In this document: piece by piece, positions 1 to 64,000 of the stretch | Numbering within the stretch: the first letter of the stretch is position 1 | How the letters are laid out: every line of letters begins with the position of its first letter | Assembly: GCA_019187225.1 (NCBI GenBank) | Contig: JABAQQ010000005.1 | Coordinates: 172,060-236,059 of the forward strand | Length of the DNA stretch: 64,000 bases | Origin: Saprospiraceae bacterium | GTDB taxonomy: Bacteria > Bacteroidota > Bacteroidia > Chitinophagales > Saprospiraceae | Reading direction: 5' to 3' | Program-made: the position numbers and the translations under genes | The notes under the pieces: model-generated | Database searches by the model: none | Seen by the model: only the letters and a program-made list of their open reading frames with translations | What the model was told of the DNA's origin: nothing

Positions 1-125
1 CGTTCAGCGAATACGCGACGGGGTGGGAATGTGTGCGTGAGTGAAAATTTTGTTCAAGTAAAACAATCTGAAACAAAGCCAGCCAGAGGGTTGGGGAAGC
101 TCAGCGAGAATGGATTTTCTGAAAA

Positions 126-281
126 TCAGTTGGTGCAAAAGGGATAATTGATATCGGCTTGCGGCGCGCTCACTACCTCCAAAACGACTCCAGACGGACG
201 ACTGTAAACGATCGGAACTGCGAGGAAAACAATAGCGGAGATGATAAGGCTATCCGGGCGACGGCGAGAGCCGATTTGCAA
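126..281 (-). CDS. possible small membrane protein (non-ATG start)
   Basis: Tentative 51-residue reading frame starting at a TTG at 281. It has a short basic stretch (RRR near residues 6-8), one hydrophobic segment of about 17 residues (around residues 13-29, LIISAIVFLAVPIVYS) and a polar tail. The start lies just downstream of a good Bacteroidota promoter on the same strand (293-320), so the transcript would have a very short leader. No family is recognised. The absence of an ATG and the short length keep this uncertain; the promoter could instead serve a gene left of the window or a small RNA. Confidence 0.28.
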   Translation of the reverse strand: MQIGSRRRPDSLIISAIVFLAVPIVYSRPSGVVLEVVSAPQADINYPFCTN

Positions 282-292
282 TTGTAACGGTG

Positions 293-320
293 CAAAGATA
301 AGGCTGTTTTGAAATTCAAA
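293..320 (-). promoter_or_regulatory. Bacteroidota-type promoter facing left
   Basis: On the minus strand a TTTG (-33 element, 320-317) is followed after 16 bases by TATCTTTG (300-293), an exact match to the TAnnTTTG -7 consensus of Bacteroidota housekeeping promoters. Transcription would start near 286 and run left. The rest of 1-506 holds no other convincing gene. Confidence 0.5.
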
Positions 321-506
321 CTATCTTGCGCCGCTTTTTTGCAAGAATGGTGCAATTTTTTCTACTCCGTGAACAAATTAAAAATTTCAATTTCACCCCA
401 TCTTACAAAAAACCTCTTTTAAACGGAAGAGAACGTAAAATGTTGCGCCGTCACCCCCGGCTGATTCCAATCATCACCAAATCAACAAATCAACACCGCT
501 ACCTTC

Positions 507-1787
507 ATGCTCCAGGTAAAAGTCATCCGCGAAGAAAAACAACGAATTGTCAATGGTTTGCGCAAACGCAACTGGTCGGCGCAACAACTCAAAGTGATTG
601 ACCGCATTCTGAAAACCGACGACGAACGCCGCGCGACGCAAAAAGAACTCGACGATGCGCTGGCTGAAAGCAACCGATTGTCCAAACAAATCGGCGCGCT
701 CATGGGCCAGGGAAAAAAGGACGAGGCAGAAGCACTGAAAAACCAGGTCACCGTCCTCAAGACGAAAAGCAAAGAACTCGAAGAGCATATGGACCAGCTT
801 AAAAACCTGCTCGATGAAATGCTCTACACCGTACCCAATTGCCCACACAAAAGCGTGCCAAAAGGAAAAACGCCGGAGGACAACAAAGTGGCCAAAGACT
901 GGAAAAAGCCCTTCCCTGCCCTTCCCGACGATGCCCTGCCGCACTGGGAACTGGCCAAAAAGTACAATCTTTTCGACCTGGAACTGGGCGTGAAACTGAC
1001 CGGAGCGGGCTTTCCCGTATATCGCGGAAAAGGCGCGCGGCTCCAGCGCGCGCTGATCCAGTTCTTCCTCGACGAAGCGGTGAAAGCCGGTTACGAAGAA
1101 ATCCTGCCGCCGCATCTGGTCAACGAAGATACGGCGCGCGGCACCGGTCAACTGCCCGACAAGGAAGCGCAGATGTATAAATGCGAGCTCGACAACCTCT
1201 ACCTCATTCCGACCGCCGAGGTGCCGGTGACCAATATCCTGCGCGATGAAATCGTGCCGGTGAAAGACCTTCCCATAAAAATGACCGCCTACACCCCCTG
1301 CTTTCGCCGGGAAGCGGGTTCCTATGGAGCCCATGTGCGCGGATTGAACCGCGTCCACCAGTTCGACAAGGTGGAGATTGTACAAATCGAACACCCCGAA
1401 CGCTCATACCAGACATTGCAAGCCATGGTGCGGCACGTAGAAAAACTGATGAACAAACTCGAACTGCCGTTTCGCATCCTGCTGCTTTGCGGCGGCGACA
1501 TGGGTTTCGCCTCGGCCAAGACCTATGACTTCGAGGTATGGTCGGCGGCACAAAAACGCTGGCTCGAAGTAAGTTCTGTGTCCTGCTTCGAGAGTTTCCA
1601 GAGCAACCGCATGAAACTGCGTTTTCGCGATGCCGACGGAAAAATTGAACTGGCACACACCCTGAACGGCTCGGCGCTCGCCCTGGCGCGCATCGTGGCG
1701 GCTATCCTGGAAAACAATCAAACGCCGGAAGGAATTCTGATCCCGAAGGTACTGTGGAAATACACGGGTTTCAAACGGATTGATTGA
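507..1787 (+). CDS. serS: seryl-tRNA synthetase
   Basis: Cytosolic class II aminoacyl-tRNA synthetase of 426 residues, charging tRNA-Ser with serine via seryl-adenylate; the length is normal for the family. The N-terminal long coiled-coil arm (about residues 30-100) binds the tRNA-Ser variable arm. Motif 2 is visible as FRREAGSYG followed by RGLNRVHQF, and motif 3 as GSALALARIVAAILENNQ near the C-terminus. The start MLQVKVIRE aligns with the usual SerS N-terminus. The bases immediately before the ATG (TACCTTC) resemble a -7 box but would place the transcript start inside the gene, so they are probably not its promoter. Followed by a 131-base gap and an unrelated peptidase gene. Confidence 0.97.
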   Translation: MLQVKVIREEKQRIVNGLRKRNWSAQQLKVIDRILKTDDERRATQKELDDALAESNRLSKQIGALMGQGKKDEAEALKNQVTVLKTKSKELEEHMDQLKNLLDEMLYTVPNCPHKSVPKGKTPEDNKVAKDWKKPFPALPDDALPHWELAKKYNLFDLELGVKLTGAGFPVYRGKGARLQRALIQFFLDEAVKAGYEEILPPHLVNEDTARGTGQLPDKEAQMYKCELDNLYLIPTAEVPVTNILRDEIVPVKDLPIKMTAYTPCFRREAGSYGAHVRGLNRVHQFDKVEIVQIEHPERSYQTLQAMVRHVEKLMNKLELPFRILLLCGGDMGFASAKTYDFEVWSAAQKRWLEVSSVSCFESFQSNRMKLRFRDADGKIELAHTLNGSALALARIVAAILENNQTPEGILIPKVLWKYTGFKRID

Positions 1788-1918
1788 GCAAACCTTTTTA
1801 TTCGCCAGCGGTTTAGGTGAAACTGAACGAGAGCAGTTGTCCGTTTGTCGAACTTCTGTTATTTTTGGGCATTCATTGCGTTTAAAGCCAAAATCACTCA
1901 CAACAAAACATCTCAGGT

Positions 1919-2599
1919 ATGTTGATCCTTATTAGTATCGTTTTTATGGTCATCGGCTTTATTTTAAGCGGTGTCCTGAAAAGCAAATTCAGAAAATACA
2001 GCCAGGTGCCCCTGACCAACGGCATGAGCGGTGCTGAAGTCGCCGCCGCCATGCTCAAACACTACGGCATTTACGATGTACAAATTACGCATGTGGGCGG
2101 CCAACTGACCGACCACTACAACCCGCAGGACAAAACGGTGAATCTGAGCGAGGATGTGTATCACGGCCGTTCGGTGGCAGCCGCTGCCGTAGCCGCACAC
2201 GAGTGCGGCCACGCCGTCCAACACGCGACCGCCTATAGTTTCCTGCAAATGCGCTCTTCACTGGTGCCGGTGGTGAACATTGCCGCCTCCCTGCAGCAAT
2301 ATCTGTTCATGTTCGGTCTTGCCGGTCTCGGAATTTTTAAAAGTCCGATCCTGCTGATCATCGCACTGGTGGCATTCGGTATCACGACACTGTTCAGCCT
2401 CATTACTTTGCCGGTCGAATTCGACGCCAGCCGCCGCGCGCTGTCATGGCTCGATAATACGGGTTTCACACGCGGCCAGGAATACGCCGGCGCGAAAGAC
2501 GCCCTCACCTGGGCTGCCATGACGTACGTTTCGGCAGCATTGGCCGCGCTGGTACAGTTCGTCTACCTGTTATGGGCATTGTTGGGAAGCCGGGAATAA
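1919..2599 (+). CDS. YugP-family membrane zinc metallopeptidase
   Basis: 226-residue integral membrane protein of the neutral zinc metallopeptidase type (YugP, DUF232-like). It begins with one membrane helix (residues 1-20), has the zinc-binding motif HECGH at residues 94-98, and carries further hydrophobic helices at about 120-163 and 205-222. The segment VEFDASRRA (166-174) follows a membrane hairpin and probably supplies the third ligand, Glu167, as in related membrane peptidases. Length and layout match the family. Substrate unknown; a role in membrane protein turnover is inference. A MITE-like inverted repeat lies directly downstream and the sensor kinase after it is independently promoted. 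Confidence 0.88.
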   Translation: MLILISIVFMVIGFILSGVLKSKFRKYSQVPLTNGMSGAEVAAAMLKHYGIYDVQITHVGGQLTDHYNPQDKTVNLSEDVYHGRSVAAAAVAAHECGHAVQHATAYSFLQMRSSLVPVVNIAASLQQYLFMFGLAGLGIFKSPILLIIALVAFGITTLFSLITLPVEFDASRRALSWLDNTGFTRGQEYAGAKDALTWAAMTYVSAALAALVQFVYLLWALLGSRE

Positions 2600-2628
2600 T
2601 AACGCGACTTCAGTTTTTTGATAATAAA

Positions 2629-2759
2629 AAGGCTGTCTCATAAGTCTGCTTTTTTGTTTGTTTGTTGATTTGGTTATTGCGTTATACCCCCATAAACAGG
2701 GTTGTTTTCAAATAAACCAATCACCATATAAACCAATCACCAACTTACGAGACAGCCTT
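2629..2759. repeat. MITE-like element with 17-bp terminal inverted repeats
   Basis: A 131-bp non-coding segment is bounded by AAGGCTGTCTCATAAGT (2629-2645) and its near-perfect inverted copy (2743-2759; 16 of 17 match). Inside, a 14-base motif (AAACCAATCACC core) is repeated in tandem near 2714-2741. Terminal sequences of the GGCTGTCTC/GAGACAGCC type occur at ends of several bacterial insertion sequences, so a non-autonomous transposon remnant is the simplest reading. The loop of about 97 bases is too long for an ordinary terminator. No clear target duplication is visible. Confidence 0.5.
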
Positions 2760-2764
2760 ATTTT

Positions 2765-2798
2765 TTTGTACGACAAAAAATCTTGTTTCTTACCTTCG
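2765..2798 (+). promoter_or_regulatory. promoter of the PAS sensor kinase gene
   Basis: TTTG at 2765-2768 is followed after 22 bases by TACCTTCG (2791-2798), one mismatch from TAnnTTTG. The ATG of the kinase starts only 4 bases after the box, so the mRNA would be leaderless or nearly so. Confidence 0.4.
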
Positions 2799-2802
2799 CC
2801 CC

Positions 2803-4332
2803 ATGCGCACTCTCCGAAGCAACACTCGTTTGGCGCGATTGATCTGGCTGCTGGTCGCGGGCGTTTTCGCAGCCGATTTACTGCTGCCGCCCCAGTTCGA
2901 CATTGTGTTTGCCTACCTGTTGGCACATTTTCTCGCCATTTTTTTTCGTGAAAAAAGCGATGTGCTCCTGCTCGCTGTGGTCACCACAACCCTGACCATC
3001 GTTGCCACCGTGTTAAAGCCGCATGAAGTGCCGTTGGAACAAATGTTCCTGGAGCGCTTACCGCCGATACTGAGTTTCTGGGCCGCTGCATTTTTTGTGA
3101 TGCGATTCATCGCGCTGCGGGAAGTGGAGGAACAGCAGGAAGGGCGCTTTGCGGCATTGTTCCAATACGCCACCTTCGGCATTTTACTGACGAGCAGGCA
3201 GGGCCGTATTATCATGGCCAACCCGGCTGTCGAGTCACTTTTCGGTTATAAAAATGGTGAAATGCTGGATCAGCCGATCGAAACGCTCATCCCCCGGCGC
3301 TTTACAAAAAAACACGAAGAAAATCGCCAGCATTTTCACCAAAACCCGCGTCCGCGTTCGATGGGAATCGGGCTGGACCTGTACGGCCTGAGAAAAGACG
3401 GAATGGAATTCCCCGTCGAGGTAAGCTTAAGCCCCTTTAAAAGCGCGGAAGGCGAATTTGTAGTGGCATTCGTAGTGGACAATACCCACCGAAAAAATTA
3501 CGAAAAATCTATCATCCAACAAAAACAGGAACTTTCCAGTCTGAGCGAGGCGCTGCGGGTATTGAACGAAAGCCTCGAATCCAAAGTTGCAGCCCGCACC
3601 ACGGAACTCGAACACGCCAAAAATGACTTGTCGGCTGCATTGGACAAGGAACGCGAGCTCGGCGAACTGAAAAGCCGCTTCGTCAGCATGGCCTCCCACG
3701 AATTCCGCACGCCCCTGACCTCGGTACTGTCGTCTGCCGGTCTGATCAGCCAATACGCCGAGCGCCAGGACTATACGAATGTAAAAAAACACGCCGAGCG
3801 CATCAAAAACGCCGTGAACAGCTTGAATACCATCCTGACCGAATTCCTTTCATTAGGCCGTCTGGAGGAAGGCCACATACAACCCAAACCGGAAGCGATC
3901 GAACTGCCCGCCTGTGTGGACAATGTGCACCAGGAACTGAAAAGCCTTTTCAAAAACGGACAAACTTTCCAATACGATCACAACGGACAAACAGCCGTTC
4001 GCCTCGACGGCGGCTTGTTGAAGAATATCCTGATCAACCTGGTATCCAATGCGATCAAATACTCGCCGGAAAATACCTGCATCACAGTCACCAGCCGTGC
4101 AGATGACAAAACCGTTCGCATCAGCGTGCGCGACGAAGGCATCGGCATCCCTCCGGCAGATCAGAAACACCTCTTCGACCGTTTTTTCCGCGCCACCAAC
4201 GCCACCAACGTCCAGGGCACCGGACTGGGTTTGTACATCGTGCAGCGCTATGCGGAAATGATGAACGGGAAAGTGGGATTTCAAAGTGAGGTCGAAAAAG
4301 GGAGCGAGTTTTGGGCGGAGTTTCAGGTTTGA
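2803..4332 (+). CDS. membrane PAS sensor histidine kinase
   Basis: 509-residue two-component sensor kinase. The N-terminus (about residues 10-105) has several hydrophobic helices and little periplasmic sequence, suggesting membrane sensing. A PAS domain follows at about 117-230, then a coiled coil (235-285). The HisKA dimerisation domain carries the phosphoacceptor His299 in MASHEFRTPLTSVL. The ATPase domain shows the N box (NLVSNAIKYSP), G1 box (DEGIGIP), F box (FDRFFRA) and G2 box (GTGLGLYIV) and is complete. No response regulator is adjacent, so this is an orphan kinase whose signal and partner cannot be inferred. Own promoter upstream; the next gene starts 24 bases after its stop and may be co-transcribed. 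Confidence 0.93.
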   Translation: MRTLRSNTRLARLIWLLVAGVFAADLLLPPQFDIVFAYLLAHFLAIFFREKSDVLLLAVVTTTLTIVATVLKPHEVPLEQMFLERLPPILSFWAAAFFVMRFIALREVEEQQEGRFAALFQYATFGILLTSRQGRIIMANPAVESLFGYKNGEMLDQPIETLIPRRFTKKHEENRQHFHQNPRPRSMGIGLDLYGLRKDGMEFPVEVSLSPFKSAEGEFVVAFVVDNTHRKNYEKSIIQQKQELSSLSEALRVLNESLESKVAARTTELEHAKNDLSAALDKERELGELKSRFVSMASHEFRTPLTSVLSSAGLISQYAERQDYTNVKKHAERIKNAVNSLNTILTEFLSLGRLEEGHIQPKPEAIELPACVDNVHQELKSLFKNGQTFQYDHNGQTAVRLDGGLLKNILINLVSNAIKYSPENTCITVTSRADDKTVRISVRDEGIGIPPADQKHLFDRFFRATNATNVQGTGLGLYIVQRYAEMMNGKVGFQSEVEKGSEFWAEFQV

Positions 4333-4356
4333 AAAAATCCCCCAACTTTGTAGTCT

Positions 4357-6225
4357 ATGAAAGAAACCAAGTTCATCGGGCAGAACAAGGAAAAATGGGC
4401 TGACTTCGAGGCGCTGCTCCGCGAAAACAGGCGCGATCCCGACCAGTTGAACGACCTGTTCGTACAGATCACGGACGATCTTTCCTATGCCCGCACCTTT
4501 TATCCCACCCGCTCGGTGCGAATGTACCTCAATTCGCTGGCACAGCGGGTCTTCCACAACATTTACCGCGGCAAACGCCTCCCGGTGGAGCGCCTGCGCC
4601 GTTTCTGGACTGATGAACTTCCGCAACTTTTCTGGCTGGAAAGGCGGGCTTTGCTGCTCTCGTTCTGCATTTTCGCACTGGCTTTTTCCATCGGCGTGGT
4701 GTCGAGTATCATCGAGCCCGAATTTGCGCGCATCATTCTCGGCGACGGCTATGTAGACATGACCGTCCGCAACATCGAAAGCGGCGACCCGATGGCAGTG
4801 TACAAAGACAGCGCACCGGGAGGAATGACGGTCAGTATTGCGGCGCGCAACCTTTTCGTGGCATTCCAGACGGCTATTCTGGGTGTTCTGGCTTCCATCG
4901 GCACGGTATTTATCCTGCTCATCAACGGCGTCATGGTAGGCGCATTTCAGTATTTTTTTATCGAAAAAGGCGTATTTTGGGAGTCATTCCTGACAATCTG
5001 GATACACGGCACCCTGGAGATCAGCGCCATCATTATCGCCGGCACGGCGGGCCTGGTGGCGGGCTCGGGGCTGCTGTTTCCCGGCACGTACACGCGGGCG
5101 CAGGCATTCCAGATCAGTATCCGGCGCGGTTTGAAAATCTTTTTCGGCATCGTACCCATCATTTTGCTGGCCGCGTTTTTCGAGGGTTTCTTCACGCGCT
5201 ACACCGAAACGCCCGACTTCATCAGAGCGGCCTTTATTTTTACTTCGCTGGCATTCGTGTTGTGGTATTTCGTTTGGTTGCCGCGCCACAAAGCGACGAC
5301 CGGCGGTTTTCGCGAGCCCTTGCACGACAAGGAAATCCCGCCCGACCGCAATCATGTTATTGATTTTAGATCCATAAAAAACGCGGGAGAGATTTTTTCC
5401 GATACGTTTACCCTGCCGCGCCGCCACCCGAAAACGACTTTGTGGGCGCTGGTGGGCGCAGCCGTTTTGTTCGCGGCCTGGTCGTTCGGTTTTTCTTCCA
5501 AAGGCGCGACAGACGTGTTCTATTACCCCGATCTCCCCGTGTGGCCATTCGATATTTTAGCGGGCATCGGCCAGTTTTTCAGGAACGGAACAGCGCCGCT
5601 GCTGTTTTATTTTCAGATTGTTCTCTTAGTCACGCTTGCTCTCACTGCTTTCCGGGCACTGGAGCAGGAAATGGATACGGAAGAACGCCCGCTCTTTTCC
5701 CGGCAAAGGGTGCTGTTCGCCGCCTTGCCGCTGCTGCTCCCGGTCGCAGGATTCGCCGGCGTTTTTCAATGGTGGGATACCGGCTGGGGATATTTGCTGA
5801 ACATCGCTGTTTATCCCTTTCTCGCGCTGTGGGGCGCCGTGATCTATTTTGAAACCCTCAACCCGCTGAACGCACTCATCCGCGCCTTCCAATTGATGCG
5901 CTGGGGACAAGGGTTGGTATTGGGCTTTCTGACGGTAACTTTACAGGTGCTGCTGTTCATGTTCCTCGATTTCCCGGTTTGGGACTGGACGCTCGAACTG
6001 TTCAGTTGGCTCGTGCCGCAACGGGAAGGCGCTATGCAATCCTACGTCGCCATCGCCACCACCGGCGCGGCGGGGGCCTTGCTGTATTTTATTTTTCTGT
6101 TGACTTCCCTCTGTGGGGGCTTGCAGTATTTTTCCTGCCGGGAAGTGTCCGACGCGGCAAGTTTGTTCGAAGGCATCGAAAAAGTGGGGACGGGGAGGCA
6201 GATACGGGGACTGGCGAGAGAGTGA
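4357..6225 (+). CDS. SpoIIM/DUF95-family membrane protein with long C-terminal membrane extension
   Basis: 622-residue polytopic protein. The first half (to about residue 320) matches the Bacteroidota SpoIIM-like family (COG1300): a soluble helical start ending near HNIYRGKR, then membrane helices with a soluble insert that contains GGMT. This family is usually about 320 residues. The second half (about 345-622) has five or six more hydrophobic segments (around residues 365, 415, 450, 475, 525 and 570) and looks like a separate membrane protein joined in frame. In many Bacteroidota, SpoIIM-like, DUF4129, MoxR and DUF58 genes form one cluster; here only the DUF4129 gene follows, 37 bases on. 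Function unknown; 'sporulation' is only a family name. Confidence 0.82.
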   Translation: MKETKFIGQNKEKWADFEALLRENRRDPDQLNDLFVQITDDLSYARTFYPTRSVRMYLNSLAQRVFHNIYRGKRLPVERLRRFWTDELPQLFWLERRALLLSFCIFALAFSIGVVSSIIEPEFARIILGDGYVDMTVRNIESGDPMAVYKDSAPGGMTVSIAARNLFVAFQTAILGVLASIGTVFILLINGVMVGAFQYFFIEKGVFWESFLTIWIHGTLEISAIIIAGTAGLVAGSGLLFPGTYTRAQAFQISIRRGLKIFFGIVPIILLAAFFEGFFTRYTETPDFIRAAFIFTSLAFVLWYFVWLPRHKATTGGFREPLHDKEIPPDRNHVIDFRSIKNAGEIFSDTFTLPRRHPKTTLWALVGAAVLFAAWSFGFSSKGATDVFYYPDLPVWPFDILAGIGQFFRNGTAPLLFYFQIVLLVTLALTAFRALEQEMDTEERPLFSRQRVLFAALPLLLPVAGFAGVFQWWDTGWGYLLNIAVYPFLALWGAVIYFETLNPLNALIRAFQLMRWGQGLVLGFLTVTLQVLLFMFLDFPVWDWTLELFSWLVPQREGAMQSYVAIATTGAAGALLYFIFLLTSLCGGLQYFSCREVSDAASLFEGIEKVGTGRQIRGLARE

Positions 6226-6262
6226 CGACTTACGACTATAAATTTGATTTTCAATTGATAAT

Positions 6263-7036
6263 GTGAAAAATACAGTCCTTATCCTATTTTATCTCCTTCC
6301 GCTCGCCGCATGCGCGCAAGCGACGGACTCGCTGCCGGAAGAAACAACGGACACTTCGGGGTATTACTACGAACCGTCGGAGGAGGACTACGCCGCCGCC
6401 GAACGCACGCCTTACAGCCCGCCGCCGTTGGAGCCGGTGGCGACGCGGAAAATTGAACAAAACCAGTGGGACGAAGCTTCCGGCGGTTTGGACTACAGCA
6501 AGGACGTACCGAAACCGCCCAAAGAAAAACAGCCCCGCGAAACGCCCGGCTACAATCCTTCTTTCGACTGGACTTCTGCCACCCAGGGACTCGGCAGTTT
6601 TTTGCAGGCGCTGGCGATCCTCATTGCGGTGGCGGCCATCGCTTATGGCATCTGGCGAATGCTGGAGGCGCCGCGCAACAAGCAAATCGCCCGCGACGGC
6701 GCGGTCATCACCCTCGACAACCTCGACGACTACCTGCACGAGACCGACCTCGACCGCTTCCTGCGCGAGGCGCTGACGCAGGGCAATTACCCGCTCGCCC
6801 TGCGGCTCTACTATTTACAGATCATCAAAAACCTCTCGGAGAAAAACGCCATCCGATGGTCGCGGGAAAAGACCAACCGCGACTACCTTCGCGAAATGCG
6901 CGGGCACCCTTTGTCGGAAGCGTTTCGCGAAGCGACGCGGATTTACGAGCGGGTGTGGTATGGGAACCGACCGTTGTCGGCGGAAGAGTTTGCGACGTTG
7001 GAGCCGAAGATGAAGGGTATGCTGGCAGGTATTTGA
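6263..7036 (+). CDS. DUF4129 domain membrane protein
   Basis: 257-residue protein with a GTG start at 6263 (an upstream ATG at 6261 is out of frame). The N-terminus is a signal peptide ending near LAACAQA, possibly a lipoprotein signal with Cys17. A long acidic, proline-rich periplasmic region follows, then one membrane helix (about residues 115-133, LQALAILIAVAAIAYGIW) and a cytoplasmic C-terminal DUF4129 domain (about 150-257) with the typical REALTQGNYPLALRLYY and NRDYLREM segments. DUF4129 proteins normally sit with SpoIIM-like, MoxR and DUF58 proteins; the preceding gene is the SpoIIM fusion, but MoxR and DUF58 are absent here. Probably co-transcribed with the preceding gene. Confidence 0.85.
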   Translation: MKNTVLILFYLLPLAACAQATDSLPEETTDTSGYYYEPSEEDYAAAERTPYSPPPLEPVATRKIEQNQWDEASGGLDYSKDVPKPPKEKQPRETPGYNPSFDWTSATQGLGSFLQALAILIAVAAIAYGIWRMLEAPRNKQIARDGAVITLDNLDDYLHETDLDRFLREALTQGNYPLALRLYYLQIIKNLSEKNAIRWSREKTNRDYLREMRGHPLSEAFREATRIYERVWYGNRPLSAEEFATLEPKMKGMLAGI

Positions 7037-7130
7037 AGCGCTTGTCTTTCAAGTCATTGCACATTGAAACTTGGCATTCAAACTTTCCCCGCAGCCCATA
7101 TTCCACACATCTTCAATACATTTGCCTTCA

Positions 7131-7214
7131 CCAACAACCAAGAACCAACAACCAAGAACCAACAACCAACAACCAATAACCAACAACCAAGAACCAACAA
7201 CCAAGAACCAACAA
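7131..7214 (+). repeat. (CCAANAA) heptanucleotide array, 12 units
   Basis: Twelve consecutive 7-base units of the form CCAACAA, CCAAGAA or CCAATAA end 10 bases before the ATG at 7225. The same family precedes clpX and tig in the same orientation relative to the gene. Confidence 0.95.
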
Positions 7215-7224
7215 CCATCTGTCC

Positions 7225-9917
7225 ATGCCGCTCGCCCAACCTTTGCCCGACCTTCGCCGCCAGTTGCAGGAAATCCTCGCGGAAGACCTTGCCGCCGCGC
7301 TCAACGCGCTCAAGGAACTCCTGCCCGAAGGCTCGGAAAAGCACCGCACCGTGCTGGAACTGCGCGCCCGCTTCAACGAAGCCAACAAGCAAAATTTTCG
7401 CGGCGTCATCTCCCCCGAGCAATTGCAACTCATTTATAATCAGATCCGCAGCGCCGTTTTCGACCTGCTCGAATCGCTCGAAGAGGGCGATTTTGAAGTG
7501 GCTGTGAAAGAGGGGGGAGCCGCCTCCGCTAAAGCAACGGCGGCTAAACATGGCAGCGTCCTCTACCGTGTGCCCCACCGGATGCCGCTGCGCAAACCCA
7601 CCATCTGCACCGTGCGCGTCGCCCTCGACGAAGAGGCCATCCTCGAAGACATCGTGCTCGACGCGGAGGTGCGCCTCCGCCCGCGCGTAGAGGTGTCGGA
7701 CATGATGAAGGCCGAACTGCTCGACCCCGAAGGAGATGTGTTCGCCATTCGCCCCCTGAGCGAGGCCGAACAACTGGTGCGCGACACGGGCTATACCCAA
7801 TGGCTGTTCAGCGTGACGCCGCGCGTGGAAGGAGAGCACCAGTTGCTCGTCAAAGTCTCCATGATGGAGTTCAACGAGAAAATCGGCAAGTACGTCCCCC
7901 GCGAAGTATCCATTTTGGAAACCGTCACCATCGTCACCGAGACGGCCGTCGCCGACAGCGACGAAACGCCGCTCAAATCCACCGGCGATCGTTTCACGCT
8001 CGGCCCCGATGCGTCGCGCGGTATCGGCGAAGAGCCGCCGGCAGCAGTCGTGCCGTCCGCGCCTGCGCTCAATATCCCCCGGCCATCTACCATTTACACG
8101 CCGCCTCAGCCGTCCACCGTCGGCCGTCCCTCTTCAGTGCCGCGCGGCCTGCGCACCGTCGCTTTTTTCCTTGCTTTTCTCCTGGTTGGAAGTACCGCAA
8201 CATGGGCTTTCACGCCACCACCCACGCGTGACTGGTGGGTCGTCCGCCTGAAAGACAGCGCCGAAGCCTACGCCGGTTATATTGAAAAATACAAAGACAC
8301 CGACGCAACGCAGCATTTGGAAAAGGCTTATTTCCGGAAAGCCGACAAAACCGATGCCCTGGCAGATTTGCGCGAATACCAGCGCGAATTCCCGCAGGGA
8401 CAATTTCGCGAGCAAGTGACGGAAAAAGTAGTTATGCTGGAAATCAAGACTTTAAACGACATCCGGCAACAACCCGACGCAGGAAAAATACTCCGGTTCG
8501 CCCAGGATTTCCCTGAAAGCGAACGCCTGCCCGCGCTCAGAGACGTGGTCACTGACCGCGCCGACCTGCTGCCCGCACTTGAAAAAGCTTATGTCGCCTC
8601 CATCCGGGCACAGGCCAGCCCCCGAAAAGTGGAGGCCTTTCTGAACGATTTTCCGAAAAGCGAGCGCCTGCCCGAAGTGGCTCAGGTTTTGGAAGCCGAG
8701 CCCGAAGTGCGCCGTCAGGTGCAGCCGAAATTAGACAGCATCATTGTCCGGAAAGTGGAAAATGCCGCCAGCGCCGCCGAAGTAAAAGCCATTTTGCCCG
8801 TACTCGAAAGCGCGGGCAGCAGCGAAAGCGCGAAAAAAGTAGAGCAGGTGGTAGCCCAAAAGCCGCAACTTAAAAAACAAGTGCTGCCGCAGGTACAGCA
8901 GGCCGTCAGGCGGGTGCAGCAACGCGAAGAAATAAACCGCCAACGCACCGCCGAAGAAGCGGCTGAAAAAGCCCGCCTCGAAGAACTCCGCCGCCGCGCC
9001 CGGGATGAAAAAGACGCCGCCCAACGCGCCCGTTTGGAAAAAGAAGCCGCCGAAGAAGCCGAACGCCAGCGCCTGAAAAAAGAAAAACGCAAGCGCATCG
9101 AAGCCGAAGCCCGCCGGGATACCGACGGCGACGGCGTACCTGACAAAGACGACAAATGCCCCAACGAAAAAGGCGACGCCGCCAACAACGGCTGCCCGCC
9201 GCCCAAAAGCAGAAAATCCGGTCTCGAAATGGTGCCCGTAAAAGGCGGCACCTTCACGATGGGATGCCAGAACGGCCGCGACAAAGACTGTTAAAGCCGG
9301 CCCATACCGTCACCCTCACCGGCTTCCTGATCGGCAAATACGAAGTGACCCAGGCCGACTGGCGCGAAGTGATGGGCGCAGACCCGCCCGAACTCTACAA
9401 CAAAGGCTGCGACGACTGCCCGGTGGAAAATGTCTCCTGGAACGAGATGCAGGAATTTATCAAGACCCTGAACAAGGTGACAACCGGCCGTAAAACCTAC
9501 CGCCTGCCCACCGAAGCCGAGTGGGAATACGCCGCCCGCGGCGGCCCGAAAAGCGAAGGATATATTTACTCCGGCAGCAATGAGGCGGGCAAAGTGGCCT
9601 GGTATCACGACAATTACAAAACCGGCAACACTTTCGGCGCCCGGAAAAGCACCCGCCCCGTCGGGACGAAAGTTCCCAACGAACTGGGGCTGCACGACAT
9701 GAGCGGGAATGTGTACGAATGGTGCAGCGACTGGAAGGGCGAATATCCGGCAGACGCGCAAGTGAACCCAACTGGCCCGAAATCAGGCTCCAACCGCATC
9801 CTTCGCGGCGGGTCGTGGAACTACAGCCCGCAGTACGTACGGGCAGCGCTCCGCTACTACCTCGCGCCCGGCGATCGCTACTACAGTATCGGTTTCCGCC
9901 TTGCCAGGACGAATTAA
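7225..9917 (+). pseudogene. EAD-coiled-coil-FGE/C-type-lectin protein, frameshifted; DGR-type variable protein
   Basis: One gene interrupted by a frameshift: 7225-9294 (frame 1) stops just after MVPVKGGTFTMGCQ-NGRDKDC, and the protein continues in another frame from KPAHTVTLTGF to 9917. Domains: an effector-associated-domain-like helical bundle (residues 1-90); a beta-rich domain (about 110-250); a linker; one membrane helix (about 308-328); helical TPR/Tol-like repeats (340-540); a charged coiled coil (550-630); a calcium-type repeat DTDGDGVPDKDDKCP (about 632-646); and an FGE-sulfatase/C-type-lectin domain (about 668 to end) with EVTQADW, PTEAEWEYAARGG, GNVYEWCSDW and RILRGGSW. A loss of 10 bases (or 3n+1) of an Asp-rich YDDE-like stretch would explain the break. 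The last 30 codons have DGR variable-repeat character. The FGE catalytic cysteines are not evident, so a binding rather than enzymatic role is expected. It could be a sequencing error, a true pseudogene or phase variation. Confidence 0.8.
9816..9905 (+). other. candidate DGR variable repeat (VR)
   Basis: After the GGSW motif the codons alternate between fixed residues and NNY codons: TAC, AGC, TAC, CTC, TAC TAC CTC, GGC GAT, TAC TAC AGT, ending at IGFRLA. Each of these is what adenine-specific mutagenesis of an AAC or AAT codon would give, and they occupy the positions that vary in C-type-lectin DGR targets. The position at the extreme 3' end of an FGE-type gene is typical. No template repeat or reverse transcriptase is visible in the window, so any retroelement would act from elsewhere. 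Confidence 0.55.
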
Positions 9918-9949
9918 CCCTTTGACCTTTTTACCCTTTTACACTTTGG

Positions 9950-9979
9950 GAAGGCGCGCGCAGCGCCTTCTTTTTTTTT
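9950..9979 (+). terminator. rho-independent terminator (or DGR target hairpin)
   Basis: Stem GAAGGCGC / GCGCCTTC (9950-9957 with 9963-9970), 5-base loop, followed by nine T. It sits 33 bases after the stop codon of the EAD/FGE gene. DGR targets can carry a hairpin downstream of the variable repeat, so a double role is possible. Confidence 0.8.
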
Positions 9980-10010
9980 CAAGTTTTTTGTAAAAGCATT
10001 GCTACACCGG

Positions 10011-10057
10011 GCTGCGTATATATGCGCCGTATATATAGCGCATATATACACGCGCAG
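10011..10057. repeat. AT-rich cruciform-forming inverted repeat
   Basis: GTATATATGCGC (10016-10027) is mirrored exactly at 10038-10049 around a 10-base TATATA-rich centre; GCTGCG and CGCAGC extend it outward imperfectly. Non-coding. Confidence 0.6.
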
Positions 10058-10112
10058 CGTCTATGTGTCGCCGCGGTTCGGATATATCGGGAAAATGGCG
10101 GGTATATATATG

Positions 10113-10144
10113 CCGGTAGCACGGCCTTCAGGCCGTGCTACCGG
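10113..10144. repeat. REP-like palindrome
   Basis: Perfect 14-bp stem CCGGTAGCACGGCC with a TTCA loop. No T tract follows. It resembles REP-type extragenic palindromes and marks the junction between unrelated sequence and an immunity-gene remnant. Confidence 0.65.
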
Positions 10145-10169
10145 GCTGGCGAAAATCAGGCACAGCGAA

Positions 10170-10439
10170 AATTTTTCACCATTTTTGCGGAACCTAAACG
10201 GCATAAACAAGGAATACGAACAGGTGCGCGACATCCGTGTGGTCGAACTCTTTCTCGACGGATCAAAAATTGACCTGGATTTTTTCCGCCTTGCGGGTTT
10301 GATCAATCGCTTCGTCGTATCGGAAAGGTTGAAAAATGCCATTGAAAATGCGGCAATGACCGGTATGCGCTTCGAGCCGGCGCAGGGACACAGGGAACAA
10401 GTGTGGGATACGAGCGTGACGCCCTGGCGGGCGGTGTAA
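10170..10439 (+). pseudogene. 3' fragment of an Imm11/DUF1629-like immunity gene
   Basis: The last 90 codons of this frame contain VRDIRVVELFLDGSKID, then FFRLAGL, RFVVSERLKNAIENA and MTGMRFEP. This pattern resembles the C-terminal end of Imm11/DUF1629 proteins: a short strand-rich part, 'dlFRl', 'vSeklkeai' and 'GleFep'. The upstream part in the same frame is palindrome and TATATA sequence, so the 5' two thirds are missing. No toxin gene is adjacent. Family assignment rests on pattern memory and is moderate. Confidence 0.4.
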
Positions 10440-10450
10440 TGTAACTTTTG

Positions 10451-10553
10451 CTACGCCGCCTTCAACCGCCGATCCGCGACCCCTCTAATTTTTCCTCCGC
10501 ATACGCCCGGTCAATCACCCTTGGTGAGGATACGGCGCAGCGCGGGCAGGTCG
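10451..10553 (-). pseudogene. clpX 3'-end remnant
   Basis: 10451-10519 matches the last 70 bases of clpX (11351-11420) with two substitutions and one missing base. 10521-10553 then matches an upstream part of clpX (11631-11663), so the 210 bases between are absent. It lies on the same strand as clpX, about 800 bases beyond its end, with the PIN toxin-antitoxin pair between. It is either a decayed second clpX copy or a gene-end duplication made when the intervening segment inserted. Confidence 0.8.
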
Positions 10554-10584
10554 TTTTTTTGAAAACGTTTTTTTGCGCAAGAAA

Positions 10585-10617
10585 AGTGGTGGCACGACTT
10601 GGAGCCGTGCCACCACT
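10585..10617. repeat. REP-like palindrome
   Basis: Perfect 12-bp stem AGTGGTGGCACG (10585-10596 with 10606-10617) and a 9-base loop. It lies 10 bases beyond the 3' end of the PIN toxin gene and lacks a T tract on either strand. Confidence 0.6.
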
Positions 10618-10627
10618 CGCTTTCTTT

Positions 10628-11038
10628 CTATCCTTGCCGCAGGATTTCCATAAATTCTTCCATCGTCAGGAGGTTGATTTTAGGGAATTCGATTCTTTTT
10701 AGTATGCGGTAATCGCGGTCATTGGTGACCAAATAATGGGCATTGGCGGCGATGGCGCAGTCTGCGAATTTGTTGTCGTCCATGTCGGGGCAAATCAGCC
10801 GCCAGTTGAAAAAAACCTTTGCGAACTCAACGTTTTTCTTCAAATGCAAACCACCAACGAAGAGTTCAGCCACTGCGGGATTGAAATTTTCGGCCAGTTT
10901 TTCTTCGTATTCGAACATGATGTCGGCGCTGAGACACAAAATAAAATCGCCCTGCTCGAACCGGTCCATGACGAGTCTGTATTTCGAGAAGGGCGATATA
11001 GCAGCGAGGATGATGTTGGTGTCAAGCACAACTTTCAT
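10628..11038 (-). CDS. PIN-domain toxin of a toxin-antitoxin pair
   Basis: 136-residue PIN-fold ribonuclease (COG1569 type). The acidic metal-binding residues are visible: Asp6 in VVLDTNII, Glu43 in MFEYEEKL, Asp93 in KFADCAIAANA and Asp107 or Asp109 in VTNDRDYRIL. The length is normal and the active site complete, so it should cleave RNA when free of antitoxin. It is second in a two-gene minus-strand operon, 12 bases after the antitoxin gene. The pair sits between clpX and a clpX-tail remnant, which suggests it arrived by insertion. RNA target unknown. Confidence 0.88.
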   Translation of the reverse strand: MKVVLDTNIILAAISPFSKYRLVMDRFEQGDFILCLSADIMFEYEEKLAENFNPAVAELFVGGLHLKKNVEFAKVFFNWRLICPDMDDNKFADCAIAANAHYLVTNDRDYRILKRIEFPKINLLTMEEFMEILRQG

Positions 11039-11050
11039 AGGAAGAATGAG

Positions 11051-11263
11051 TTAGTCTCCTTTAACCCATTTATCCGCTGTGGCGTCGGAGTAGTTTTTTT
11101 CCTGCCAGACCTTTCCTGCCTCATGCGTCGCTTTTGTCAGCAAATAACGAGCAATCATTTCCTTGATTTCAGCCAAATACTCGTCGGGAACGCCTGCGGC
11201 ATAGAGCTTCAGGAGTTCCATCTGCATATTGGAGAGCGGCGGTTGTATGTTGCGTGACGACAT
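11051..11263 (-). CDS. antitoxin partner of the PIN toxin
   Basis: 70-residue, mostly helical, charged protein encoded directly upstream of the PIN toxin, which is the usual antitoxin position and size. The middle segment LKLYAAGVPDEYLAEIKEMIARYL suggests a helical DNA-binding or dimerisation part, and the tail VWQEKNYSDATADKW would be the toxin-binding extension. It probably represses the operon, as most antitoxins do. No named antitoxin family is recognised with certainty; the assignment rests mainly on context. Confidence 0.75.
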   Translation of the reverse strand: MSSRNIQPPLSNMQMELLKLYAAGVPDEYLAEIKEMIARYLLTKATHEAGKVWQEKNYSDATADKWVKGD

Positions 11264-11350
11264 CGCTTCAAATTTTAATTGACAACAAAAGTAGTAGTTT
11301 TTTATAACGTCGAAAGCGATTGAAACCCTTTCGGTGTTTAGGCCGACTAC

Positions 11351-12640
11351 CTACGCCGCCTTCAACCGCCCGATCCGCGACCCCTCTAATTTTTCTTCCG
11401 CGTACGCCCGGTCAATCACCAGTTGCTTTTTGCTGCCTTTCCCTGCTGTGGGCAGGTCGAACATGGCATCGGTCAGGATGGCCTCGCAGAGCGAGCGCAG
11501 GCCGCGCGCGCCGAGTTTGTATTCGAGGGCTTTTTCGGCGATGAAATCAATCGCTTCGGGCTGCATCACGAGTTGCACACCTTCGAGCGAGAAGAGTTTT
11601 TCGTACTGGCGGATGAGCGCGTTGCGCGGTTCGGTCAGGATGCGGCGCAGGGCTGAGAGGTCGAGGGGTTCGAGGTGCACCACGACCGGCATGCGGCCTA
11701 CGAGTTCGGGGATGAGGCCGAAACTCTTTACGTCCTGGTGACTGACGTACTGGAGAAGGTTTTCTTTGTCTATTCGTTCGACTTCTTTTTTGTTGAAGCC
11801 GATGATCTGGGTGTTTACGCGCCGGGCGATAATCTTTTCGATGCCGTCGAATGCGCCTCCGGCGATGAACAGGATGTTCTGTGTGTTGATCTTCACCAAC
11901 TTCTGTTCCGGGTGTTTGCGCCCGCCCTGCGGCGGCACGAGTACTTCGGCGCCTTCGAGCATTTTCAGCATGCCTTGCTGCACCCCTTCGCCCGACACGT
12001 CGCGGGTGATGGAGGGGTTGTCCTGTTTGCGGGCAATCTTGTCAATTTCGTCAATATAAACGATGCCGCGCTCGGCGGCTTCCACGTCGTAGTCGCACAC
12101 CTGGAGCAGGCGCGACAGGATGCTCTCCACGTCTTCGCCGACATAGCCCGCTTCGGTGAAAATGGTGGCGTCCACGATGGCGAAGGGCACATTCAGCAGT
12201 TTGGCGATCGTCTTGGCCAGCAGGGTTTTGCCCGTGCCGGTCTGGCCGACGAAGAGCACGTTGGATTTTTCGATCTCTACGTCGTCGGGGGCGGTATTGC
12301 CGTATTGCTGGAGGCGTTTGTAGTGGTTGTACACGGCCACAGCCAACACTTTTTTGGCGTCGTCCTGGCCGATAACGTATTGATCCAGAAAGGTTTTGAT
12401 GTCGCGTGGCGGGATGAGGTGTATGGGGCCGCTGTACCGGCTGCTTTTGTTGGCAGGTTCGCTGCCGCTTTCGGGCTGCACGCCCGCCTTGCGGAGTTCC
12501 TGGTCGATGATCTCCTGCGCTTTTTCAACACAGACTTCACAGATCTGCCCGTCCATGCCGGACACGAGTATCATCACTTCTTCTTCGCCGCGTCCGCAAA
12601 AGGAGCAGCGGTGTTGGGTGGGTCGGCCACGCTTTATCAT
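11351..12640 (-). CDS. clpX: ATP-dependent Clp protease ATP-binding subunit ClpX
   Basis: 429-residue AAA+ unfoldase that recognises tagged substrates and feeds them to ClpP. The N-terminal C4 zinc domain shows CSFCG and CEVC. Walker A is [13 protein letters not shown], Walker B is [11 protein letters not shown], and the ClpP-contact IGF-type loop lies in the expected region; the C-terminal small domain is complete. It lies downstream of clpP, but a strong hairpin terminator separates them, so clpX probably has its own promoter. A 120-base heptanucleotide array stands immediately upstream of its ATG. Its last 70 bases are duplicated at 10451-10519. Confidence 0.97.
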
Positions 12641-12642
12641 GT

Positions 12643-12763
12643 GGTTGTTAGTTATTGGTTATTGGTTATTGGTTATTGGTTATTGGTTATTGGTTATTGG
12701 TTATTGGTTATTGGTTATTGGTTATTGGTTGTTGGTTATTGGTTGTTGGTTGTTAGTTATTGG
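12643..12763 (-). repeat. (CCAAYAA) heptanucleotide array before clpX
   Basis: About 17 units of TTATTGG/TTGTTGG on the plus strand, which read CCAATAA/CCAACAA towards clpX, end within a few bases of the clpX ATG (12640). The clpX leader must include or follow this array. Confidence 0.95.
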
Positions 12764-12782
12764 GAGCATAAAGGTATGCAAT

Positions 12783-12828
12783 AAACAAAAAACACCCGGA
12801 GAAATGCGAATGTTTCGCATCTCCGGGT
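12783..12828 (-). terminator. rho-independent terminator of clpP
   Basis: On the minus strand ACCCGGAGATGCGAA (12828-12814) pairs with 12810-12794 around a TGT loop with one bulged base. A T-rich tract, GTTTTTTGTTT, follows at 12793-12783. It ends clpP transcription before the clpX leader. Confidence 0.8.
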
Positions 12829-12861
12829 ATCCTGAAAATTTCTAATTTCCAATTTCCAATT

Positions 12862-13575
12862 TCAATTCTGTTTCCCTTTCGGATTGTTGCGCTCCAGCAC
12901 TTCATCCACGAGACCGTAGGCTTTGGCTTCTTCGCCGCTCATCCAGTTGTCGCGGTCGCAGTCCTCTTCGATCTTCTCGTAGGGCTGGCCGGTATGGTAT
13001 ACCAGGATATCGTACAGCGACCGCTGCATTTTTTTGATCAGTTTGTACGTGATCTCGATGTCGGATACCTGGCCCTGCGCGCCGCCCATCGGCTGGTGGA
13101 TCATCACATGGCTGTGATAGAGGCAGCTGCGCTTTCCTTTCGCGCCGGAAGCGAGCAACACCGCGCCCATCGAGGCCGCCAGACCCGTGCAAATCGTAGC
13201 CACGTCGGGCGATACGTATTGCATGGTGTCGTAAATGCCGAGACCGTCGATAACGGAGCCGCCCGGACTGTTGATGAACAGCTGCACGTCGCGCTTCGGG
13301 TCGCTGGATTCGAGGAAGAGCAACTGGGCCTGGATGACGTTGGATACATAATCCGAGACGGGCACGCCCATGAAAATGATGCGGTCCATCATCAGGCGGC
13401 TGAACACGTCCATGGCCACTACGTTCATCTGGCGCTCCTCGATGACCGCCGGTGTGAATGCGCGGATATTCGGTGCGGCGATGGCGCCTGTGACGGACAT
13501 GTACTTTTCGAGGTGCATGCCGCTCATGCCGAGATGTTTGACGGCATACTTTTGAAATTCATTTTTGTCGAACAT
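12862..13575 (-). CDS. clpP: ATP-dependent Clp protease proteolytic subunit ClpP
   Basis: 237-residue serine peptidase forming the proteolytic barrel used by ClpX. Catalytic residues are visible: Ser135 in GLAASMGAVLL, His160 in HVMIHQPMGG and Asp209 in DRDNWMS. The INSPGGSV strand (102-108) is typical. It has an N-terminal extension of about 30 residues compared with E. coli mature ClpP, common in Bacteroidota. It lies downstream of tig on the same strand (133-base gap) and ends in a strong terminator, so tig-clpP may be one unit and clpX another. Confidence 0.97.
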   Translation of the reverse strand: MFDKNEFQKYAVKHLGMSGMHLEKYMSVTGAIAAPNIRAFTPAVIEERQMNVVAMDVFSRLMMDRIIFMGVPVSDYVSNVIQAQLLFLESSDPKRDVQLFINSPGGSVIDGLGIYDTMQYVSPDVATICTGLAASMGAVLLASGAKGKRSCLYHSHVMIHQPMGGAQGQVSDIEITYKLIKKMQRSLYDILVYHTGQPYEKIEEDCDRDNWMSGEEAKAYGLVDEVLERNNPKGKQN

Positions 13576-13675
13576 GATTAATTTCTTTTTGAGGCAAATG
13601 AAACAACTTTTGAAACGCCAGGTTGTGCGGCAAAAAAATGGAACTGTAATGCTCTACGAACCGTCGGATTTGAAC

Positions 13676-13727
13676 GATGAATGATGAATGTCCGGGGGAT
13701 AAAATTCATCATTCATCATTCATCATT
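13676..13727. repeat. inverted GATGAAT heptad repeat
   Basis: GATGAATGATGAATG (13676-13690) faces an inverted run of ATTCATC units (13704-13727), giving a stem of about 14 bp. The right arm overlaps the last codons and stop of tig. No T tract is seen, so it is not a classical terminator. Confidence 0.6.
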
Positions 13728-15127
13728 TCCACCCCTACTTCCTGTTCCGCTTTCGCTTTTTTCGTGACTTCATCGAGTATTTTATGGAATTCCTCCGACG
13801 GGACTTCCTTTTCCGTCACCGTCACCTGCTCCCGGATGGCCTCGAAAATTTTGTCCGTTTCGAGGTTGCGCCGGGTCTCTTCCACGTCTTTTTCATTTTT
13901 CATCAGGCGTTCGACGCTGCTCTTGATGATGTGTTCGGGCAGGTCCACCTGGAAATAATTGCGCACCCGGCGGGCGAACTCGTCGTACACTTCCTCTTCG
14001 TTCACTTCCACACCGAATATTTCTTTGATCTTGTCGCGGAGCAAAGTCCAGCGCAGGTTTTCTGCGAAGGCGGAAAATTCATTTTCGATCTGCTCGTCTG
14101 TTAGTTTGCCTTCGTTGCTGACGCGGAGCCAGCGTTTGAGGAATTTTTCGGGTAATTCCACCGGGTTTTCTTCCAGCAAACGCTCCTGGAAAGAGCGCAT
14201 AAGAAGTGCGTTGGAGCGCACATCATAGAATTGGCGGATGCCCTTTTTCAGTTCTTCCACCGCCTCTTCCCTGTTGCCCACTTTGCCTTCGCCGAAGTAC
14301 CCTTTGAAAAATTCCTCGTCGAGGTCGGCATCTTCCACCCGGCTCACTTCTTCGATCGTGCCTTCGAACCAATCGCCCACCACCCGTTCGTCTTTGTCCT
14401 CGAGGTTGAGGATGTACTTGCGGTACATCTCTTCTTTCTCGTGGTTTTCGATCGTCCGGGCATTGAAGCGCAGCGTATCGCCTTTCTTCGAACGCAGCAG
14501 CTGGTCTTTCAACGCTTCGTTGGCCACATTTTTCATGAACACGGTCATCGTCGTCTCCCAACCGTTTTCTTTCACGCCGCCGGCTTCGGATTCCAGTTCG
14601 CGGGCGGCAATGCGCACCAGGTCATTGTCCTGGATATCGGTTTCCGGATTGGTGCGTTTGCCCATGCGTTTGCGGGCGTACTGGAGGTCTTCTTCAGCCA
14701 GCTCGCCGAGGTTGGATATGGTAAGTCGCTCATAGACGGCGCTCTTGTCCAAACCTTTGATTTCAAACGGCGGCACAAAACCCACTTCGTAGTTGACGGC
14801 ATATTCCGGCTCCGGGTCGCTGATCTTGAATGAGAAACGGCGCTGGTCATCGGTGGGCAGGGGCTGGCCGAGCACGTCGAGTTTGCTATCGCGCAAGTAT
14901 TCGTAGAGTTCGCGGGTAAGCATGTCGTTCAGCGTGTCGCTGAAGATAGCCGAACCGTAAAGTTTTTTTACGAACTCCATTGGCGCCTGACCGGCGCGGA
15001 ACCCTTTTATCGGTGCGCGGTGGCGGAATTTCCTGAGTTCGGCGTCAAGTTTGGGTTTCAGTTCGTCACGGGTGACGATGACGGTCAGGATCGCGGAAGC
15101 GTTGTCTATATCGTTGCGGACAACCAT
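13709..15127 (-). CDS. tig: trigger factor, ribosome-associated chaperone
   Basis: 472-residue chaperone that binds nascent chains at the ribosome exit. The N-terminal ribosome-binding domain (1-125) carries the signature-like KGFRAGQAP (about 41-49). A diverged FKBP-type domain spans about 150-250 and the long helical C-terminal domain follows; peptidyl-prolyl isomerase residues are weakly conserved, as in other Bacteroidota. The gene order tig-clpP-clpX is conserved in bacteria and supports the call. A (CCAAYAA) heptad array lies 10 bases upstream of the ATG. The C-terminal codons and stop are part of a GATGAAT heptad repeat, so the tail sequence is set by repeat DNA. Confidence 0.94.
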   Translation of the reverse strand: MVVRNDIDNASAILTVIVTRDELKPKLDAELRKFRHRAPIKGFRAGQAPMEFVKKLYGSAIFSDTLNDMLTRELYEYLRDSKLDVLGQPLPTDDQRRFSFKISDPEPEYAVNYEVGFVPPFEIKGLDKSAVYERLTISNLGELAEEDLQYARKRMGKRTNPETDIQDNDLVRIAARELESEAGGVKENGWETTMTVFMKNVANEALKDQLLRSKKGDTLRFNARTIENHEKEEMYRKYILNLEDKDERVVGDWFEGTIEEVSRVEDADLDEEFFKGYFGEGKVGNREEAVEELKKGIRQFYDVRSNALLMRSFQERLLEENPVELPEKFLKRWLRVSNEGKLTDEQIENEFSAFAENLRWTLLRDKIKEIFGVEVNEEEVYDEFARRVRNYFQVDLPEHIIKSSVERLMKNEKDVEETRRNLETDKIFEAIREQVTVTEKEVPSEEFHKILDEVTKKAKAEQEVGVEMMNDE

Positions 15128-15137
15128 GTTGGGAGAG

Positions 15138-15199
15138 TTAGTTATTGGTTGTTGGTTGTTGGTTATTGGTTATTGGTTGTTGGTTGTTGGTTGTTGGTT
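15138..15199 (-). repeat. (CCAAYAA) heptanucleotide array before tig
   Basis: About nine TTGTTGG/TTATTGG units on the plus strand, reading CCAACAA/CCAATAA towards tig, start 10 bases upstream of the tig ATG. Confidence 0.93.
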
Positions 15200-15329
15200 T
15201 GGACATGCCTAAAAAAGCGTGTCAATAATAAATTAAAACATTGGTTTTAAAGTGCTTAAACTTCGCATGGCGTGTTTTTTTTAAATACACCCTATGAGGC
15301 ATTGATTGTTTACATTTCATTCCTATTCA

Positions 15330-15367
15330 ACAACCAATAACCAGCAACCAATAACCAACAACCAACC
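15330..15367 (+). repeat. (CCAAYAA) heptanucleotide array beside tRNA-Leu
   Basis: Five to six CCAATAA/CCAACAA/CCAGCAA units end one base before the 3' end of the minus-strand tRNA-Leu gene. The orientation is opposite to the array at 15138-15199, so the two face each other across about 130 bases. Confidence 0.9.
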
Positions 15368-15368
15368 A

Positions 15369-15453
15369 TGGTGCGGGCGGAGGGACTCGAACCCCCATGC
15401 CTCTCGGCGCCAGATCCTAAGTCTGGTACGTCTACCAATTCCGCCACGCCCGC
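15369..15453 (-). tRNA. tRNA-Leu (anticodon UAG)
   Basis: The minus strand reads GCGGGCGTGGCGGAATTGG at the 5' end and GGGTTCGAGTCCCTCCGCC before CGCACCA at the 3' end, giving a 7-bp acceptor stem and an encoded CCA. The anticodon stem CCAGA/TCTGG encloses the loop CTTAGGA, so the anticodon is TAG (reads CUA/CUN). A long variable arm, typical of tRNA-Leu, is present. Confidence 0.96.
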
Positions 15454-15701
15454 ATTTCACATGCCGAAACAATGTTCCGGTCGAAGGTTGAAATATTATT
15501 GTTATTCGTCTACGGTCCGGCATTTCGACGTACCGGCGAACAGTTGGCAAATTTTTTGTAATTTAAAAAAAGTAAAATACAAATAAACCTGCCAGCCCCA
15601 TTTTTTTACCCTTTTTCAAAAAGGAGGGCAAAAGTACATCGTTTCCTTAGAAAAGAAACAACCTCGCCGGAAGAAAAACCGTTAATGAGCCGCAAACAAA
15701 T

Positions 15702-15732
15702 TTTGCAGGTCGGAAGTTTGCTTTTATTTTCG
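15702..15732 (+). promoter_or_regulatory. promoter of rel/spoT
   Basis: TTTG (15702-15705), 19 bases, then TATTTTCG (15725-15732), one mismatch from the TAnnTTTG consensus. Start of transcription expected near 15738, giving a leader of about 23 bases. Confidence 0.5.
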
Positions 15733-15749
15733 CTGAAAAAACGACAACC

Positions 15750-15755
15750 AGGAGG
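15750..15755 (+). promoter_or_regulatory. strong Shine-Dalgarno site of rel/spoT
   Basis: AGGAGG lies 5 bases before the ATG at 15761. Such sites are rare in Bacteroidota, and the other genes checked here lack one, so it fixes this start and hints at distinct translation control. Confidence 0.6.
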
Positions 15756-15760
15756 GAATC

Positions 15761-18073
15761 ATGGAGCAGGAAGAAATCATCACCGCAGCAGTGCCTGCTG
15801 AAGTTAAAACGGAAACGCCGGGGCATCACGCCCGCACGGCGCACGATGCCGTCATACCCGGCGAGCCGGAGGATCGCGCCATTATCCAGCGGGCCTACCG
15901 CAACCTGCTCAAATCGTTCAAAACGCCCCTGAGCAAACTGGACCGCAATGATATCCGCGCTGCCTTCGAACTGGCTGCCGAAGCGCATCAGAAGCAACGC
16001 CGGAAATCCGGTGAGCCGTATATCACCCACCCCATCGAAGTGGCGCGCATCTGTGTCGAGGAAATTGGCCTGGGGCCTACGGCAGCCATCTGCGCATTGC
16101 TGCACGACGTGGTGGAGGACACCGACGTATCCCTCAAAGACATCCACGCCCAATTCGGGCCGCGCGTTTCGCTGATCGTCGACGGGTTGACCAAACTCGA
16201 CGGCCTGCACGACTCGGAAAGTCCTCAGGCCGAGAACATCGGCAAGGTGCTCCGGGCCATGGTGGGCGATGTGCGGGTGGTGCTGATCAAAATGGCTGAC
16301 CGCCTGCACAATTTGCGGACCATCAAAAGCATGCCCCATCACAAGCAGCTGAAAATCGCTGCAGAAACGACTTCGATCTATGCTCCGGTGGCACACCGGC
16401 TTGGGTTGTACAAGGTCAAAAGCGAATTCCAGGATTTGTGCCTGAAGATCAACCACCCGGCCGAATACCACGACATCGCGCAAAAACTGGCGCAGACCAA
16501 ACGCGCCCGCGAGCACTATATCCGCGAATTTACCAAACCCATCCACGAGTGGCTGGAGGAAGTAGGCATTCCGGCGCGCATCACCGGACGCCCCAAATCC
16601 ATCTATTCGATCTGGAACAAGATCAGAACCAAACACGTCAAATTTGAGGACATCTACGACCTTTTCGCTATTCGCATCATTCTCGACGTGCCCCCCCATG
16701 AGGAGCGGCTGGCCTGCTGGCAGGTGTATACCTTCGTGACCGACTGCTACAAGCCCATACCCGAACGCCTCAAGGACTGGATCACCAGCCCCAAAGCCAA
16801 CGGCTACGAATCGCTGCACACCACCGTTGTCGGACCCGAAGGGCGTTATGTGGAGGTGCAGATCCGTTCCGAACGCATGGACGATATCGCCGAGCGGGGT
16901 TTCGCCGCCCACTGGAAATACAAAGGCGTGGACGGCCTGAGCAAACAGAAAAAAGATGTGTTCGAAAACTGGCTCAACCAGGTGCGTGAAACGCTGGAAA
17001 ACAGCGATTCGGGCAGCGCCGTCGAGTTTCTCGCCGATTTTCAGAGCAACCTGTATTCCGAGGAGATACACGTTTTTACGCCCAAAGGCGAGATGAAGAT
17101 CCTCCCCGAAGGCGCCACGGCCCTCGATTTCGCCTTCAGTATCCACTCCGACATCGGCGCTACCTGCCAGGCCGTGAAGGTGAACAACCGCCTCGAGCGC
17201 ATGGACTATGTGCTCAAAAGCGGTGACCAGGTGGAGGTCATCACGAAGAAAAATCAAAAACCCAAAGAGGACTGGCTCCAGTTTGTCGTCACGTCCAAAG
17301 CCAAGACCCGCATCCGGGTCGCGCTCAAGGAAGAAAAGCGCAGTCAGGCGGAATTCGGCCGCGAAATACTGGAGCGCAAACTCAACGGCTTTAAAGTCCC
17401 CGTCGAAGATAACGCCGACATGCTGGCCCGCTGGTTCGGTTTCCCCAACCGCATGGAGTTTTTGAGCGCTATTTATCTGGGACAGATCGACTTAAAGGAA
17501 CTCAAACGCTTCCGCGCAGACGGCGTGCATTTGGTGGAGATCGAGGAAAAAAACTTCAAGCCCGAGCCCGAACCCGTTGCAACCGAACCCGCTCCCCTGC
17601 CCCGCATCAAACCGGGCGACAAACCTCAGGTCATCATCAACGGCGAACCGGGCAGTTACTACAAATACTCTTTCGCCACCTGTTGCAACCCGGTACAGGG
17701 CGACCCGATCTTCGGCTACGTCACAGTCAGCCAGGGCATCAAAATACACCGCACAACCTGCCCGAATGCCGGCCACCTGCTCTCCACCTACGAACACCGC
17801 ATCCTCAAAGCCGAATGGGGCAACGTGGTGAAAGCCGATTTTCTGACCAACCTCGTCGTCACCGGCATAGACAGCGGCCCCGGCGTCATCAAAGAACTGA
17901 CCGACAAAATATCGAGCCTCGGCATCAACATCCGCTCCTTCTCCATTTCGGGCGAAGGCGGCTACTTCGAAGGGCGCATCGGCCTGATCGTGGCCAATAT
18001 TGACCAACTCAACCACGTGATGCGGGCGCTGAAGAGTTTTGAATGGGTGTCGAGCGTGGTGAGGGAGGATTGA
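15761..18073 (+). CDS. bifunctional (p)ppGpp synthetase/hydrolase, Rel/SpoT family
   Basis: 770-residue cytosolic enzyme that makes (p)ppGpp from GTP/GDP and ATP and hydrolyses it. The HD hydrolase domain (about residues 70-225) retains HDVVEDTD and MADRLHNLRT, so hydrolase activity is expected. The synthetase domain (about 270-390) shows GRPKSIYSIWNKI and FEDIYDLFAIRII, then the ANGYESLHTTV segment. A TGS domain (about 425-485, HVFTPKGE), a zinc-finger-like segment (CCNP, about 640) and a C-terminal ACT domain (about 695-770) follow. It is the only such long enzyme visible here and is probably bifunctional, as expected for a single-copy Bacteroidota Rel. Monocistronic, with a good promoter and an unusually strong ribosome site. 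Confidence 0.95.
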   Translation: MEQEEIITAAVPAEVKTETPGHHARTAHDAVIPGEPEDRAIIQRAYRNLLKSFKTPLSKLDRNDIRAAFELAAEAHQKQRRKSGEPYITHPIEVARICVEEIGLGPTAAICALLHDVVEDTDVSLKDIHAQFGPRVSLIVDGLTKLDGLHDSESPQAENIGKVLRAMVGDVRVVLIKMADRLHNLRTIKSMPHHKQLKIAAETTSIYAPVAHRLGLYKVKSEFQDLCLKINHPAEYHDIAQKLAQTKRAREHYIREFTKPIHEWLEEVGIPARITGRPKSIYSIWNKIRTKHVKFEDIYDLFAIRIILDVPPHEERLACWQVYTFVTDCYKPIPERLKDWITSPKANGYESLHTTVVGPEGRYVEVQIRSERMDDIAERGFAAHWKYKGVDGLSKQKKDVFENWLNQVRETLENSDSGSAVEFLADFQSNLYSEEIHVFTPKGEMKILPEGATALDFAFSIHSDIGATCQAVKVNNRLERMDYVLKSGDQVEVITKKNQKPKEDWLQFVVTSKAKTRIRVALKEEKRSQAEFGREILERKLNGFKVPVEDNADMLARWFGFPNRMEFLSAIYLGQIDLKELKRFRADGVHLVEIEEKNFKPEPEPVATEPAPLPRIKPGDKPQVIINGEPGSYYKYSFATCCNPVQGDPIFGYVTVSQGIKIHRTTCPNAGHLLSTYEHRILKAEWGNVVKADFLTNLVVTGIDSGPGVIKELTDKISSLGINIRSFSISGEGGYFEGRIGLIVANIDQLNHVMRALKSFEWVSSVVRED

Positions 18074-18360
18074 CAACCTGCGACTTGCAAATGTGGGAGG
18101 AAGATTACACCTGAAAAATGATGCGGCTGTTTTGGTTGTGGCCGGGATAACCGCTTCCGTTCACTCAACCAAATGCCTGAAAAAGAATTGTTACCGGCGC
18201 GCTCACGAAATATCAGGAAAATTTAACATGGAATATTTGGAGGCTTGAAATCTGCCCGGCCACCTTTATGGTGTCGCCTACCCGTAAAGGCAGTGTCCGG
18301 GAATGCCCGGGAGAGGCGATATTATCTATTCCGATTTTATCACAAAAACAATTATTTTTA

Positions 18361-21300
18361 ATGCAAAAAATCCATTATCCCTCCGCCGATTACGGGCATA
18401 ATCCGCCCCCCCCCGCATCACGCATCACGCAAATTTACAAACTTTTCTTACTCAAGGCCTTAGTTCTGTCCTTATTAACATCGAGTTCCGGCATCATAAA
18501 AGCACAGGACCCATGCGGTTACAATTTCGCAACCATTACTTTGCCCGCCTCATTCGGTCCTCCCGGGTTTGTGCCAGAACTCGATATTTGCGATTTGGCT
18601 TTTACAGTGGATCTGGCAATTGAACAGAGTTACTTAGTTAACCATGATTATACGGTTGCATTTACATTCAATCCAACTTTTTTTAGTTTGTCAGGCACTA
18701 CGCCTTCAATATCCCTGACACCTGCGACCGATCCCTTCGGAAATACAGTGCTGACGGGGACATTTACCGCTACTTCTGATGGGTTAGATGGTGCGGTGTC
18801 GCATCTTTTGGCACATTTTAGTCGCAATACTACCTGGCCTGCTAATGATGCAAACATCACATTCACTGTATCAGACCTGAGTTGTACGCCAACCCTGGTG
18901 GAAAATATCAGCCAGGACTTTGCCATCGTGCCTCATGTGGATCTGCGACCTGTCGCAGAAACACGACTAAGCGAGTTATTAGCTAATGGCACTATAGTTC
19001 TGTCGCCAGGTAGCACCAGCCTGCCTCACTTACTTATAGATGATGAATTGGTCATCGACGTGCCAGCTTCTTTGATTGGAGAAGCAAATGCCTTCAAAGA
19101 AGTAGTCCTTATGCCCGGCGCACGAATCCGTATCGCTACTGATAATCCCGGAGCCGGCTTGACGCCCAATTTATTTATGACAGAGGCGAACGTCCATACA
19201 TGCCCCGGAACAGAAATGGCTGATGGCATTGTGATAGACCCGCAGAACACTTCAGGAATTCCTCTCACAAAATTGCAAATGCAAAACTCTGTCGTCGCAG
19301 ATTGCCGGTTTGGTATCAATGCAAGACCGAATTCAAGTTTCAGGTTGGAAAATAATCAATTTACCAACAATTATATCGGAGTGAACCTGGACATGAGCAG
19401 CGTCCCTTCCGGTATGGCGCGGGCGCGAATTGACGGATTTGCAAGTAATACTTTTTCTACCAACGGTCAATTGAAACCACGTTACCAGGGAATGCCGGAA
19501 CAAGTAGAATCCCGCGGCTATTGCGGCATCCGATTGATCAATTACCGCGATTTTAACATCTGGGGCGGCAATACCTTCAGCCAATTAGCCAACGGCATTA
19601 TTGGCACCAACTCCATCGGCAACCTCGGCAACTTGATTTTCAACGATATGAATTCAGTGGACGCGCAGCCGAAATACCTGCATGAGGGATTCGGCATCCG
19701 CCTCGCCAGCAAAGGCGTTCACTGGTTCAATATCAACGAGTTCTGGACCAGCATGACGTTCGACAACTGCAAAACGGGCATTTTCGCGTCCAATTATGCC
19801 CTCAATGTGGAGAATACCACAATGACTAATGTTGGCGTGGGAATTGACGTTTCACTTAGCAAAATTCGCGACATCGTGCTGGACGGCAATACCATCACTG
19901 CGCGTCAATACGGCATTCGCTCAGGGTTGAACGAGCCGGTGCATAGCATCAGCACGATACGGAATAACGAGATCACCATTACCGCCGGGCTGACCGCACT
20001 CAATGACTTTACTGCGGGTATCCAGATGGATGAAATAGGGCTTGGCTTCACTCCCTTGCCGGGCCAGACAGTACCGCTGCCCTTCGGCACCGACGGCTGG
20101 GAAGTCAACGGCAACGTGGTGACCATGAAGTTGGGCGGCAACGGCATCTTGTACAACAATGGTTTTTCCGGGACGATACAAAACAATGATGTGACCAACG
20201 AGGCACAGGCCAACGACTACAAGGGTATCCTGACGGAAGGTACTACATTCAGCGACGTGACGGCCAACACAGTGGATCAGGTGCTGTCCACAGGCGTGGG
20301 CGCATCCATGGCCATCTACAGCAGCGGTGGCTTCGCCAACACCTTCCAGTGCAACTGCGTGGACAATACGGATGTCGGGTTGCAGTTCTTCGACATGGCT
20401 GACTTCGAGGACGCTGTGCGGGGAAATAACTTTAACACCCACTGCACCGGCTTGCAACTTGGTACGCAGGCTATCGGCGGCGCTTATATCGGAAGGCAGT
20501 ATCATACCGGCAACCTGTGGGACTTGAGCGCTATTACTGGCAGTTGCCTTGGGGGAAGGAACTATGGGGACCCTGCTTTGTCGCCATTTTTTGTCAATGG
20601 CACAGCCAATCTGGCATTAAATCCTGCTGTATTCCCTTCGTCTGGTTGGTTCCATAATGAACCAGGTACAACATTTAGCGGCTGCGCTACTTGCACCTTC
20701 CCGCCTCAAATACCGCCCCGAGTGACAGAAAGCAGCGTACCGACCACCCTGGACCAGGCCATCGCGACAGGAACATTGACCTCCAGCGTCTTTGCCAACG
20801 AAATGTCCTGGAAAGGCAAATACCGCCTCTACAGGAAAATACTGCGTCAACCAGCCTTGGAAAGCTATTCTTCGGCGTACAGTACATTCAAATCGGCCAA
20901 CCAAAACCTTTCTGTCGGTAAACTGGCACACATTGCGGAAGAAAAGGCCAAACTGTTTGCACTGACCGCTCCCGAAGACTCGACCTTGGAAAGCCATCGC
21001 AGCGCTTGGCGGCAAAGCATGGAAGCGTTGCGCCAATTGGACAGCCTGCGCCAGGCGGGCGTCCCGGTGAACCAGACCCAATACGATGCAAGGGTGCAGC
21101 AAAGCGCAACTGCGCAGACCCAGTATGAACAATACGCGGCAGGACTAAAACAGGCCCGTCAACAAAATATCCAGACTTTGCTGACGCTCAACGCCGCCGT
21201 TACTACGAGCCTCACACCGGATGCCAGCCAAAAAACGGTAAACGGCATTTTATTGAACTACCTTTTGAGTGACACTTTGGCATCGGGTAATCTTGCCACG

Positions 21301-21702
21301 CTTGTTTCTATTGCAGAACAATGTCCCCTCGAAGGCGGCGACGCAGTGTACGAAGCGCGGGCAATCGTGTCGCACTTTACGGGTCAGGGTTTCAACGACC
21401 TCGAACAATGCGAGGATAATGAAAGGCAACAACGCCCGGAGGATTCAGCCAAATTGTCTGAGGCTGGCTCTGTCGTTCTGTACCCCAACCCGACCACCGG
21501 TCAGTTGTTTTGGTCGGGTACGGGCGACCAGCCCGTAGCAATCAGGGTGTTCAACGGGTTAGGCCAATTAGCCGCAGAAATGACGAGTGCAAACGGCTCC
21601 GCCGACCTCGAGCAATTGCCGGAAGGTCTGTACACATTGCAAATCTTTGCGCCGGACAATACCGTACTCGCTACAGAGAAGATTCAAATTGTGAAAAACT
21701 GA
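18361..21702 (+). CDS. T9SS-sorted parallel beta-helix surface protein
   Basis: 1113-residue secreted protein. The start at 18361 is preferred over an in-frame ATG at 18268 because a signal peptide follows (KLFLLKALVLSLL to KAQ, about residues 20-50 including a polar lead). The middle (about 230-770) is rich in right-handed beta-helix repeats (N-x-I/V-T patterns such as NNEITI, GNVVTM and GNTITA). A helical, Gln-rich region follows (about 830-990). The last about 75 residues form a T9SS type A sorting domain beginning VVLYPNPTTGQLFW. Bound for the cell surface or medium; adhesion or polysaccharide binding is inference. The first 1.1 kb is visibly richer in A+T than the rest. 18074-18360 upstream holds no gene, only a short CCGGG palindrome near 18297. 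Confidence 0.86.
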   Translation: MQKIHYPSADYGHNPPPPASRITQIYKLFLLKALVLSLLTSSSGIIKAQDPCGYNFATITLPASFGPPGFVPELDICDLAFTVDLAIEQSYLVNHDYTVAFTFNPTFFSLSGTTPSISLTPATDPFGNTVLTGTFTATSDGLDGAVSHLLAHFSRNTTWPANDANITFTVSDLSCTPTLVENISQDFAIVPHVDLRPVAETRLSELLANGTIVLSPGSTSLPHLLIDDELVIDVPASLIGEANAFKEVVLMPGARIRIATDNPGAGLTPNLFMTEANVHTCPGTEMADGIVIDPQNTSGIPLTKLQMQNSVVADCRFGINARPNSSFRLENNQFTNNYIGVNLDMSSVPSGMARARIDGFASNTFSTNGQLKPRYQGMPEQVESRGYCGIRLINYRDFNIWGGNTFSQLANGIIGTNSIGNLGNLIFNDMNSVDAQPKYLHEGFGIRLASKGVHWFNINEFWTSMTFDNCKTGIFASNYALNVENTTMTNVGVGIDVSLSKIRDIVLDGNTITARQYGIRSGLNEPVHSISTIRNNEITITAGLTALNDFTAGIQMDEIGLGFTPLPGQTVPLPFGTDGWEVNGNVVTMKLGGNGILYNNGFSGTIQNNDVTNEAQANDYKGILTEGTTFSDVTANTVDQVLSTGVGASMAIYSSGGFANTFQCNCVDNTDVGLQFFDMADFEDAVRGNNFNTHCTGLQLGTQAIGGAYIGRQYHTGNLWDLSAITGSCLGGRNYGDPALSPFFVNGTANLALNPAVFPSSGWFHNEPGTTFSGCATCTFPPQIPPRVTESSVPTTLDQAIATGTLTSSVFANEMSWKGKYRLYRKILRQPALESYSSAYSTFKSANQNLSVGKLAHIAEEKAKLFALTAPEDSTLESHRSAWRQSMEALRQLDSLRQAGVPVNQTQYDARVQQSATAQTQYEQYAAGLKQARQQNIQTLLTLNAAVTTSLTPDASQKTVNGILLNYLLSDTLASGNLATLVSIAEQCPLEGGDAVYEARAIVSHFTGQGFNDLEQCEDNERQQRPEDSAKLSEAGSVVLYPNPTTGQLFWSGTGDQPVAIRVFNGLGQLAAEMTSANGSADLEQLPEGLYTLQIFAPDNTVLATEKIQIVKN

Positions 21703-21718
21703 TTTTCCCACCTTTTAT

Positions 21719-21750
21719 CAGCAGCACAGCCCCGGACGCTGTGCTGCTGC
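21719..21750 (+). terminator. terminator after the beta-helix T9SS gene
   Basis: 12-bp perfect stem CAGCAGCACAGC (21719-21730 with 21738-21749), 7-base loop, followed by a short T-rich run (CTTTGCATTTT). Confidence 0.7.
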
Positions 21751-21768
21751 TTTGCATTTTCACATACC

Positions 21769-23493
21769 ATGACAAGGCTAATTTTCACATTGTTATTAAC
21801 AATGCAATTCTTATATGCTCATACACAAAAAGAAGATAATGTGTGGGCAACCGCTTATCGCTACAGCTTTGATACCATTTCCAATCGCATTTTTTTCACT
21901 TTTGGCGACTCCCTTCAAATCAGTTACACTCAACGCCCTATGTCATTCCAAGGAGTAAGCGCCTCCATTTGTGACTCTGCCGGCAATTTGTTAATATACA
22001 GTAATGGTTGTTATGTGGAGACTGCCGACGGATACGAAGTGGTAGGAAGTGAAGGAATGAACCCGGGCTTATTGTACGATCTCTCCTGCGCCGATAATGA
22101 AGGATACAGGCTTTCTCAAAGCATGGTGTTATTGCCTGACCCGGCCAACCCGGATTTGTTTCATTTTTTTCACATGCCTCTTGTGGCGCCTTCATTTGTA
22201 AAAGATGTGCTGCATACTCTTGTTGACATGTCAGCCAATAATGGCGATGGAACTACGGTTTTTAAAAATCAAGTGGTCGCAGCAGACACTATTCATAGGC
22301 ACGGCCTTCACGCAGTGCGTCACGCCAATGGACGGGACTGGTGGGTTATAGCCGCTAAAATATACAGCAATCGCTACTACATGATATTGCTGACTCCCAA
22401 TGGGGTGGAAACAAAATATCAGGAAATCGGTCCAGTAGATATGGGTATCTTGTATGGTGGTGAAATGGTCTTTTCTCCAGATGGCGCCAAAATGGCTCGT
22501 TTTGACACGCAGGACGATTTGCGCATTTTTGACTTCGACCGCTGCACCGGTACGCTTTTCAACCCGGTACATATCAGCATTCAGGATGATGCCGATATTG
22601 CCATCCTTGCCGGTTTGGGCTGGTCGGCAGACAGTCGATTTATTTACGCTGCCGAAGATCGCCGTCTGCTTCAATTCGATACCTGGACTGCTGATATTGG
22701 CGGCAGCAAGGTAATTATCGCCGAAGCCGACCCTCCGTTATGCCCTTTAAGTGGCAGCATCGGCACCATGGAACTCGGCCCCGACGGCATGATATACTGC
22801 CGTCCCTTCAACGGCCAAAATTGCCTGCACTGCATCAAAAACCCTGAAAGGGCTGGCACAGCCTGCGATTTCGAGCAGAATTATTACCAGTTGGAATATC
22901 CCTTCGCCGACTTGCCGAACTTCCCCAACTTCCGCCTCGGCCCCGTCGACGGCTCGCCCTGCGACACCCTCGGCCTCGATAACCACCCGCTGGCGGGCTG
23001 GCGCTACGACCGAACCGGCGGGCTGAATGTGGATTTCACTTCCGTGTCGTGGTACGATCCGCAGCAGTGGTGGTGGGATTTCGGCGACCCCGCCTCCGGC
23101 GCCGTCAACCAAAGCACGGAAAAACACCCCTCGCACACGTTCTCCGCGCCGGGGGCTTACGAGGTGTGCCTGACGGTGAGCAATCAGTACGGCTCGGATA
23201 CGAAGTGCAAGACGGTGTGGGTCACAACGACGAACAGCAGTGAGCCGGGCGAAAAAGAAACAATAAAACTCTATCCCAATCCCACGACGGGCGAAGTCCG
23301 GTGGAGCGGGCTACCGGAGGGGGAAGTGGTGACGGTGCGGGTGTACGATGCGTTGGGGCGTCCGGCTCTGGAGCGGAGGACGTCGGAAAGCTGGATAGAT
23401 GCAGGCGAATTGCCGGAAGGTGCGTATTTCCTGACTTTTATGGATGAAAAAGGGCTGGTTTTTGTCTCTAAACTATTGGTTTTATCTTATTGA
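21769..23493 (+). CDS. T9SS-sorted beta-propeller/PKD protein
   Basis: 574-residue secreted protein. A signal peptide covers residues 1-19 (LIFTLLLTMQFLYAHTQ). The main body (about 30-400) resembles a beta-propeller, with repeats such as FSPDGAKMARFD, LGWSADSRFIYAAED and LGPDGMIYCRPF. A PKD domain follows (about 410-490, WWWDFGDPASG and HTFSAPGAYEVCLTV). The C-terminal about 75 residues are a T9SS type A sorting domain starting IKLYPNPTTGEVRW. It comes 66 bases after the previous cargo gene with a terminator between, so it is separately transcribed. Ligand unknown. The 3' third is more GC-rich, suggesting a mosaic origin. Confidence 0.86.
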   Translation: MTRLIFTLLLTMQFLYAHTQKEDNVWATAYRYSFDTISNRIFFTFGDSLQISYTQRPMSFQGVSASICDSAGNLLIYSNGCYVETADGYEVVGSEGMNPGLLYDLSCADNEGYRLSQSMVLLPDPANPDLFHFFHMPLVAPSFVKDVLHTLVDMSANNGDGTTVFKNQVVAADTIHRHGLHAVRHANGRDWWVIAAKIYSNRYYMILLTPNGVETKYQEIGPVDMGILYGGEMVFSPDGAKMARFDTQDDLRIFDFDRCTGTLFNPVHISIQDDADIAILAGLGWSADSRFIYAAEDRRLLQFDTWTADIGGSKVIIAEADPPLCPLSGSIGTMELGPDGMIYCRPFNGQNCLHCIKNPERAGTACDFEQNYYQLEYPFADLPNFPNFRLGPVDGSPCDTLGLDNHPLAGWRYDRTGGLNVDFTSVSWYDPQQWWWDFGDPASGAVNQSTEKHPSHTFSAPGAYEVCLTVSNQYGSDTKCKTVWVTTTNSSEPGEKETIKLYPNPTTGEVRWSGLPEGEVVTVRVYDALGRPALERRTSESWIDAGELPEGAYFLTFMDEKGLVFVSKLLVLSY

Positions 23494-23558
23494 AGGAGTT
23501 GCCCGAATTCAGGTATTCAACAATGTCGGTCGGATGAACCGTCCGGCCTGTTCACACT

Positions 23559-26171
23559 TCAAAAAAAGTACTTGACCCCCAAACCCACCGTCGCGAACGC
23601 CCGCTCCGTTTTTGGCAAATAGAAATAAGTGCCGTCGAGACACGCATCGAGGTTTGCATTCAATGACCTCCGAATGCCTAACCGCACGGACAAACCGCCC
23701 TCGGCATCTTCGTTTTTGGGTTTGTAATAACCGCCTCCCAGCCCGAGGTTCAGTTTGTAGTTGGCGCCTATGGGTGGAAGGATACCGGCATACAAGGAAC
23801 CTCCGATGATGTATTTCTGCGAACCGAAATTGTAATACCCTCCCACGGCTTCAAGATAGAACATACGCGAAAGCATACGCCCGAAATCCACTTCGGCGAA
23901 ATAGCCCGTTTTGTAGGTCGCTGCGTCGAACTTGCTGACCGGGAATGCTGTGCCGAGGTGGGCGCTGAGGAACCATTTTCTTCCGGCAAGACCATAGAGC
24001 GAGCCTGAATAAACCGGCGTTTCGGAATCTATCACATTGACCTGAATAAACGGATTTTCATTCGGGCCGAATGTTCGGTCTATGGTGTAGCTGCCGTCTA
24101 AGTTGTCAATAATATTCACCGGTCCGCCGGGCTGCAACTGTACTTTGATCCTGTTGACCTGTCCGGGGCCTAATTTCCGGTTGAAACGGTTGGTGGGTGT
24201 GAATTTTACCCTGTAAGAGCCCTTCTTGTCGGCTCCGGTCGCAAATACCTGTGCAGTATTCAGGTCAATATCGCCGGGTTCGCCAAAGTCAACAAGGATG
24301 CATTTGGTCTCCCAACCTTCAAACTCACCCGCGCCGGGCAATGTGCCCCGAAACCGCACCACGGCTCTGTAGGTCCCGGTCACTTTATTATCAGTGAACG
24401 AAGTGGAATAGATGCCATTTCCAATATGCGACATGGGACTGGGCTGTATCGTTTTTTTGAGTTTTGCAACAAAGGCGGAATCCCGCATCAGGGAATCAAT
24501 TTTGGCTTGCCCGAGGGGCGTATTCGGCTCTGCCGGATTCAGGTCTTTGCCGGACACATAAGTTTCGGCGGCAAGATCGCCGAGATCATCGCCGGGACGC
24601 AAAAGGAAGGCTTCCACCTCTTGCACGTTCGTCAAAGGGTTGCCAATAAAGGTCAGTGATGCCTGGACACGGATTTCATCGCCGACATTGACTGCGTATT
24701 GCAAACCGGTATAAGCCGGATTTGAATTGGCCGTGCCTCCGGTGGATGTAGTTGAACTGACGGGTTTGCCAAGTGCAATATCCGTTTGCAGGTAATCGTC
24801 TTCAACCATCGCCATGATCTCGTATTTACCTCCCTTCAAACCTTTCAGCCCTACCTCCCATTTCCCGGATTCATCAACGTAAGAATTGCCGCCGTCGAAG
24901 CTAAGCGGAAAATCAATGGAATAAATCAAGGAAAGCCCATCCCATGCCGGACTGATAGTAGTTATCGGGACGCCATCCTTATAAAGACGCCAATCGTCGC
25001 TCAGGCGCGCATTTTCATCCGGAATGACCCGGATGGTCAATTTTTCTATAAATTTATTGACCTGAAACGCTTCGCGCTTTTCGACATCTTCGCCATTCAA
25101 TTCGCCGGTCCGGTAATGCAGGAACCGTGGAGTGCAATAACGCAGCGACGCTGGGATCGTCCGCGTAAAAAAAATGTTCAATTCATCCGAAGTGGCTACA
25201 TCCGCCTGCGCGTAATCGTTGTCTACATTGGCAAGGTCGCGCAGCATATCCGTGTAGCCGGGTATCGCGCCGACGCCAATAGTAAAGATTTTGATTTTGT
25301 CGTTAGGGGAAGCGTTCAGATTGACAGCGGGAGTAGTCTGAATAATCTCGTACCGGTCCGGCTCATCCGGTTTTAAATACGGACCGATGGTTTGCATTCC
25401 GTCTGAAAAAACGATGATGGATTGTATCGTGTTGACTGGGTTGGTGTTCAGGTCGGCTATAGCATCTATCAATCCGTCCCCTAAAGGTGTCAGATCAGTC
25501 AAATTTACGCTTACATTAAATAGCGTATTTTCAATATCCGTTTGATTGGACATCCAAGGCTGCCTGAATGGCTGCTTAGAGCTTTTTACACTGGCGGAGT
25601 TTCCATTGAAGTACATGACGGTCAGGTAATCGCTGCTGGTCATTTGGTTGTTGAGCGTCGGCAAATATGCCTTTACGCATCCTTTGAGTATGTCCCATTT
25701 TGTTCCGTGCATGCTGCCTGATTTGTCGAGCAACAATACGTATTCGCGGATGGTAGGGCAGGCAGTCACGGTGTTTTTGAGAACAAAATCATAGGTTCTG
25801 GATGCTACAGGTGGATTGCCGCTGCCCGCATCAGGAGTCACTGAAATATTTACTCTGTAAGTCCCTTGAGGTCCGGCCAATCGTCCGGAAGCAGCTGTCA
25901 CCTCACCTGAAGTTTGATTAATTTGGAGGTTGGTATTTCCAATGTTCAGGTGTTGACCCGGTATGGAAGCATCTACCATCGCCCACCGGTAACCGCTTGT
26001 CGCATGACTGAGAAAAAATTGAAAAGAGTATGGCTCGTTTATGTCGCCATCAGGCATCCTCGAATAGTTAGGCATGATGTTGCCCTGCCCGATGAGTAAT
26101 TCCAGCGGAGTAATGATGGCTATAAGAGCCAGTACCGAAAAAGGGAATGAGAAAATTCTTGTTGTTTTCAT
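23559..26171 (-). CDS. secreted VWA-domain protein with C-terminal outer-membrane barrel
   Basis: 870-residue protein; the start at 26171 is chosen because a signal peptide follows (MKTTRIFSF to GQG, residues 1-30). An Ig/cadherin-like domain lies at about 30-135. A von Willebrand A domain lies at about 140-330 with the MIDAS motif DKSGS (149-153) and further VVFSDGMQT-type strands. Beta-sandwich modules follow (about 350-720). The last about 145 residues alternate aromatic and polar residues and end in YFF, as in 8- to 10-strand outer-membrane barrels. It would display VWA and Ig modules while anchored in the outer membrane. Last gene of a tight four-gene minus-strand cluster. Confidence 0.82.
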   Translation of the reverse strand: MKTTRIFSFPFSVLALIAIITPLELLIGQGNIMPNYSRMPDGDINEPYSFQFFLSHATSGYRWAMVDASIPGQHLNIGNTNLQINQTSGEVTAASGRLAGPQGTYRVNISVTPDAGSGNPPVASRTYDFVLKNTVTACPTIREYVLLLDKSGSMHGTKWDILKGCVKAYLPTLNNQMTSSDYLTVMYFNGNSASVKSSKQPFRQPWMSNQTDIENTLFNVSVNLTDLTPLGDGLIDAIADLNTNPVNTIQSIIVFSDGMQTIGPYLKPDEPDRYEIIQTTPAVNLNASPNDKIKIFTIGVGAIPGYTDMLRDLANVDNDYAQADVATSDELNIFFTRTIPASLRYCTPRFLHYRTGELNGEDVEKREAFQVNKFIEKLTIRVIPDENARLSDDWRLYKDGVPITTISPAWDGLSLIYSIDFPLSFDGGNSYVDESGKWEVGLKGLKGGKYEIMAMVEDDYLQTDIALGKPVSSTTSTGGTANSNPAYTGLQYAVNVGDEIRVQASLTFIGNPLTNVQEVEAFLLRPGDDLGDLAAETYVSGKDLNPAEPNTPLGQAKIDSLMRDSAFVAKLKKTIQPSPMSHIGNGIYSTSFTDNKVTGTYRAVVRFRGTLPGAGEFEGWETKCILVDFGEPGDIDLNTAQVFATGADKKGSYRVKFTPTNRFNRKLGPGQVNRIKVQLQPGGPVNIIDNLDGSYTIDRTFGPNENPFIQVNVIDSETPVYSGSLYGLAGRKWFLSAHLGTAFPVSKFDAATYKTGYFAEVDFGRMLSRMFYLEAVGGYYNFGSQKYIIGGSLYAGILPPIGANYKLNLGLGGGYYKPKNEDAEGGLSVRLGIRRSLNANLDACLDGTYFYLPKTERAFATVGLGVKYFF

Positions 26172-26211
26172 GTCGGGAAATATTGAAATTTGAAAATGGG
26201 GGAAAAAAGTA

Positions 26212-27912
26212 TTATTCAATTTTGCCTTCGGCATTGGTGCGAAGCAGCAACGTCCGCCCCTGGGTGTCCCGGCCTCCTATGATAAAACCGTTGTCTGCGG
26301 TTTGCATGATGGAATGCGCTTCTCCGAATGGATTGACCGGGCTCAAATCATCGCCGCCCCAAATGGGAGACAAATCGGTTGATTTTCTTTTGTATAATCT
26401 CGGTTCAGGATTGGCAACTGAGGTCGTATGTCCTACTACCGCCAATTCATTGTCGGAAGTGATCAACCCTCTTTTCAGGGTTATGCCTGTGAATACTACT
26501 TCTATGGGCGAGCCCCCTCCGAATCCGGCTTTAACAATTCTTGCATTACCCAAATTATTGCCGATGACAACGAAGGAGCTGTCTGATATTTTTACTAGGC
26601 TTTCAGGAACAAAATTGCCGAGGAATACCGGATCTCCCGCAGTATTCAGGCTATTGGTTAGTTGAAAAATGCAAGCTTCGTATTGACCCGAAACGCTGTT
26701 TTTGATCCTTGCCAGAGCGACAAAACCGGTTGATGTTGGCTGTACGTCGTAAGCCGTCTGGTTGAGATCGGAGCCATATAAAATTTTAGGGTCTCCGTCA
26801 CGGTTATACGTCGAAGTCAGTTTTAAAAACATGGCCCCTTTTTGTGTGCCGTCGAATTTGTTTCCGCACAACAGATATCCCCCTCCTGTGGTAGCCTGGC
26901 ATATTCCATAGGCCGATTCCGAATCGTCGTCTCCGATAAAAAAGTAGTTTTCTGCGTGTTCCTGTACCAAATCACTGCTGACTTTCAGGAAAAAAAAATC
27001 ATCGTTGGGGGGGCCGGGATTGCTTGCATTTACGTACTGCCCGATACCGGTCAAAGCATATCCGTCGTCAACTTTTTTTCCCGAATGGATGGATTGAGTG
27101 GGAAAATCCGCGCCTACACTTACTTTTTGGGGAGAAGAAAGCAAGGTGCCGTCGTAATCGAATTTGGAAATCCAGATGGCTTTGTCATTCGTAGAAATGA
27201 CTGCGAAATTGCCTTTCGCATCTTCGTCAACAAGAATGGCGCGCTCGAAAGAATTGACCGGGTCAATATCTTCCGAATGCACGAACGTCCGCGGCTTCAC
27301 CGTCACCGTCCCCGTATCTTTGCTCGAACCAATAGCGTTCGTCACCGTCAGCACTACCGTGTAAGTACCGGCCTTTTCGTACGTGTGCTGCGGTTCCACT
27401 GCTGTCGAAGTATTCGCACCGCTGCCGGGGTCACCGAAATCCCAATGGTGTTCCGGAGTAGTGACGGAGCTCGACAAGTTCCTGAATTTCACGGTAAAAT
27501 GCGCCGTGCCGGTCGTATCTTCCGGTGCGAATTTGGCCACCGGCAATTGTGCGGACAAATCTTCTATCACAATTGTAGTGGTGTCGCTCGCTTCGCATCC
27601 GTCAGCGGATGTTGCCTGAAACCTTACCGGTTTGGAGCCCGGCGATTCATAAATATTGGTCGGGTCTTCCTGGTTCGAAGTATTGCCGTCTCCGAACGTC
27701 CAGTCAAATTGACGGGCTGTTCCGCCCTCTATTTTACTGTCGAATTTGATCTCGCAGGGTGGATAACACGGCGAGGTATCTTTGACATAAGAGAAACTAA
27801 CCTTAAAATCCGCACACTCCACGTCGTCAATCATCTTCAGGTTGCAACTCTCCTGCAAGACACCCGTAAGGAGGACGATGCAGGAGAACAGAATAAAAGC
27901 CGGGTGTTTCAT
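26212..27912 (-). CDS. PKD-domain exported (lipo)protein with propeller-like repeats
   Basis: 566-residue exported protein. The start at 27912 gives a hydrophobic signal (HPAFILFSCIVLLTGVL) followed by Cys23, a weak lipobox; the acidic residues just after (IDDVE) fit a Bacteroidota surface-lipoprotein export signal. Two PKD domains occupy about 35-125 (FDWTFGDGNTS) and 130-215 (HHWDFGDPGSG, HTYEKAGTYTVVLTV). The remaining 350 residues carry repeats like GYALTGIGQYV and GYLLCGNKFDG, which suggest a beta-propeller. No T9SS sorting domain. It lies 40 bases upstream of the VWA-barrel gene and 37 bases downstream of the M48-like gene, so the cluster is likely an operon. Confidence 0.8.
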   Translation of the reverse strand: MKHPAFILFSCIVLLTGVLQESCNLKMIDDVECADFKVSFSYVKDTSPCYPPCEIKFDSKIEGGTARQFDWTFGDGNTSNQEDPTNIYESPGSKPVRFQATSADGCEASDTTTIVIEDLSAQLPVAKFAPEDTTGTAHFTVKFRNLSSSVTTPEHHWDFGDPGSGANTSTAVEPQHTYEKAGTYTVVLTVTNAIGSSKDTGTVTVKPRTFVHSEDIDPVNSFERAILVDEDAKGNFAVISTNDKAIWISKFDYDGTLLSSPQKVSVGADFPTQSIHSGKKVDDGYALTGIGQYVNASNPGPPNDDFFFLKVSSDLVQEHAENYFFIGDDDSESAYGICQATTGGGYLLCGNKFDGTQKGAMFLKLTSTYNRDGDPKILYGSDLNQTAYDVQPTSTGFVALARIKNSVSGQYEACIFQLTNSLNTAGDPVFLGNFVPESLVKISDSSFVVIGNNLGNARIVKAGFGGGSPIEVVFTGITLKRGLITSDNELAVVGHTTSVANPEPRLYKRKSTDLSPIWGGDDLSPVNPFGEAHSIMQTADNGFIIGGRDTQGRTLLLRTNAEGKIE

Positions 27913-27949
27913 GGCAGAATATTTTGGGAATGAATTGGTTGTGTGATGG

Positions 27950-29266
27950 TTAAAAGCGAAGCCGGATGCCTGTTGCATACGCGTCATTCCGGATATTGCA
28001 CATCGCTTCGAGCAGTAGCTGCGGTTTGCCGTCGGCAGAGCAATACAGGTTGAGAGCAGGTGGGCGGTTGACAATTTTTCTGACCAGAAAATATCCCGCA
28101 ACCGCCGTTACGCCGATACCTCCGTATTTCAGATACTCGGCGGTATTGTGTTTGCGATTGGCATTGGAATAATAATCCCAGCGTGTTTTGTCCGCCGTGT
28201 AAGGCAATTGTCCCGGAATGAGATTGTTTTCATATACCTCGTATTCATCGTTCGCATCGTTGTTCATTATTATACCTGCGACGATGCCCCCCACACCGGC
28301 AAGGGCGACGCCGCCCCACGCTATGTACGTTATGGCTTTGGGCGGCTTGGTATCCATGCCTTCCGGCAGCGCGATAAGACCGATCCAGTCCTTTTTATTC
28401 ACCATGTTGTACGAATACTTATCCTTCGTATAATGCCAGACGACTTGCCGCCCTATACGATTGTTGGAGCCTTTGTCCTTCCATTCAATGTTCTTCGGCT
28501 CCATTAAAACACCACTTTTGATGTACAGATAGGGCTTGAAAGGTTTGTCTCCTTTCACATCATATGTATAGATGATCTGATAGCGGTTGATCTCTCCCTG
28601 CACATTTTCGGCGCGGTTGCCTCTGATCTTCAGCGGAGCGGGGTCGAATTCGGAAAACTGGTTGCAGGGATTGACGCCTTTCAATTTCTTGCGTTCTTCC
28701 CAGCCTTCCGTAATGGAGAATATCCTGTTTTCCCGGGAAGGATGGGTTTTCGACGCTTTTTCCGGGAGGGAATTGTATGCCGCTTCGGCGTCATGCTTAG
28801 TCCGGCACAAAGAGAAAAGCACGCCGCCGGCGAAATAATCAGCCTCCAGTTCGTTCTGTTTCGATTTGGGAGAATTCTTTTCATCGAATTCATGCCCGTG
28901 AAAATGGTGGCCGATCTCATGGGCGAGGATGGCGTAGGCTGCGTTCTGGGTAGCCGAGTCTCTTTTGAATTTTTCCAGAAAAGATTGATTGTACAGGATA
29001 TAGCGACTGCCGTTCGATGTCACGGCCATCGCGTTGTTGACGTTGGATTCGTACAACAAAAAATTGCCCCTCGAAATGCTCATTTCATTGAGGATGTCGT
29101 CCACGATCTTCCTGATCTCCGGCGATGGGTTTTTCAATACATAATCCTTGTCGCTTTCAATGCCGGTAAAGCTGCAACCTTTTTGGATTTTTTGTGCCGG
29201 TGAATAACGCGGCGCGAGAAGCAACAGAATGGCAAAGAAAGTTATCAAAAAGGAGGTGGTTTTCAT
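27950..29266 (-). CDS. secreted M48-like zinc metallopeptidase with membrane C-terminus
   Basis: 438-residue protein with a signal peptide (MKTTSFLITFFAILLLL). The peptidase part shows HEIGHH (116-121) and NELEADYFAG (138-147), the HExxH plus ExxxD arrangement of M48-type gluzincins. A linker with a beta-rich segment follows (200-300), then one or two hydrophobic segments (about 313-334 and 377-393) and a strand-rich C-terminal end. It is paralogous to the next gene upstream, which keeps the zinc ligands but lacks the catalytic Glu. Probably active in the periplasm or on the surface. Substrate unknown. Confidence 0.8.
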   Translation of the reverse strand: MKTTSFLITFFAILLLLAPRYSPAQKIQKGCSFTGIESDKDYVLKNPSPEIRKIVDDILNEMSISRGNFLLYESNVNNAMAVTSNGSRYILYNQSFLEKFKRDSATQNAAYAILAHEIGHHFHGHEFDEKNSPKSKQNELEADYFAGGVLFSLCRTKHDAEAAYNSLPEKASKTHPSRENRIFSITEGWEERKKLKGVNPCNQFSEFDPAPLKIRGNRAENVQGEINRYQIIYTYDVKGDKPFKPYLYIKSGVLMEPKNIEWKDKGSNNRIGRQVVWHYTKDKYSYNMVNKKDWIGLIALPEGMDTKPPKAITYIAWGGVALAGVGGIVAGIIMNNDANDEYEVYENNLIPGQLPYTADKTRWDYYSNANRKHNTAEYLKYGGIGVTAVAGYFLVRKIVNRPPALNLYCSADGKPQLLLEAMCNIRNDAYATGIRLRF

Positions 29267-29316
29267 GGTAGGAATTAATTTGAATGTTCTACAAATCGTG
29301 GATAGCGCGATGGTTC

Positions 29317-30558
29317 CTATTTGGAAATTGCATTCAACAATCCTGATGTCTCCAGGTGTTTTTGTCCTGTGAGAAGGCAGGGGTGTTTCTGCTTCGCGAT
29401 CTTGTTGGCCTGCGTGGCTTCAAACTCGTATACCAATACCGTAACCCGGTAGTTGTTGGTAGTATGTATATTGCCAACTACCTCCGGAAGCCAGCGGCCG
29501 CCCCGGCCGATCCAGCCTTCCGCTTCTTTTACCGGTATGTTTTTGCCGAGGGGCTGTGAAAATGTCTTGTCGGTCACGACGAATACAAATACCCGGAAGT
29601 ATCCCACCGTCGGCAACACCAAGGCCTTCATATAGTCCCAGAAACCATCGAAATTTTCCTGCACCGGATAGTCCACCCATCGCGATTCTTCCCCTTTGGA
29701 AGTGCCTGTTTTGTTGAATTGCTCCAGTTGCGTGACCATGGCGAAGCCGTTCGGCACACAGAAATAGCTGCGCTGGCTATAGCCCCTGGCATCCAGTGCG
29801 TTACAAATTATATTGTCAATATGACCCAAAGTAGGCGCGACTTTCGGATCGTACAGGTTTTTGGGCAGCACATGGCTGGTATATTGCGGCGGCGGTGGCC
29901 ACGTAAAGGACGGCAAAGGGAGGGTGGCATCGCGCATACCCTCTTCGTAAAAACTGTTGCCTCCGCCCTGCCCTTTCAGGTGCGCATCGGCCCGGTTCCA
30001 GCCGCTGTTAAAAGCCGCTATACGCGCTTCTTTGTCCACTTTTTTATAGGAAAAAGGAGTCGTGCGGATCACTCTGTACAATTCATCCCGGGTAGTGATG
30101 CCTATTTTACGCATAACAAACCCTGCGAATTCGTCCGCACCGGTTTCTTCGCTGGAGCGCAAATGCTCTCCGTTCAAATCGTGCCTGTTTTGAAAATGCC
30201 CGATCGCGTGCGCCAGCATAAAATACAGAAGCGCCTGGTCTTGCCTGTTGGCGGAAAAATAGGACTTGTTGTACAGCAGGTAATTTTTTTCGCGATCCAT
30301 TACAGCGGCAACATTCGGCACACTGGCATAAGCAACTTCGAATGGAAGGTTGGAAATATTGCCTGCCCGCAGTATCGCTTCCACCATTTTGCTCACCTCC
30401 GGCTCCGCTTCAAACAGGATGATGTCATCCGAAAACCATGTGTCAGAGTATATGCAACGGTGAGTGGTGTCGGCGGTGAAAAGACGCTGGCCAATGACGG
30501 GAATTGTGAAAATCAAAAATATGAAATTCAACAGAAGAAACCTGGTTTTTTGACTCAT
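29317..30558 (-). CDS. M48-like paralogue lacking the catalytic glutamate
   Basis: 413-residue exported protein, signal peptide residues 1-24 (FLLLNFIFLIFTIPVIG). It aligns with the downstream M48-like peptidase: AVMDREKNYLLYNKSYF against ITSNGSRYILYNQSFL-type text, then HAIGH (117-121) where the neighbour has HEIGH, and EETGADEFAGF against NELEADYFAGG. The two His and the ExxxD Glu (Glu138) are kept but the general-base Glu118 position is Ala. The C-terminal half (from about 200) is unrelated to the neighbour. It is probably a zinc-binding pseudopeptidase, perhaps regulating or presenting substrate to its partner. First gene of the four-gene cluster; 276 bases of non-coding DNA lie upstream. 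Confidence 0.75.
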   Translation of the reverse strand: MSQKTRFLLLNFIFLIFTIPVIGQRLFTADTTHRCIYSDTWFSDDIILFEAEPEVSKMVEAILRAGNISNLPFEVAYASVPNVAAVMDREKNYLLYNKSYFSANRQDQALLYFMLAHAIGHFQNRHDLNGEHLRSSEETGADEFAGFVMRKIGITTRDELYRVIRTTPFSYKKVDKEARIAAFNSGWNRADAHLKGQGGGNSFYEEGMRDATLPLPSFTWPPPPQYTSHVLPKNLYDPKVAPTLGHIDNIICNALDARGYSQRSYFCVPNGFAMVTQLEQFNKTGTSKGEESRWVDYPVQENFDGFWDYMKALVLPTVGYFRVFVFVVTDKTFSQPLGKNIPVKEAEGWIGRGGRWLPEVVGNIHTTNNYRVTVLVYEFEATQANKIAKQKHPCLLTGQKHLETSGLLNAISK

Positions 30559-30834
30559 CGGGAACGGATTTATTATGCGTGTAAAGGTATATTGCCAAAC
30601 TTTTGCGTTGCAAGCGATGCGCGATTAAAATTGAATAAAAATTTAATAAGTTACCCATTAAGAGCATGTTGGACTGCGGATGCAGGCATCGGTATTGATT
30701 GGTTGCAGTCCCCACCGATTGTTATCAGTAAATTTTAATATTTTTCAGCGCAACCCGGTAAGAGGCGCCGGGCGGTATAAAAAATGAAAATGCCCCGCAC
30801 CTTTTTGATTACTTTTACCTTCACAAAACTGATT

Positions 30835-33072
30835 ATGAGAAAGATCATACTGACTGCCCTCTTCTTTTTAATACTCGTATCGCTTTACTCCCAAGCTCCA
30901 GCCACCCGCCCCAAAATCGGCCTCACCCTCTCCGGCGGCGGCGCCAAGGGTCTGGCGCACATCGGTATTTTGAAAGCCATTGATTCGGCGGGACTGAAAA
31001 TTGACTACCTCAGCGGCACGAGCATGGGCAGCATCGTGGGCGGATTGTATGCCCTGGGGTATTCCAGCGATTCGATCGAAAAAATGGCCCGGCAATTTGA
31101 TTGGGAAACGCTGCTCACCAACAAAACCTCCCTGCGCGCCATGATCATGGAAGAAAAGGAAGAGTATGGGAAATACGCGCTCGAACTGCAATTGACCGGC
31201 AAGGGATTCCAGTTGCCGACGGGTGTGCTGGAAGGCGAAGAAATGTGGCTGAAACTCAACGAGATGTTCGCTCCGGCCTACAACATCCGGGATTTCAACC
31301 AATTGCCGGTGCCGTTCCGGTGCATCGGCACAGATGTCAGTACCGGCAACGCGGTGGTGCTCGACCACGGCAACTTAGTCTCGGCCATCCGGGCGAGCAT
31401 GGCGATCCCGAGCGTATTTACGGCGGTGGAAATTGACAGTTGCGTATTGGTGGACGGGGGTGTGGTGCGCAATTTTCCCGTCAGCGACGTACGTGATATG
31501 GGCGCGGATTTTGTCATCGGCAGCAGCGTGTCGGGCGGCTTGCTGCCTCCGGAAAAACTGACCGACGCCGCTTCTATCCTGATGCAGGTGATCTTTCTGC
31601 CGGACGGCCTGCAATACCAGGAACAGGTGAAATGGTGCGACATCTACATCGAGCACCCGATGGACAATTACAGCGCCGCCAGTTTTGGAAAGTCCGGTGA
31701 GATCATTGACCTGGGCATCGAACAGGGGTGGCGGCTTTACCCCCGGCTGAAACACCTGGCCGACTCGCTCGACGCCTTGTTCGGCAAACCTGACTTGAAA
31801 CAACGCCGCCTGCCGGAAGCCGATTCGGTGTTCATTTCGGCTTATGAAGTGCGCGGACTGCAGCGCACCGACGAAGAATATTTTACCAAAATGATGGGCT
31901 TCGTGCCAGGGCGCTACTACGACGTGACACGCCTGTCGAATCGCGTGCGCAATGTGTTCGGTACGCGCTATTACAACCGCGTTTTGTACTCCCTGGAGCC
32001 GCTCCCCGACGGGACGGTCAAGGTGATCTTCGATGTGGACGAGAATGCCCTCACGCAGGCCAAACTGGCACTGCATTACAACTCATACAGCAGCGCCACC
32101 CTGGTGACCAACCTCACCACGCGCAACCTGTTCCTGCCCGCGTCGCGCAGCCTGGTGACGCTCGCGTTGAGTGAGAATTTCCGCCTCCGCGGCGAGCATT
32201 TGCAGCAATTCGGAAAAAACAACCGGCTGGCCTTCGCCGGGGGGATACAATTCGAGACATTCGGGTTCACCAATTTCCAGAAATTCACGCCGAAAGGTTC
32301 GCAACGGCAGACTTTTTTTAAAGGCGAGGTAAAAATGCAATTCTCCACCGAACGAAAATGGTCGCTGGGCAGCGGCTGGCGCTACGAATGGGTCAATTAC
32401 AGACCTTCCATCGAATCGTCCTTCGACCTGAAAGGCGACAACACCCTGCAATCGGTATTCGGCTTCCTGCTTTTCAACTCCCTCGACGCGTCGTTTTTCC
32501 CGAACCAAGGCTTCAAAATGGCCGCCGAACTGGGATATTTGTACGGTCAACAACCGATCCTTACCCTGCGCCTCGACGGCGAACCTTTCGCCAATCCCGA
32601 TTCCATCGGCATCCGGAAAAACAATTTTCCGCGTATCGTCTTCAGCGGCGATTGGTACAAACCGCTGAGCCGCCGCGCCACACTGTTACTTCAGGGACAA
32701 ATCGGATTGAATTTCAACTACGAACAGATCATTCTCAACGACTTCGCTGTCGGCGGCCTTACCCGGCAATTCCGCAACCAGATAACATTTGCCGGATTGC
32801 AGGAAGCGACTTTTTACACGCCCGCCGTAGCGGCTTCGATGCTGGGATTCCGCTACGAAGTCATCAACAACCTGTATTGCACATTGCGGGTGGATGGACT
32901 GGCACACAATTTTATCAGCCGGCGCGCGGGAATGCGCATACCCGAATTCCTTTCCGGTTCGGCGCTGACGGTGGCTTACAACACGCCCATCGGTCCGCTG
33001 GAATTGAGCGCCATGTATTCTCCGGATTTGGGCAAAGTGGGCACGTACATCAATTTCGGAATGGCGTTTTAA
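30835..33072 (+). CDS. patatin-like phospholipase with POTRA and outer-membrane barrel
   Basis: 745-residue protein. The start at 30835 is preferred over 30784 because a clean signal peptide follows (RKIILTALFFLILVSLYSQA) and a -7-like box TACCTTCA lies at 30816-30823. The patatin domain (about 25-300) has the oxyanion loop GGGAKG (34-39), nucleophile Ser63 in GTSMGS and Asp207 in VDGGVVRNFP, forming the Ser-Asp dyad. A POTRA-like segment (about 325-405) and a 16-strand BamA/FhaC-type barrel follow, ending in NFGMAF. This is the PlpD/type Vd architecture: the lipase is exported or displayed through its own barrel. Complete, probably active on phospholipids; physiological role unknown. Confidence 0.9.
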   Translation: MRKIILTALFFLILVSLYSQAPATRPKIGLTLSGGGAKGLAHIGILKAIDSAGLKIDYLSGTSMGSIVGGLYALGYSSDSIEKMARQFDWETLLTNKTSLRAMIMEEKEEYGKYALELQLTGKGFQLPTGVLEGEEMWLKLNEMFAPAYNIRDFNQLPVPFRCIGTDVSTGNAVVLDHGNLVSAIRASMAIPSVFTAVEIDSCVLVDGGVVRNFPVSDVRDMGADFVIGSSVSGGLLPPEKLTDAASILMQVIFLPDGLQYQEQVKWCDIYIEHPMDNYSAASFGKSGEIIDLGIEQGWRLYPRLKHLADSLDALFGKPDLKQRRLPEADSVFISAYEVRGLQRTDEEYFTKMMGFVPGRYYDVTRLSNRVRNVFGTRYYNRVLYSLEPLPDGTVKVIFDVDENALTQAKLALHYNSYSSATLVTNLTTRNLFLPASRSLVTLALSENFRLRGEHLQQFGKNNRLAFAGGIQFETFGFTNFQKFTPKGSQRQTFFKGEVKMQFSTERKWSLGSGWRYEWVNYRPSIESSFDLKGDNTLQSVFGFLLFNSLDASFFPNQGFKMAAELGYLYGQQPILTLRLDGEPFANPDSIGIRKNNFPRIVFSGDWYKPLSRRATLLLQGQIGLNFNYEQIILNDFAVGGLTRQFRNQITFAGLQEATFYTPAVAASMLGFRYEVINNLYCTLRVDGLAHNFISRRAGMRIPEFLSGSALTVAYNTPIGPLELSAMYSPDLGKVGTYINFGMAF

Positions 33073-33103
33073 TCCTCGCTTCTCGTCTTCAGCCAGTAGT
33101 CTG

Positions 33104-33994
33104 TCAAAAATAAGCCGCATCTATACCGAAAGGTCGCCCGCCCTCTCCTGTCGCTACCATTTCCGAATCGCCGTCGGCGCTTTCTAAGCCGATGTGTTTT
33201 TTGTAAAATGCAGCCAGCCGGACATCGTATTTATTGGCAGCATATTCTTTGCCGTTGTAACGAAGGGCAAAGTTGGCCCACCTGAGGTTCCGGAGGTCGT
33301 CGAGCATATTTTCGACTTGCAAAAAGCGCAGAAAAATATCGAATTGTTCGTTTTCCGAAGTGCTCATGGCTTTGCAGAAATCGTGGACGGAAGAGAACCC
33401 GAGGCGGATAAAATGAAAACCCATGATCTGGAACAAACCCCAGGATGCGGATTGATGCGCCAACGACGACACGTCAACGCCCAGAATATCGAGCGCAGCC
33501 GCCTTCTCCAGGCGCGCATGCTGATCTTGTTTGTACAAAGGATTGCCTGCGATGAACTTCGGGTGGAGGATATCCTCGTTCCCCGCCTGGTATTTTGAAG
33601 GCGCTGCTCCGGCCTTTTCCAACAACCGCCAAAAAACCTGCCCTTCAAAGAGAATAATGGCTTTTCCGTTTGTCAAAAAGCCATGTCCGAGGCTTTCCAC
33701 ATCCCGGACGGCCATCAGCGCTTCCGGAGCGACTCCAACTTTTCGGGCGCCTGCGTAAAGGTCTGCGTCGCGGAGCATTTTGGCGCGCTGCACCTCGGTG
33801 GCTTGCAACAAAGCCGCTTCAGTGGCATTATCTACCATTCCATTGACCGGAATTCCGAACTGTTTTTGAAATTGCTGAACGGCGGCCATCGTACCCAGCC
33901 CGAAATCGCCATCGGTACTAACACGCTGGCCGGTCATCTTGAGCATTTGCTGGATCTTGACCACTTCGGGGCCTTTTGATCTCAATTGTATCAT
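33104..33994 (-). CDS. peptidoglycan-binding N-acetylmuramidase
   Basis: 296-residue protein. Residues 1-65 form a PG_binding_1 domain (LRSKGPEVVKIQQML, then DGDFGLGTMAAVQQFQ and G-x-V-D). Residues about 85-270 match the N-acetylmuramidase (DUF3380) domain: LMAVRDVESLGHGF with the likely catalytic Glu, ILFEGQVFWRLLE, SASWGLFQIMGFHF and NLRWANFALRYNG. It would cut the glycan chain of peptidoglycan. No signal peptide is present, which is usual for phage-type endolysins and cytosolic lysins that rely on other export. No holin or phage genes are adjacent. It converges on the patatin gene, 31 bases apart. Confidence 0.9.
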   Translation of the reverse strand: MIQLRSKGPEVVKIQQMLKMTGQRVSTDGDFGLGTMAAVQQFQKQFGIPVNGMVDNATEAALLQATEVQRAKMLRDADLYAGARKVGVAPEALMAVRDVESLGHGFLTNGKAIILFEGQVFWRLLEKAGAAPSKYQAGNEDILHPKFIAGNPLYKQDQHARLEKAAALDILGVDVSSLAHQSASWGLFQIMGFHFIRLGFSSVHDFCKAMSTSENEQFDIFLRFLQVENMLDDLRNLRWANFALRYNGKEYAANKYDVRLAAFYKKHIGLESADGDSEMVATGEGGRPFGIDAAYF

Positions 33995-34080
33995 TTACAG
34001 GGTATTTTAGAAAGAAGTGTCGTATTGCGTCGCAGCCGGCAAATATAAAGAGGCAATAATTATATTCGCCAAAATAAATT

Positions 34081-34647
34081 TTAAGCACCTTTTTGGTGAA
34101 GCGGATTGATCCTGGAATAAATCCGCGAATCCAGAAACCGGCCTTCGAAGTACATATTTTCCCGAAAATAAGCCTCCTGCACGAAGCCGTGTTTTTCCAG
34201 CAGCTTTCCCGACGCCTCGTTCTCAGGGTCAGTATTGGCCTCGACGCTGTGGAAATCGAGCACCCGGAAGCAGTAGTCGAGCGCTGCTGTCATGGCTTCG
34301 TCCATAATGCCCTGACCCCAGTAATCGGGATGCAGCATATAGCCGATTTCTGTGCGGTGATTGGCCTTGTCCATTTTCCAGAAAGCGATGTCGCCGAGCA
34401 GCCTCGACTGCCCGTGAAAATAGATGCCCCAACCGACGGCCTCATTTTGGATGAAGGACGTATGGATTTTTTCAATTAGTTCCGCCGCTTCGCTGACTTC
34501 TTTTTGCAGCGGCCGGCCAATATAGCGCATCACCCGCTCGTCGGAGCGCATTTCGAACAGCGCCTCCGCGTCGCCGGAAGTCATTTCGCGGAGGATGAGG
34601 CGCGGGGTGTGGAGGATGGGGAAGGAGGGAAAGGAGATGGAGAGCAT
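34081..34647 (-). CDS. GNAT-family N-acetyltransferase (RimJ/RimL type)
   Basis: 188-residue acetyl-CoA-dependent acetyltransferase of the RimJ/RimL class. Visible landmarks are TPRLILREMTSGDAEALFEM (about 13-32), the EIGYMLHPDYWGQGIMDEA acetyl-CoA pyrophosphate-binding segment, and ANTDPENEASGKLLEKHGF near the C-terminus. It probably acetylates a protein N-terminus or a small amine; the substrate cannot be read from sequence. It starts 16 bases after the end of the VapC-type toxin gene on the same strand and may be the third gene of that toxin-antitoxin unit. Confidence 0.9.
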   Translation of the reverse strand: MLSISFPSFPILHTPRLILREMTSGDAEALFEMRSDERVMRYIGRPLQKEVSEAAELIEKIHTSFIQNEAVGWGIYFHGQSRLLGDIAFWKMDKANHRTEIGYMLHPDYWGQGIMDEAMTAALDYCFRVLDFHSVEANTDPENEASGKLLEKHGFVQEAYFRENMYFEGRFLDSRIYSRINPLHQKGA

Positions 34648-34662
34648 GGAAAGAGCGAACTT

Positions 34663-35046
34663 TTATGGCTTCTGAATCACAGTTAAGCCATTGATCCGGC
34701 CAAAATGTTTGTCGTTCAAAGTTGCTACCGGCAAACCGTGAATCAAAGCAGTTGCTCCAATCAGCACATCTGAAATGCCGTTTTGCTGGCCGGTTTTGAG
34801 CAACATTTGCTGAATGTCGCCAGCCTTTTCCGCTTCCGCGTCGCCGAACGGGAGTGTTTTCAAAGACGAAAAAAGGTTTTGCCAAAAGACACTTTGGTGC
34901 GGGCGGTTGCCCACCCAGATTTCAAACTTGGGAATGGTGGAAACGTAAATCTCCGTGTGCTTCCCGGCGAGGTCGTAGAGGAAGGTCTTGGCTTTGTCCT
35001 GTTTGCGAAAATACTCAATGAGGACGGAGGTATCAATTAAGACCAT
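34663..35046 (-). CDS. VapC-type PIN-domain toxin
   Basis: 127-residue PIN ribonuclease. Acidic residues expected at the active site are present: Asp5 in LIDTSVLIEYF, Glu42 in PKFEIWVG, Asp93 in GISDVLIGATAL and Asp112 in TLNDKHF. The start overlaps the end of the antitoxin gene by 14 bases, indicating translational coupling. It should act as an mRNA or tRNA endonuclease inhibited by its partner. It is a different PIN subfamily from the one near clpX. Confidence 0.9.
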   Translation of the reverse strand: MVLIDTSVLIEYFRKQDKAKTFLYDLAGKHTEIYVSTIPKFEIWVGNRPHQSVFWQNLFSSLKTLPFGDAEAEKAGDIQQMLLKTGQQNGISDVLIGATALIHGLPVATLNDKHFGRINGLTVIQKP

Positions 35047-35269
35047 TTTCGGCGAGTTGGTTGAGTTGCTCTCTGGTTTTCAGCACGTTTTGATACTCTT
35101 CTTCCGTCCAGACAGGGCCGGTGAGCAGCAGTTCTTGCAAATTATTGGGTTGCGGAGAAGGCGTCTCCGCTTTTTGAATGGCTTCTGCCAATTGCTTTCT
35201 TTGCTTGGAAGGCAATTGCATCACCAACTTCAACAGTTGCTCGTAGCCGATTTCAAGATTTAGATTCAT
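35033..35269 (-). CDS. antitoxin of the VapC-type pair
   Basis: 78-residue charged helical protein directly upstream of and overlapping the PIN toxin gene. The first part (NLEIGYEQLLKLVMQLPSK) resembles the helical start of many short PIN-toxin partners ('eqllelvkqLp...kqrLaeal'). The C-terminal part TEEEYQNVLKTREQLNQLAENG would wrap the toxin. Its first 12 codons and its upstream region are nearly duplicated in front of the DUF2442 gene at 35960. It probably autoregulates the operon. Confidence 0.8.
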   Translation of the reverse strand: MNLNLEIGYEQLLKLVMQLPSKQRKQLAEAIQKAETPSPQPNNLQELLLTGPVWTEEEYQNVLKTREQLNQLAENGLN

Positions 35270-35312
35270 GGCTTTTGCTTTTAAGTTGGAGGGTTTTGGG
35301 GAGACAAATTTA
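35235..35312 (-). repeat. promoter/5'-end repeat, copy A
   Basis: 78 bases covering the upstream region and first 12 codons of the antitoxin gene. They match 35926-36002 closely: identical CTCGTAGCCGATTTCAAGAT core, shared GGTTTGGGGAGAC-type upstream box, and about ten differences. Confidence 0.85.
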
Positions 35313-35380
35313 GGTTGAAACTGCGAAAAGTCAAATCACATTCCTCACGATACTGCCCGCCAAATGTGGAATTTTGAAAT

Positions 35381-35641
35381 TTATCGCAACGGTAAAATCT
35401 TCAACAGTGGCTCAAAGTTGCTGGCTTTTTTCCAGTTTTCGAGCAATTCTTCTTTATGTAAAGTCGCCCATTCGATGACCATTCCGAGCGCGCGGGAAGG
35501 AATTTCACCCTCAATAACAGTCAAAGTGTTGATTTCAATAAGACATTCATCTTCACCGTATTGGGCGTGAAAATGCGGCGGGTTGTGGTCGTTGAAGTAC
35601 ATCGAGATGATGATGCCAAAGAATCGGCTAATCTGCGGCAT
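35381..35641 (-). CDS. DUF4160 protein
   Basis: 86-residue protein of the DUF4160 family. The signature MPQISRFFGIIISMYFNDHNPPHFHAQYGE is visible at residues 1-30 as separate pieces (ISRFFGI, MYFNDHNPPHFHA), with a mid-protein IEGEIPSRAL. DUF4160 genes usually pair with DUF2442 genes; here the start overlaps the end of the DUF2442 gene by 14 bases. Function unproven; the pair behaves genomically like a toxin-antitoxin or small regulatory module. Confidence 0.88.
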   Translation of the reverse strand: MPQISRFFGIIISMYFNDHNPPHFHAQYGEDECLIEINTLTVIEGEIPSRALGMVIEWATLHKEELLENWKKASNFEPLLKILPLR

Positions 35642-35960
35642 GAGCGGGTTGTTTTCGCGAGGCTTTGAATTGTTCGAAGGTCAAGCCCTTGATTTGGAGG
35701 TAAAGACTGTCGGGGTCGAGGTCGAGCATATCGTTCCAGACGAGGGCGTTCGTTTCGGGGTCTATTTTTACCTGAAAAAACAAATCATCTTCGTCCCATT
35801 GCCGAAAAACGCCGCGCCCTGCCAAGTGCGACACATCGGCCACGCCTTCCGTGCCGTCGTCGTAGCGAAGCTGGAGTTTGTATTGGGCAGTGGGTTGGAC
35901 GGAGAGAAGGTGTGGGAACATAGGTAGTTGCTCGTAGCCGATTTCAAGATTTATGTTCAT
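35628..35960 (-). CDS. DUF2442 protein with a foreign 12-residue N-terminus
   Basis: 110-residue protein. From about residue 15 it matches the DUF2442 family (FPHLLSVQPTAQYKLQLRYDDGT split as FPHLLSVQP and LQLRYDDGTEG; then ADVSHLAGRGVF and DPDSLYLQIKGLTFE). The first 12 residues, MNINLEIGYEQL, are not typical of DUF2442; they copy the start of the neighbouring antitoxin (MNLNLEIGYEQL). The gene appears to have captured the antitoxin's promoter and translation start. Overlaps the DUF4160 gene by 14 bases. Confidence 0.87.
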   Translation of the reverse strand: MNINLEIGYEQLPMFPHLLSVQPTAQYKLQLRYDDGTEGVADVSHLAGRGVFRQWDEDDLFFQVKIDPETNALVWNDMLDLDPDSLYLQIKGLTFEQFKASRKQPAHAAD

Positions 35961-36002
35961 CGCTTTTGATTTTCGGTTTGAAGGTTTGGGGAGACGAATT
36001 TA
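35926..36002 (-). repeat. promoter/5'-end repeat, copy B
   Basis: 77 bases upstream of and inside the DUF2442 gene, paired with copy A at 35235-35312. 36003-36216 beyond it holds no gene or clear signal. Confidence 0.85.
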
Positions 36003-36216
36003 AGAGACTTGTTGCGACCTAACTCGTTGACTTTCAGTTTTTATTTTTAAAACCCTTGCGACGATTTTGTACCTCAGATTGAATTATTGCCTTTCCGATA
36101 AAAAACATTTCCGAGAAATTACTCCAAAAAGTCGTAACAGATTGGTTTTCATAGCGAAACAACTCTAAGGATTATACGCTAGCGACAAGCGACCAGCAAC
36201 ACTACGGCGATAAATT

Positions 36217-38403
36217 TTAATCATATTTTCTCCTTGCAGTAAGCCTTCTCCCAAAAAAGTCTTTTCCATTTAAAAAACTTACAATTCGGTCGGCTTCATT
36301 ATCGGAGGCTGTTTTGATGATAGCAAAGGGAATTTTTATCTTCCTGTCGAAGTAAGTAAGTATCTGGGAAAAGGCAAGACCCTCATTTTGAAGCACTTTG
36401 GTCAACTCTCTTTTTATTTCTTTGGTATGCAAGCTTTTAAGAAAACCTCCAACACTCAATTCGGCAGTATAAGGTGTGAGTTCGTAATTCTCTTTTTGGG
36501 CAAGTTCAACAATTTTTAGTGCTTCTGCGTGAAGGTGTTTAGAAGTTAGATATCGATAGTATTGCGAAAACATTTCGTGGGCTTTAAAGCCCAAAGCATA
36601 AGCATCGTCAAAACAAGATTTGATTTCCTCATATTTCGCTCCTTTCCGAATGAGAACTTTCATCAAATTTAGATAAATTGCACCTTTCTCATGGTCATTT
36701 TCTGGAGATTTCAATGCGTTGCGAAAAGAACGGATTGCTTCATCCCAGTCTTTTATTTGCAGGGCATTTTCCCCTAAGGCTTTCCATATCCTAATATTAT
36801 TAGGTTGATAAGTCAGTGCTTGTCGGAAATATGTAGAGGATTTTTCCCAATTTTTCTGTTTTTGTTCCAACTGACCCAGTGCAAAAAGGAGTACCCAGCT
36901 GTCTGGGATAGCTTGATTCCCTTGCCTCAAAATCGTTCGACTTTGATTTATTTGCCCTGCTAACTCTTCCATTTTGCCCCAATCAAGATATGCCTTTTCA
37001 AGCCGAGAGTTTTTCTCAATCGCAATTTGAAAGGATTTTCGAGCTTCGTCAACATTCCCATAAAGTCCTTCTGCCCGACCCAAGGCGGCCCATGCTTCTG
37101 AAAAATTGGGGAACAAATTTGTTGAGTTTTTAAAATAAGTGACTGCCAAGTCTCGATTGCCAGATTCCAGCTCGCTCAAGCCCTTCTGATACAAACGAAC
37201 CCCTTGATAATAAGGGTGAGAAGGCAGCTTGGTTAAGAGGTATTTGTCATCAATTACAAAAGTTGGCTCTAATGAACCGTTCTCTCTCATTTGACGCTTT
37301 ATTAGAAAAATCCCTGTACCAGCCTTCTCCACCAAGCCTAAAAAGTTCAAACCTACAGCCAAAGTTGGGTTTCTGTAGTCATTGACACCTGTTCCAAAAT
37401 TCTCTTTAGTAACTATACCAAAAAGTCCTCCTGGGCTTAAAATCTCAACCCTATCATCGAACATTTTTATCGAAACCTGACTTCTTGAAAATTCATAATC
37501 CCGATGCACGACGGCATTAGCGATTGCCTCCCGAATCGCCCGCAAAGGGTATTCATAAATGTCAGACCTTACAGGAGACCTTTCCGAAAACCGATAGCCT
37601 TTTATCATGTATTGCTCCACCAATTTCACCCCAACCTCGATAAGTTGGTCAAGGCTTCCCGTTATCTCTTTCCTGTCAGCAATGGGATAAGAAGGATCGT
37701 CGCCCTCAAAGCGAATAAAATCAATTGAGCTATGAGGAACGAAGTCTTGAGGTTGTTTCCCAAATAACAAAATTGCAGCTATGGTGGGGATGTATTGATT
37801 ACCCTCTTTATAAACAAATTTTAAGTTTTCAAGCCAATCAACTGATGCTCTGCCGTTGAGTGCTAAAATGTCAGAAGAGACTCGACGCGGCAAAAATTCA
37901 CGCTCAAACTTTACAACATCCAAGTCATCAAGGCTTGCATTCCTCACAGGACTCAAATCATAGGGTATTCTGCCGGATTTTCTGATTAGCTCAAATTCTT
38001 CATCAGGGGTCGCTTTTTTATTTGCCGAACCTATACGAATGTAACAGATATTGTTTGATCGGTGTGGCCGCCTGTCACTTTTTTTCACTTCGACGACCAT
38101 CACATCTTTTCCTTCTACTTTTACAGGGTACATTTCTGGGGCGATTGTAGGAATGATATTGCCATCCCTGCACAACCCAGTGATGCGCAACATTAAATCA
38201 TCGGGATTACCCTCTATCCCCACTACATCTTTTGATTTCGGGTCGACACCAATAATGATGAACCCTCTGCCTTGTTCCATGTAATCGTTTGAAAATGAAA
38301 CAAGTGATTCTCTAATCGGGTCGGTTGAAAATTCTCGCTTGAATTCAGTAGTTTGATTTTCCCAAACTTCGACTAATTTCAAAACATCTTCGGAAGTAAG
38401 CAT
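36217..38403 (-). CDS. AlbA_2/HATPase_c_4 protein with TPR repeats and RRM-like tail
   Basis: 728-residue soluble protein. The start at 38403 is chosen because a -7-like box (TATTTTTG, 38429-38422) overlaps the other ATG at 38424. The N-terminal AlbA_2 (Schlafen-type) domain, about 10-130, shows ENQTTEFKREFS and GRGFIIIGVDPKSKDVVGI. The middle (about 270-410) matches HATPase_c_4: REAIANAVVHRDYEF, then RVEILSPGGLFGIV. About 415-640 are TPR repeats (AWAALGRAEGLYGN, IWKALGENALQIKD). The last 45 residues, FAIIKTASDNEADRIVSFLNG then GRRLTARR, resemble the second half of an RRM RNA-binding fold. The gene is AT-rich compared with flanks, suggesting transfer. A transcription regulator or a defence/RNA-binding factor are both possible. 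Confidence 0.85.
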   Translation of the reverse strand: MLTSEDVLKLVEVWENQTTEFKREFSTDPIRESLVSFSNDYMEQGRGFIIIGVDPKSKDVVGIEGNPDDLMLRITGLCRDGNIIPTIAPEMYPVKVEGKDVMVVEVKKSDRRPHRSNNICYIRIGSANKKATPDEEFELIRKSGRIPYDLSPVRNASLDDLDVVKFEREFLPRRVSSDILALNGRASVDWLENLKFVYKEGNQYIPTIAAILLFGKQPQDFVPHSSIDFIRFEGDDPSYPIADRKEITGSLDQLIEVGVKLVEQYMIKGYRFSERSPVRSDIYEYPLRAIREAIANAVVHRDYEFSRSQVSIKMFDDRVEILSPGGLFGIVTKENFGTGVNDYRNPTLAVGLNFLGLVEKAGTGIFLIKRQMRENGSLEPTFVIDDKYLLTKLPSHPYYQGVRLYQKGLSELESGNRDLAVTYFKNSTNLFPNFSEAWAALGRAEGLYGNVDEARKSFQIAIEKNSRLEKAYLDWGKMEELAGQINQSRTILRQGNQAIPDSWVLLFALGQLEQKQKNWEKSSTYFRQALTYQPNNIRIWKALGENALQIKDWDEAIRSFRNALKSPENDHEKGAIYLNLMKVLIRKGAKYEEIKSCFDDAYALGFKAHEMFSQYYRYLTSKHLHAEALKIVELAQKENYELTPYTAELSVGGFLKSLHTKEIKRELTKVLQNEGLAFSQILTYFDRKIKIPFAIIKTASDNEADRIVSFLNGKDFFGRRLTARRKYD

Positions 38404-38421
38404 TGGTTGACTTTTGATTTG

Positions 38422-38429
38422 CAAAAATA
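38422..38429 (-). promoter_or_regulatory. -7 box of the AlbA_2 gene
   Basis: TATTTTTG on the minus strand, exact match to TAnnTTTG, 19 bases upstream of the chosen ATG. No clear TTTG -33 element upstream. Confidence 0.35.
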
Positions 38430-38436
38430 CGGGAAA

Positions 38437-41400
38437 TCACATATTCCTCCGATACTGCCCCCCCACCTCATACAGTGCATGCGTGATCTGCCCCAGCGAG
38501 CAAACCTTCACCGCTTCCATCAGTTCGGCGAACAGGTTTTCGTTGCGGACGGCGGCCATTTGCAGGCGGCGCAGCGCGTCTTTCGATTGTAGTTCGTTGG
38601 CTTTGTGCAGGTTGCGCAGCGTCTGGATTTGCGCCTCCTTCTCTTCCTCCTCCGCGCGGATGACTTCTTTCGGCAAAATCGTCGGCGAACCCTCCTTCGA
38701 GAGGAAGGTGTTGACCCCGATGATGGGCAGTTCTCCCGTGTGTTTCAGCGTTTCGTAGTAAAGGCTCTCCTCCTGGATTTTGCCGCGCTGGTACATCGTC
38801 TCCATCGCGCCCAGCACCCCGCCGCGCTCGGTAATGCGGTCGAATTCCGAGAGCACAGCCTCCTCCACGAGGTCGGTCAGTTCCTCGATGATGAACGAGC
38901 CTTGCAGCGGATTTTCGTTTTTCGCCAGCCCCAGTTCGTGGTTGATGATCAACTGAATCGCCATCGCGCGGCGCACCGATTCCTCCGTCGGCGTGGTGAT
39001 GGCCTCGTCGTAAGCGTTGGTGTGGAGCGAGTTGCAGTTGTCGTAAATCGCGTAGAGCGCCTGCAGGGTCGTGCGGATGTCGTTGAAGGCGATTTCCTGC
39101 GCGTGAAGGCTGCGGCCCGAAGTCTGGATGTGGTATTTCAACATCTGGCTGCGCTTGTTCGCTCCGTATTTGAAACGCAGGGCTTTGGCCCAGATACGCC
39201 GCGCGACGCGGCCGATGACGGCGTACTCCGGATCGGTGCCGTTGCTGAAAAAGAAAGAGAGGTTGGGCGCGAAATCGTCCACCTGCATGCCGCGCGAGGC
39301 GTAGTATTCCACGAATGTGAAACCATTGGAAAGGGTGAAGGCCAATTGCGAGATCGGGTTGGCGCCCGCTTCAGCGATGTGATAGCCGGAGATAGAGACC
39401 GAATAGAAATTGCGGACTTTGTTTTGAATAAAATATTCCTGCACGTCGCCCATCACGCGCAGGCTGAATTCCGTGCTGAAAATGCAGGTGTTCTGCGCCT
39501 GGTCCTCTTTCAGAATATCGGCCTGCACCGTGCCGCGCACGGCGGAGAGCGCGTAGGCTTTTATTTTTTCGTACACGTCTTTTGGCAATACTTCTTCCCC
39601 CGCAATACCCAGCAACATCAAACCCAAACCGTCATTGCCCACCGGCAAATCGCCTGAATACTTCGGTCGCACCAAGCCCTTGTCGTCGTATTTCTCCTTC
39701 AACTTCGCCTCCACGAGGTGTTCCAGTTTGTTTTCACGAATGTATTTTTCGCACTGCTGGTCAATCGCCGCGTTCATAAAAAATGCCGCGATCGTGGCCG
39801 CCGGACCATTGATCGTCATGGAAACGGAAGTTTTCGGGTCGCAGAGGTCGAAGCCCGAATAGAGTTTTTTCGCGTCGTCGAGGCAGCAGACCGACACGCC
39901 GGAGTTGCCGACCTTGCCGTAAATGTCGGGCCGGTAGTCGGGGTCTTCGCCGTAAAGCGTCACCGAATCGAAAGCCGTGCTCAAGCGCGCCGCCGGCAGT
40001 CCGAGACTGACGTAGTGAAAGCGTTTGTTCGTGCGCTCTGGCCCGCCTTCGCCCGCGAACATGCGCGTTGGATCTTCGCCTTCGCGTTTGAAGGGAAACA
40101 CGCCCGCCGTGTAGGGAAATTCGCCCGGCACGTTTTCCTGCAAACGCCAGCGCAGGATATCGCCCCAGTCTTTGAATTTCGGGAATGCCACGCGCGGGAT
40201 GCGCGTGTGCGACAGGCTTTCGGTGAAGGTTTTCACCCGGATCTCCTTGTCGCGCACGAGGTAAATGTATTCGTCGGCGGCGTATTGCGCTTTTTTCGCT
40301 TCGTGGCCTTCGAGGATGCGTTTGCAGCGCCAATCGAGCTGGGATTCTAACTCGGCATAGCGTTTCTTCAGGACTTCCACCAATTGACCGTCCACCGTCT
40401 CCCGTCCACCGTCTACCGCCTCGATTGCATTTTTCAAACTCCACATTTTCCGAGCGATCGCCACCTGTTCTTCCACGTCCAGGTCGTATTTGCGGTTCGT
40501 CTCGGCGATCTCTGACAGGTAGCGCACGCGCTGCGGCGGGATGATGTAGATTTTTTCCGACATCTCGTCGGTCGCTGCAAAGCCGGAATGCCATTCCGCC
40601 TTGCATTTTTCATTGATCATATCCACGACACGGCGATACAGTTGATTCACGCCGGGGTCGTTGAACTGGCTGGCGATGCAACCGAACACGGGCATCTCGT
40701 CCACCGCCACGTTCCAGGCGTTGCGGTTGCGCTGCACCTGTTTGCGCACGTCGCGCAGGGCGTCGAGCGCGCCGCGTTTGTCGAACTTGTTGATGGCGAT
40801 CGCGTCCGCAAAGTCCAGCATATCAATCTTTTCCAACTGGGTGGCCGCGCCGAATTCGGGGGTCATCACATACAGGCTCACGTCCGAGTGATCCACAATT
40901 TCGGTGTCACTCTGCCCGATGCCGGAAGTTTCCAGGATGATGAGGTCGTATTTCGCCGCCTTCAGGATGTCCACCGCCGCATGCACGTATTTCGACAAAG
41001 CCAGATTGCTTTGCCGTGTCGCCAGCGAGCGCATGTACACGCGGGGATTGTTGATGGCGTTCATGCGGATGCGGTCACCGAGCAGGGCGCCGCCGGTCTT
41101 GCGCTTGGAAGGGTCAACGGAGACGATGGCGACGGTTTTGTCGGAAAAATCGAGTAAAAAACGGCGGACGAGTTCGTCCACGAGCGAAGATTTTCCGGCG
41201 CCGCCGGTGCCGGTGATGCCTAAAACAGGTGGACGGTAGACGGTAGACGGTGGACGGTGGACGGTATCCTCTTCGTCTGCCGTCTGCCATTTACCGTCTA
41301 CCGTTAACCGGGGAGCAATTTCTTTTTCGTAAAAATCGGGGTTGTTTTCCGCGATGGTGATCAGGCGGGCGATGGCGCCGGGGTGTTTTTCACCGAGGTG

Positions 41401-41868
41401 TTTCAGTTCGCCGTTGAGGGAGAAATTGAGCGGGAAATCGCACTGTTCCAACACATCGTTGATCATGCCCTGCAAACCCATCCGGCGCCCATCGTCGGGG
41501 TGGTAGATGCGCGCAATGCCGTAGGCGTGCAACTCCTCGATCTCTGAAGGCAGAATGGTACCGCCGCCGCCGCCAAATATCTTAATGTGACCCGCGCCGC
41601 GCTCTTTAAGCAGGTCGTACATGTATTTGAAAAACTCGTTGTGCCCACCCTGATAAGAGGTGATGGCGATGCCTTGCACGTCTTCCTGAATGGCGCAGTC
41701 CACGATCTCCTGCACCGAGCGGTTGTGGCCGAGGTGGATGATCTCCCCGCCGCTGCTCTGCATGATGCGGCGCATGATGTTGATGGCGGCGTCGTGGCCG
41801 TCGAACAGGCTGGCGGCAGTGACGAGGCGTATCTTGTTTTTGGGCTGGTAAACGGGCGGATTTTGCAT
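38437..41868 (-). CDS. icmF: fused isobutyryl-CoA mutase (IcmF)
   Basis: 1143-residue B12-dependent acyl-CoA mutase fused to its G-protein chaperone. Start 41868 gives [12 protein letters not shown] before the B12-binding domain. That domain (about 15-145) has the base-off His in [10 protein letters not shown] and the [11 protein letters not shown] region. The MeaI-like G domain (about 215-400) begins with the P-loop GTGGAGKSS and includes [19 protein letters not shown] in parts. The mutase barrel (about 530-1100) includes [19 protein letters not shown]-type text and [10 protein letters not shown]. It interconverts isobutyryl- and n-butyryl-CoA (or pivalyl/isovaleryl-CoA), with GTP-driven repair. 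Two 35-base heptad arrays lie inside the coding sequence at domain borders. Confidence 0.94.
40387..40421. repeat. ACCGTCY heptad array inside icmF, 5 units
   Basis: ACCGTCC, ACCGTCT, CCCGTCC, ACCGTCT, ACCGCCT in tandem. It encodes the linker around residues 483-494 ([12 protein letters not shown]) between the G domain and the mutase domain. Confidence 0.9.
41229..41263. repeat. GTRGACG heptad array inside icmF, 5 units
   Basis: GTGGACG, GTAGACG, GTAGACG, GTGGACG, GTGGACG in tandem, the complement of the same family as at 40387-40421. It encodes residues about 202-213 ([12 protein letters not shown]), just before the P-loop of the G domain. Confidence 0.9.
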
Positions 41869-41960
41869 GGTGTGCGAGAATGGTTGGGCAAATTCGGAAA
41901 AGGTATATTGGCGGGGCAAAAGTACAGGAAAAGGCATTGCCAAACCAACAAGTGGGCGCG

Positions 41961-43370
41961 TCACCCTTCCAATTTTCCCAACAGCCACTCCCGCTCCGCC
42001 ACCGATTCCGTCTGGCGAATGGCTTTTGCCAGCGCGGCGCGTTTGGATCGCCCGGCATGGACCGTTTTGGCGAGTTTTTTCGTGAATTTTACCAAGTTCA
42101 GATAATTCTCCCGGTGATAACCGAGGTTTTTTTGCCGGCGCAGGAATGCCTTGAAGCTGTCAAGCAGGCTGGCCAGCGACAGCCATTCGCCCAATTCGAA
42201 ATAGCTGCGCAACAACATTTTACGCGCATCCAGCTGGATAAAAGTGTCGGAAAAATCCACTTCCCGCAGCAATTCAAGCACGGCGCGGTAGTCAGAGCGG
42301 CGGAAATGAAAACCCGCCAGCGCGTAGCGGTAAATGTTGTCGCGTTCGGCGGACGGCAGCGCCTCGTGGGCGGTTTCGAGAAAATGCAGAGCCCAGTCGT
42401 GTGCACCCGTGAGTTGCGCGAGATTCTGGATGTTGATGTAGGTATGTCGCGGCAGCAAGCCGTTTTCGTGGAGAATGCCCAGTTCCAGCGCCTCGCGGTA
42501 GAGTTCGAAGGCTTCGAGCGTGTAGGCGCGTTCGCCGCGATTGTGCCGGCGGATGGCAAAATTGATGGCTGTCATGTAAAGGTCGCGGTATTCAGCGGGT
42601 GGGAACAGATTGCGGTGGGTGCGCAGCAAGGTTTTAAGTTGCTGAAAATTTTCCTCGTTTTCCGGTTCGCGAAGTGCGGTCAGCCCCGCGTGCATTAAGG
42701 CCAGGGCGGGATTGTCCTGTTCCGGTACGGTTGCGACAGCTTCGAGTGCAGCTTCGGCAAGCGGGAGCGGCGGCAGCGCTTCACGGTAGTAAGATTGCAG
42801 CGAACGGGTGGCGCCGGCCCATTTGAGGTGTTCGAGCAGGTAAAAGTTGGTCAAACTTTCCGTCACAGCGGGCAGATTGGTTTGTTTACCGCCGCTTTGC
42901 AGGAGTTGGTGCGCAAAAATTTCATTTTGAAGTTGGTACTCGAACAGCCAAAAACCCGCGTTGCGGTGCGGCGTGTCGTGGTGGTCGCGCAACAGTTCGG
43001 CGGCATTTTTTTCAAAATGACGCTCCAGACCGCGTTTGCGGAAAGCGCGGCATCTGAACAGGCGATTTTGAAACCGGTCGGACAGCAATTCTTCACAGGC
43101 CATGAATTGCTCTAACAGTTCGACAAAAAAGCTGGCTAAGTAGTTGAATTGCAACCTGTCCCATGATTTGCCGGGATAAACGACAGCAAAAACCTGCTCC
43201 TTTTCGAGCACGGCGAGTGTACCGGAAACCGAATGCTCGGCCAGCAAACGGTACAATGCCTGTACGTCGGCGCGGCGATTGAAGTAGGGCGACTGGAGAA
43301 ATTTGCCGAAACGCGCCACGTCTTTAGGCGAAAGCGGTTGAAAAAGGTGCAAAGCCAAGGTATCTTTCAT
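41961..43370 (-). CDS. conserved-type cytosolic protein of unknown function
   Basis: 469 residues from ATG 43370; an in-frame ATG at 43454 would add a spurious leucine-rich lead. No signal peptide or membrane segment. The protein is helical and rich in Leu, Ala, Arg and Phe, with repeated helix pairs ([42 protein letters not shown]) that resemble a TPR-like solenoid. Motifs [13 protein letters not shown] and [13 protein letters not shown] near the N-terminus look family-specific, but I cannot name the family. It is upstream of icmF on the same strand with a 92-base gap, so a shared transcript is possible. Divergent from the T9SS gene at 43591. Confidence 0.7.
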
Positions 43371-43590
43371 TTTGATTTGTGCCGTTTTTTGATCAAAAAT
43401 TGAGGAATTGAGGAGAGCTAACAAGATTAATAAATACCTCAAAATCAGCACCAATCAACTTTCATCGCCCCCAATATACCTTTATCAACCCTAAAAAACA
43501 TCCATATCATTTTTTGATTGAAAGATAAATCTGTTGCTTTTTTTGCTGCCTGGCCCCCTCACTTTTGTACCGAAAAAAGAAATCGAAAAA

Positions 43591-46455
43591 ATGAATAGAC
43601 ACTGCCTTTATCTGACCATCGCGGCTTGCTGGCTGCTGAACCTGACCACCGTTGCTGCACAATCGTTTTTAAAATTTTACGACCCCGTCCAAAACTGGTG
43701 GGATCTGAACCCGCAAACGGTTTTTCTTTACCCAAATGGCGATTTCGGTGTTGCCATGCGACAAGGAAACGCCGCCGTGGCATTTTTGCGGACTGACGCC
43801 AACGGCGCGCAATTGTCATTCACCGGGGAGGTAATGCCGGAAAACCGGCCGCATTTCCGCGAGCTGGACGGTTCAGTGGTCACTGCTTCCTCCCTGGCAG
43901 ATTCGCTCGTCGTCTGGAAACGAAATCCCGCGCAGGATACCGTTTGGCGCACGGATGTGCAGTTGGCGCAGGGAATTCTTGGGCTGCAAGTTTGGCGTGT
44001 GGAAGAGAGCAATGCCGGAGAGATATTCGTGACAGGCTACTACTACACCAGCGGGTCGAATCATTTTTATTACTACACAACAAAATTCGCCCCGGACGGC
44101 TCGTTCCTGTGGAAAAACGCAGTGACGACGAACGATTATTCATTTACTTATGGAGTGGCGCCCGATGGCTTGGGAGGTTGTTTGTCGGGTTGGCCTATCT
44201 ATGACACTGTTAACCTCGTTAATTACAGCCTACTTACGCGCTATCTTCCGGATGGCTCCGTTGCCTGGCATTCCAAAACCTACCCGAATTTGGGACTGAA
44301 CGATGTGGGATATGGCACCAACGATGCCGGCCAAAGCCTTATCGTGCAGTCGGAATATAGCCAAGGCAACGACTCGACGTGGTTGCTGTTGCTTGGCCCC
44401 ACGGGCGACACCGTCTGGCACCGCTACATGGGCGGCGTTCCGGAAATGTGCCAACTGAGAGCAAGTTTGGTGTTGCCGGTTGGAAACGAAGGATTTTATG
44501 TACTGGGCATCAATTTTTTGGACAATTTGAACCAACTCAACGCTACGGTGGCGAAAGTGAACGCTGACGGCAGCGTCGCCTGGACGCATTCATTCCCCAA
44601 TTTGCCGCTGGGCGAAATACGTTTTACAGCCGGTCGGGTTCTGTCAGATGGAAGCCTGGTAGCAGCAGGCCGGCGCGGCGACAACAAAATCGCACTGCTG
44701 AAACTGACGCCCGACGGCGACCTGGACAGTTATCAAAACGCTGTGGAAGGCAGGGTTGTACACGACGACAATGAAAATTGCGCAATAGACAGCGGAGAAA
44801 TATCGCTGCAAAACTGGATTGTGACGGCAAAGGGACCGGATTATACTTTGTATGGCACCACTGATGCGACGGGGCACTACCGCATTCCCTTCATCGACAC
44901 CGGAACGTATCAGATATTCCTCTTTGCGCCCAATTACCTCTGGCAATCCTGCCCCGATACGGCGACCATCACTTTCCCGGTCAGCGGACAGCCGCTCACC
45001 GATACCATTGATTTCGCGGTGCAGGCGCCGATTGATTGCCCGCTGCTGGAGGTGGATGTCTCCGCTCCTTCCTTCCGCCGCTGCTGGCAGCAAACCGTCA
45101 GTGCGAAGGTTTGCAATTGGGGGATCACGCCGGCCATTCCTGCGCAACTGCGCATTGCATTCGACCCGCTGATTTCACTCACCACCGCTTCCTATCCTTA
45201 TACCCTGGAGGGGGACACCATCGTATTCACCTTCGACACGCTCGAACCATTGGAATGCAGGGTTGTCGCCATGGCCGTGTTGGTCTCTTGCGATGCCGTG
45301 TTGGGTCAGACACTCTGTATCACCGCCCATGCCTTGCCGGATTCCATTTGTCTTTCGTCTTCCGACGACTGGTTGGGAGCGAGTATCGAGGTCGGCGGTG
45401 TGTGCGACGGCGACTCAGTGCGGCTGCGCGTCACCAACAACGGTTTCGCGCCCACCTCGCAACCCGTTGATTTTGTGATCATCGACGACCATGTCATCAC
45501 CCGGCAAGGCTCCGCTCAACTGTCGCCCGGCCAGACGAAAGAGGAAACGGTACCGGCCAACGGGCACACCTGGCGGATTGTAGCCGGGCAGGAACCGGGG
45601 CATCCTTTCGGCGATCAGGATCCGACGGTGGCAGTGGAAGGCTGCACGGTGACCGGAAATTTCACGACCGGTATGCTCAACCTTTTCGCCAATTACAGCG
45701 GCAATGGTTTTGAAGATATCCTATGCCTTGAGGTCATCAACAGCTACGACCCGAATGACAAAACGGGTTATCCGCTCGGCGTGGACGCCCCGCACTGCAT
45801 CGAAGCCGGCCAGGAAATGGAATACCTCATCCGCTTCCAGAATACCGGTACGGACACGGCTTTCCGGGTCGAAATACGGGATACGTTGTCACCCTGGCTC
45901 AACCCGGCGAGCATCCGCATGGGCTCAGCCAGTCATCCGTACACCTGGAGTTTGAGTGGCACGGGCGCGTTGTCGGTTTTGTTCGACGGCATCATGTTGC
46001 CCGATTCCAATGTGAACGAACCCGCTTCACACGGCTTTGTGTCGTTCCGCATCGCGCAACAAACGGGAAATCCTGTTGGCGCCGTTCTCTTCAACCAGGC
46101 GGCCATCTATTTCGACGACAATGCGCTGGTGCTGACCAATACCACGCATCACACGATTTGTGAAGATTTTCTGGAAATAAACCTTGTGAATGCTTCTGAC
46201 CTTCCGGTTATCAGTCAAAAAATGCAGGTTTTCCCCAATCCGGCCGCATCTTCGGTGTACATCAGTCTGCAGGACGCAGCAGTCAAAAACAGGGAGGTCA
46301 TTTTGCGCGACGCCTTCGGACGCGTCGTTCGGCGGACGGATTTCAGCGCACCGACGCTCGAACTCCGACGCGAAGGACTCGTTTCAGGTGTATATTTTGT
46401 TGAAATGCTGGAAAACGGCGTGCGGGTGGCGGCGGAGAAGGTGGTTTGGCAGTGA
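43591..46455 (+). CDS. T9SS-sorted surface protein with SdrD-like and DUF7619-type domains
   Basis: 954-residue secreted protein. Start 43591 (not 43534) places a signal peptide at once (HCLYLTIAACWLLNLTTVAAQ). The N-terminal half (about 25-390) looks like a beta-propeller with repeats such as VAKVNADGSVAWTHSF and LLKLTPDGDLDSY. An SdrD-B-like Ig domain follows (about 400-475, VEGRVVHDDNENCAID). Further Ig-like modules precede a DUF7619-type domain (about 725-865) beginning SYDPNDKTGYP and ending NQAAIYFDDN. A T9SS type A sorting domain closes it (MQVFPNPAASSVYIS). Surface-exposed or released; ligand unknown. Its stop lies 2 bases from the stop of the converging giant protease gene. Confidence 0.87.
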   Translation: MNRHCLYLTIAACWLLNLTTVAAQSFLKFYDPVQNWWDLNPQTVFLYPNGDFGVAMRQGNAAVAFLRTDANGAQLSFTGEVMPENRPHFRELDGSVVTASSLADSLVVWKRNPAQDTVWRTDVQLAQGILGLQVWRVEESNAGEIFVTGYYYTSGSNHFYYYTTKFAPDGSFLWKNAVTTNDYSFTYGVAPDGLGGCLSGWPIYDTVNLVNYSLLTRYLPDGSVAWHSKTYPNLGLNDVGYGTNDAGQSLIVQSEYSQGNDSTWLLLLGPTGDTVWHRYMGGVPEMCQLRASLVLPVGNEGFYVLGINFLDNLNQLNATVAKVNADGSVAWTHSFPNLPLGEIRFTAGRVLSDGSLVAAGRRGDNKIALLKLTPDGDLDSYQNAVEGRVVHDDNENCAIDSGEISLQNWIVTAKGPDYTLYGTTDATGHYRIPFIDTGTYQIFLFAPNYLWQSCPDTATITFPVSGQPLTDTIDFAVQAPIDCPLLEVDVSAPSFRRCWQQTVSAKVCNWGITPAIPAQLRIAFDPLISLTTASYPYTLEGDTIVFTFDTLEPLECRVVAMAVLVSCDAVLGQTLCITAHALPDSICLSSSDDWLGASIEVGGVCDGDSVRLRVTNNGFAPTSQPVDFVIIDDHVITRQGSAQLSPGQTKEETVPANGHTWRIVAGQEPGHPFGDQDPTVAVEGCTVTGNFTTGMLNLFANYSGNGFEDILCLEVINSYDPNDKTGYPLGVDAPHCIEAGQEMEYLIRFQNTGTDTAFRVEIRDTLSPWLNPASIRMGSASHPYTWSLSGTGALSVLFDGIMLPDSNVNEPASHGFVSFRIAQQTGNPVGAVLFNQAAIYFDDNALVLTNTTHHTICEDFLEINLVNASDLPVISQKMQVFPNPAASSVYISLQDAAVKNREVILRDAFGRVVRRTDFSAPTLELRREGLVSGVYFVEMLENGVRVAAEKVVWQ

Positions 46456-46457
46456 TG

Positions 46458-49400
46458 CTACCGCAGCACCGTCACATCCCCCTTCATTTTTTTCCGTGTG
46501 CCATCGCCGAGTTCGACCTCCAGCAAATAGACATAAACACCCGGCAAAACCGCCTTCCCGCGCGCAGTTCCGTCCCAGCCAACAGTGCCGTCTGCTGCGA
46601 AGTGCTCCCGGCGGAACATCAATCCGCCCCAGCGGTCGTAGATCTCCATCGAGACCACTTCGCGCACACCCTGAAGAGCGAACACCGTGAACAAATCGTT
46701 GCCGTTACTGCTACCCGGTCGCAGGGCATTGGATATGAACACGCCGGGGTCCTCTTTTTCCACCCGGATGCGGATGCTGTCGGAAACCGAACATCCCTGC
46801 GCATTTTGGATGGTCAATGTATAGGTGATGGACGCAAGAGGTGTCGCCACAGGATGAGCACAATCAAAACAATCGAGGTATTGCGCGGGCGACCAGGCAT
46901 AACTCAGATTGCCTCCGCCGGTCAGGGGCGACAATTGCACCGGTTGGCCGGGCTGGACAAGGGTGTCGCCCGGCAGTTCGAGGAACAAGAGCGGCGGAGT
47001 TGGAAGGGTAAGCGTTTTTTCCGCCCTACAACCAAGACTGTCGCGGATGCGGAGGATATAATCTCCGGCAGCCAGTTGGTAAAACTCGCCAACACCCTGA
47101 AAATCAGAACCGTTCAGGCTGTATTCTAATCCCGTCGTGGCGGTAACATCTACAATCGAGCCGTTCGATTCGCCGGGACAGACGGGGGGCGACCATTCCA
47201 ATACGGCATCGGGTAAGGGATTTGTTTCCATCACGACCGTGTGCGTCGAATCGCAGCCGCCCGTTGCCGTGAACGTTTGACTGAACGCGCCCGCCTGATT
47301 TTGCCACTGGCCGAAAATCAAGGCCGAATCGCCTGCGCAGATCGAACGGCTCTCCGTCGTTTGCAAGGCCGGCAAAACATTGAGCGCGACCGTGTGCGTC
47401 GAATCGCAGCCGCCCGTTGCCGTGAGCGTTTGACTGAACGCGCCCGCCTGATTTTGCCACTGGCCGAAAATCAAGGCCGAATCGCCCGCGCAGATCGAAC
47501 GGCTCTCCGAGGTTTGCAAGGCCGGCAAAACATCGAGCGCGATCGTGTGCGTCGAATCGCAGCCGCCCGTTGCCGTGAACGTTTGACTGAACGCGCCCGC
47601 CTGATTTTGCCACTGGCCGAAAATCAAGGCCGAATCGCCTGCGCAAATTGAACGGCTCTCCGTCGTTTGCAAGGCCGGCAAAACATCGAGCGCGACCGTG
47701 TGCGTCGAATCGCAGCCGCCCATTGCCGTGAACGTTTGACTGAACGCGCCCGCCTGACTTTGCCACTGGCCGAAAATCAAGGCCGAATCGCCCGTGCAGA
47801 TCGTCTGATTTTCAGCAGTTTGTACGACAGGAAGCATTGCCACGGCCACGTTTAGCACTGAGTCGCAACCGGTGGCAGACGGCAGATAAATCACCTGCAA
47901 ACTTCCAGCAGGGATCGCAGTGCCGTGTATGCTCAAAGTTTCGCCTGCACATGCCGCCGTATCCAACTGTATTTGCACGACCTGTCCTATGGTGACCTTT
48001 ATAGAATCCGTGCTGTAACATCCCAACGCCGTCTTCGCAACGACGGTGTAGGTCACATCGGCTGATGGTTGTGCGCCGGGATTGCCGCAGGTCGAACACG
48101 AAAGGCCATTTACCGGAAACCATTGATATTCAACAAACCCTGGTACGTTGAATTGAAGCGTCCCACCTCCGCACAAGATGGTATCGGCGCCCAGTTCGAT
48201 TACCGTCGCTGCGTCCACCGTCACCGATACGGTATCGCTGTACACATTGCCGCATACGTCCCTGGCTTCCACCCAGTAAATGCCCGGCTCATAAACGGTT
48301 ATAATGGGTTCGGTGGTCAAATCGGACCATTTGTACGATTCAAACCCGGGACCGGCATCGAACGTCCATACGCCGTTCTGGCAGACCGTCACGTCCGGCC
48401 CGAGATCCGGCGGCAGCGGCGGTGGCAGTGGAAGGTCAATGGCAGCCATGTTGTTCGAATAATCGCATTCTGCAATGCTGCTTACCGGGAAATCGGCGGA
48501 AAGGTCGAAAGGTGTTGCCTGATTGCCGTTGTCATTGACAACCAGGTATATGTGTTGCGCGCCGGGTGGCGCAGGCAAGGCTATTTCGAAAGACAAACAG
48601 GAATCCGGTTTGATATCCAGGGGAAGAGCGGGGATATGTGGCAATGCAGCAGTAGTTGAAGTGGTCGGGTCTGCGGCATACAGGCGAAGCGGCGTTTCGG
48701 CCGGGATGTCGGTGCTGCCCTTGTTACATATCCGGGCGGTAAAGATCAGGGTATCGCCGTTGCATCTCATAGCATCCAGGCTCACGCCGGCGTCGGGTAG
48801 AAAGACGAACGGATTGAAATTGTTGTCGTATTTGGAAGGTTGGCCGAGGAACAGGTTGTACGGCCTTTTCCCCGAACCTGGCCCCGGAAGTTCGAAGTGA
48901 CTTGGCTGTTGCGTTTTGGGAATGGAAAGATCGTCGTTAATACTCACTGGATAATAATTGAACTGATTCCACAACGGGCGGGCCGGCGCCCAGGGAACGC
49001 CAAGTGCGACGTCGGCTTCCAGCACGACAATGCTTTCATTGACAAGATTGACTGTAGAAGGCGCTTGCGGGCGCCCGATCAACACCACTTCAGCCTGACC
49101 GTCGTTGTCCGCATCCGCTACCGTAGGGTATTGGTCTAAGTAGCTGCTTGCAATGGAAAAGGAGAACCAGCTGCGTTTGCTGTTGACGCCGGGAGGAAAA
49201 GGGGCTGGTCCGCCGTACAGGATGCTCAGGGAATCCAGATCGCGGACTACCACCTCGGCAAATCCGTCGTTGTTAAAATCAAAAAGCGCCGCAGAAGTGA
49301 ACCCGGAACCGGCTGGTGGCTGCAAAGTCCACCACCAGGGAGTGGCGGGGGTTTGGTTGGCAGCGTTGATATTGAGCGCATATACTCTGTTACCCCAGGC

Positions 49401-52400
49401 GCACACCACCATCTCCGGCAAATCCGTTGCCACGCCACTTAATTTATCGTCGTACACATTTCCCACTGCCACCAATCCCGCGTATGGCGAGCCGAAGGTG
49501 GGCAGCGGGATAAATTTGACCAACCCATTTTTATTCCAGATATAAACGCCCATATTTCCCGACCGCCTGCCGGTGACAAGTATATCCAGAATACCGTCGA
49601 GGTCAACGTCGCCCACAGTGGTATGACCGTCGGTATAGGTCGCTATGGGTGGCATGTTGGACAAGTCGCGCTGTTTCTTGATTTCCACGGGGTCGCCGTC
49701 CGAGGGGTCGAGGTCAACAGAGTAGATCGCGTAGCCTGCCGCGATTTCAAGTCCTTCGCAATCCGGGTCGCCTGCGCAGTCAATGGGACTTAACAAATCG
49801 GCGGCTATGGAACAGGAAGTTCGGTCGTCGTGCGTTTCCCTTCCGCTAGGTACCGTTGATGTGGGCGCCGTCCGTCGAAGCGCCGGATTGCCCGGCGTAC
49901 TGAAATCGAACCAAAACACCTCGTTGCCAAGGTAAATTTCCGAAATGCCGTTGGCATCAAAATCTGCCAGCAGGGGTTTGGAAGAGCGATTCAGTAAAGT
50001 TGTGTCGGTCGAAACCGCCATCAATGTCATGACCGGATTGGCATCGGGTTGATAATTGTTATAAACCCTCATGTGGTGGTCGGCGCAAATTACGGCCAGT
50101 TCGGGGATACCGTCGCCATCGAGATCACCGATAGCAGGAGTGGTAGGGTGGAAAGCGGACAAACGCTCGGGTATGATCAATTTCCGGGGGGTAGCGGCGT
50201 CGCTGCCGTCGCCGCGAAAAATGAGCAATTCGTCGGTGGTCTGTCTGGCAACCCATTTGCCCGCGACGATTTCCGGCATATTGTCCTGTTTGGGATTGAG
50301 GTTGGCTGCCACAGGCGTGAAGCCAATGAAAGCAGTATTACCCGGACTCGCCCAGTCTAATTTTCCGGCTATTCGGGTGTCAGGAGGCACTATCGTATCA
50401 ATGCGGATGCACTCAGGCAGGTCGTCGCAAGGGCAATCGCTCGCATCGAAGCAGTCCACATAGCCGTCGGAGTCGTCGTCGAGGCCGTTGCCGCATATTT
50501 CGGGGCAGGCGTTGGCGGCGCACAAGGTCTCCAGCGGAACAGAGATATTTTGAGTGGTCGTGTTCAGGGTCGCCGAACCCACCGGCGCGGCATTCAACGG
50601 GGCGGGCATAAAAGTGGAAAGCGTCCAGGCCGGTACGGAGGCGGTTATGTCCGGCTGGTCGTGCGCGCAATCTTCCGGCGTAGCGGGCGCAACAGGTGTT
50701 TTGAACAAATACAAGTCATCGCCATGAAATCCCTGGCAGGCCATCGCCACGATTTGACCTCCATTGATCAGCACTTCCACCCCGTCCCATTCGGGCAAAA
50801 GCACGGTATTTTTCGCCCAGTCAATGTTTCCGCTTTTGTCAATTTTTAAAAACACCATCCGGCCGTCGTCCTGTGCCGAAGTAAAATAGCCGAAAGTCAG
50901 CAGGTAGCCATCGGACAAGACGTTGATGTTGACTTTATCGGCGTGGGAGTAATAAGACAACATGCCGCCGATATTGAATGACTTCACTTCCAATGGATTG
51001 CCGTCGAGATCGGTTTTTGTAAAAAAGATGGTGTTGCCATCGGCGCCCGTCAGCAAAATATCGTCGCCGTCGCGGGCTACGTCCGTCCACTCCACAAAAG
51101 CCAACGGCGCAAAATCGAATTGTTTGCTCCAGACAAGCGCGCCGGTCATGTCGAATTTTGCCAGCATGGGTTTGAAACCAATGGCTCCGGTGTAATGGTA
51201 GCCCGCTCCGTAAATAAAATTGCCGGCCGGAACGGTGGCCTTCACAAGCGGCGCCGTTCCGATGGAATAATTTTTCTGACTCAGGATGTTCCCGTCTGCG
51301 GGATTGATTTCCAGTACGATCGCCTGATCGGTCGGCAATTGCTGTGCCGTGCCCGTCACCCGGCCCCAGATCCAGTAATGCTGGGTCGCGGGATGTTCTT
51401 CGATTTTCCAGACAAACATCGGTTGGGGCAACATCAATCTCTTGCTCCAGGCAACCTGACCGGTAGCGTAGTTGATTTTTTCCATAAAGCAATTGTTGAT
51501 GCTGTTGCCCGACAAATTCGAGCGCAAAACAAGAACGTGGCCATCGCTACTGACCGAAAAATCGCTGATCCCGGAGACTACGTTCTGCTGAACAATGTTC
51601 CAGTGTTGCGTGACAACTCCCATAGGCGAAAAACGGACGAAATGCTGGTTGGCATAATCCAATACGGCGCCGGCCAACATATCGCCACCGGGCAACTGCA
51701 CGAACCCGCCGCCGAACGATCCTGAGCTCGCGTTCAAATCCAGTTTTTTCCACCAGGATTCGAAGCACTGGTTGGTATCTGCGACCTCGATAAGCCGACA
51801 TGTTTGCTGCTGGCAAAAGCCGTTCGATGCGTTCAGACAAATAGAATAGGAGCCCGGCCCCGGAATGGGGATCGCAACGGAAGCGGCGCTGCCAACCGGC
51901 ATGCCGTTCAGGAGCCATTCATACAGTGTGGCGCCGCTGCCGGTATAAGTGCAGGTAATGGTCTCGCCCGGAGCAGGATTCGGTTTGTCTGCGCTGAAAC
52001 TTACCACCACCGGGCATACGACAAAAAAAGTATCGGCAGCGAAATCGGTACAACTTGGGTCGCTTCCCCAAACTTTCAACAGAACAACCTGTGTGCCCGC
52101 ATTGGCCAGGACGTAATTTAAATTGGCCGAAGTGCCAACGACGTTCCCGTTGACCGTCCATTCGTAGTTCGCGCCGTTAACGGAGGTGTTGGTAAAATTG
52201 ACCACTGTGCCGGCCGGCAAGGTTCCGCTTGCCGAAGCGGAAAAAGACGCCGTCACCGGAGCGATGCAGGGATCGTTGCAACCCTGAGACAGTAGCAAAC
52301 TCTGCCGCGCGCCCAGCAGAAAAAACTCCATCCGGTCGCTCTGGCCCTGCGTGAAGGCATTGTAACAATCCCAGGTCGCATAGTCCATGTAATTGATGGT

Positions 52401-53252
52401 CATGTCGTTCTGATCGGTCGCGAAGCCGGAATCGGTATCTGTCACGCAGGAATTCTGAACTGTTCCGCAGGGCGTCCAGGAGGTGGATTGATCGGGTGGC
52501 GTGTCGCACACCTTGTCGCCGTCGAGCAGGCAATTATTGTTGTAGCAGCCGTTCTGGAAGGTATGGTAAAGACCCAGATAATGCCCCATTTCGTGTGCCA
52601 AAACGGTCGAGTTGCCAAAACTGCTCCCCATCCACTCCGCCTCCATTACGATGCCGTCTTCAGGTCCGCCGTGCGAACCGGGAAAGAATGCATATCCGGC
52701 GATGTTACCGGAGATTTTTTTGATCACCCAGATGTTGACGTACTGCGTCGGGTCCCAGCGGCTCAGGTTTTTCAGATCCGAATCCTGGGATAGGTCCATA
52801 AATGTCAGCGTGGATTGCACCCGGTTAATACCGTTGGTTGGCGATCCGTCGGGCTTCCTGCGCGCCAGGCAAAACTGGAACGGCGTCGCAACCCCATCGC
52901 CGTTATCGTAGTAACCGCTATTGGCGAAAGCGGCGTTCAGATGCTGAATCCCTTGTTCCACCTGTATGTCGGTGATATTTTCGGGGCCGAACTGGTGAAT
53001 AATATGCACGACCACGGGGATGACGTAGGCCGGTGATGCGCCTTTGGATTGTTGCGGCAACGATTCAATACCTTTGAGCCATTGGTAGCACTGTTGTTCC
53101 ATTTCCTCGTGGCGCGCTTGAAAAGCGGGGTCATTTTTTAGTTTTTGTTGCAATAAATCATCTGAAGCGCAAGTAAAGGGAGGAGCATTTTGCGGGAAAA
53201 GCGGGTAAACAAACCAAATTAATGACAGAATTAAAAGGGCGGGACGGTACAT
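46458..53252 (-). CDS. giant T9SS type B secreted M43 metalloprotease with FG-GAP and PKD modules
   Basis: 2264-residue secreted protein. Signal peptide 1-21 (LLILSLIWFVYPLFPQ). The M43 (pappalysin-like) peptidase domain (about 70-335) has HEMGHYLGLYH at 220-230 and the Met-turn YMDYATWD. Two PKD-like domains follow (about 335-490, NFTNTSVNGANYEWTVNG), then a propeller (about 500-870) and a Cys/Asp-rich segment (CGNGLDDDSDGYVDC, about 925). An FG-GAP/VCBS integrin-like propeller spans about 960-1430 (GDLDGDGIPELAVI, GDVDLDGILDILVTG). Ig-like and PKD-like modules and four 51-residue tandem repeats (about 1800-2005) precede a CHU_C/T9SS type B C-terminus (ISNALRPGSSNGNDLF, YDRWGGLMF, DGTARGK, YVYLLEV). 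Proteolytic role on extracellular protein is likely. Confidence 0.92.
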   Translation of the reverse strand: MYRPALLILSLIWFVYPLFPQNAPPFTCASDDLLQQKLKNDPAFQARHEEMEQQCYQWLKGIESLPQQSKGASPAYVIPVVVHIIHQFGPENITDIQVEQGIQHLNAAFANSGYYDNGDGVATPFQFCLARRKPDGSPTNGINRVQSTLTFMDLSQDSDLKNLSRWDPTQYVNIWVIKKISGNIAGYAFFPGSHGGPEDGIVMEAEWMGSSFGNSTVLAHEMGHYLGLYHTFQNGCYNNNCLLDGDKVCDTPPDQSTSWTPCGTVQNSCVTDTDSGFATDQNDMTINYMDYATWDCYNAFTQGQSDRMEFFLLGARQSLLLSQGCNDPCIAPVTASFSASASGTLPAGTVVNFTNTSVNGANYEWTVNGNVVGTSANLNYVLANAGTQVVLLKVWGSDPSCTDFAADTFFVVCPVVVSFSADKPNPAPGETITCTYTGSGATLYEWLLNGMPVGSAASVAIPIPGPGSYSICLNASNGFCQQQTCRLIEVADTNQCFESWWKKLDLNASSGSFGGGFVQLPGGDMLAGAVLDYANQHFVRFSPMGVVTQHWNIVQQNVVSGISDFSVSSDGHVLVLRSNLSGNSINNCFMEKINYATGQVAWSKRLMLPQPMFVWKIEEHPATQHYWIWGRVTGTAQQLPTDQAIVLEINPADGNILSQKNYSIGTAPLVKATVPAGNFIYGAGYHYTGAIGFKPMLAKFDMTGALVWSKQFDFAPLAFVEWTDVARDGDDILLTGADGNTIFFTKTDLDGNPLEVKSFNIGGMLSYYSHADKVNINVLSDGYLLTFGYFTSAQDDGRMVFLKIDKSGNIDWAKNTVLLPEWDGVEVLINGGQIVAMACQGFHGDDLYLFKTPVAPATPEDCAHDQPDITASVPAWTLSTFMPAPLNAAPVGSATLNTTTQNISVPLETLCAANACPEICGNGLDDDSDGYVDCFDASDCPCDDLPECIRIDTIVPPDTRIAGKLDWASPGNTAFIGFTPVAANLNPKQDNMPEIVAGKWVARQTTDELLIFRGDGSDAATPRKLIIPERLSAFHPTTPAIGDLDGDGIPELAVICADHHMRVYNNYQPDANPVMTLMAVSTDTTLLNRSSKPLLADFDANGISEIYLGNEVFWFDFSTPGNPALRRTAPTSTVPSGRETHDDRTSCSIAADLLSPIDCAGDPDCEGLEIAAGYAIYSVDLDPSDGDPVEIKKQRDLSNMPPIATYTDGHTTVGDVDLDGILDILVTGRRSGNMGVYIWNKNGLVKFIPLPTFGSPYAGLVAVGNVYDDKLSGVATDLPEMVVCAWGNRVYALNINAANQTPATPWWWTLQPPAGSGFTSAALFDFNNDGFAEVVVRDLDSLSILYGGPAPFPPGVNSKRSWFSFSIASSYLDQYPTVADADNDGQAEVVLIGRPQAPSTVNLVNESIVVLEADVALGVPWAPARPLWNQFNYYPVSINDDLSIPKTQQPSHFELPGPGSGKRPYNLFLGQPSKYDNNFNPFVFLPDAGVSLDAMRCNGDTLIFTARICNKGSTDIPAETPLRLYAADPTTSTTAALPHIPALPLDIKPDSCLSFEIALPAPPGAQHIYLVVNDNGNQATPFDLSADFPVSSIAECDYSNNMAAIDLPLPPPLPPDLGPDVTVCQNGVWTFDAGPGFESYKWSDLTTEPIITVYEPGIYWVEARDVCGNVYSDTVSVTVDAATVIELGADTILCGGGTLQFNVPGFVEYQWFPVNGLSCSTCGNPGAQPSADVTYTVVAKTALGCYSTDSIKVTIGQVVQIQLDTAACAGETLSIHGTAIPAGSLQVIYLPSATGCDSVLNVAVAMLPVVQTAENQTICTGDSALIFGQWQSQAGAFSQTFTAMGGCDSTHTVALDVLPALQTTESRSICAGDSALIFGQWQNQAGAFSQTFTATGGCDSTHTIALDVLPALQTSESRSICAGDSALIFGQWQNQAGAFSQTLTATGGCDSTHTVALNVLPALQTTESRSICAGDSALIFGQWQNQAGAFSQTFTATGGCDSTHTVVMETNPLPDAVLEWSPPVCPGESNGSIVDVTATTGLEYSLNGSDFQGVGEFYQLAAGDYILRIRDSLGCRAEKTLTLPTPPLLFLELPGDTLVQPGQPVQLSPLTGGGNLSYAWSPAQYLDCFDCAHPVATPLASITYTLTIQNAQGCSVSDSIRIRVEKEDPGVFISNALRPGSSNGNDLFTVFALQGVREVVSMEIYDRWGGLMFRREHFAADGTVGWDGTARGKAVLPGVYVYLLEVELGDGTRKKMKGDVTVLR
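47235..47846 (-). repeat. four tandem 153-bp repeats inside the M43 protease gene
   Basis: Units start at 47235, 47388, 47541 and 47694, period 153 bases (51 codons). The first three are nearly identical at DNA level; the fourth diverges towards 47846. Each encodes a GDSALIFGQWQ, GAFSQTF, GGCDSTHT module of about 50 residues. Confidence 0.95.
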
Positions 53253-53315
53253 ACAAGTGATTTTTTACAAGGATACGCACAGCGGGGTTTTCGCTGCCAC
53301 CTGGAAGTGGCAAAA

Positions 53316-53378
53316 ACGTCCGATGTCAAACGTCGAATGTCCAAACGTCAAATGTCCAACATCAAACGTCCAACGTCC
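53316..53378. repeat. AYGTCMA heptad array upstream of yceI-like gene
   Basis: About nine 7-base units such as ACGTCAA, ATGTCCA and ACGTCCA, with one extra A in the middle. It lies about 70 bases upstream of the YceI promoter, between the giant protease gene (start 53252, minus) and the YceI gene (plus). Confidence 0.85.
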
Positions 53379-53444
53379 TTTTCTCTCCATCATGCAATTA
53401 GTTGTTAAAATTTTTAGTGTTTCAACAACTAAATCAGAATCACC

Positions 53445-53471
53445 TTGTTTTACTCCTATTCTTTACCTTTG
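53445..53471 (+). promoter_or_regulatory. promoter of the YceI-family gene
   Basis: TTG (53445-53447), 16 bases, then TACCTTTG (53464-53471), exact TAnnTTTG. The ATG is 14 bases after the box, so the leader is under 10 bases. Confidence 0.5.
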
Positions 53472-53485
53472 AAAAAATACAGATC

Positions 53486-54022
53486 ATGGCAACAACCAAC
53501 TGGCAGCTCGATCCTGCGCACTCGGAAGTGACCTTCCGCGTCCGGCACCTCGTTATCGCGACCGTGTCGGGCAAATTCGACAAATTTTCTTCCAGCGTCA
53601 GCACCGACGGCGACGATTTCACGACGGCCAATATCGGGTTCAGCGTCGAAACCGGCTCGGTGAATACCGGCGTGGAAGCCCGCGACAACCATCTGCGCAG
53701 CGACGACTTTTTCAACAGCGAAAAATTCCCGCAGATGAGCTTCCAATCCACCGGCATGAAACGACTCGGCGGCGAGCAGTACCAGCTCGACGGCAACCTG
53801 ACCATCCGCGATATCACCAAACCGGTATCGCTCCAGGTCGAATACCACGGCACGGTGAAAGACCCTTACGGCAACATTAAAGCGGCCTTCGAAGTGACAG
53901 GCGCGCTCAAGCGCAAGGAATTCGGCCTTCGCTGGGACGCCCTCACCGAAACAGGGGGCGCCGTGGTGTCCGATGAAGTGAAGATACAGGTGAATGTGCA
54001 GTTTGTGAAGGAGGAGGCTTGA
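53486..54022 (+). CDS. YceI-family lipid-binding protein
   Basis: 178-residue lipocalin-like protein binding an isoprenoid or other amphiphile in a beta barrel. Start 53486 gives MATTNWQLDPAHSEVTFRV, the usual opening of cytosolic YceI members; there is no signal peptide. The motifs RDNHLRSDDFFNSEKFPQM (about 72-90), GNLTIRDITKPVSL (about 107-120) and FGLRWDALTETGG (about 146-158) are all present. Length normal. Monocistronic, with a good promoter and a very short leader; a heptad array lies further upstream. Ligand cannot be deduced. Confidence 0.95.
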   Translation: MATTNWQLDPAHSEVTFRVRHLVIATVSGKFDKFSSSVSTDGDDFTTANIGFSVETGSVNTGVEARDNHLRSDDFFNSEKFPQMSFQSTGMKRLGGEQYQLDGNLTIRDITKPVSLQVEYHGTVKDPYGNIKAAFEVTGALKRKEFGLRWDALTETGGAVVSDEVKIQVNVQFVKEEA

Positions 54023-54062
54023 GAGCGGAGCAGGGAGAAGTTAGAGTCGTTTGAAAGGGTTT

Positions 54063-54177
54063 GAGTATACCGCTTTCGTCATCCTGACAGGAGCCGTCCG
54101 TTCTGCGAGGGAAAGGCTGGCTCCTACTCGCTTTTAGAGTGGGCAATTCCCGTCAGGATGACAAAAGCGGCGTACTC
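54063..54177. repeat. long inverted repeat, MITE-like
   Basis: 29-base arms at 54063-54091 and 54149-54177 match at 25 of 29 positions (core TCATCCTGAC). An inner AGGAGCC/GGCTCCT pair adds a second stem. Non-coding, between converging genes. The rest of 54023-54450 holds one more hairpin and no gene. Confidence 0.6.
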
Positions 54178-54283
54178 ATAAAAGGTGTCATCTCTGGAGC
54201 AGGAACGCAATTTAGCACGCTGGTATAATATCCAAAGGTTTCGGACACACCTTGTGTTGTCACCAAGTAGGGCGGAAAAAATC

Positions 54284-54317
54284 CGGGGTTTGCCGGCTAA
54301 GTTGCCGGCAAACCCCG
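54284..54317. repeat. perfect 14-bp palindrome
   Basis: CGGGGTTTGCCGGC and its complement around TAAGTT. No T tract on either strand, so it could be a REP-like element or a factor-dependent bidirectional terminator between the YceI gene and the converging gene at 56283. Confidence 0.55.
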
Positions 54318-54450
54318 TATAACTCACCGGCATATTGTGAGAAACCCGGGTATCTCCGGAAAACAATCCGGGGTAAATGGTTAAAACGATAATAATAAAA
54401 TGCGGGGTTTACTGAAAACTTTTGTTACTTACCTGAATTTAATATCGAAT

Positions 54451-56283
54451 TCAGTCAATCGTAAATTCTCCCACTTTGCGCTCGATTCCCTCCTCATCAT
54501 CATACACCGCCTCAATCTCCCAAACATAGTCTCCCTTCTCCAGATTCATCGAGGCCAAATTGAATCCGGAAATCAATTGCCCCATGTTTCCAAAAAAGCG
54601 TTCGTATACGAAATCTCCTGTAGGGTCTGTGATTTCAAAATAGATATCTTTGGGTGGTTTTTGAAAAATGAATCCCAAATGAGAAAAAGGACCATTGCCG
54701 CCTATGGTCGTTGGTACTATATGGTCGGGGGATCCGGGTAATTTTGCCGCTTCTGAAGTCTCACCATCTTTAAGTGTTATCAAACAATCGGTGTAAGAAA
54801 CCAGAGTATCAATTGTAACTGTTACATCATTTATCAGACCATCCTCAGCCCAACATGAACTACCGCAGTTAGTGGTATTTAAGTTGATGCGTTGCAAATT
54901 GAGTGAAGTGACGGTTTCACCTAAAGTGGAATTATTGATAGATACGGTAGAATCGCATCCATCCGCCGTTCCAGACGATGATATTCTGGTTAACAGAATA
55001 TCTTTATAAGTGTTCCCACCGCTAAGCTTGTTCACTGTACCGACCGCCAATAAGCTTTGATTATTCCCGTCACATGGGATCATGTCATTTACCAGATTCA
55101 AATAGCCTGTGTTTGACTGATGTTTTGCTCCAATCCTTTTCGACCACTGAAAATTCAAATCTTCATCAACTGCAATAATGCTGGCAAATTTCGTAGTATT
55201 AAGTGTGATCGAATTCAAGTCATACGCTGCCAAGATAAATTCCTGATAACCATCACCTACAGGAAAGATATTGGCTCTGAAGTTATTACCCGAGGAACCA
55301 GCCGAGCCATAATGAAATCGTTTGGCTTGCGGTACTGAGCCACTTGGAGGTGCATTGCCGGTGCTCGCCATATTTACACAAACCTGCGGCTCACGAATGT
55401 TGCCGCTTACTTGATTATAAAAGTCGGTAGTATAGACCTTTCCTGTATTGTGGTTATAGTATCCATAATACTGGGATTCAAATGCGCCGGGAGTGCATCG
55501 CGTATTCTTTGCCCATATTAAATCGCCTTTCTGATTTACTTTGAAACTGATGCCGCCGTTGAAACCCGTGCTTGCAGGTCCAATCCAACCTCCTGTGATA
55601 TAACTTTCCGCACCGTCTTTCCAAATTCCAACGGTTAATTCATTAATAGAGTTGCTGTTTGGCATATTATATTGGTATGCCCACAGAACTTTGCCATCGG
55701 AATCTACCGAAATAATACCGTTATTCTGATTTGTGGATGCTCCTGAGTTTATTCTAACTGTTAAGATTACTCCTCCCTGGCTCGATGCTACTATCCTCTG
55801 ACCGATGTCATTACCATCCGTTGCACTAACGCCATTTGCGGGTTTTCCCATGTTTTTGGCCCATACAACAGATCCATCGAGTTTCAATTTGACTAAGAAA
55901 ACATCCGCAAGTACATTTGTACCGGAAGATAGATAGACACCATTCACCCACGTCCGTGTATACCCTAAACAATAATAATAATTGCCCATTTGAACCACAT
56001 CGTTAAACTCCTCCCAATTGGAACCTCCGTACCTTTTTGCCCAGATCACAGTGCCATCGGCATCCATTTTGATAACAAGCGCATCCCGGTCTAATGAAGA
56101 AGGCGTGCTTGCCAGGTAACCGACTACTAAAAAATTATTATCCGGAGTGCGAATAATGCGGCGCGCCTCCTGTAGTGTATTTGTAGTGGCGCTTTGATTC
56201 AAACGTTTCGTAAAAAGATTCTGTCCGTTTAAAGTGTTGGTAATGATGAAGAAAAGCAGGAGAAAGAATATCGAAGGCTTCAT
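54451..56283 (-). CDS. exported beta-propeller-like protein, unknown function
   Basis: 610-residue protein with a signal peptide (residues 1-20, SIFFLLLFFIITNTLNGQ). Residues about 30-430 contain propeller-like repeats of the kind IIRTPDNNFLVVGYL, VIKMDADGTVIWAKRYGG, LVKLKLDGSVVWAKNMG and FKVNQKGDLIWAKN, seen in Bacteroidota 'TIGR-type' secreted propellers. A Cys-containing Ig-like part follows (about 465-610). No T9SS sorting domain is visible: the C-terminus is VWEIEAVYDDEEG to FTID. It may be periplasmic or secreted by another route. The gene is AT-richer than its neighbours. It is downstream of the gene at 57983 on the same strand, 77 bases apart. Confidence 0.75.
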   Translation of the reverse strand: MKPSIFFLLLFFIITNTLNGQNLFTKRLNQSATTNTLQEARRIIRTPDNNFLVVGYLASTPSSLDRDALVIKMDADGTVIWAKRYGGSNWEEFNDVVQMGNYYYCLGYTRTWVNGVYLSSGTNVLADVFLVKLKLDGSVVWAKNMGKPANGVSATDGNDIGQRIVASSQGGVILTVRINSGASTNQNNGIISVDSDGKVLWAYQYNMPNSNSINELTVGIWKDGAESYITGGWIGPASTGFNGGISFKVNQKGDLIWAKNTRCTPGAFESQYYGYYNHNTGKVYTTDFYNQVSGNIREPQVCVNMASTGNAPPSGSVPQAKRFHYGSAGSSGNNFRANIFPVGDGYQEFILAAYDLNSITLNTTKFASIIAVDEDLNFQWSKRIGAKHQSNTGYLNLVNDMIPCDGNNQSLLAVGTVNKLSGGNTYKDILLTRISSSGTADGCDSTVSINNSTLGETVTSLNLQRINLNTTNCGSSCWAEDGLINDVTVTIDTLVSYTDCLITLKDGETSEAAKLPGSPDHIVPTTIGGNGPFSHLGFIFQKPPKDIYFEITDPTGDFVYERFFGNMGQLISGFNLASMNLEKGDYVWEIEAVYDDEEGIERKVGEFTID

Positions 56284-56360
56284 AATCGGAATAATTGTTT
56301 ATCGGTTTTTAAAAGAAAAAGCATTGCAACTATGGGCTTTGGTTGGGTGGCGACGGTTTA

Positions 56361-57983
56361 CTACAACTCCAATTTCAGGAGATGATAAGAAAATCCTCTG
56401 CCTGCAGATACAAATAGGAATGCTCCATCAGACACCTGTACACAAAGCCTGGGTTCAAACCAAGTACCTGTTTCATCTTGGGTAAAAAGCTTTTTTGTGG
56501 TGCTTTTTTCCCCTTTTTTCATTGTCATCATTGCTCCGCAGGCATTTTCCCTGAGGTTGCCGTAGCCGCCCACGAGGGTTCGCTCTAACTGGCCTGCTTT
56601 GACAATGTTTTTACCCGGATTTGCCTCGTGATCGGTATAAAGCGCAACCAGATCGCCCTGTGCATTTGTCCTGAAAAAATAACCCAGCCCGTTATCATTT
56701 ATCGCCCAGCTGCGTTTGCCGAGGACCTGTTCCTGCAACAATTCTCCTGCTGAGGAATGATGGGCCAGAACACCCGATTCACAGCAAGGGTCTCCAAAAT
56801 TCCGTCCGTCGGTAATGCTGCCGATCGCTTGCGGCGTATAATTGATGGTACCTTCCTGGAAAATCTGAAAAAATTGTTCCACGCCCACCCATACGCTACC
56901 GTCGGCCATGGGCAGTACGTCGAGCGCCCGAATGGAATTTAATCCGTCCCCTTTTTTCAGCGCGTCGGGCTTTTTATCCCAAAAACTCAAGGTCGCAGCA
57001 CTGAATGTATGAACAGACCGGGAGACGACCTTGCCACTTTTGCTGTCTAATTTCAGGGAGAAAGTGCCTTGCTCCGGATTCGGGTCGTTGTGCCATCTCT
57101 TACTCTTGAACATTCCTTTTTCTGCACCGTCGGAAGCCGCCGCAAACGTACCGCCGGCATATACGAATCCGTCGTGTACGGATTGCCTGAGTACCAAATC
57201 GGTCGCTATTTTTCCATCGGAAGGCGAAATGTCGGTCTTAACGGGCTGATTTCCGCCTTCACTCCACACCCATACCTCCTGTCGCAGGCCCTTGTCGTCG
57301 GCCCACACCGGGGCCCAGATAGCGCCATCATTGGCGACCATCGGGTAACCGACCGCCAAATCCGAAGGTTCAGGGGGGATTTGAAGGTTGCCTTTCCGTC
57401 GTATGTTGCCTTTCTGATCGAATACAATATAGGAGAAAGGCTCTTTCGGCTTGTCTCGCGACGGATGCTTTGCAACCAAAAACAGTGCATTGTCCGCAGA
57501 CCGAGCATACATGATTTGCGATTCTTCCACCCATTTGCCATCCAGGGCGCCGGCTAATTCAGGTTTACCGATCACCCCGTCTGGTTGCAGTGCCGCCCTG
57601 TACACTTCAGTTTTGTTTTCTTTCTTTTTATGTAACAGAAAAACGAGATGGGGTTTGCCTTCAAACGACACCGCATGCCCTATTGGCACTTCATCGCCGC
57701 CTGGCATGTCCAGTTGTTGCGGTTTGTTGCGATGCAGTGGTTTTAAGTCGGGTGAAAATACATCCACAGCCCATTTATATCGTTCCTTTGGACCGGAAGG
57801 ACTCATCTTATTGACAAGCGAGAAGTCTTGGTACAGTAAGAATATATTCCCACTTGTCGCATCACTGGTAATGCCATTCACATCCATCGCTTCTTCCCAT
57901 TTGAATACCTGGCTTTGAGTTACGCGAGGCTGAGCGCCTGTCATTAAAGGAAACAACAGAAATAAAAAAAGCAGTTTTTGCAT
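56361..57983 (-). CDS. exported protein of unknown function
   Basis: 540 residues from ATG 57983, where a signal peptide begins (KLLFLFLLFPLMTGAQ); an in-frame ATG at 58010 would only add a lead. The body is mostly beta strand with repeated text such as GNIFLLYQDFS, PHLVFLLHKKKE, NALFLVAKHPS, GAIWAPVWADDKG and GSVWVGVEQFF, which suggests a propeller fold. No T9SS sorting domain; the protein ends YHLLKLEL. No named family is recognised. It lies between two other exported propeller-type genes on the same strand (52-base gap upstream), so the three may be one unit. Confidence 0.72.
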   Translation of the reverse strand: MQKLLFLFLLFPLMTGAQPRVTQSQVFKWEEAMDVNGITSDATSGNIFLLYQDFSLVNKMSPSGPKERYKWAVDVFSPDLKPLHRNKPQQLDMPGGDEVPIGHAVSFEGKPHLVFLLHKKKENKTEVYRAALQPDGVIGKPELAGALDGKWVEESQIMYARSADNALFLVAKHPSRDKPKEPFSYIVFDQKGNIRRKGNLQIPPEPSDLAVGYPMVANDGAIWAPVWADDKGLRQEVWVWSEGGNQPVKTDISPSDGKIATDLVLRQSVHDGFVYAGGTFAAASDGAEKGMFKSKRWHNDPNPEQGTFSLKLDSKSGKVVSRSVHTFSAATLSFWDKKPDALKKGDGLNSIRALDVLPMADGSVWVGVEQFFQIFQEGTINYTPQAIGSITDGRNFGDPCCESGVLAHHSSAGELLQEQVLGKRSWAINDNGLGYFFRTNAQGDLVALYTDHEANPGKNIVKAGQLERTLVGGYGNLRENACGAMMTMKKGEKSTTKKLFTQDETGTWFEPRLCVQVSDGAFLFVSAGRGFSYHLLKLEL

Positions 57984-58034
57984 TTTAATGATGAATGATT
58001 TGAAAAACAATGAGTTGCATGAATTGACGAAGGA

Positions 58035-61000
58035 TTATCGCTGCACCGCCGCCTTCCCCCAAAACACTTTCCCTCCCGCCGTCCAGCGGCACCAGTATAC
58101 ACCCGTCGGAACACCGGATAAATCAATTTCCTGTGAACTACCCAACGCAGCAGCCGAATAAACCAGCCTGCCCTTAACAGAAAATATTTCTATTCTGCCT
58201 TCGCCTTCAAAGCCTTCCGGCAAACGCAGCGTAACGCGGCTGCCGGCCGGGTTGGGGAACACTTCGAGCGGCAGCGCCCGTTGCGAAGGCTCGAAAGTGG
58301 CGACCACCGCGATGGATGTGACGACCGTGTTGGTCACCACCGCCGGGTTGAAGTCGAAGTAGATGTGGGCGGTGTTGGCGATTTCGTTGCCGACTTCCAG
58401 ACCCGGCTTCATGCGGATGGCGAATTGCACGAATCCCTGGCTGCCCAGGCTGTCTTCCGATGCCGGCGCCAGCCGGATGGGATTGAAGCGGAACACCAGC
58501 ACCCGGCCGTCTTCGATGTGCAATTCCCAGGGGTGACTGGCCGTCAGCACGCGCACACTGGCCGCGTCGAGCGCGGCGGACAAGGTGTCGCGTACGGTGA
58601 TAAAATCGGTCTCCACATTGCCAAGGTTCTGAAAACGAACGGTATAGACCAGTTCTTCTTCGTCCGCCTCGTTGACGGGGACATGGGTTTCGGACACCGC
58701 TTTGTCGTTCGGGTCATAAGATGAAACAACCTGCTCGTCCAGCACGGCGGTGTTGTTCGTCATATCCACATCCGCGCCGTTGAAAGTTTCTGCTTTTACA
58801 AAAACCGGCTCTCCGGGCGGCACGACGGCTGTTTTGACGTCCACCTGGAATTTCCGTTCTTTCAAAGGCTGGAGGTTGGCGAAATCCCAAATCAAAGTGT
58901 CGCCGATGATTGCATCGGCGGCAGGTGTCGTTGAAATCACGCTCAGCAAAGGGCTTAAAGCCAGTTTCAGTTGACCGTTGGACGCGACGGTTCCGGCATT
59001 TTTTACATTGACATACAGCGTATTATCATAACCGGCGCGGAATGCCTTGGCAGCCACCAGGTTGACGCCTGCGTCGTTGACCGTTCCCTGCGGCTGGATA
59101 GCGAACGACGGAGGCGGTATGCTGCCAGCCCCGGCCGTTACCGCAACCGAAGCAGGCGCGGCAGCATAGTGCGGCGGCACATTGGCAACCGACAGCTCGT
59201 CGGCTTGCTGGCCGAAGAACATGGAAAAATCGCCGTCGTTGTAGGTAGCGCCGAGTGCCCCGCTTTGGGCGGCTTTGACGACGAAATTGTTCAGTCCCGG
59301 TTCTCCGATGTCTTTTTGCCCGTTGCCGTTGCTGTCGAGGAAGACTTTGCCCGATGCCTGGCGCTGGTCGTCGAGGCGGAGCCGCCAGTTGCCGGGAAAG
59401 TAGAGCGCATTGTCGCCGTAGGTCCACGAGTCGCCGCTGGTGATAGATACAAGATCGGCGCCGGGGGGCGGCAGCAAACTCGTCCAGGTCTTGCCCACGT
59501 CTTTCGACACATAAAACACATTTTCGTCCAGGTGCAGCAGCAGTATGTCTTTCCGGGCCCGAAGCCGGTAGGCGTTCGTGTTGAAATTTTGCGGCGCCGG
59601 CAGCGTATCGAAGCTCTGCCCGCCGTCGGCAGAATAGAAGGTAAGGTCGAGCGGCGGGTGCGACAGCAGGATGGTATCCTTCACGATGAAAAAGCGGCCT
59701 ACCGTTTCGTCCACTTTGTAAGGGAAAGTATAAACCGGCTGCCAGGTGGCGCCCAGGTCATCCGAGCGGTGGAGCGTTTTGTCTTTTATCACATACAGCT
59801 TCCCTTGTAATACCCGGATACCGGCGCCCTGCAATGCAGTGGGGATGGTAACCGTATTGCTCCACGATGCACCGTTGTCGAAAGACTGAAATATCTTGCT
59901 CGCCGGCGATTGTTTCACTGCAAGCAGCGTATCGCCCAGTGCCATCACGCCGGAGGCAGGCTCGGGAGGGGTCGAATAGGTTTCCCATTCGAAGCGCCCG
60001 TTGCGCGGACAACGCAGGATGGCGCCGGTAAAGGTGTAATCGTAGTTTCCGTTGCTCCACAAACCGGGAAATATAGCATGCAGGTTTTGCTGCCAGGTGG
60101 CGCCGTTATCGGCTGAAAACGTTTGTGGGGTGGTGTTGAGAAATAAGTGTCCGTCCTGATATCGAAGGTTGCCGCCGCCGGTGTTCGGCTCGCCGTTGGC
60201 CAGTTGCCACTTGTCCGAATCCGGTTTTTTACGGATGATGCCCAACCACTCCGACCCCAGCCAAATGCCGCCGTCGTGTTCGCCGACTCCCGTCAATTTG
60301 AGGTTCGACACCGCCCCCACCGACAGCACCGTCCAGTTGGAAGGCCCACCGCCCTCGAAACGCCACAGTTGTTTGCCCGTAGCGTCGGTGGCGTACAGGT
60401 GTTGGCCGGAGTTGTACAGCCCGATGCCTTCCCACGGCGCTTCCTGCCAGGTTGCGCCATTGTCTTTCGTAAAATACAGCAGTTTTTTGATTTCGTCCGT
60501 AACTATCACTTCACCGTTCAGGGCTTTTATCAAAAAGGTGGGCATCCCGTTGGAATGATAGGTGACCTGCACATCATCCATCGGGAGGCTGTGTTCCCAA
60601 TTGTAGCCCGCGTCCGGCGAATGGTAAATGCCGTTTTCCGTGGCTGCCCAGAGGTTTGCCCCCTCGGCAGTCAGTCCCAAAATATAGCCAGCCGAGTCTT
60701 TAGGGTAATAGGGTATTGTCTTCCAGCTCGCGCTGCCCAACTTGCTGCACAATCCCGATCCATCGTAACAGCCGCCGTAAACAGTGTCGCCTATAAAAGC
60801 CGATACGCTTGCCTTTACATTGCCTGCTGGTTGCCATGTATCGCCCAAGTCGGCACTGCTGAAAAGTTGATAAAAACTCATGGAGTCAAGCCCTTCCGAC
60901 CAATACAAACGGTTGTTGTTGCGGTTGACTTCGAGCACCTGCGCGACGTTATCCGACTGGTAGGCGCGGATTTGCTCCCAATGGTCGCCGCCGTCGCTGC

Positions 61001-61169
61001 TGCGGTAAAGGCCGTTTCCGGCGAAGATGAATACTTTGTCTTCTATTGTCAGCAGTTTGCTGTTGGCCATCGGCCAAGGCGGCGAGAGGAAGGACTCCCA
61101 CTGCTGGGCACTGACAGAGTTGGCAAAAAAGACGATGATTAGGATAAAAAAATTAGTGATGTGTCTCAT
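58035..61169 (-). CDS. T9SS-sorted BNR/sialidase-like propeller protein with DUF7619-type domain
   Basis: 1044-residue secreted protein. Start 61169 places a signal peptide first (HITNFFILIIVFFANSVSAQ). Residues about 25-600 carry BNR/Ycf48-type Asp-box repeats (LYRSSDGGDHWEQI, IYHSPDAGYNWEHS, HRSDDLGATWQPV, YVSKDVGKTWTSL). An SdrD-like domain (about 630-700, GKVFLDSNGNGQKD) follows, then Ig-like modules and a DUF7619-type domain (about 835-970) beginning SYDPNDKAVSE and ending ANTAHIYFDFN. A T9SS type A sorting domain (EVFPNPAGSRVTLRL) ends it. Related in its last third to the cargo at 43591. 61170-61384 upstream holds no gene, only short repeats and a TTCCGATA palindrome near 61241-61258. 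Confidence 0.88.
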   Translation of the reverse strand: MRHITNFFILIIVFFANSVSAQQWESFLSPPWPMANSKLLTIEDKVFIFAGNGLYRSSDGGDHWEQIRAYQSDNVAQVLEVNRNNNRLYWSEGLDSMSFYQLFSSADLGDTWQPAGNVKASVSAFIGDTVYGGCYDGSGLCSKLGSASWKTIPYYPKDSAGYILGLTAEGANLWAATENGIYHSPDAGYNWEHSLPMDDVQVTYHSNGMPTFLIKALNGEVIVTDEIKKLLYFTKDNGATWQEAPWEGIGLYNSGQHLYATDATGKQLWRFEGGGPSNWTVLSVGAVSNLKLTGVGEHDGGIWLGSEWLGIIRKKPDSDKWQLANGEPNTGGGNLRYQDGHLFLNTTPQTFSADNGATWQQNLHAIFPGLWSNGNYDYTFTGAILRCPRNGRFEWETYSTPPEPASGVMALGDTLLAVKQSPASKIFQSFDNGASWSNTVTIPTALQGAGIRVLQGKLYVIKDKTLHRSDDLGATWQPVYTFPYKVDETVGRFFIVKDTILLSHPPLDLTFYSADGGQSFDTLPAPQNFNTNAYRLRARKDILLLHLDENVFYVSKDVGKTWTSLLPPPGADLVSITSGDSWTYGDNALYFPGNWRLRLDDQRQASGKVFLDSNGNGQKDIGEPGLNNFVVKAAQSGALGATYNDGDFSMFFGQQADELSVANVPPHYAAAPASVAVTAGAGSIPPPSFAIQPQGTVNDAGVNLVAAKAFRAGYDNTLYVNVKNAGTVASNGQLKLALSPLLSVISTTPAADAIIGDTLIWDFANLQPLKERKFQVDVKTAVVPPGEPVFVKAETFNGADVDMTNNTAVLDEQVVSSYDPNDKAVSETHVPVNEADEEELVYTVRFQNLGNVETDFITVRDTLSAALDAASVRVLTASHPWELHIEDGRVLVFRFNPIRLAPASEDSLGSQGFVQFAIRMKPGLEVGNEIANTAHIYFDFNPAVVTNTVVTSIAVVATFEPSQRALPLEVFPNPAGSRVTLRLPEGFEGEGRIEIFSVKGRLVYSAAALGSSQEIDLSGVPTGVYWCRWTAGGKVFWGKAAVQR

Positions 61170-61384
61170 GATGTATGGGTTGCAGCGTGATGATGTGTTA
61201 GTTGTGCACGGGCGCAGCCCGATGGATGGCACACGCGAGGCAGAACCTGTTCCGATAAATATCGGAAGCCTCGGCGCGAGCGGTTGTGGTTTATTGATCG
61301 GCTTTGGGGTGGTTTTGGGCATCCTCGTGCAAGCAGGGCCTCGGCGCGAGCGGGGGGTGAAGAGCCTCGCGCAAGCGGGTGTGT

Positions 61385-62041
61385 TTACTCAAGCCAAGCA
61401 ATATCTTTGATGTTTTTTTCAATTGGCCTATAACATATTAAGGAGTCTATGCCAGTAACTTTAAACAAAAAAATTTGATTGTAATTTGCACTAATTCCAC
61501 TAGCTCCCACATACATTGTTGTAAGAATCAAATATTTGTCTACAAAAAGTATATTATTGACCCAAAAATCATCTGGTGGACGGAAAGACAACGATAGAAA
61601 GCCTATATTATTAATCTTGACAAGAGATTGGTCGTAATTAGAAAATAAGTCGATAGAATCGGCAGTGCGACAGAACGATATAATGGCATGATCTATCTCG
61701 TTAGGGATATATTGAATATCCATAGGGTCTTTTCTCTTAATCAAACAGATAGAGGTGAATCCTGTTGTATATTCATTGTAATCAAGTACCAATGAGTCAA
61801 AATGAACAATACCTCGTTTTTGCTCTTTAGGTTTTTGAGCTAAGTGACGGTTGTCATAACAGAATTTAATGACTTTTTCTGCTTCATGCACACTTGTATC
61901 AACAAATATATTGTCACAAAAATTCTTTGACCGTAGGGAGGCATTTATGTTTCTTGTTCTCCTAATACAAGAAGATTGAATCTCAACGAATATCATCGCG
62001 AGGAATAAAAAATAAGCATGTGGCAATAAAACATACCTCAT
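61385..62041 (-). CDS. candidate immunity protein of the RHS toxin
   Basis: 218-residue protein whose ATG overlaps the TGA of the RHS toxin gene by 4 bases (ATGA), as immunity genes usually do. The N-terminus is hydrophobic (VLLPHAYFLFLAMIFVEIQSSC), a signal peptide with a possible lipoprotein Cys at about 24, so it would act in the periplasm or membrane. The body is beta-rich and AT-rich, with no recognised family. Periplasmic placement fits a toxin aimed at peptidoglycan. The role is inferred from position and export signal only. Confidence 0.6.
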   Translation of the reverse strand: MRYVLLPHAYFLFLAMIFVEIQSSCIRRTRNINASLRSKNFCDNIFVDTSVHEAEKVIKFCYDNRHLAQKPKEQKRGIVHFDSLVLDYNEYTTGFTSICLIKRKDPMDIQYIPNEIDHAIISFCRTADSIDLFSNYDQSLVKINNIGFLSLSFRPPDDFWVNNILFVDKYLILTTMYVGASGISANYNQIFLFKVTGIDSLICYRPIEKNIKDIAWLE

Positions 62042-63792
62042 AAGCCTCCTGTTTTAGGTTGTTTTTTATAGGCAGCTGCGCTTGGCTTAAAGAATATAGT
62101 AGCTGCAGTACCAATTTTGCTATCTAGGCTTTTTCGCCCTTCAATCGTTTTTATTGCCTCAAACATTGGAATGGCAACTTTGTTACTTTTATTCGCATCC
62201 TTGAATAATCCAATTAAAGTGTGTTTAGGGAAATCGATGCCATATTTTTCATCGCTCATCCAAGTTTTATTACTAAGAATGTCAACACCATGCCAACCTT
62301 GCCCACCTTCTGAATGATCTTTTCCACCTGTTAGTGCATTTAGTGCTGCTTCAAATCCAGCCTTCATCAATTCATTTCCGTTTCTTTGTACCTCGTTTTT
62401 ACTGAAAAAAGCTTTAGCCGCAGGGTTTTCAAGCTTATATTCGCTATCGTCCCAATTGTTTCTCATCTTTTCAAGCGTTGTTTTTATTGTCCAAGTACTT
62501 TGAGAGTACTTAGTTAATCCAGTCCCTTTGTAGAGCTTATGCCTATTTACAATGACATTCGCTATACCCAAAATAGCATCTTTTGCGTAGCCACTTTCAC
62601 TATAGGCTGTAGCTGCTATACTTTTAAAAGTCCCATAGTCTACATAGTTGCCATCAGAAGTGACAGTTTGGTATTTCTCCACATACTGTGGGGCAACACT
62701 TTCAGTACTATTAGGATTATTGTTATTTATTTCTATCATTTCATTGATAAATTTAAATGGTTCATAGTCTCTGGTAACTATAATAACAGGCGCTTTGTCT
62801 CCCTTGATATCTCCCCATCGAAGAAAAGTGCCGTCATTTGTAAAATACGCTTCTAAACCATCCAAATCAATTGCCCAAATCGGTGTGTTGCTCGCGAACT
62901 GATACGGAGTCAACATCGGATAATCTTTCGCAATCGGGTCCACGCTCAAGAATCTACTTACTCTCGGGTCATAACATCTCATGCCGTAGTCCTGCTGGTT
63001 GTCGTCGCCCTTCACCTCGTCGTCGCCCTCTTTACCGTTGAATCCATATCGGTAGTCGTTGCCGCCCAGCGTATACTGCCGCCGCAAGCTGGCGCTGGTA
63101 TTGCCCGGCATCAGCATTCCAAAGGGGTAGTACTGCTGCGAGGCCACCACATCCGCGTCGAACCACTGGATGGCCGTGCCGGAGGCTGCCGCGCCGCGCT
63201 TGCGGTCGGTGATGACGGCCAGCACATTGCCGAGATGGTTCGCAATTTCGTACCGCTTCCAGCCCTCAAAGATAGGATAATGGCTGGTATCGGGGAGGTG
63301 CGGGTTTTTGGGTACAGCCGGGTAGAGTTTCACGTCGGTTAGAGCCATGCCCACTCTGGAAGAGCCGTAGATGTGTTGTTCCGACAAACGGAAAGAATCC
63401 CAGGTGATTGCGCCGGAGTTGTTTTTAACCCAGGCGGAGTAGGTGGCCATTGCGTTGCCCTGCGCGTCGCGGACATAGTAGGTGCGTTTTTCGAGGTTGC
63501 TGGCGTTGGGTTTGGAGTATTTGGCCACGCGGTTTCCCATGGGGTTATATCTAAAAGTGATAAGACGATCAGTTTTTTCTACACGTCCGATTTTCTGGAA
63601 TTCATTCCAGCTGATATACGTAATACTATCGCGGATATCACTCCTAAGGTGGCCTATAGGGTGATAGCCGTAGTTGCCCGACGCCTGGTCTTCCAGGTCG
63701 CCGGTGTAAGTAGAGGAAGCGACGGTAGTGGAGTCGTCTATATATAGCAGGTGATTGTTATTCGCCCCGTACCAATAGTGCAGGCTGTCCAT
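62038..63792 (-). CDS. RHS-repeat core protein fragment with C-terminal toxin domain
   Basis: 584 residues from the first ATG; the frame is open up to a stop at 63826-63828, and text before the ATG (GNQTGAS) looks like RHS sequence, so the 5' part is missing. RHS repeats (about 1-120) lead to the core: RYEIANHLGNVLAVITD, YRYGFNGKEGDDE and DYGMRCYDPRVSRFLSVDPI (about 245-280). After SNTPIWAIDLDGLEAY the DNA turns AT-rich and a unique tip begins (about 310-584). It contains SIAATAYSESGYAKDAILGIANVIVNRHK in pieces (AATAYSESG, GIANVIVNRHK), like SleB/lysozyme-type cell-wall hydrolases. So a peptidoglycan-cutting tip is likely. The overlapping downstream gene is the candidate immunity gene. Confidence 0.78.
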   Translation of the reverse strand: MDSLHYWYGANNNHLLYIDDSTTVASSTYTGDLEDQASGNYGYHPIGHLRSDIRDSITYISWNEFQKIGRVEKTDRLITFRYNPMGNRVAKYSKPNASNLEKRTYYVRDAQGNAMATYSAWVKNNSGAITWDSFRLSEQHIYGSSRVGMALTDVKLYPAVPKNPHLPDTSHYPIFEGWKRYEIANHLGNVLAVITDRKRGAAASGTAIQWFDADVVASQQYYPFGMLMPGNTSASLRRQYTLGGNDYRYGFNGKEGDDEVKGDDNQQDYGMRCYDPRVSRFLSVDPIAKDYPMLTPYQFASNTPIWAIDLDGLEAYFTNDGTFLRWGDIKGDKAPVIIVTRDYEPFKFINEMIEINNNNPNSTESVAPQYVEKYQTVTSDGNYVDYGTFKSIAATAYSESGYAKDAILGIANVIVNRHKLYKGTGLTKYSQSTWTIKTTLEKMRNNWDDSEYKLENPAAKAFFSKNEVQRNGNELMKAGFEAALNALTGGKDHSEGGQGWHGVDILSNKTWMSDEKYGIDFPKHTLIGLFKDANKSNKVAIPMFEAIKTIEGRKSLDSKIGTAATIFFKPSAAAYKKQPKTGGL

Positions 63793-63826
63793 TTTGGCAG
63801 TAGAAGCGCCTGTTTGGTTGCCATAT

Positions 63827-63920
63827 CAGCGATTCTCGGTTTGTAAAAACGGCTAATATGTCTACTCCAAAAGCAGCGATTCTCGGTTTGTAAAAACGGC
63901 TAATATGTCTACTCCAAAAG
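63827..63920. repeat. two tandem 47-bp direct repeats
   Basis: 63827-63873 and 63874-63920 are identical 47-base units (starting CAGCGATTCTCGG on the plus strand). The RHS reading frame closes exactly at the edge of the first unit, and the 3' end of another minus-strand frame lies in the second. Confidence 0.95.
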
Positions 63921-64000
63921 AGGGAAATCAAGTTGTTTATTTTTAGCAATAAAACGATAGATAGCGTTCATTGACAAGGCTGGTAAGAGATCGAATACTT
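63909..64000 (-). CDS. 3' end of an unidentified gene (partial)
   Basis: The last 29 codons of a frame entering from the right edge: VFDLLPALSMNAIYRF, then IAKNKQLDFPLLE and TAG at 63911-63909. The sequence is protein-like but I cannot assign a family; a transposase end is one possibility, given the truncated RHS gene next to it. Its final codons fall in the 47-bp repeat. Confidence 0.35.
   Translation of the reverse strand, partial: VFDLLPALSMNAIYRFIAKNKQLDFPLLE

Follow-up and report, generated by a model that had tools for sequence, protein, structure and literature searches.

The closest described systems are the DGR-diversified FGE/C-type-lectin conflict sensors of multicellular bacteria, as they appear in the excerpts of PMC10907252, PMC8195603 and PMC7159879 used here. 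In excerpts of two of these papers, FGE domains have been proposed as invasion sensors (PMC8195603; PMC10907252). DGR targets separated from a complete retroelement have likewise been described: excerpts report remote targets in cyanobacteria (PMC7517822), remnants of targets in Treponema denticola isolates that have no complete DGR (PMC4891356) and, in PB-PSB1, a DGR 7 for which a matching template is lacking (PMC10907252). Remote and remnant DGR targets are thus already on record, and the gene tail analyzed here adds one more case.

The window, that is the whole 64,000-nucleotide stretch of DNA analyzed, corresponds to bases 172060-236059 of contig C7 in an assembled genome of 7.18 Mb in 73 contigs. 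As far as those excerpts go, the window gene has in common with the conflict sensors a C-terminal FGE domain with a hypervariable 3' end, an EAD adaptor and a genome containing DGRs together with many EAD fusions. Unlike them, it has no cognate template, no adjacent reverse transcriptase and no STAND or vWA domain by Pfam, and its frame is broken. With the remote and remnant targets it shares an FGE tail far from a DGR core and the lack of a complete cognate system. Several of those targets are reported in the excerpts as matched to a template or to a foreign-strain template, whereas the window tail matched none and is assigned through the codon signature of a group of relatives.

The features of the gene are listed in the table. 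The second frame matches FGE-sulfatase over its residues 38-251 (PF03781, E 1.3e-48). Two sister-species homologues (875 and 886 aa) carry EAD11 and FGE within a single frame, which argues that the window gene is broken where its first frame ends. The closest solved sequence relative of the window FGE is Treponema variable protein 1 (PDB 2y3c, E 1.5e-32), a likeness drawn from sequence comparison, and the alignment runs through the variable tail. The PF03781 match, the position of the tail and this alignment place the variable stretch at the 3' end of the C-type-lectin/FGE domain. The sequence-only reading had located it correctly, since TGG at 9816 is followed by 24 codons and then GGT TTC CGC. 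EAD11 is found at 26 places in the same genome (L337-L348 and others), 24 of them over the cut-off. Ten EAD11 proteins were scanned, and SIR2_2 was found in two, iSTAND in one and a TIR_2 match below its cut-off in one. CARDB is also among the partners in these ten. Short-period repeats are visible in window translations at about 7090-7230 and 12700-12850 (NNQEPTTKNQQP and YWLLVIG runs); repeats of this type adjoin the EAD11-FGE gene and occur elsewhere.

Table. Features of the EAD11-FGE gene, in window positions.
Feature	Position	Strand	Remarks
Gene, first frame, 689 aa	7225..9294	+	ORF list; EAD11, long middle part, start of FGE
EAD11 effector-associated domain	7252..7482	+	PF19964, E 1.6e-13, first-frame residues 10-86
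Second frame, 253 aa as listed	9156..9917	+	remaining FGE-sulfatase domain and variable tail
Frame break	9285..9300	+	first frame ends, FGE domain resumes in a different frame
First-frame stop	9292-9294	+	inside FGE domain
Variable-region-like core, TGG to CGC of GFR, 28 codons	9816..9899	+	
12 V codons, all NNY	9819..9887	+	
V codon starts, first six of 12	9819, 9822, 9825, 9834, 9849, 9855	+	
V codon starts, last six of 12	9858, 9861, 9873, 9879, 9882, 9885	+	
Constant end IGFRLARTN and stop	9888..9917	+	GFRLART ending common to a group of relatives

We defined variable (V) sites from templates only, as the 12 positions that carry Asn in over half of the 28 template-like tails, and fixed sites as the nine positions with Asn in at most 15% of template tails. 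The criterion for a template was its Asn content (8 or more of 13 sites; 7 or more in own-template matching), not adjacency to a reverse transcriptase. In the window tail all 12 V codons are NNY, compared with 3 of 9 template-fixed codons (Fisher p = 0.0015), and gene-wide codon use (0.55 NNY) would give 12/12 with a chance of 7e-4. The NNY codons at DGR-like spacings that had been proposed from the letters are therefore present, but alone they weigh little. Conditioned on the residues of the tail, of which 6 Tyr, 1 Asn and 1 Asp are always NNY, the probability of an all-NNY set is 0.15, and 12/12 is also scored by 51 of 132 counted non-template tails, the window included. The accompanying argument that each codon can be reached from AAC/AAT by adenine mutagenesis has no evidential weight, because it holds for any NNY codon. 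Within the window gene the NNY signal is suggestive and no proof. Tyr fills 6 of the 12 V sites, more than in true variable regions (0.158; P = 0.006) or in the group of relatives without the window (0.237; P = 0.043), which points to selection following, or replacing, random mutagenesis.

One alternative dispenses with a retroelement: the ligand face of the FGE/C-type-lectin domain would have been shaped by ordinary diversifying selection, since binding loops favor Tyr, Asn, Asp, Ser and Gly, which use NNY codons. The Tyr excess over true variable regions, the probability of 0.15 and the missing cognate template all favor it. The evidence against it comes from relatives of the window tail among the 42 genomes of the genus that we compared, own genome counted in. 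The counts cover tails in which exactly 24 residues separate W from GFR, which excludes tails with insertions or deletions; the C7 target (aligned apart) and a short G009 tail also stand outside the counts. The tails were taken from part of the FGE matches in the genus, and all counts refer to those tails rather than to genus totals.

A group of relatives, chosen by this feature, ends like the window tail in GFRLART plus one residue. Among the first ten tails of the group, the window tail being one, all 63 of 63 degenerate residues at 13 V sites use NNY, compared with 36/87 fixed-site and 447/714 upstream codons (41-63% elsewhere in the same genes). Protein-level selection is blind to the third bases of degenerate codons, and this excess therefore counts against selection as the sole cause. 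When the window tail is compared with 13 GFRLART tails (omitting G044, a group member with its own template), V codons altered at base 1 or 2 switch third-base class in only 5 of 130 cases, against 23/47 for fixed-site and 409/893 for upstream codons; these pooled comparisons share the window and common ancestry and are not independent of one another. Third bases kept while V bases 1 and 2 vary are a feature seen across the GFRLART relatives. The tails of G006 and G048, which belong to different species, differ at 0/42 backbone positions, 15/26 V base-1/2 positions and 0/13 V third bases, the same pattern as in pairs whose template is known; no template was seen in either genome. Unmatched tail pairs inside G048, G024 and G053 show a similar pattern. 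Selection on the protein predicts neither the frozen third bases nor V codons scrambled on an identical backbone in tails of two species, and we regard selection without a retroelement as unlikely. The argument for a DGR is carried by the frozen third bases and shared backbones of the relatives and not by the window tail alone, and the NNY signal is strong only once these relatives are pooled with it.

The FGE tails of G007 and G009 are conserved across species (1/42 and 0/26 differences) and non-DGR-like, so that not every tail is diversified. A FastTree phylogeny built from 124 FGE domains stripped of their tails places the window domain in a clade of five (support 0.954), the other members being a template-matched target of G009, a sister species, and three unmatched tails. 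At L254 (G047 C354), L274 (G053 C22) and L267 (G022 C20), FGE genes stand in tandem arrays; their tails differ and their backbones are similar.

The gene had been read as diversified by a retroelement located outside the window, and DGR-type reverse transcriptases do exist there in the same genome. RVT_1 matches lie at three places, of which two, on C7 and C21, are DGRs, each with a reverse transcriptase, an Avd gene above the NCBIfam cut-off (~104 and 98 bits), an Asn-rich (AAC-rich) template and diversified FGE targets. The C21 targets are nSTAND1-FGE and TIR-nSTAND1-FGE proteins by Pfam, whose tails differ from the C21 template at 20/31 and 19/31 A and at 1/89 and 2/89 non-A positions. The C7 template lies ~40 kb upstream of the window tail on the same contig, and its target, an FGE-ended frame of 1475 aa, differs from it at 30/39 A and 4/93 non-A positions with one 3-base insertion. 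Between the C7 template and target lies a gene-less variable copy (L021 10333-10488, minus strand, C7:142392-142547) that differs from the template at 25/37 A and 0/83 non-A positions. Its 5' flank is of template type and its 3' flank of target-gene type, as if a unit of ~436 bases had been duplicated through template/target exchange. The third reverse transcriptase, on C36 (L002 1330-2355, 342 aa), scores best against retron-type models; its top PADLOC models are RT-Protease_XI and RT-TIR_XII.

The near-identical template that the sequence-only reading expected in the genome did not appear. In DNA searches with the tail and in template-protein searches of the own assembled genome, we found no template identical to the tail bar adenines. 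The DNA search (E <= 10) returned 17 places, the tail itself included; apart from itself, two fell below E 1e-4, both at the C21 DGR, where query bases 7-45, the upstream constant part, are 87% identical to the template region. The template-protein search returned 20 places, which included both DGR templates and, on C16, an Asn-rich FGE tail. Considered as a template, the C16 tail fits worse, with 27/53 non-A differences, and none of the three reverse transcriptases is its neighbor. It is the end of an FGE gene (C16:81319-81420, minus strand; L025/L058), nearly pure Asn (NNNNNNC...NNNN), without a GFR ending or a nearby reverse transcriptase. A degenerate FGE end was also seen on contig C5.

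We then considered whether one of the two visible DGRs wrote the window tail. Both look complete and diversify FGE genes, and the 87% match to the C21 template region speaks for that element. The differences are, however, not adenine-specific: over 120 bases the window tail departs from the C21 template at 16/31 A and 25/89 non-A positions and from the C7 template at 22/37 A and 33/83 non-A positions (19/59 and 21/51 non-A in the 84-base core), whereas non-A differences in true targets number 1/89 and 2/89 for C21, and 0/83 (copy) and 4/93 (gene) for C7. A similar separation is seen among the sampled tails of the genus. Of 132 non-template tails, 70 come from genomes with a template seen; the minimum number of non-A differences from an own template is 0-4 for 27 of these and 11-36 for 43, with none between, and the window tail belongs to the 43. 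The closest of 26 templates from any genome still differs from it at 14/59 non-A core positions. Membership in the unmatched class and the lack of a fitting template elsewhere argue that neither visible DGR wrote the window tail, a possibility now close to refuted.

Template-like searches of the 42 genus genomes (limit E 1e-9) listed no template with the GFRLART backbone. Further searches had the window tail and not a template as query, and so test only weakly whether a template exists: the 51 pattern matches in viral contigs included no relative, phage records gave at most 48% identity among the best 10 of 17, and plasmids a top match of 60% in Haliscomenobacter hydrossis among the best 10 of 140. 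No Asn-rich tail was present within two 40 kb stretches of H. hydrossis. On its plasmid pHALHY01 (L350 13304-36208) genes for CHAT, a MoxR ATPase, a large FGE, a caspase-family protein and two NACHT proteins follow consecutively; tails at this locus score 12/12 and 11/12 NNY, with no Asn-rich tail in 40 kb.

The proposal of a retroelement outside the window therefore holds in part. DGRs elsewhere in the genome, their adenine-diversified FGE targets, the codon signature and the FGE clade (0.954) agree with it; the absence of a fitting template, and the mismatch of both own templates at non-A bases, do not. Since the search of the assembly revealed no matching master copy, the likeliest origin of the tail is a diversifying element of a known kind that left this variant behind. 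We consider it probable that DGR-type mutagenesis, working from a cognate template not in the assembly, produced the window tail and left the EAD11-FGE sensor with an orphan variable region.

Targets remote from their template are real in this genus. In G009, a genome of 7 contigs, a tail (C1:377257-377832, L232) differs from a template on a separate contig (C2:522261-522380) at 20/23 A and 0/61 non-A positions; in G020, a tail on C333 differs from a template on C106 at 20/31 A and 0/53 non-A positions. Such unlinked targets would also suit the view that the window tail is being diversified today in trans, its template being missing from the assembly or bin because it lies on an unbinned contig, a mobile element or in a strain variant. 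The C7 and C21 elements show that such systems are present in this genome, and excerpts of PMC10907252 report unmatched variable regions with an intact locus in other cells. On the other hand, the genome is rated 100% complete in its 73 contigs, a template with the group backbone was seen in 0 of the 42 genomes, and the window gene is frame-broken. Ongoing diversification in trans is, in our judgment, distinctly unlikely.

The sequence relatives of this genus include Saprospiraceae records. Of its 42 genomes, 22 contain a relative of the C21 reverse transcriptase (E <= 1e-10; the weakest may be of other kinds), and Avd is above cut-off in 10. Eighty tails lack an own template but retain 7 or more of the 10 consensus backbone residues; among codons for degenerate residues at their V sites, 356/419 are NNY, like the 110/130 of template-matched tails; 24 tails with fewer consensus residues give 78/118, near background. 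For at least one member of the set of 80 (G047 L276), further sampling brought a matching template, and the set contains repeats, the L161 tail being equal to that of L081; the L162 tail equals that of L257, which is in the 17-tail class. The base-1/2 composition at V sites of the high-NNY unmatched tails matches that of true variable regions, and the low-NNY tails are not far off, so that composition is weak evidence for a DGR. Apart from the 27 tails matched to a template, the full codon signature is found in 48 unmatched tails and in most of the 14-member GFRLART group.

For an orphan variable region of this kind, we propose the following history and function. An ancestral form of the sensor, or whatever supplied its 3' end, would have been diversified by DGR-type adenine mutagenesis from an AAY-rich template, and the window gene itself would have passed through diversification, as its codons and those of its relatives suggest. 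The template and its cognate reverse transcriptase would later have been lost or left unassembled, and the tail kept. The gene is now presumably static, perhaps dead. The FGE face would display the randomized residues to a ligand, and effectors bearing the same adaptor would be recruited through EAD11.

Taken by itself, the window gene is of modest consequence, since it adds to a known class a member that is frame-broken and lacks a template. Orphan targets are already in print, and the part worth following is the genus-wide surplus of template-less variable tails. One possible reading, which we offer tentatively, is that FGE sensors of this genus, their tails made by DGRs, become fixed, pass between species and persist as a static, inherited repertoire after the mutator has gone, or that the mutator resides on an element that is not assembled. 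If so, retroelement-made receptors would outlive their mutator, or the mutator would ride an element that escapes assembly. A template-free test, in which third bases are frozen and bases 1 and 2 scrambled, can spot DGR products without the master copy. Hypervariable sensor tails outnumber the visible templates in this genus, making it a place to ask about a lasting immune repertoire made by retroelements.
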